A DNA stretch of 20,459 nucleotides from a virus: the IMG/VR virus record IMGVR_UViG_3300029952_000152, positions 1 through 20,459 of that record. One strand, given 5' to 3'. How positions within the stretch are numbered: the stretch's first letter is position 1; every line of letters begins with the position of its first letter. The translations under genes were made by a program, and so were the position numbers. Shown piece by piece: positions 1 through 20,459 of this stretch. The notes beneath the pieces are model-generated. The model was not told the origin of the DNA. It worked only from the letters and a program-made list of their open reading frames with translations, and made no database searches.

Positions 1-30
1 GCCGTCTATTAGGTCGTTTATAGATTTCAT
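1..30 (-). CDS. Start of a minus-strand gene cut by the left edge
   Basis: The first ten codons of a gene that runs off the window. Its ATG overlaps the TGA of the preceding 45-residue gene in an ATGA junction, the same coupling used throughout this minus-strand series. The visible N-terminus reads MKSINDLIDG. No function can be assigned. Confidence 0.6.
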   Translation of the reverse strand, partial: MKSINDLIDG

Positions 31-164
31 TCTGAGTCCATCACTTCCTCTACGTCGTGGCCTGTTTCCTTTTCGTGCTTCTCAGCCTTCATCCACGAAG
101 TGGTGGAGTAGCAGCACGTTTTACAGGAAAAATATGGCTTGTAATCACATTCACAGTTGTTCAT
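27..164 (-). CDS. 45-residue protein with a C2H2-type zinc finger pattern
   Basis: A very small open frame whose ATG overlaps the stop of the upstream 100-residue gene (ATGA) and whose stop overlaps the next start. A GGAGAAGGA Shine-Dalgarno-like stretch precedes it. Cysteines are at 4, 6, 14, 17 and 18 and histidines at 30 and 36. Residues 14-36 fit the classical C-x2-C-x12-H-x5-H spacing, with Phe12 two residues before the first Cys as in many C2H2 fingers. The central hydrophobic positions of a standard finger fit less well, because Thr and Ala stand where Phe and Leu are usual. The Lys/Glu-rich tail ends in an acidic stretch. It could be a DNA- or protein-binding regulator. The zinc fold is inferred from spacing alone. 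Confidence 0.7.
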   Translation of the reverse strand: MNNCECDYKPYFSCKTCCYSTTSWMKAEKHEKETGHDVEEVMDSE

Positions 165-463
165 TCCTTCTCCCCTCCCGGAAAGCCTTTCGCGATGTCG
201 GAAAGGAACGATTCATACGCTATCTGAATTTTTGGGGTTTGCTGTTCTGCAACCAATATAAGGCCATGAGCAACCTTCAAAAGATCCTCAGCCCATTTCA
301 GGCGGGATTCGAGGTTAACAAAATCGCGGTATGCGACAACTTCTAAGAGCGTTTTCCTCTCGTGCTCGTAGTCGGAAATATAATCCGCGAAGTAGGGCCG
401 CGTCTCACCGGCTTGCATACCTTTATCGTAATTGGAACTATCCCATATCCAGTAAGTCTTCAT
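161..463 (-). CDS. Hypothetical protein, 100 residues
   Basis: A member of the minus-strand small-gene series. Its ATG overlaps the stop of the 46-residue gene upstream by 4 nt, and its own stop overlaps the next start. The N-terminus is rich in Trp, Tyr and Asp. Residues 35-75 look helical and amphipathic, with many Glu, Lys and Leu. No signal peptide, membrane segment or catalytic motif is visible. I do not recognise the family. Being inside an overlapping operon is the main evidence that it is real. Confidence 0.7.
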   Translation of the reverse strand: MKTYWIWDSSNYDKGMQAGETRPYFADYISDYEHERKTLLEVVAYRDFVNLESRLKWAEDLLKVAHGLILVAEQQTPKIQIAYESFLSDIAKGFPGGEKE

Positions 464-600
464 CCCGCCTCCTTCGCGAGCAGGGCGCGGATCTTGTTCA
501 GCGCCCGATTTGCGCAGTCGTCCGATTTATAATTACTAACGCTTCCGCCCCATTCAGGAAGCCTTCGCGTTTCCTCATAATACTCAAGGGCAGTTTTCAT
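460..600 (-). CDS. Hypothetical protein, 46 residues
   Basis: The open frame extends further upstream to 726, but that extension is Arg-rich and antisense-like. The internal ATG at 600 overlaps the stop of the upstream membrane-protein gene in an ATGA junction, so it is the likely start. The product is a small soluble-looking protein beginning MKTALEYYEE, with one Cys and a helical C-terminus. It has no recognisable domain. Neighbours on both sides are coupled by 4-nt overlaps, so all are probably translated from one message. Confidence 0.62.
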   Translation of the reverse strand: MKTALEYYEETRRLPEWGGSVSNYKSDDCANRALNKIRALLAKEAG

Positions 601-779
601 CGAAAGGCCTCCAAGATCGCAGCGCCGATGGCGTGCGCGAACCCGCAAATCATCATGAGGATGAAGAGAGTTATTATTCCGAACCCGACCCACTCGACGA
701 CGTCTTTGAATTCGACGCAGAACCAAAAAATCCCACCGAAAACGAGAAAGCCTATCACGATGTTAATTAACGTCTTCAT
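597..779 (-). CDS. Small single-pass membrane protein, 60 residues
   Basis: The N-terminal half is strongly hydrophobic (residues 4-23, with Ile, Val, Phe and Gly). After a short charged stretch around residues 24-28 a second hydrophobic stretch follows (about 30-57). The protein therefore has one or two membrane segments with almost no soluble domain. The stop overlaps the next start by 4 nt, and the start lies one base past the upstream stop. In phages, proteins of this size can be holin-like or superinfection-related, but no lysis gene is beside it and nothing specific supports that here. Confidence 0.72.
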   Translation of the reverse strand: MKTLINIVIGFLVFGGIFWFCVEFKDVVEWVGFGIITLFILMMICGFAHAIGAAILEAFR

Positions 780-780
780 C

Positions 781-1011
781 CTACCCGCCTTCCGGTTCGG
801 AACGCTCCGCCGTGACCCACATCATTGAAACGTACTCGTCGCCGCGCCTTACGAAGTTCAGACTTCGTTTCACATTCTTCGCGCACTGGATGTGAAGCGA
901 GCGCGGGTGGCCGTCTATTTTCAGTTTTTCGCAGCGGGTGCCCCAGAGCTTTCGTCCGCACTCCCAGCACAGGATTCGGCCGGGAGATTTCTCTTCAGGA
1001 TTCTTTGTCAT
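781..1011 (-). CDS. Hypothetical zinc-ribbon-like protein, 76 residues
   Basis: The ATG has a GGAG eight bases upstream and overlaps the 3' end of the DnaJ-type zinc gene in another frame. The sequence shows C15-x2-C18, a lone C27, and H40-x2-C43, a CxxC/HxxC arrangement typical of small structural zinc sites. The rest is basic, with an Asp/Tyr/Trp-containing C-terminus. I do not recognise a named family. The next gene downstream starts two bases before this stop on the coding strand, consistent with one operon. Confidence 0.7.
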   Translation of the reverse strand: MTKNPEEKSPGRILCWECGRKLWGTRCEKLKIDGHPRSLHIQCAKNVKRSLNFVRRGDEYVSMMWVTAERSEPEGG

Positions 1012-1138
1012 CTTTTAGCTCCTGTAGTTCTTGTAATCCAGTTCCATGGCAGACTGGGCATTCTTTCCAGTCCCCGGGGATTTCTACCGAGCCGTAGCCC
1101 TTGCACCGTGGGCACGGAGGTCTAATCAGTTGGCCCAT
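995..1138 (-). CDS. 47-residue protein with two DnaJ-type CxxCxGxG motifs
   Basis: Reading from ATG at 1138 gives MGQLIRPPCPRCKGYGSVEI and then a short acidic tail. Two motifs of the kind found in the DnaJ cysteine-rich domain are present: C9-x2-C12-x-G-x-G16 and C27-x2-C30-x-G-x-G34. Together they could bind one zinc ion in a hairpin. A GGGA sequence lies about ten bases upstream. The gene overlaps the previous stop by 17 nt and the next start by 17 nt. Short stand-alone proteins of this type occur in phages and plasmids, and their role is not established. No J domain is present, so it is not a full DnaJ. Confidence 0.68.
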   Translation of the reverse strand: MGQLIRPPCPRCKGYGSVEIPGDWKECPVCHGTGLQELQELKDDKES

Positions 1139-1400
1139 CGTGAATCCCTTTCGCCTTATTAATCGTCGCGTGAATCAATTGCAAAATAAGACGGTCGCCG
1201 GTGGTCACGAGAGGCTTCTCAAACAGATGAGATTGAACGGTCTCAAGCGTTTTGATGAGCTCCTCCATACGGTGGTCAGCCTTCTCGGCACGGACCTCTA
1301 GCGAGTTCAGGACGAGTGGGAGCAGTGAGGGGTCATCGATACCTTCGCAGGCCCTTACACACGCAAGCGTACGAGCGTGGGAGACTTCGGTGGGGTTCAT
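1122..1400 (-). CDS. Hypothetical protein, 92 residues
   Basis: The frame is open further upstream, but the ATG at 1400 has GGAG at a good distance and overlaps the upstream stop as ATGA, so it is chosen as the start. The N-terminal region contains the short motif RACEGIDDPSLLP, which resembles a stretch I have seen in unnamed phage proteins. The rest is predicted helical (EVRAEKADHRMEELIKTLET). There is no membrane segment or catalytic motif. Function unknown. Confidence 0.7.
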   Translation of the reverse strand: MNPTEVSHARTLACVRACEGIDDPSLLPLVLNSLEVRAEKADHRMEELIKTLETVQSHLFEKPLVTTGDRLILQLIHATINKAKGIHDGPTD

Positions 1401-1660
1401 TTGTTCTCCGATTCTGCAATGTCGATAAACGTAACGACGCTCCTGAAAAATTTCTTGGCTTCCTCGCCAAGGCTCGCGGCGATATGGCATTCCTGTTGCT
1501 CGGCACGGGCTCCGTTTCTACCGCACGCGGACTCAAGGTATTCGGTGTAGGTCTTCATGAGGGCGGCGTACGCGGCTGAGTCCATGTTCGCAAGCGCCTC
1601 GGCGATTTCGTCGTGCGTATGCTCAACGACGTGGGAGCTTTGGATGGATAGCTTTTTCAC
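1397..1660 (-). CDS. Hypothetical protein, 87 residues
   Basis: It starts with GTG at 1660, overlapping the previous stop as GTGA. The product is mostly helical, rich in Ala and Glu, with two Cys residues and a hydrophobic C-terminal patch (FFRSVVTFIDIAE). I do not recognise the family. Being sandwiched between two coupled genes is the main support for it. Confidence 0.68.
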   Translation of the reverse strand: MKKLSIQSSHVVEHTHDEIAEALANMDSAAYAALMKTYTEYLESACGRNGARAEQQECHIAASLGEEAKKFFRSVVTFIDIAESENK

Positions 1661-1941
1661 GCGACCTCCCGTGACTTCACGGTGACCTGCTTGAACTGCG
1701 TCTGGCTCTCGAACTTCTCCAGGTCTCCGAGTTCGACGAGAAGCTTCTTGCGGTCAAGCGTCGTCCGGTTCTTCGTTTCGACGATGATGGTGATTTCGCC
1801 GGCTTCGAGTACGCCGTCCTTGATGTCTTCTTTGAAGAAATCCTTGAGTTCCGCTTCCTCCTTCTCGAACTGAAGGCGGGCTTGAATCAGGGCATGAAGG
1901 CGAGCGGCTTTTTCGATCTTTTCTTTTGATTGAGTCTTCAC
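1657..1941 (-). CDS. First gene of the minus-strand series, hypothetical, 94 residues
   Basis: An ATG-initiated reading from 2022 is possible, but the GTG at 1941 has AAGGAG seven bases upstream (minus-strand complement of 1949-1954) and gives a better N-terminus, MKTQSKEKIEKAARL. Residues 5-45 are a charged helix, probably a coiled coil. The C-terminal half (DGVLEAGEITIIVE onward) looks like a small beta-rich domain ending in QFKQVTVK. There is no known catalytic motif. It is the promoter-proximal gene of the leftward operon, so it may be made early or in larger amounts. Confidence 0.72.
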   Translation of the reverse strand: MKTQSKEKIEKAARLHALIQARLQFEKEEAELKDFFKEDIKDGVLEAGEITIIVETKNRTTLDRKKLLVELGDLEKFESQTQFKQVTVKSREVA

Positions 1942-1981
1942 GATTAGTCTCCTTATCGTTTTCAACTTTGAATGTAATTCA

Positions 1982-2010
1982 AGGTTATCGCATGGCGTTA
2001 TAGAAGTCAA
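1982..2010 (-). promoter_or_regulatory. Candidate leftward promoter
   Basis: On the minus strand, TTGACT (complement of 2005-2010) is followed after 17 bases by TAACCT (complement of 1982-1987). The -35 is good and the -10 is weak. It lies about 40 bases upstream of the GTG start of the first leftward gene, leaving room for its Shine-Dalgarno site. A TATAAC hexamer at 1997-2002 is a better -10 but has no -35 at suitable spacing. Confidence 0.35.
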
Positions 2011-2032
2011 GCCCTTCGTCAATCCTTTGTCT

Positions 2033-2061
2033 TTGACCCCATGTCAAACTTGACCTATTCT
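2033..2061 (+). promoter_or_regulatory. Rightward promoter for the late genes
   Basis: TTGACC at 2033-2038 and TATTCT at 2056-2061 are separated by exactly 17 bases, which is close to the sigma-70 consensus. The predicted transcription start, about seven bases past the -10 box, falls on or next to the GTG start codon of the terminase small subunit at 2069. The promoter overlaps two inverted TTGAC/GTCAA repeats, so a protein bound there would block it. Confidence 0.55.
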
Positions 2062-2068
2062 GAAATTT

Positions 2069-2659
2069 GTGAATCCAAAACAACGGGCATTTGTTCAGGA
2101 ATATCTAATAGATAAGAACGCGACGAGGGCGGCCATCGCAGCCGGGTACTCCGAGAAAAGCGCACACTCTTGCGGGCCTCGCATGCTGGACAATGCTGAG
2201 GTGCGGCAAGCAATTGAAAAAGGCCTCGAAAAACACGCCGCCAAGACCGGCATCACCGCTGAGCGCGTGATCGCGGAAATGGCCAAGCTCGCGTTCATGA
2301 ACCTGAAAAACGCCTACGCCGAAGACGGCTCAATGAAGAACATCCACGACATGGACGAGAGCACTCAGGCCGCGATTGCGTCCATGGAGACTGACGAGCT
2401 CATGGAGCGCCAGGGCCGCGAAATGGTGAAGATCGGGAACCGCAAAAAGATACGCACGCACGACAAGACGCGCGCCTTGGAATTGCTCGGAAAGCACTTT
2501 AAACTCTTCAATGATCGACTAGAGCTGTCCGGAGAGTTAAAGACGAGTGGCATGAGCCTGGAAGACATGGCGGCTATTATGAGCGATCCAGCTTTAAAAG
2601 AAGACGCAAGGCAACTGGCCCTTCGAGTCGCGAAGGCCAAAAAAGGGGAAGAGAAATGA
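2069..2659 (+). CDS. terS: Terminase small subunit (Terminase_2 family)
   Basis: The N-terminus NPKQRAFVQEYLIDKNATRA followed by AAGYSEKSA is the signature of the Terminase_2/Nu1-like small subunits, which recognise phage DNA and load it onto the large subunit. Residues 1-60 form the helix-turn-helix DNA-binding part, the middle is a helical oligomerisation region, and the Lys/Glu-rich C-terminus (about 165-196) likely contacts TerL. The length of 196 residues is ordinary. The start is GTG at 2069; an in-frame TGA at 2051 closes the frame upstream and no ATG fits. No Shine-Dalgarno site precedes it, and the predicted transcription start is at the codon itself, so translation may be leaderless. 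Confidence 0.9.
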   Translation: MNPKQRAFVQEYLIDKNATRAAIAAGYSEKSAHSCGPRMLDNAEVRQAIEKGLEKHAAKTGITAERVIAEMAKLAFMNLKNAYAEDGSMKNIHDMDESTQAAIASMETDELMERQGREMVKIGNRKKIRTHDKTRALELLGKHFKLFNDRLELSGELKTSGMSLEDMAAIMSDPALKEDARQLALRVAKAKKGEEK

Positions 2660-3186
2660 AAATCAGAAAGTCTACCATCCGCCGCGACGCCATCGAAGAC
2701 CATCGCCATCGCCTTGACTCCGGCGACTTCACGGGCGGCGCGCTCATGAAGCCCTGCAAGGATCAATCAGCGATGCACACGCATCTTTACGAGTTCGAGG
2801 AAGACACCTATGAGACCGGTCCTATGCACAATGAACCAGGCCATACGCACTCTTCTCAACACGGCCCGGTCTCGGCTCCGATGTCGATGCAAAAGCAGCC
2901 AGGCGAACCGTGGCAGAAAATGGACTCGCTCCAGCGCGAAGGTAAAGTCTACGTTCTCCGAAGCGCCGAGGGGAATGTGATCAGTCGCGGGTTCACCGCG
3001 AAGCAAGCCATGGAGCACTACGACGCGTTCGACGCCGACGAAGCCGTGGCCAAGCATTCGTTTGAAAACGCGCTCGGCGAAAAGCTTGACGATGCCAAAT
3101 GGGAGAAGGCCAAAGAGGCCTCGAAGTCGTCTGTCGGCGCGATCAAGTGGCCGCTCGTCCAACACCTGTACCAACAGATGAGCTGA
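2656..3186 (+). CDS. Hypothetical His-rich protein in the packaging block
   Basis: It overlaps the terS stop as ATGA, with a strong GGGGAAGAG site upstream. The N-terminus is basic. Residues 41-69 are His-rich, with two HTH tripeptides (41-43 and 63-65) plus H58 and H69, mixed with acidic residues, which suggests a metal-binding segment. Residues 70-95 are Pro/Gln-rich and probably flexible. The C-terminal half (about 95-176) is charged and looks folded, with a short beta hairpin (GKVYVLRSAEGNVISRGF) and helices. I do not recognise the family. Its position between the terminase subunits suggests a packaging or virion role, but that is inference. Confidence 0.75.
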   Translation: MKIRKSTIRRDAIEDHRHRLDSGDFTGGALMKPCKDQSAMHTHLYEFEEDTYETGPMHNEPGHTHSSQHGPVSAPMSMQKQPGEPWQKMDSLQREGKVYVLRSAEGNVISRGFTAKQAMEHYDAFDADEAVAKHSFENALGEKLDDAKWEKAKEASKSSVGAIKWPLVQHLYQQMS

Positions 3187-3290
3187 TGCGGATAACTCCT
3201 GAGCTTTCCGACATCATGCTCGGACTCGGCGACTCTCTGCTCGTGGCAATCGCCGCGATTTTGCTCATTCTGATCATAGATCCAGATTGA
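3186..3290 (+). CDS. 34-residue membrane peptide
   Basis: The ATG shares one base with the preceding stop (TGATG), a typical translational-coupling junction. The product begins MRITPELSDIMLGLGDSL and continues into an uninterrupted hydrophobic helix at about residues 18-31, ending Asp-Pro-Asp. It is a single-pass membrane peptide with a soluble N-terminus. It ends four bases before the terminase large subunit start. The function is unknown. It is too short for a typical holin but could be an accessory or toxin-like peptide. Confidence 0.55.
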   Translation: MRITPELSDIMLGLGDSLLVAIAAILLILIIDPD

Positions 3291-3294
3291 GCCG

Positions 3295-4647
3295 ATGGAA
3301 GAGGCTATCGGAGCGAGCGTTGTCAGAATGTGGCCAGACACCTTCGCCGAGTGGGCAAGCGAAGGACGATGGATCGCGTATCCGTGGGTGCAGTACCTCG
3401 GAACTAGAATCAGAGACGCAATTGATAAAGGCGGCGCACGGATACTCGTCTCCGCGCCACCTCAGCACGGTAAATCGCAGCTCATATCCAACTGGGTCCC
3501 GACGTGGTTCCTGAATCAATGGCCAAATAAAAAAGTCATTCTCGGCACCTACGCTCAGGCCTACGCCGACACGTGGGGATCGCGCGTGAAAAACAATCTC
3601 ATGCACAACCGGCGTGCGTTCGTTCCGATCAAGAACGACTCGAAGTCTAAGCGCCTGTTCATCACACGTGCCGAAGGGCAGATGCTCTCGGTCGGTGTCG
3701 ACGGTCCGGCTACGGGCCAAGGCGCTGATCTTTTCATCGTCGATGACCCGTTTAAGAACTACGAGGAGGCGATGTCTCCGCGTATCCGCGAGCGCAACAT
3801 GGATTGGTTCCGCTCGGTCGCGACAACTCGTCTCGCGCCTGGCGGCTCAATCATTGTCCTGCACACGCGCTGGCACGAGGCCGACATGATCGGCGAGCTC
3901 GAAGCGCAGGGAAACTGGGAGTATATCAACCTCGCCGCCATCGCCGAGAAGAACGACCCAATGGGCAGGCCCGAGGGCGAGCCCTTATGCCCGGACCGCT
4001 ACGACCGCGCTGCTCTCGATCTGATGCGTCGAGAAGTTGGCGAAATGGTTTGGTCGGCCCTATACCAGGGGAAGCCTGTGCAGGTCGGCGGGAATATCAT
4101 CCGTGGCGAGTGGATCAAGCGCTACAAAGAGCTTCCACGCATGGAGGAAGTCGCGGTATTCGCTGACTTGACCTACAAAGAGGGCGAAGAAAATGACTTT
4201 GCAGTGGTTGAGGCTTGGGGACGCGCGGGTGCTAACATTTACCTTATTGCGCAAATACGCGCACAAATGGGCTTTGCGGATCAACTCCAGGCGCTCGAGC
4301 GGATGTTCGGTCTTTATCCTGACGCTTTCCATAAGGAGATCGAAGAACATGCAAATGGTGCGGCCGTCATCGAAACTCTGAAAGCCACGTTCCCTGGCAT
4401 CGAGGCCAACCGCCCGAAAACTGAAAAGGCCGCTCGCCTCGCCGCTGTCGCACCGCTGTACCATGCTGGAAACGTCTGGTACCCGGATGAGACGATCCAT
4501 CCATGGGTCAACTTAAACTTGAACGAAATAACCAAGTTTCCAAAGGCCAAGAACGACGATACCGTGGATTGTGCAACTATGGCGGTGAATTACTTCGGAC
4601 GCATGGCCTCTTCTATGAGAGCTATGGAGGCACTGGGGAGACGATGA
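3295..4647 (+). CDS. terL: Terminase large subunit, ATPase and nuclease
   Basis: This is the motor that translocates DNA into the prohead and cuts it. The ATPase domain shows the Walker A motif APPQHGKS with Lys60, the Walker B motif LFIVDDP with Asp150 and Asp151, and the coupling motif VLHTRW at 188-193. The C-terminal RNase H-fold nuclease has the acidic residues expected for metal binding: Asp291 in FADLTYKEGE, Glu350/Glu351 in EEHANG and Asp425 in DDTVDCATMAVNYF. The 450-residue length is normal for the family. The Shine-Dalgarno site is weak, so translation is probably coupled to the small membrane peptide upstream. The stop overlaps the methyltransferase start as ATGA. Confidence 0.95.
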   Translation: MEEAIGASVVRMWPDTFAEWASEGRWIAYPWVQYLGTRIRDAIDKGGARILVSAPPQHGKSQLISNWVPTWFLNQWPNKKVILGTYAQAYADTWGSRVKNNLMHNRRAFVPIKNDSKSKRLFITRAEGQMLSVGVDGPATGQGADLFIVDDPFKNYEEAMSPRIRERNMDWFRSVATTRLAPGGSIIVLHTRWHEADMIGELEAQGNWEYINLAAIAEKNDPMGRPEGEPLCPDRYDRAALDLMRREVGEMVWSALYQGKPVQVGGNIIRGEWIKRYKELPRMEEVAVFADLTYKEGEENDFAVVEAWGRAGANIYLIAQIRAQMGFADQLQALERMFGLYPDAFHKEIEEHANGAAVIETLKATFPGIEANRPKTEKAARLAAVAPLYHAGNVWYPDETIHPWVNLNLNEITKFPKAKNDDTVDCATMAVNYFGRMASSMRAMEALGRR

Positions 4648-5681
4648 GGCTTTTAAAAGGGGACTGTTTAGAAAAACTAGCTTCAATCGAATCGAATTCA
4701 ATTGATTCTCTTGTCACCGATCCGCCGGCCGGGATCTCGTTCATGGGGAAAGACTGGGACGACGACAAGGGCGGACGCGATGAGTGGATTAAGTGGATGA
4801 CATCCGTCATGTCCGAATGCCTCCGCGTTCTAAAGCCCGGCGCTCACGGATTAGTTTGGGCGCTCCCTCGCACGTCTCACTGGACGGCTACGGCGCTTGA
4901 GGATGCGGGCTTTGAAGTGCGGGATGTGGTCACGCACCTCTTCGGGACTGGGTTTCCGAAATCGATGAATCTTGAAAAGGCTGGCGCGGGCTTGCAATGG
5001 GCCGGATGGGGAACTGCGCTTAAGCCAGCGTCCGAGCACTGGATCTTAGTACGGAAGCCATGCTCCGAAAAAACCGTAGCGGCGAACGTCTTAAAGCACG
5101 GGACAGGCGGGATTAACATTGATGCGAGTCGGGTGCCAGGCGCATTTGAATCGGGCTGGTCTAAGTCCGGGAGTAAAGCGTCCGAAAATCTCTCGATGAG
5201 TGGGGCTAATACCGAACGGCCTCCAAAACCCGACAGCTCGACGGGCCGCTTCCCCGCGAACCTAGTCTTAGACGAAGAGGCAGCAGCGGCGCTGGATGAG
5301 CAGAGCGGATTTTCAATTACCCGCCCACATCGGACTAAACCAGCCGGAACCGACGGAGGTAATGGGATAACACTTCAATCTTACAAGATGAAGACTGATA
5401 ATTTCATGAGCCACAACGACTCAGGCGGGGCCTCTCGTTTCTTTTATGTAGCTAAAGCTTCGAAGTCCGACAAGGGTGACGGCAACACGCACCCCACCGT
5501 GAAATCCACCGCGCTGATGTCCTACCTGATTAAACTCGTCACGCCTCCGGGCGGCATCGTTCTTGACCCGTTCATGGGCAGCGGGAGCACAGGAGTGGCA
5601 GCAAAAAATGATTTTGATTTCATCGGAATTGAAAAAGATGAAGACTATTTTAAAATAGCTTCCAAAAGGATTGACGAATGA
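4644..5681 (+). CDS. DNA methyltransferase, N4/N6 amino type, beta class
   Basis: The open frame extends upstream to 4503, but the ATG at 4644 overlaps the terL stop and gives the correct N-terminus, a 345-residue protein. Motif IV is DPPA (26-29) within TDPPAGISFMGKDWD. The SAM-binding motif I is DPFMGSGSTG (308-317) near the C-terminus, so the order is that of the beta group in Pfam N6_N4_Mtase. Ala instead of Tyr in DPP[YWF] is unusual for the superfamily as a whole, but the DPPAGISFMGK stretch recurs in phage-encoded members. The region from about 155 to 265 between the motifs probably recognises the target site. It likely modifies phage DNA to evade host restriction. Both ends of the gene are noticeably AT-richer than its middle and its neighbours, which may mark it as an acquired gene. 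Confidence 0.9.
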   Translation: MRLLKGDCLEKLASIESNSIDSLVTDPPAGISFMGKDWDDDKGGRDEWIKWMTSVMSECLRVLKPGAHGLVWALPRTSHWTATALEDAGFEVRDVVTHLFGTGFPKSMNLEKAGAGLQWAGWGTALKPASEHWILVRKPCSEKTVAANVLKHGTGGINIDASRVPGAFESGWSKSGSKASENLSMSGANTERPPKPDSSTGRFPANLVLDEEAAAALDEQSGFSITRPHRTKPAGTDGGNGITLQSYKMKTDNFMSHNDSGGASRFFYVAKASKSDKGDGNTHPTVKSTALMSYLIKLVTPPGGIVLDPFMGSGSTGVAAKNDFDFIGIEKDEDYFKIASKRIDE

Positions 5682-7993
5682 AAAAAATCATCGAGCCAAA
5701 GATTCCTGGGCAGCGCATGGATAGTTGGTCGAATCTCGCGACCCTGCTCGGGACCTCTGCTGACAAACGCACGCACGCACGCGCCAACTGGGAGATGCAT
5801 CCGCCAGAGTTCTACGAGCAGCTTTACGCCGGCGGAGGCATCCCATCTCGAATCGTGGACCTCATCCCAGAGGAAGCTCTCCGTCACTGGGTTGACTGGC
5901 TCAACGTAGAAAAGGAAGACATTGAAAAAGTCATCAACCCACGCTGCGAAGAACTCGACGTCCGAGGCGCTTTGCTCAAGTCTTGGAAGTGGGGACGAGC
6001 TTACGGCGGTGCAGTTTGTCACATCGTCACTGACACCCGAGATCCTTCTAGCCCGCTCCAGGTTGGTGAAAAGGTCATCGGTCTACGCGATCTTTCGCGC
6101 TGGGACCTTCGCATTCTCACGACGGATGTGGAATTCGATTTCGGCTCACCTAACTGGGGAATGCCCAGAATTTACTATCTCAATGTCCAGATGGGCTCGC
6201 AGTTCAAGGGCTACCCGATCCACTGGACCCGCATGCTCCGGTTCGACGGACAGCTCGTCCCGCGCCGAACCTACATCCGAAACAACTACTGGCACGACTC
6301 GATTCTGAATCGTCCGTACAATGCGATCAGAAACTACGAGATTTCAAACGATGCGGCTGCGGCTTGCCTTCAGGATTTCAACGTAGACGTCTACGGCATG
6401 AAGAATCTCGCGAACCTCATCTCGGCGGGCAAGGTCGACGTTGTTCGGAACCGCATCGAGACCATCAACTATGCCAAGTCGGTTATTCGCGCGATCCTCA
6501 TCGACACCGATCAAGAGACCTACGAGAACAAATCGCGGTCGCTCGAAGGCGTCGCCGAGCTTCTCGACAAGCAATCGAACCGTCTGGTCGCTGAGACCGA
6601 TATCCCGCATACGAAACTCCTCGGTGAAAGCCCGGATGGATCTAATGCCACCGGGAACTCTACGTCTCAGAATTGGTACAACTACATCGGCACTGAGCAG
6701 TACAACTATTTGCGCCCGAAGTTAAAACGTCTGTGCGAAGTGCTATTTCCTGAGTATCCGCAGATCGACTTCAAATTCAAATCACTGCGCGTACTCGACG
6801 ATATGGAGAACGCAGACCTCAGGCTCAAGGTTGCGCAAGCCGACGACATTTACATGACCCACAACGTGATCGACCCGACTGAGGTCGCAGAGTCGCGTTT
6901 CAGCAACGATGAGTATTCGATCGAAACTAAACTCGACTGGGAAGGCCGGGAGAGCGGCGACCTCATTCCTGGCGGTCAGATGCCGGGCATGGAAGGCAAT
7001 GATCCAGGCGAAGGGATTCCAGGCACGGGCGATAAGCCCCCGGAAGGCGAGTCGACGACCTCGTCCACTAGCGGCACCGGAGAGAAATCGCTGAAAGGTG
7101 AGCCACCTCCGTCCGAGCCCGAGCCTGGGAACGATGTGCGTAACCCCGAAGGCGAAGACAAGAACCTGAAGGGCAAGCCTAAAAAGAAGTTCCCGATGGC
7201 CAACTCTAAAGGCGACGCGGATGTAGGCAACCCGACCGTAGAGGGACGCGGAGTTGAGGGTCTGTTTCAGGGCGAGAATAACCCCGGGCTTGCGTTCTAC
7301 CCGAAGAACCAAAAGCTCGAAGTCGAGAACCCAGTGCCTAAGGTCGAGTCGTTCATCTCGCAGACCATGAGCGAACCGATGCGCGATCCGCGCACTGACC
7401 CGCATATCAAGGGTCCGGGAATCCCGAATAAGCCTCGGACGTTTCTGCCGACACGCGGAAACGGAATGACCTCGCCAAGTGGATTTGACTTCGAGAAGGA
7501 CGCAGGCAGTGCAGGTGTCGCGCGCGAAGGGTCGTCGAAAGCAGTCGAGGGCGGCTCGTACTACGCGTACGATTCAGCCGACAAGCCAGAGCCAACACGC
7601 GCTGCGACCATCGTCGTACGTGATGGCGACATGATTCTGATGGGTAAGCGGAAGGACGGTCGATGGGCGCTGCCTGGCGGGCACATCGAGGCAAAGGAGA
7701 GCGCTCATCAAGGCGGCGTACGGGAGCTCGACGAAGAGACCGGACTCAAGGCCAAAAAGCTCAAGTTCCTTGGCTCTCGGCTTGTCGAGCCTGAGATGGG
7801 GAAATCCGTCGCGGTCCATATGTACGAACATAAGCATGACGGCGAGACCAAGCCAACGTTCAAGAAAGACCCCGACAAAGAGTTCGACGAGTTCCGCTGG
7901 GTCAACACGAAAGAAAAGTTACCCGATGAGATCGAAGGGAATCTCGCGCATCCGAATAATGTGGCTCTATCACATCTCGGAATGATTCGGTGA
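5678..7993 (+). CDS. Portal protein (DUF1073) fused to a C-terminal Nudix hydrolase domain
   Basis: Residues 1 to about 430 match the DUF1073 portal family, which forms the dodecameric ring at the head vertex. The characteristic LLGESPDGSNATG lies at 314-326 and is followed by a Tyr-rich helix. Residues 432 to about 635 are a long disordered linker rich in Gly, Pro, Glu and Lys, with PEGE-type repeats and a basic patch (GKPKKKF). Residues 640-771 are a complete Nudix domain. The Nudix box at 668-690 reads G-x5-E-x7-REL-x-EE-x-GL, with R682, E683, E686 and E687 all present, so it should bind Mg and hydrolyse a nucleoside diphosphate linked to another moiety. At 771 residues the protein is much longer than a simple portal. 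The start overlaps the methyltransferase stop (ATGA). The substrate is unknown. Confidence 0.88.
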   Translation: MKKIIEPKIPGQRMDSWSNLATLLGTSADKRTHARANWEMHPPEFYEQLYAGGGIPSRIVDLIPEEALRHWVDWLNVEKEDIEKVINPRCEELDVRGALLKSWKWGRAYGGAVCHIVTDTRDPSSPLQVGEKVIGLRDLSRWDLRILTTDVEFDFGSPNWGMPRIYYLNVQMGSQFKGYPIHWTRMLRFDGQLVPRRTYIRNNYWHDSILNRPYNAIRNYEISNDAAAACLQDFNVDVYGMKNLANLISAGKVDVVRNRIETINYAKSVIRAILIDTDQETYENKSRSLEGVAELLDKQSNRLVAETDIPHTKLLGESPDGSNATGNSTSQNWYNYIGTEQYNYLRPKLKRLCEVLFPEYPQIDFKFKSLRVLDDMENADLRLKVAQADDIYMTHNVIDPTEVAESRFSNDEYSIETKLDWEGRESGDLIPGGQMPGMEGNDPGEGIPGTGDKPPEGESTTSSTSGTGEKSLKGEPPPSEPEPGNDVRNPEGEDKNLKGKPKKKFPMANSKGDADVGNPTVEGRGVEGLFQGENNPGLAFYPKNQKLEVENPVPKVESFISQTMSEPMRDPRTDPHIKGPGIPNKPRTFLPTRGNGMTSPSGFDFEKDAGSAGVAREGSSKAVEGGSYYAYDSADKPEPTRAATIVVRDGDMILMGKRKDGRWALPGGHIEAKESAHQGGVRELDEETGLKAKKLKFLGSRLVEPEMGKSVAVHMYEHKHDGETKPTFKKDPDKEFDEFRWVNTKEKLPDEIEGNLAHPNNVALSHLGMIR

Positions 7994-8193
7994 ACACGAA
8001 CGATTTCACGGTTTTTACTGTGAAAGCAGGAATCTATGACGACCCTCCGATCAAAGCGGTTTGGCTCGGGAATCATCGCTACCAGTGCGGGCATTGCATG
8101 AAGGGCTATTTCAACGTGTTCACCGAAGACCGCTACGACATCAGTTGTCCGTCGTGCGGGTTTTACATCGTCGTTAGGTACACTGGACGATGA
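7990..8193 (+). CDS. Small zinc-ribbon protein, 67 residues
   Basis: It starts with GTG overlapping the portal stop as GTGA, and its own stop overlaps the next start as ATGA. Two CxxC knuckles, C33-G-H-C36 and C53-P-S-C56, are 16 residues apart, the pattern of a zinc ribbon. The segment between them contains aromatic residues (GYFNVF). The N-terminal 30 residues are beta-like. I do not recognise a named family. Its placement between the portal and the head morphogenesis protein suggests a small head-assembly or regulatory factor, but that is inference. Confidence 0.75.
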   Translation: MNTNDFTVFTVKAGIYDDPPIKAVWLGNHRYQCGHCMKGYFNVFTEDRYDISCPSCGFYIVVRYTGR

Positions 8194-9017
8194 GACGCCG
8201 CCTACCTGAGCCATCACACCCGGCCTCAGCCGAGCGCGAGTATCACCGTTACCTCCGGAAGTACGCGCAGACCTACGCACTGCTCATGAGCAAAGGCCTG
8301 AAAGAGATCCTCCCCGACATGCGCGAGGTCGCAGCGCTCGAGCAGCCGCGCATGGACGAGAACATCGAGGCGAAGCTGAAACGCCTTTTTGGATGGGTTG
8401 AAAAGAATCTCGCGCGCATTTTCCCAGATCCAATGCTCAGGGGCTGGGCGCTTGCGATGATTTCAAAAGTCAGCCGCAACTCGAAGTCGAACACGAACCG
8501 CACCATGAAGGCCGTCTACAAAGAAGCCGGGGAGCCCGCTCCCGACTTCGAGCCGTTCATGCATGACAGAAAACTGACGCCGTACTACCAGAACGTGGTC
8601 GACGAGAACGTTGGCCTGATCCGTTCGATTCCGCTCGAGAAGCTCCCGGTGTTCAAGAATCAGCTCGTGGCCATGATCACGGCCGACGCTCCCTCGTCGC
8701 AGATTCAGGAAGCCATTCTGAAGAACTTCGCGGTAACGCGAAACAAGGCCGCTCTCATCGCGCGCGATCAGATTGGCAAGGTCAATGGAGCCCTCGAAGA
8801 GCACCGACAGAAGCAACTCGGATTCACGCGCTATCGCTGGAGAACTTCAGAGGATTCGCGCGTTCGGAAGGACCATAAAGAACTCGACGGCCAGATTTTT
8901 GACTGGTCCAAACCCCCCATCGTCGACAAGCGGACTGGGCGGCGCGCGCATCCGAAGCGCGACTTTCAGTGCCGTTGCTGGGCCGAGCCGATCATCGAAG
9001 ACGTGATCGAAACTTGA
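8190..9017 (+). CDS. Head morphogenesis protein, SPP1 gp7 / Mu gpF-like
   Basis: The C-terminal 60 residues carry the Phage_Mu_F (PF04233) signature: WRTSEDSRVRKDHKELDGQ from 217, with His229, then His254 and the closing CRCW with Cys261 and Cys263. Together these residues could bind a metal. The N-terminal 210 residues are helical. Proteins of this family are minor head proteins made next to the portal; SPP1 gp7 binds the portal and affects DNA ejection. At 275 residues the protein is of normal length. It is coupled to the zinc-ribbon gene by a 4-nt overlap and followed by the largest gap in the rightward genes. Confidence 0.88.
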   Translation: MRRRLPEPSHPASAEREYHRYLRKYAQTYALLMSKGLKEILPDMREVAALEQPRMDENIEAKLKRLFGWVEKNLARIFPDPMLRGWALAMISKVSRNSKSNTNRTMKAVYKEAGEPAPDFEPFMHDRKLTPYYQNVVDENVGLIRSIPLEKLPVFKNQLVAMITADAPSSQIQEAILKNFAVTRNKAALIARDQIGKVNGALEEHRQKQLGFTRYRWRTSEDSRVRKDHKELDGQIFDWSKPPIVDKRTGRRAHPKRDFQCRCWAEPIIEDVIET

Positions 9018-9047
9018 CGCGTTATTCCACATAGAGGAAACTTTTAA

Positions 9048-9182
9048 ATGTTCAGGGAAGAGCGGCGAAGCTCACGGATGAAATATGGTCTGACTAGTCT
9101 CCCAGACCAACAGGTGGCGGCGATCAGGGTTTTATCGGTTGGCCTTGATCGCCGCCCGCCTTACGGCTTGCGCTATGCTTAA
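9048..9182 (+). CDS. Possible 44-residue open frame in the gap
   Basis: ATG at 9048 is preceded by AGAGGAA at about ten bases and reads MFREERRSSRMKYG onward to TAA. The product is basic and shows no recognisable domain, and its last half is encoded by the long inverted repeat. It may be a real small protein, or a chance frame over an RNA structure. The ribosome-binding site is the only positive evidence. Confidence 0.25.
   Translation: MFREERRSSRMKYGLTSLPDQQVAAIRVLSVGLDRRPPYGLRYA
9086..9109 (+). repeat. Inverted repeat, 7-bp stem
   Basis: TGGTCTG (9086-9092) pairs perfectly with CAGACCA (9103-9109) across a 10-base loop. The loop side contains the palindrome GACTAGTC at 9092-9099, so alternative pairing is possible. 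It lies seven bases before a longer hairpin. Confidence 0.5.
9116..9156 (+). repeat. Long inverted repeat, 14-bp stem
   Basis: GGCGGCGATCAGGG (9116-9129) pairs with CCTTGATCGCCGCC (9143-9156), with 13 Watson-Crick pairs and one G-U pair. The loop is 13 bases. No T run follows on either strand. It could be an RNA processing or stability element or a protein-binding site between the head genes. Confidence 0.6.
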
Positions 9183-9209
9183 ACTTTTGTCAGAATTTGG
9201 ATCATTGAC

Positions 9210-10802
9210 ATGAAAAAGTCTGGCACGTCTGTAAAACGGTTCGACTTCGGTGAGATGCGAAGCGTAGAGAAGACGCCGCAGGGCTTTTTGAAGATCCCTG
9301 GGTTCGCTACGCGTGTCGGTGTTTTTCCGTATCTGACCGGCAGTGGTGAAATTCGCCGAGAGCTGAGGCATCCAGATGACGTGTTCGATCCACAGTCGAT
9401 GAAAACTCTTCAGTACGCTCCCGTCACGATCGAGCACCCGCCCGTCATGCTGACGCCTGCGAACGTCGGCCAATATTCGGTCGGTCACACCACGGAACGC
9501 GTGGAAGTGAATCGCGATCTTCTCGACACCGACCTCATCGTCGAGGAGCAAGAGGGAATCGACGCCGTCGAGAAAGAAGGAATTCGCGAGCTCTCGAGCG
9601 GTTACCTCTGCGACGTCGTTGAAGAGGAAGGCGTGTACAACGGCGCTCCGTATAATTATCGCCAGAAAAATATCAAGTACAACCATCTCGCGATGGTCAA
9701 GCGCGGCCGGGCCGGACCTGAAGTTCGCATGCGCCTTGACAGCGCTGACGCCGTGATGCGTAGTGATGAGGATTCGATCCCTAATCGCAGTGAGTTCGCT
9801 CAGGAAGCAGCGACCGACTCCGAAGGCCCATCGACGAAGAAACTTGTGATCTTAGGCAAGGAGATTGAACTCCCTGCCGACGAAGCGGACACGATGCAGG
9901 ACCTCCTGGATCGTTACGATGAAATGAGAGCGAAACTTTCCGAACTGGAGGAAAACATGGCAAAGCGACAAGACAAAGCAGACGTGGACATCAATCAGAA
10001 GGGTATTTCTCCACAAGTGAAAGTGGAGCAAGGCGGCCCAGACGGCCGCTCTTCCGGCGCGAAGACTGGCCCTAAGCCAGGCTCGATGACCGGCGGCGGA
10101 TCCCAAAAGACCGACGACGAAGAGGAAGAGGGCAAGAAAGAAGACGGCGATGAGCACGGAGTCATCGGTGGCGTCACCAAGGGCGGCAAGGCCGACGAAG
10201 ACATGGGCGACGAGGAAGAGGAAGGGAAGAACCCTTTCGCAAAGAAAGACTTTGAAGGCGGAAACGCTGCCGAAGGCGGCGGAGCTGCGATGTCCCCAGT
10301 TGATCAACTCAAAAAGGATTTCGCTGAGATGAAAGACAAGTACGACGCCGCAATGGGCAAGCTCGACGCCATGGCCTCGGCCTCCATGGGTGCTGGCGAA
10401 GCGAAGCCAGATCGCATGGACTCCACCGAGAAGCGCATCCGGGCTCGCGTGAAGCTTGAACGCCAGGCCGAAAAACTCGTCCCATACGAACTCGCTAAGA
10501 AGTTCGATTCGATGACGGACGACCAAATCCGCGCCACCGTGATCAAGCACCGCCACTCAAAGGCTGATCTCGAAGGCAAATCCTCGGTCTATCTCCAGAG
10601 CCGTTTCGACAGCATTCTGGAATCGAACGAAGAGGAAGGTTCTGAATCTCGCAAGAACGCTGGCCGGGCAATGCTCGGACTCGTTGACGAGAACGGCAAC
10701 CGCATGGACTCCGCCGAAGTTGACCCGACCTCCGCTCGCCAAAAGATGATCAGCTCGACTCGGGCTCTTTGGCAGTCTGATTTGTCCGCGAAACGTAAAT
10801 AA
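9210..10802 (+). CDS. DUF2213 prohead protease with C-terminal scaffold region
   Basis: The N-terminal 180 residues match DUF2213, a family placed in phage head operons and related in fold to prohead proteases. Candidate catalytic residues are His76 in TIEHPP, Ser129/Ser130 in ELSSGYLC and His159 in YNHLAMVKRGRAG, a His-Ser-His arrangement as in herpesvirus-type proteases. Residues about 210-235 are a linker with a short acidic helix. Residues 250 to about 350 are low-complexity, with acidic runs (DDEEEEGKKEDGDEHG) and Gly-rich repeats. Residues about 360-400 are a coiled-coil-like helix, and the rest is helical and charged, as expected for a scaffold. A strong internal ribosome-binding site precedes Met250. 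The Shine-Dalgarno site of the main start is weak (GGA). Confidence 0.82.
   Translation: MKKSGTSVKRFDFGEMRSVEKTPQGFLKIPGFATRVGVFPYLTGSGEIRRELRHPDDVFDPQSMKTLQYAPVTIEHPPVMLTPANVGQYSVGHTTERVEVNRDLLDTDLIVEEQEGIDAVEKEGIRELSSGYLCDVVEEEGVYNGAPYNYRQKNIKYNHLAMVKRGRAGPEVRMRLDSADAVMRSDEDSIPNRSEFAQEAATDSEGPSTKKLVILGKEIELPADEADTMQDLLDRYDEMRAKLSELEENMAKRQDKADVDINQKGISPQVKVEQGGPDGRSSGAKTGPKPGSMTGGGSQKTDDEEEEGKKEDGDEHGVIGGVTKGGKADEDMGDEEEEGKNPFAKKDFEGGNAAEGGGAAMSPVDQLKKDFAEMKDKYDAAMGKLDAMASASMGAGEAKPDRMDSTEKRIRARVKLERQAEKLVPYELAKKFDSMTDDQIRATVIKHRHSKADLEGKSSVYLQSRFDSILESNEEEGSESRKNAGRAMLGLVDENGNRMDSAEVDPTSARQKMISSTRALWQSDLSAKRK
9957..10802 (+). CDS. Nested scaffold protein from an internal start
   Basis: In frame with the DUF2213 gene, the ATG at 9957 (Met250) is preceded by GGAGG at 9947-9951 with five bases between them, a better site than that of the full-length gene. 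It would give a 281-residue acidic, coiled-coil protein without the protease domain. This matches the arrangement of lambda C and Nu3, where the scaffold is translated from within the protease gene. That this start is used is inferred from the sequence. Confidence 0.5.
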   Translation: MAKRQDKADVDINQKGISPQVKVEQGGPDGRSSGAKTGPKPGSMTGGGSQKTDDEEEEGKKEDGDEHGVIGGVTKGGKADEDMGDEEEEGKNPFAKKDFEGGNAAEGGGAAMSPVDQLKKDFAEMKDKYDAAMGKLDAMASASMGAGEAKPDRMDSTEKRIRARVKLERQAEKLVPYELAKKFDSMTDDQIRATVIKHRHSKADLEGKSSVYLQSRFDSILESNEEEGSESRKNAGRAMLGLVDENGNRMDSAEVDPTSARQKMISSTRALWQSDLSAKRK

Positions 10803-10833
10803 TTGCCGGATAGGCGAAAGGAAAGGATGACTT

Positions 10834-11364
10834 ATGGCTCCACAAACTAGCTATGCAATCAACATCCCGGCGGTTTCGTACCCCGGCCAAATCGCGGACA
10901 GCGGAGAGGTTCTCGACATTTTGTCGGCTGCCGCTTACGCCGCTGCGATGACGTACGGTACGCTCGCGATCACGGACGAAACGAACACGACCACGTTTGA
11001 GTTCCTCGCGGCGCGTGCACCGTCTGCGTCCGGTGACATCACTGTCGTCGGCGCTCAGCTCGGTATCGTCGTAGCCGACCAGGCCCGGGCTCAAAACCCA
11101 GCCTTCACGCTTCCAGTGTATCCTCAGTACTTTTCGGTGCCATGTATGCGCCGTGGTCGTATCTGGGTCAACGCTGAGACGGCGATGACGGACGGATCCA
11201 GCCCATACGTTCGCTTCGCCTCTGGCGCTGGCGGAACTACGCTCGGGAACTTCCGCAATAGCGCTGACACGGCAACCGCCGTGCAAGCTGCTACCGGCCA
11301 GTTGCTCGTTCGCGGAACCACGACCGGCGCAGGCTATGCGGTCATTGAAGTCAACATCGCTTAA
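10834..11364 (+). CDS. Head cement or decoration protein
   Basis: This 176-residue protein just before the major capsid gene is rich in Ala, Thr, Gly and Val and looks entirely beta. The C-terminal part contains the pattern GRIWVNAETAM, then a Gly/Ser stretch, and ends GAGYAVIEVNIA. This resembles the structural cement proteins (Gp24-like) that bind the outside of phage capsids. There is no enzymatic motif. It has a good AAGGA ribosome-binding site, fitting a protein needed in hundreds of copies. The family call rests on overall pattern and position. Confidence 0.72.
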   Translation: MAPQTSYAINIPAVSYPGQIADSGEVLDILSAAAYAAAMTYGTLAITDETNTTTFEFLAARAPSASGDITVVGAQLGIVVADQARAQNPAFTLPVYPQYFSVPCMRRGRIWVNAETAMTDGSSPYVRFASGAGGTTLGNFRNSADTATAVQAATGQLLVRGTTTGAGYAVIEVNIA

Positions 11365-11383
11365 TCGAAGAAAGGAAAAACAC

Positions 11384-12334
11384 ATGGGAAATGCAATGAA
11401 ACAGATGCCTCACTTCGATGCCGGCGAATCGTTGTTCTTGAATCGTCAGCTCGACTACATCAAGCAACAAACGTACGACATCAAGTATGCGGAACTGAAG
11501 GCCCGTAAACTCATCCCCGTCAGCTCCGAGGCTGACCCAGGCGCTGAGAACATCTTCTACCGCCAGTACGACCAATCGGGTCTTGCGAAGATCATCAGCA
11601 ACTATGCTGACGACCTTCCAGACGCGGATGTGTCCGGTAAGGAATACTCGGCGGCTGTGAAGACGCTGGGCGCTTCTTACAAGTACAACCTCCAAGAAAT
11701 GCGCGCTGCCGTCTACGGCAACGTTCCTCTTGAGCAACGCCGGGCGAATGCTGCTCGCCGGTCGATTGCCCAAAAGGAAAACAAGATCGCATTTTACGGC
11801 GACACCCTCACCGGTCTCGTCGGCCTGTTCACCGCTCCGAACGTGACCTCGGTCACGATTCCAGCGACCGGAACCGGCACGACGACTCAGTGGGTGAACA
11901 AAACCCCAGACCAAATTCTCTACGACATGAACCTCGTAGCGAACACGGTCGTCAGCGTCTCCCTTGGCGTTGAGAATCCGGACACGATGCTCCTCCCACT
12001 TGCGCAGTATAACTACGTCGCAAGCACGGCACGGTCGGATTTCAGCGATAAGACGATCCTGAACTACTTCCTTGAGAACAACCCCTACATCAAGCAAGTG
12101 GAATGGGTTAACGAACTGGCGTCGGCTGGGGTCACCGGTAGCGGCTCCGCTCCGTACGCACGGATGTACGCTTACCGTCGTAGTCCGGAGGTTCTGACGC
12201 TTGAGATCCCAAGCGATTTCGAGCAACTCGAGCTCCAAATCAGGAACCTCATTTACAAGACCAACTGCATCGAACGATGCGGCGGAGTCTTGGTTTACTA
12301 TCCGTTGGCTCTTGCTTACGGCGACGGAATCTGA
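11384..12334 (+). CDS. Major capsid protein (DUF2184 family)
   Basis: The frame is open from 11336, but the ATG at 11384 has AAAGGAAAA in the right place and begins MGNAMKQMPHFDAGESLFLN. The 316-residue product matches the DUF2184/Major_capside family of HK97-fold shell proteins. It shows the N-terminal arm, the QTYDIKYAELKARKLIPV segment, a loop that could be the E-loop (residues about 50-90), the NKIAFYGDTLTGLVGLFTAPNV segment and the closing CIERCGGVLVYYPLALAYGDGI. It follows the cement gene by 19 bases and is followed by a strong hairpin. There is no cleaved propeptide of the HK97 delta-domain type, which agrees with a separate scaffold. Confidence 0.88.
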   Translation: MGNAMKQMPHFDAGESLFLNRQLDYIKQQTYDIKYAELKARKLIPVSSEADPGAENIFYRQYDQSGLAKIISNYADDLPDADVSGKEYSAAVKTLGASYKYNLQEMRAAVYGNVPLEQRRANAARRSIAQKENKIAFYGDTLTGLVGLFTAPNVTSVTIPATGTGTTTQWVNKTPDQILYDMNLVANTVVSVSLGVENPDTMLLPLAQYNYVASTARSDFSDKTILNYFLENNPYIKQVEWVNELASAGVTGSGSAPYARMYAYRRSPEVLTLEIPSDFEQLELQIRNLIYKTNCIERCGGVLVYYPLALAYGDGI

Positions 12335-12357
12335 TCGATTCTTAGACACACTCACGG

Positions 12358-12399
12358 AGTGGCCGGGTTGTAATATATTTTGTATTACAACCCGGCACT
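12358..12399 (+). terminator. Strong hairpin after the major capsid gene
   Basis: GCCGGGTTGTAATA (12362-12375) and TATTACAACCCGGC (12383-12396) pair perfectly over 14 bp with a 7-base loop. AGTG (12358-12361) and ACT beyond the right arm extend the stem if one G is bulged. No clear T run follows (ACTTCG), so complete Rho-independent termination is doubtful. It may act as a partial terminator or protect the 3' end of the capsid message. The next gene's Shine-Dalgarno site lies 18 bases downstream. Confidence 0.6.
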
Positions 12400-12424
12400 T
12401 CGCGATCAATCTAAGGAGTAATAA

Positions 12425-12787
12425 ATGGCCAAAGGCAATCGATTCCCATCCCCTGCGAACGTTCAAATGAACAAAGGCAAGCCCGTTGTTCGTCCAGTCA
12501 CCCCGGAGCCAGAAAAGACTTTTGAAGGAAAGAAGCCGAATCTGATCCAAGTTCATTCGTATTTGAAGAATACGGTCGTTCTCCCTAATGGAGTTCACTC
12601 GATCGCTCCCGGCCTGAATCACATCGGCAAGGAAGAGTTCGAGTCGGCGTCAAGCCATCCTTCGATTGCAAAGCACATCAAAGACGGTTCGATTACAATC
12701 GAATCCAAGGGCTCTAAAATCGAACCAAAGTCTGAGCCAAAAGCCGAAGCTCAGGACTCTACTAACGAAGACAACGAATCGGCTTAA
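12425..12787 (+). CDS. Small head-module protein, paralogue of the next gene
   Basis: A strong TAAGGAG site precedes the ATG. The 120-residue product has a basic, Pro-rich N-terminus, a folded centre (about 38-92) and an acidic, Glu/Lys-rich disordered tail. Residues 62-90 align without gaps to residues 51-79 of the following gene, with 11 of 29 positions identical, including the PG-x-N, HPSI and KDG-x-I positions. The central motif resembles small domains often found after capsid genes in phages. Function unknown; a head or connector component is likely from position. Confidence 0.72.
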   Translation: MAKGNRFPSPANVQMNKGKPVVRPVTPEPEKTFEGKKPNLIQVHSYLKNTVVLPNGVHSIAPGLNHIGKEEFESASSHPSIAKHIKDGSITIESKGSKIEPKSEPKAEAQDSTNEDNESA

Positions 12788-12817
12788 CCCTCATACTCGG
12801 CTAGGAGACACCGAAAT

Positions 12818-13318
12818 ATGTTCATCAAATACGGCGGGACGAATGTTCATTCGCTCCCATACGTGACCCAAAAAGCGGTCACTCTACGAAACAAGAAAAC
12901 CGGAAAGACGCGCACCGAAATGCGCGTCGACAGTCGTCAGTCGCCTCAAGAGGTTCACTGGCTTCGCCCGGGTTGGAACGAGTTCCCTTCGCACATCTGG
13001 GAGCAGAACAAGGCCGCGCCGAGCATCCAAGCGATGCTCAAAGACGGAACGATTGAGCTCATGAAAGAGCGCACCAAGGTCAAGGACCCGAAGACCGGAA
13101 AGCTCGTCGAGAAAATCATCGGCGCTGATGACCGCGAAATTTCTCTCTCGTTTTTCGATGACAAGAAAGCCATCGACATCGTGAAGAACACCTATAATCG
13201 GGACATCCTGCAACGATGGATCGACGAGGAAACGCGCCACAAAGTGAAGCGCGTTCTCACTAAGCAAATCGAGCCACTACTGAACAACACGATTAAAGAA
13301 GACGACGACGAGGATTAA
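12818..13318 (+). CDS. Hypothetical head-module protein, 166 residues
   Basis: It has an AGGAG ribosome-binding site and starts at the ATG at 12818. Residues 51-79 (PGWNEFPSHIWEQ onward to KDGTI) share an ungapped motif with the preceding gene. The C-terminal half is charged and mostly helical, ending in an acidic tail (DDDED). There are no Cys residues and no membrane segment. No known family is recognised. Its position between the capsid and the DUF4054 connector suggests a structural or assembly role. Confidence 0.75.
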   Translation: MFIKYGGTNVHSLPYVTQKAVTLRNKKTGKTRTEMRVDSRQSPQEVHWLRPGWNEFPSHIWEQNKAAPSIQAMLKDGTIELMKERTKVKDPKTGKLVEKIIGADDREISLSFFDDKKAIDIVKNTYNRDILQRWIDEETRHKVKRVLTKQIEPLLNNTIKEDDDED

Positions 13319-13336
13319 TCCAGGGGTGGATGAGAT

Positions 13337-13741
13337 ATGGCGGTGAACATCGACAGACAGTATTTTCTGATTCTCTTTAGCGAATTCAGCAAAATTGATT
13401 CTGCCGTGGTCGCCGCCTATATCGACATCGCGTCGAATCGAGTTCCGGCCTCCGTATGGGGTGGCAATGTCCAGTACGCTACTGCGCTGATGACGGCGCA
13501 CATGCTCTGCTCACGCGGGCACACTGGATCCGGATCGGCCGGAGGCGCAATCACGGCCGAACAAGTTGGCGACCTTTCCCGGTCGTACGAGACGGTTGCC
13601 GAGAAGGGGTCTGGCGACGCCTGGCTTTCCTCCACTCGGTACGGCGTCGATTTCATCGCACTCAGGAACGAGACCATCGTCGCCATGGGCGTGACGGGCG
13701 CGCCTCCGTGTGGCCCATGGTCCGGTGGATGGTGCCCGTAA
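13337..13741 (+). CDS. DUF4054 head-tail connector protein
   Basis: This 134-residue protein shows the DUF4054 pattern: FSKIDSAVVAAYIDIASNRV, then YATALMTAHML, and the SLGD-like VGDLSRSYETVAEKGSGDAWLS leading to an aromatic-rich end. Members of the family are adaptor proteins that bind under the portal and extend the DNA channel. GGGGTGGA lies a few bases before the ATG. The stop directly abuts the next ATG. The C-terminus is rich in Gly, Pro and Trp. Confidence 0.82.
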   Translation: MAVNIDRQYFLILFSEFSKIDSAVVAAYIDIASNRVPASVWGGNVQYATALMTAHMLCSRGHTGSGSAGGAITAEQVGDLSRSYETVAEKGSGDAWLSSTRYGVDFIALRNETIVAMGVTGAPPCGPWSGGWCP

Positions 13742-14266
13742 ATGGGGAACTTTTTCGACAAAGACAGAGGCTGGAAGGAGTTCATGTACGACATGAAAAA
13801 GAACTCCGGCGAGACCGCTGTCTTCGCGGGCTACCTGCGGTCTTCTGGCGAGTATAAGCCAAAGGCCGGGCATCAGCCGAGTCTTCCGGGCCTTGGCGGA
13901 TCGACCGAAGCGGCACCAATCACGATGGCCCAGCTCGCGGCCGTTCACGAGTTCGGGTCACCTAATCAGGGCATCCCCGAGCGGTCCTTCATGCGGTCCG
14001 GGATGTCCGAAATCAATAAGCAGCTCATCCGGATGTGTAAGACGGCGTCCCTCCAGGTTGCGCTCGGGCGCACGGACAAGAAAAAGGCGCTCGGACGCAT
14101 CGGAGAATTTCTCGTCACGACGTTCAAGAATAAGATTCAGGAAGGCATTCCGCCTCCGAACACGCCAGAGACCATTAAACGAAAGGGCTCTTCGCACACG
14201 CTCATCGACACCGGACAGCTCCGCGATACCATTGATTGGGAGATCAAAGAGGGGAAGGACGATTGA
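13742..14266 (+). CDS. HK97 gp10-like / tail completion neck protein
   Basis: It starts immediately after the DUF4054 stop. The 174-residue product holds the hallmark AAVHEFGSPNQGIPERSFMR at residues 61-80, followed by a helix and a Lys/Arg-rich segment, and ends with LIDTGQLRDTIDWEI. That combination is characteristic of HK97 gp10-like or Mu virion-morphogenesis neck proteins, which complete the head-tail interface. The N-terminal 55 residues are a less conserved extension. Which of the two related families fits best cannot be decided by eye. Confidence 0.78.
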   Translation: MGNFFDKDRGWKEFMYDMKKNSGETAVFAGYLRSSGEYKPKAGHQPSLPGLGGSTEAAPITMAQLAAVHEFGSPNQGIPERSFMRSGMSEINKQLIRMCKTASLQVALGRTDKKKALGRIGEFLVTTFKNKIQEGIPPPNTPETIKRKGSSHTLIDTGQLRDTIDWEIKEGKDD

Positions 14267-14580
14267 GGGCCGAGTGCAGCTCCAGAGAATGCACGAGCGG
14301 TAAGCCCGGCCTTTGGGAGCCTGTAATTTTACTTTGGCCTGAGGGCGCGAACCCGAAGGTGTGGCAGCCCGCTTCGGCGAACTTGATCGGAATTGTCGTG
14401 TGTGACGACTGCACAAAAACTACGAAAGTCATTCACCTCATCCCTGATCTGGAGCACTGGAAAAAAATAACCGATGTTTTCGCAGAAAACGGGAAGATCA
14501 TGCCGTCTCTTAAAACCGCGAAACTCACTTTCGTTATTCCTGAGACTCATCACCTACCTTCCGGGACGGTGTTCGTATGA
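14263..14580 (+). CDS. Zinc-ribbon protein in the neck module, 105 residues
   Basis: No ATG is suitable. TTG at 14263 overlaps the preceding stop as TTGA and follows a GGGGAAGG site. Another TTG lies at 14236, but 14263 fits the overlaps. The first residues then supply C5 and C10, which with C47-D-D-C50 make a plausible zinc site, an argument for this start. The centre is beta-like (WEPVILLWPEG, LIGIVVCDDC) and the C-terminus mixed. I do not recognise a named family. Its 3' end overlaps the next gene as ATGA. Confidence 0.65.
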   Translation: MRAECSSRECTSGKPGLWEPVILLWPEGANPKVWQPASANLIGIVVCDDCTKTTKVIHLIPDLEHWKKITDVFAENGKIMPSLKTAKLTFVIPETHHLPSGTVFV

Positions 14581-14957
14581 GTCTTATCGGCAGATTCTTG
14601 ACGGGAGAATACGCGGTCACCCGCACGACGATTGGCTCGTACGTTCGCGGCCGGTACACCCCCGGACCGGTCGAAACGATTCAAGTATGCGGTTCGATGC
14701 AGCCCACCTCTGCGCGCGAGCTCAAGCTTCCGGAAGAAGGCAACCGGATTAAGCAGTGCTACAAATTCTACACCGACGCCCCGATCCTAGTCGACAGTGA
14801 GCAGACTCTGGCCACCGGGGACCGCATCACGGTGAATGGCGACGTCTTCCGCGCGATGGCCGTTACGAAGTGGGAGAACGTCGATTTACCGTACTACATG
14901 ACGATTATTTGGCGCGAGCCTGAGCAATCGACCGATCAAACGAGGTCCGCCCCATGA
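14577..14957 (+). CDS. Probable neck or head-closure protein, 126 residues
   Basis: It overlaps its upstream neighbour as ATGA and its downstream neighbour as ATGA. The sequence contains a beta-rich core with MQPTSARELKLPEEGNRIKQ in the middle, then YKFYTDAPI and a TGDRITVNGDVFRAM stretch. This layout resembles small head-closure proteins that sit between adaptor and tail terminator. The motif PTSARELKLPEEGNR recurs in unnamed proteins at the same locus of related phages. The assignment rests on shape and position. Confidence 0.62.
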   Translation: MSLIGRFLTGEYAVTRTTIGSYVRGRYTPGPVETIQVCGSMQPTSARELKLPEEGNRIKQCYKFYTDAPILVDSEQTLATGDRITVNGDVFRAMAVTKWENVDLPYYMTIIWREPEQSTDQTRSAP

Positions 14958-15544
14958 GCTATCCGGCCGGGACTTTAAACCTTGTTCTGATCCAGGACGC
15001 AATATACGATTGGATCGAAGGTATTACTCAAGGCGTTTTCCCCGAAGGCGAGGAGGGGGAGCATATCCAATGGATGGATCAATCTGCACCGCTACAGGCA
15101 CGCCCGCTCGTTACGTTGAAAATCATCGACGGTCCGCGCCCAATCGGGCGTTCGGCGAATCTCTTTTTCAACCCCGACGAGAGCACCAAGCTGAATCCGT
15201 TCTCGGTAGGCATGCAGATGGAAATGACGCTATCCGTGCAGGTGTTCGGAAACACCAACATTCACCGGCCGATGGCTATGCAACTCTCGATGGACCTGAA
15301 CTCGTCGCTGATGCGGCAAAGCGTCTTGGACAAACTGAAAGCGGCCGGGATCTCTGTTCAGGAAGTGGGTCGGCCTCGGAATCTTACGGCGCTCGAAGAG
15401 ACGGCCTACGAGGAGCGCAGCGGGTTCGAACTTACGCTCGGACTGGCTCAGAACCTAAGCGATCAACCGGGCGTGATCGAAACCGTGAACCTGGAAATCG
15501 AAACGCCTTCCGGAAACAGAACCAAAAGCATAGTTTTACCCTAG
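14954..15544 (+). CDS. Neck / tail terminator protein (LIC_12616-like)
   Basis: This 196-residue protein has the layout of the phage neck terminator family labelled LIC_12616 or gp12-like: an N-terminal helix (LVLIQDAIYDWIEGIT), a central sheet with PLVTLKIIDGPRPIG and EMTLSVQVFGN, a helix (MAMQLSMDLNSSL) and a conserved end with ALEETAYEERSGFELTLGLAQ. Such proteins cap the tail tube and join it to the neck. It overlaps the previous gene as ATGA and is followed by an AGGAGG site for the sheath gene. Confidence 0.8.
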   Translation: MSYPAGTLNLVLIQDAIYDWIEGITQGVFPEGEEGEHIQWMDQSAPLQARPLVTLKIIDGPRPIGRSANLFFNPDESTKLNPFSVGMQMEMTLSVQVFGNTNIHRPMAMQLSMDLNSSLMRQSVLDKLKAAGISVQEVGRPRNLTALEETAYEERSGFELTLGLAQNLSDQPGVIETVNLEIETPSGNRTKSIVLP

Positions 15545-15555
15545 GAGGGTTTTAA

Positions 15556-16893
15556 ATGGCATCGCCAGCACTTATCGTAAACGTCACCATCACGAAAAGC
15601 ACCCGGACGGTGCAGGTCGCTTCGTTCAACATCCCCGTCATCTTTGGACCGTCTGATCGGTTCTCGGACGTGTACCGAGTTTACGACAGCACGGACGGAA
15701 TGACTTCCGACGGGTTCATGTCGAGCGACCCTGAGTTTATTGAAGCGGTTGCGCTGAGTTCGCAAGCCATCGTCCCTGCTCAGTGGCTGATCGGTAAGTT
15801 TACGGCCGCCGTTGATCAGGTCGATACCTTCCAAGTCGGAACCCTGACCCCTTCGCACGCGTACAAATTCACGATGAATAGCACCGTGATTCAGTACACG
15901 TCGCAGCCAAGCGGCGATACTCAGCAATCGATTTTGGCGGCTCTCCTCGCCGCGATTGCTACCGCATTCCCGACCAACTCGCCAGTGACCGGCGCGGTGA
16001 CCGGAAGCGGTTCCGGCGCAACGCTGACCCTCACGTCCTCGACTCCGGGCCTCGGCATCAGCTACACGGCGGTCGACTCGGATCTGACCCACGTGAACAC
16101 GACTCCGAACCACACCATCGTCCAGGACATCGAGGCTCTCTACGCGGTCGTGACCCCGAACGTTTACCCGTACGGCGTCATTTGCACGAGCCACGTCGCA
16201 TCGGACATTATTCAAATCGCGACCTACATCGAGACTCAGCTTCTCGTGTACGTCACGGCGACGCTTGATTCCGCTGTGCTTTCAAACTCGGCCGGAAACG
16301 TCATGGCCACTCTCATGGGCCTCGCGTTCGACCGCACGCTGATCCTGTACTCCGCTCAGGCGAATACGAACGGTCCGGACGGGGCGTGGATGGGCTACAT
16401 GCTTTCGACGACTCCGGGAACGGGTAACTGGGCGATGAAAACCCTGGCCGGAGTTACTCCGGACAATCTCAACCCAACTCAGATCGCAAATATCCTCGCG
16501 AACAACGGGAATATTTACGTCACGATCGGCGGGAACGGAACCACGCTGTACGGAATCACGCCGGCCGGAGAGTATTTCGACGTTACGATTTTCCTCGACT
16601 GGCTCGCCTCTACGATTCAGACGAATATCATTGCGATTGAAACCGACCCGCTCAACCTCAAAATCCCTTACACGAATCAAGGGATCGCGATGTTGGAAAG
16701 CGGAATCGCTTCGGCCATGAAGCAAGGTCAGAATCAAAACGGACTCGCTCCCGGCTGGGACGTGTTCGCTCCAGACGTGTCGCAAGTCACTTCGGCCGAT
16801 AAATCGAACCGTGTGTTGAATGGAATCGGAGCGAATGGCGAGCTTGCCGGCGCGATCAACAAAATCAACGTGCAAGTCTACGTCACGAGCTAA
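15556..16893 (+). CDS. Contractile tail sheath protein (DUF3383)
   Basis: AGGAGG-TTTTAA-ATG is a near-perfect initiation site, as expected for a protein made in many copies. The 445-residue product matches DUF3383. It has an N-terminal VNVTITKSTRTVQVASFN segment, a variable Thr/Ser-rich insertion (about 95-190), a helical core, and the C-terminal domain with YFDVTIFLDWLASTIQTNI, IPYTNQGIAMLESGI and a final INKINVQVYVTS. The C-terminus is the part that links neighbouring subunits in contractile sheaths. Its presence makes the phage a myovirus. The tube gene follows 25 bases later. Confidence 0.9.
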   Translation: MASPALIVNVTITKSTRTVQVASFNIPVIFGPSDRFSDVYRVYDSTDGMTSDGFMSSDPEFIEAVALSSQAIVPAQWLIGKFTAAVDQVDTFQVGTLTPSHAYKFTMNSTVIQYTSQPSGDTQQSILAALLAAIATAFPTNSPVTGAVTGSGSGATLTLTSSTPGLGISYTAVDSDLTHVNTTPNHTIVQDIEALYAVVTPNVYPYGVICTSHVASDIIQIATYIETQLLVYVTATLDSAVLSNSAGNVMATLMGLAFDRTLILYSAQANTNGPDGAWMGYMLSTTPGTGNWAMKTLAGVTPDNLNPTQIANILANNGNIYVTIGGNGTTLYGITPAGEYFDVTIFLDWLASTIQTNIIAIETDPLNLKIPYTNQGIAMLESGIASAMKQGQNQNGLAPGWDVFAPDVSQVTSADKSNRVLNGIGANGELAGAINKINVQVYVTS

Positions 16894-16918
16894 CCAAAGA
16901 ATTTAGGAGGAATTTACG

Positions 16919-17380
16919 ATGCCTAGTGGAATTACCCGAAAATATGCGCCGGATGACGTAACAGTCACGATCGGAACCCAGACCGGAAGCGGCTTCTTAG
17001 AAGGAACTTTCGTCGAGTGCGAACGCGATAACGATACCGGCGAAATCAGCACTGGATCCGACGGAGAAGCGACGCTCGTGATCAGCCCCGTTCAAAAGGG
17101 CAAAATCAAGCTGACCTTCCAGCAAGCGAGCCCGCTGAACGACTACTTGAACACTCTGTTTCAAGCCCTTCAGCAAAAAAACCTCTCCGTCGCCGTTGTG
17201 CCTTTTCGGCTCAGCGACAAAAACGGAACGACCGTCGTGCAAGCGAGCCAGGTCGTCGTCAATAAGCCGGTGAAAGTCGGCTTCGGCGACAAACCTGAGG
17301 GCCGTGAATGGACTCTGATCACCGGATACCTCGACATCGAAGCCGGCGGCGAGTTCAACGTGAGCACTGGCGCTCTTTAA
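16919..17380 (+). CDS. Tail tube protein (DUF3277 family)
   Basis: It has a strong TTAGGAGGA site. The 153-residue beta-rich protein begins MPSGITRKYAPDDVTVTIGT and has the ERDNDTGEISTGSDGEATLV segment typical of DUF3277, followed by a helix (DYLNTLFQALQQKN) and LITGYLDIEAGGEFN at the end. Tubes of contractile tails stack as hexameric rings of this fold inside the sheath. Position directly after the sheath gene agrees. Confidence 0.88.
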   Translation: MPSGITRKYAPDDVTVTIGTQTGSGFLEGTFVECERDNDTGEISTGSDGEATLVISPVQKGKIKLTFQQASPLNDYLNTLFQALQQKNLSVAVVPFRLSDKNGTTVVQASQVVVNKPVKVGFGDKPEGREWTLITGYLDIEAGGEFNVSTGAL

Positions 17381-17391
17381 GTTCTAAAACC

Positions 17392-17413
17392 TGAGATGAG
17401 GAGACTAATCTCA
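17392..17413 (+). promoter_or_regulatory. Ribosome-binding-site hairpin before the tail chaperone gene
   Basis: TGAGAT (17392-17397) pairs with ATCTCA (17408-17413) in a 6-bp stem whose 10-base loop holds the Shine-Dalgarno site GAGGAG. The start codon follows two bases after the stem. The hairpin displays the site in its loop and shortens the otherwise long 11-base spacing to the ATG. It could tune the rate of chaperone synthesis. Confidence 0.4.
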
Positions 17414-17414
17414 A

Positions 17415-17870
17415 ATGAGTGAAATGCACAAAGAAGTCACAGTTGATGGGTTCAGATATCTGGTCTCCCACGCGCAAGTTGAACTCGCGTGGGAGATCGG
17501 TGTTGATCTCATGAAAATGATTGGTGGTTCGGCAGCTTCGATGGCTGGGGCGTCTGGTTCAGATGCAAGCCTGTCCTCGGCGCTCACTGCGGCCACGACT
17601 CTTTTTCTGTCCAAGCTCGATCCGAAAGAATCGATGAAACTCATGAAACGGATTCTATCCACGATTGAGGTTCAGGGGACGACTGACGGTGAGAACAAGA
17701 AAATCCTCCTGAACGAAGTCGGCATCAAAACCCACTTTCACGGCCGGATTGGATCGATGATGCGAGTCGTGGGCGAGGCGGTTGCCTTCACGCACGAGGA
17801 TTTTTTCGATGCTATTGGGGACGGGATAGCGACGATGATGCAGAAAGCGACGGAGAAAGCGGCGGCGTAA
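17415..17870 (+). CDS. Tail assembly chaperone, short form
   Basis: This 151-residue helical protein sits between the tube and the tape measure, the standard place for tail assembly chaperones (lambda G, T4-type equivalents), which bind the tape measure during tail assembly and are absent from the mature tail. The middle is Ala/Ser-rich. The C-terminal region GRIGSMMRVVGEAVAFTHEDFFDAIGDGI resembles that of other phage tail chaperones. Frame 0 ends at TAA at 17868, but the -1 frame stays open through the end, and a slippery T-TTT-TTC heptamer lies at 17801-17807, giving a longer form. Confidence 0.75.
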   Translation: MSEMHKEVTVDGFRYLVSHAQVELAWEIGVDLMKMIGGSAASMAGASGSDASLSSALTAATTLFLSKLDPKESMKLMKRILSTIEVQGTTDGENKKILLNEVGIKTHFHGRIGSMMRVVGEAVAFTHEDFFDAIGDGIATMMQKATEKAAA

Positions 17871-18067
17871 CTGTCCCGGTTCCGGACGGCATGTGCTGGC
17901 CGGTCATGAGATTGGTGAATGAGGGCCACGACTACGGATTGATTCTGAAGGGGTGGACCCTCCCGATGGTTCTAAGGGCGAATAAGGCTCTGGACGTTCA
18001 AGAGAAGGCCAATACGTTGTCAGCCAGAAAGGCTAGGTCTCAAAGTGGGTCTGGGTCAGGTTCTTAG
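17415..18067 (+). CDS. Tail assembly chaperone, -1 frameshift long form
   Basis: The coordinates span the two joined segments 17415-17807 and 17807-18067. At the heptamer T-TTT-TTC (17801-17807, in the X-XXY-YYZ phase), slipping back one base would let ribosomes continue past the TAA into an 86-residue extension, a total of 217 residues. The extension begins with an acidic stretch, then VTVPVPDGMCWPV, NEGHDYGLILKGW and LPMVLRANKALDVQEKANTL, and ends in a Ser/Gly tail. It overlaps the tape measure start by 23 bases. GCTAT (17811-17815) and ATAGC (17826-17830) form a hairpin three bases past the slip site, which could stimulate shifting. Lambda G/GT and many other phages make a long form this way. 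The alternative is a separate gene starting at ATG 17891, but no ribosome-binding site precedes it. Confidence 0.65.
17801..17830 (+). promoter_or_regulatory. Programmed -1 frameshift site with downstream hairpin
   Basis: TTTTTTC at 17801-17807 is in the phase required for tandem slippage of both tRNAs (TTT and TTC codons). The hairpin GCTAT-loop-ATAGC follows three bases later. The -1 frame has no stop for a long stretch upstream and is open downstream to 18067. Confidence 0.6.
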
Positions 18068-19550
18068 AGAGTTTGGAGTCAAGGTCTCGCTGTCATTTGA
18101 CGGCAAGGCAGTGGACCAAGCTGAGAGCCGAATCAAGAAATTCTCTTCCGAGATGAAAAGTTTCGCGCTCGAAGTCGCGGGCGTGAGCGCTGGACTTTTC
18201 GCTACTGGGAAAAGCTTTTCTCACTTTAGTCGCGAGGTAGTGGACCAAGCGGACGGACTCGGAATCACGACTGACGCCCTTCAGGAGTACGAATACGCGG
18301 CCGGCGTCGCGGCCGACGCGACTCGCGAAGACGTCGTTGGTGCGTTTAAGAACTTAGGCGACACGCTCGACAAGGCTCGCGCGGGCGTGCCCGAGGCGTC
18401 GCAAGCGCTCTACAATATGGCTGCGGCGGGCGGAAAAACGAAAGAGATGCTCGCCGCCATTCAGAATCCGATGACGAAAGTCAGCGACGTGGCGTTGCTC
18501 CTTTCGAGCGGAATTCAAAAGATGTCGGAGAAAAACCCGCTCGCCGCTCGTCGTATGACGGAGCTCGCGTACGGGAGCGACAAGCTTTATAACCTCTGGC
18601 GAAAAGGTCCTGACGCCATCAAGGCTCTGAACTCCGAGGCGGATAAGAACTCAGTACTCAATGAAAAGATGCTTCGCGAAGGCAAGCTCATGGATCAGCA
18701 AATCACCAAGCTGTGGTTTGTCTTCCGTAAGTTTGGTCTTGAAATCGGCGCTAAAATCATGCCTCACGTGATGAAACTCGTGGGGCAATTCGAGAAATGG
18801 TTTAAGGCAAATCAAAAACTTATCGCGTCCGGAATCACCGGGTTCTTAGACACGCTCGCGAATGTTCTCGAGGGCGTGTTCGATGCCGGCGTTGGAATCA
18901 TCAAGTTTCTCGAGCCAATGATCGCGGCTCTTGGCGGCGCTTCACAAGTGGTGAAGGACTTAGTCTACGCTTTCGTTGCGTTCAAGACGATCAGCATCGC
19001 CTCTTCTTTTCTTTCGATGGGGTTCGCGATTGCGAAGTTCGCGGCGACACTCCTCGGAATTGGTCCGACGTTCTCCACTATTGCGAGTTCAATCGGCGGA
19101 CTCGCAGGGACGATTGGAAGTTTCCTTGGCGGACTGACCGCTGTAGTCGCGGCCGGATGGGCAGGGTACGAGCTTGCGACGAAGCTGAACGACTACATCG
19201 ATAGTAAAACCGGCGGTCAGGGTATCGGCGGGAAACTCTACGATCTGATTCATCCCGATGAACAAAAAGAAATCCTGAATCAAGCGGGTCCGAAATCAAA
19301 AGTTGCAAGCGCCCCGCGCGTGGCTCCTTTCAGCCAGGTCGGCCCGACCGCTGCGTACGCTGGCGGAGGCACTAGTCAAGGTCCGGTCGTGAACCAAACT
19401 CACAACGTCGTGAATAACTTGACCGTATCCACTCCAGAGAAAGCGACCGTTTCTGACACAGCGACTGCCGCTAAGAAGGCTCAAACCGACGCGAATGAAA
19501 TGGCGATGAGAAAAGCCAAGGCCGACGCGGCCCGGACGAGGGTGTACTAA
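18045..19550 (+). CDS. Tail tape measure protein
   Basis: The start is GTG at 18045, within the chaperone's extension frame, with only a weak AGG site, so translational coupling is likely. The 501-residue product begins with helical segments (GKAVDQAESRIKKFSSEMKS). Residues about 266-298 and 306-382 are long hydrophobic stretches with Gly, Ala, Phe and Ile, typical of tape measure proteins that insert into the host envelope. The C-terminus is Ala/Thr/Gln-rich and basic and probably disordered. At about 1.5 angstrom per residue, 501 residues predict a short tail of roughly 75 nm. No lysozyme or peptidase domain is evident. Confidence 0.85.
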   Translation: MGLGQVLREFGVKVSLSFDGKAVDQAESRIKKFSSEMKSFALEVAGVSAGLFATGKSFSHFSREVVDQADGLGITTDALQEYEYAAGVAADATREDVVGAFKNLGDTLDKARAGVPEASQALYNMAAAGGKTKEMLAAIQNPMTKVSDVALLLSSGIQKMSEKNPLAARRMTELAYGSDKLYNLWRKGPDAIKALNSEADKNSVLNEKMLREGKLMDQQITKLWFVFRKFGLEIGAKIMPHVMKLVGQFEKWFKANQKLIASGITGFLDTLANVLEGVFDAGVGIIKFLEPMIAALGGASQVVKDLVYAFVAFKTISIASSFLSMGFAIAKFAATLLGIGPTFSTIASSIGGLAGTIGSFLGGLTAVVAAGWAGYELATKLNDYIDSKTGGQGIGGKLYDLIHPDEQKEILNQAGPKSKVASAPRVAPFSQVGPTAAYAGGGTSQGPVVNQTHNVVNNLTVSTPEKATVSDTATAAKKAQTDANEMAMRKAKADAARTRVY

Positions 19551-20332
19551 TGGCGGTCATCAACTCACTCGCAAGCGGAGTAGGCCAGATTCTAGGAAGG
19601 ACGGTGCTCCTTCAAACGAACACGGCGAACGGCGTGCCCGTTCCGCTGGCGGTCCTCGACGTCGTCAAAGACGAGTCGGTGGACTACGACGCCGAAGTGA
19701 CCGAGTTCCCGGTCGAGGCTGGGCCAGAGGTCACCGACCACATTCAGCTTCTCAATCCTACGATTCGGCTCAAGGGAACTATTTCGGCTACGCCGCTTGA
19801 CCTATCGGTCGCGCTCGCGAACATCGCGGCCGGCGCGCTCGCCGCCTATTCCAGTTCTCAGGCGCGCTCGAACTTGCTCAACAGCGGCCTTTCGCAAGCG
19901 ACCGGAATCGTGGGCTCTGCCCTTCAGGGGAATGCGAGTAGCATCGGCTCGTCGGCCATCACTGGCGCAGTCGACGCCGTCTCGCGGACCATCCTTCTAA
20001 ACGCTTACCAGTCAAAGACTCCGTTCACGCTCATCACCAAACGCATGACCTATCCGAACGTCGTGATCAAAAAGCTCAGGTTCCCCCGAAACGAGGAGAC
20101 CGGATATGCTCTCGATTTTGAAATGGATATCAAGCAAATCACTATTACTAGTACGCTTAGTGTTCAGAAAACACAGACGAGTGAAGACGTCATCAACTCG
20201 GCGTCGAGCTCCACGAACCTCGGAAGCCAAACGACGGCGCAAGCGAGCTCGCAAATCCAAAGCGGTGTCCAAAACTCGTCGTTAGGAAGTGCCCCGGGAA
20301 TGGCCGCTAAATTCCCGAGTTTGGTGGCATGA
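19550..20332 (+). CDS. Dit-like baseplate hub protein
   Basis: The ATG overlaps the tape measure stop by one base (TAATG). The 260-residue product carries the pattern VLDVVKDESVDYDAEVTEFP followed by VEAGPEVTDHIQLLNPTIRLKGTIS, characteristic of the N-terminal domain of Dit-like phage tail proteins. A Ser/Ala-rich helical middle (about 100-150) and a second beta part with PFTLITKRMTYPNVVIKKLRFPR and ETGYALDFEMDIKQITI follow. The C-terminal 55 residues are Ser/Gln/Thr-rich and flexible. Dit rings link tail tube to baseplate or tip. Confidence 0.78.
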   Translation: MAVINSLASGVGQILGRTVLLQTNTANGVPVPLAVLDVVKDESVDYDAEVTEFPVEAGPEVTDHIQLLNPTIRLKGTISATPLDLSVALANIAAGALAAYSSSQARSNLLNSGLSQATGIVGSALQGNASSIGSSAITGAVDAVSRTILLNAYQSKTPFTLITKRMTYPNVVIKKLRFPRNEETGYALDFEMDIKQITITSTLSVQKTQTSEDVINSASSSTNLGSQTTAQASSQIQSGVQNSSLGSAPGMAAKFPSLVA

Positions 20333-20333
20333 G

Positions 20334-20459
20334 ATGGCACTTCTTGAGGTCCCAACAGATAACAGTCTACCGATTTACGAGCAGAATGTTCAGCTCGACG
20401 GAACTCAGTACATAATCGCGCTTTATTTCAACCCAAGGATTAATAACGGCCAGGGGAAG
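20334..20459 (+). CDS. Baseplate plug protein, 5' part, cut by the right edge
   Basis: ATG at 20334 lies one base after the Dit-like stop. The 42 visible residues begin MALLEVPTDNSLPIYEQ and continue QLDGTQYIIALYFNPRINN. The short strand-turn pattern with LDGTQY followed by a hydrophobic strand and N-x-R resembles the small baseplate plug proteins (Pam3 gp18-like) encoded next to Dit in myoviruses. The call is provisional because most of the gene is outside the window. Confidence 0.6.
   Translation, partial: MALLEVPTDNSLPIYEQNVQLDGTQYIIALYFNPRINNGQGK

Follow-up and report, generated by a model that had tools for sequence, protein, structure and literature searches.

Programmed frameshifting at the tail assembly chaperone gene is already known from many tailed phages, and the locus described here appears to be a well-supported case of it, one that opens no new question. 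In phage lambda, which has a non-contractile tail as well as another heptamer and another chaperone family, a short and a frameshifted long chaperone (gpG and gpGT) are encoded between the tail tube and tape measure genes, as at our locus. The product ratio and the interactions of the lambda proteins are known by experiment, whereas the system reported here is known from its sequence, and gpG/gpGT constitutes the experimental model for chaperone function (PMC5009743).

A conserved -1 frameshift at the chaperone locus has also been described in Vandenendeviridae (Adele), and Andersonviridae were found to share a GTTTTT motif with them (PMC12846349, 2025). Members of these families (Pseudomonas phage Adele, Citrobacter phage Moogle) and the 20,459-bp virus record analysed here, referred to as the window, have in common a related chaperone and tail module with the same gene order, and a -1 frame that is open from near the 3' end of the chaperone gene to the tape measure gene; however, their extensions are not alignable with that of the window by plain BLAST, and in the Pseudomonas members the run of five or six T lies in another phase, so that the exact heptamer differs. 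The Moogle record already annotates the two frames as a joined gene, and both Moogle and BPS15Q2 carry TTTTTTC in phase.

An in-phase TTTTTTC or TTTTTTG followed by a -1 extension was identified in seven annotated phages (Felix O1-like, rV5-like, Chaseviridae, Shewanella, Klebsiella). Chaseviridae (Fifi44), rV5-like phages (V5, ABPH49), Shewanella phage MSO-5 and Klebsiella phage P18-100 share the in-phase TTTTTTC of the window (TTTTTTG in P18-100), and have extensions of 77-119 codons whose linkers are unlike that of the window in sequence and length; a hairpin comparable to that of the window was not established in them. Searching annotated phages by tblastn with the window's chaperone and extension, nothing was found.

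Two further arrangements were observed among described phages. In the Pseudomonas phages L014, L015, L024 and L027-L029 the phase is GTT TTT, on which a slip would not be of the classical X_XXY_YYZ type. In Aeribacillus phage AP45 (L019:5201-5663) a -1 extension is lacking; the open frame there is +1, extending from 5430 to 5663 immediately ahead of the tape measure gene, and this could point to a +1 frameshift.

Gene order and anatomy of the chaperone locus

The chaperone gene of the window lies between the tail tube and tape measure genes (order tube-chaperone-tape measure), and the features considered in this work are the following:

16919-17380, + strand: tail tube-like protein, upstream (PF11681, 4.2e-8; phrog_280, 4.1e-28)
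17415-17870, + strand: tail assembly chaperone, short form, 151 aa, Phage_TAC_15 (PF21822, E=1.7e-12; AlphaFold pLDDT 85.7)
17801-17807, + strand: slippery heptamer T_TTT_TTC, in phase; conserved in relatives and annotated phages
17807-18067, + strand: -1-frame extension, 86 codons and stop; acidic linker, then a predicted three-helix T-like domain
17811-17830, + strand: possible stimulatory hairpin, separated from the heptamer by 3 nt; 6-bp stem, 8-nt loop (folding, relatives)
17891-17893, + strand: ATG within the extension, candidate internal start, disfavoured (no Shine-Dalgarno, unconserved)
18045-19550, + strand: tape measure protein, downstream, GTG start (phrog_8125, 7.6e-12; relatives align from residue 1)

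We conclude that a -1 programmed ribosomal frameshift very probably makes two forms of this myophage tail assembly chaperone. That a long and a short chaperone arise in this way had been proposed in the initial annotation, and the proposal is now supported by the sequence anatomy, protein family, synteny, and conservation of the heptamer and of the -1 frame observed for the window's system.

The ORF at 17415-17870 scored 48.4 bits against PF21822, with a curated cut-off of 22; the same family was matched by 6/6 aligned members of the chaperone set, and PHROG tail assembly chaperones were likewise matched by the ORF. Its AlphaFold model resembled viral tail assembly chaperones in Foldseek searches, the Moogle long form being among the matches with a weaker score; against the PDB, the model gave weak matches only, and sequence searches gave no meaningful match. 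The other neighbours of the chaperone are a tail sheath (DUF3383, phrog_205) and a Dit-like protein. A scan of genome contigs found no relative.

Elsewhere in the window, a gene for an N6/N4 DNA methylase (PF01555, 4641-5681) separates the gene for the large terminase from that for the portal, and the portal ORF (5678-7993) ends in a C-terminal NUDIX hydrolase domain (PF06381 at residues 46-390, PF00293 at residues 640-747). L030-L035 and L037 show the portal and nudix matches in this order too, the single continuous ORF having been checked in the window only, and in L038-L040 the portal has no nudix match after it.

In the chaperone frame, positions 17801-17807 are read as T, TTT, TTC. Between 17693 and a TAG at 18065-18067 the -1 frame contains no stop codon; it runs past the short-form stop (17868-17870), and its end at 18067 overlaps the likely tape measure start (GTG at 18045) by 23 nt; a slipped product would comprise 131 + 86 = 217 aa, compared with 151 aa for the short form. 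Both the TTTTTTC heptamer in correct phase and the open extension of 86 residues reaching the tape measure start, as initially annotated, are thus borne out. Among synonymous recodings of the chaperone gene, 5.6% had by chance a slippery heptamer in phase, with AAA or TTT as its second triplet, within the terminal stretch open in the -1 frame; at this rate a single sequence is only suggestive, and it is conservation that decides the case for the heptamer.

We infer the slippage, its efficiency and the functions of both forms as follows. On most ribosomes TTT TTC would be decoded without a slip and translation would end at 17868-17870, producing the 151-aa short form. A minority would move back by one base on T_TTT_TTC as tRNA-Phe re-pairs in both the P site and the A site, and the hairpin 3 nt downstream might assist in this. 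In the 217-aa long form, a small helical domain, preceded by the acidic linker, would stand in place of the last 20 residues of the short form. If the system works as gpG/gpGT of lambda does, the tape measure protein would be coated with many copies of the short form and few of the long one, whose additional domain would recruit tail tube subunits.

Conservation of the slippery site and probable entry into the -1 frame

Conservation of the heptamer and of the -1 frame had been suggested as a check. IMG/VR was queried with the tail tube, chaperone, extension and capsid, yielding two near-identical contigs and six separate relatives (L032, L034, L035, L036, L038 and L040; L005 is the same contig as L032). 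All six separate relatives keep an in-phase TTTTTTC or TTTTTTA together with a -1 extension (in L040 the heptamer is TTTTTTA at 15352, with the frame assigned by hand), and the site and the frame are retained in close as well as distant homologues, with identities to the window of 27-61% in the chaperone, where assessed, and of 23-61% in the extension. The chaperone frameshift therefore appears to persist, with the same T run, in poorly sampled uncultured contractile-tailed phages.

This distribution bears on two other origins of the two frames. Transcriptional slippage on the T run, instead of slippage by the ribosome, could make the long form, and the six-T run is located exactly at the junction; but bacterial polymerase slippage usually needs runs longer than six bases, and an in-phase X_XXY_YYZ that ends in C, A or G depending on the relative is in keeping with tandem slippage of tRNAs, and we consider a transcriptional origin highly improbable. 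Homopolymer runs are also prone to indel errors, by which one gene might appear split through a sequencing or assembly indel; to this we give almost no weight, as the same T6 run and phase, with both frames intact, recur across independent contigs as well as finished phage genomes.

Substitution patterns are consistent with translation of the -1 frame. Once past the stop of the chaperone, this frame displays a coding-type bias, with third codon positions changing most in 10/10 pairs. Within the overlap, third-position changes in the chaperone frame are reduced relative to the upstream part between the window and L032 (5/22 versus 76/130, P=0.002) and between the window and L034 (7/22 versus 86/124, P=0.001); in the other pairs the reduction is weaker or lacks significance, as for the window with L035 (P=0.28) and L036 (P=0.13). 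The pairs compared have sequences in common and are not independent.

A third explanation dispenses with the frameshift altogether: positions 17891-18067 would constitute a separate small gene of 58 aa with an ATG start of its own, an outcome that had been named as refuting the proposed mechanism. The downstream piece is often called as a separate gene by annotators of related phages, and an ATG is found at the position of 17891, the only candidate internal ATG of the extension, also in L032, L034 and L036. However, the codon is TTG in L035, the aligned Leu codon of L038 is CTG, and the ATG is absent at that place in L038 and L040. Nor does 17891 have a recognisable Shine-Dalgarno motif, its best anti-Shine-Dalgarno score being -2.9 kcal/mol compared with about -6.5 to -10.4 kcal/mol for most neighbouring late genes; since scores are weak at some real starts of the window as well (small terminase -0.9, large terminase -0.1), this value alone would not exclude a start. 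Furthermore, protein conservation in the -1 frame reaches back ahead of this ATG, to include a V-[TS]-x-x-[VI]-P-[DE] segment; ribosomes have therefore most likely entered that frame by the time they reach 17891. A separate gene would also leave the conserved in-phase T6 run unexplained. With so little in favour of an own start, a separate gene seems very unlikely, and ribosomal frameshifting is the favoured reading.

The downstream hairpin and the extension domain

The initial annotation also pointed to a hairpin immediately downstream of the heptamer. It exists, with 17811-17816 pairing with 17825-17830 (-6.3 kcal/mol, z -3.6 against dinucleotide shuffles), and its six pairs form in the window, L032, L034 and L035 (24/24 cells), the four closest sequences; it is less decisive than it had seemed, being partly forced by the protein. 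Compared with synonymous recodings that keep the protein, the energy in the window is not unusual (z -0.03), and only L034 (P 0.06) and L035 (0.035) approach significance in this test. The exact 6-bp stem appears in 8.6% of window recodings, all six pairs occur in about 8% per sequence, and 50/500 column shuffles pair equally well. One stem pair carries a compensatory change from U-A to G-C, whereby both of its sides differ; two more are classed as one-side changes. The stem is not common to L036 and L038, whose own hairpins are not significant. Because the amino acid sequence partly forces the stem, the hairpin is moderately supported, as a plausible frameshift stimulator. Also considered was a larger fold, spanning 17808-17890 (z -1.8); it failed to recur in L005 and was rejected.

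For the extension, the layout initially described was an acidic stretch, a folded segment and a Ser/Gly tail. Of these, the acidic stretch is confirmed and shows partial conservation, and the AlphaFold model of the 86 residues predicts a disordered acidic first quarter followed by helices at 31-38, 43-49 and 52-83, with a core pLDDT above 90. The third part, the Ser/Gly tail, occurs in the window alone and is not conserved. A Foldseek search of BFVD with the extension gave no significant match.

It is possible, and we propose it tentatively, that the hairpin 3 nt after the site is kept by paired synonymous changes and tunes the frameshift, and that the extension is a divergent tube-recruiting domain with an acidic linker; if true, this hairpin-tuned version would be a sub-variant of a known system and not a new mechanism.

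Relationships of the extension domain were traced through L038, whose extension matches that of the window (tblastn, 3e-4) and is in turn matched by phrog_4364 (1.9e-6), a family without assigned function that also matches the extensions of P18-100, Fifi44 and MSO-5 (down to 7.5e-28). Direct profile-profile comparison (hhalign) of the window's extension group with the extensions of these phages was not significant by probability, and homology of the window's domain to theirs therefore rests on the L038 bridge. As for phrog_4364 itself, it is apparently the C-terminal part of frameshifted tail chaperones; tying such small orphan genes beside tape measure genes to the long chaperone form would correct their annotations.
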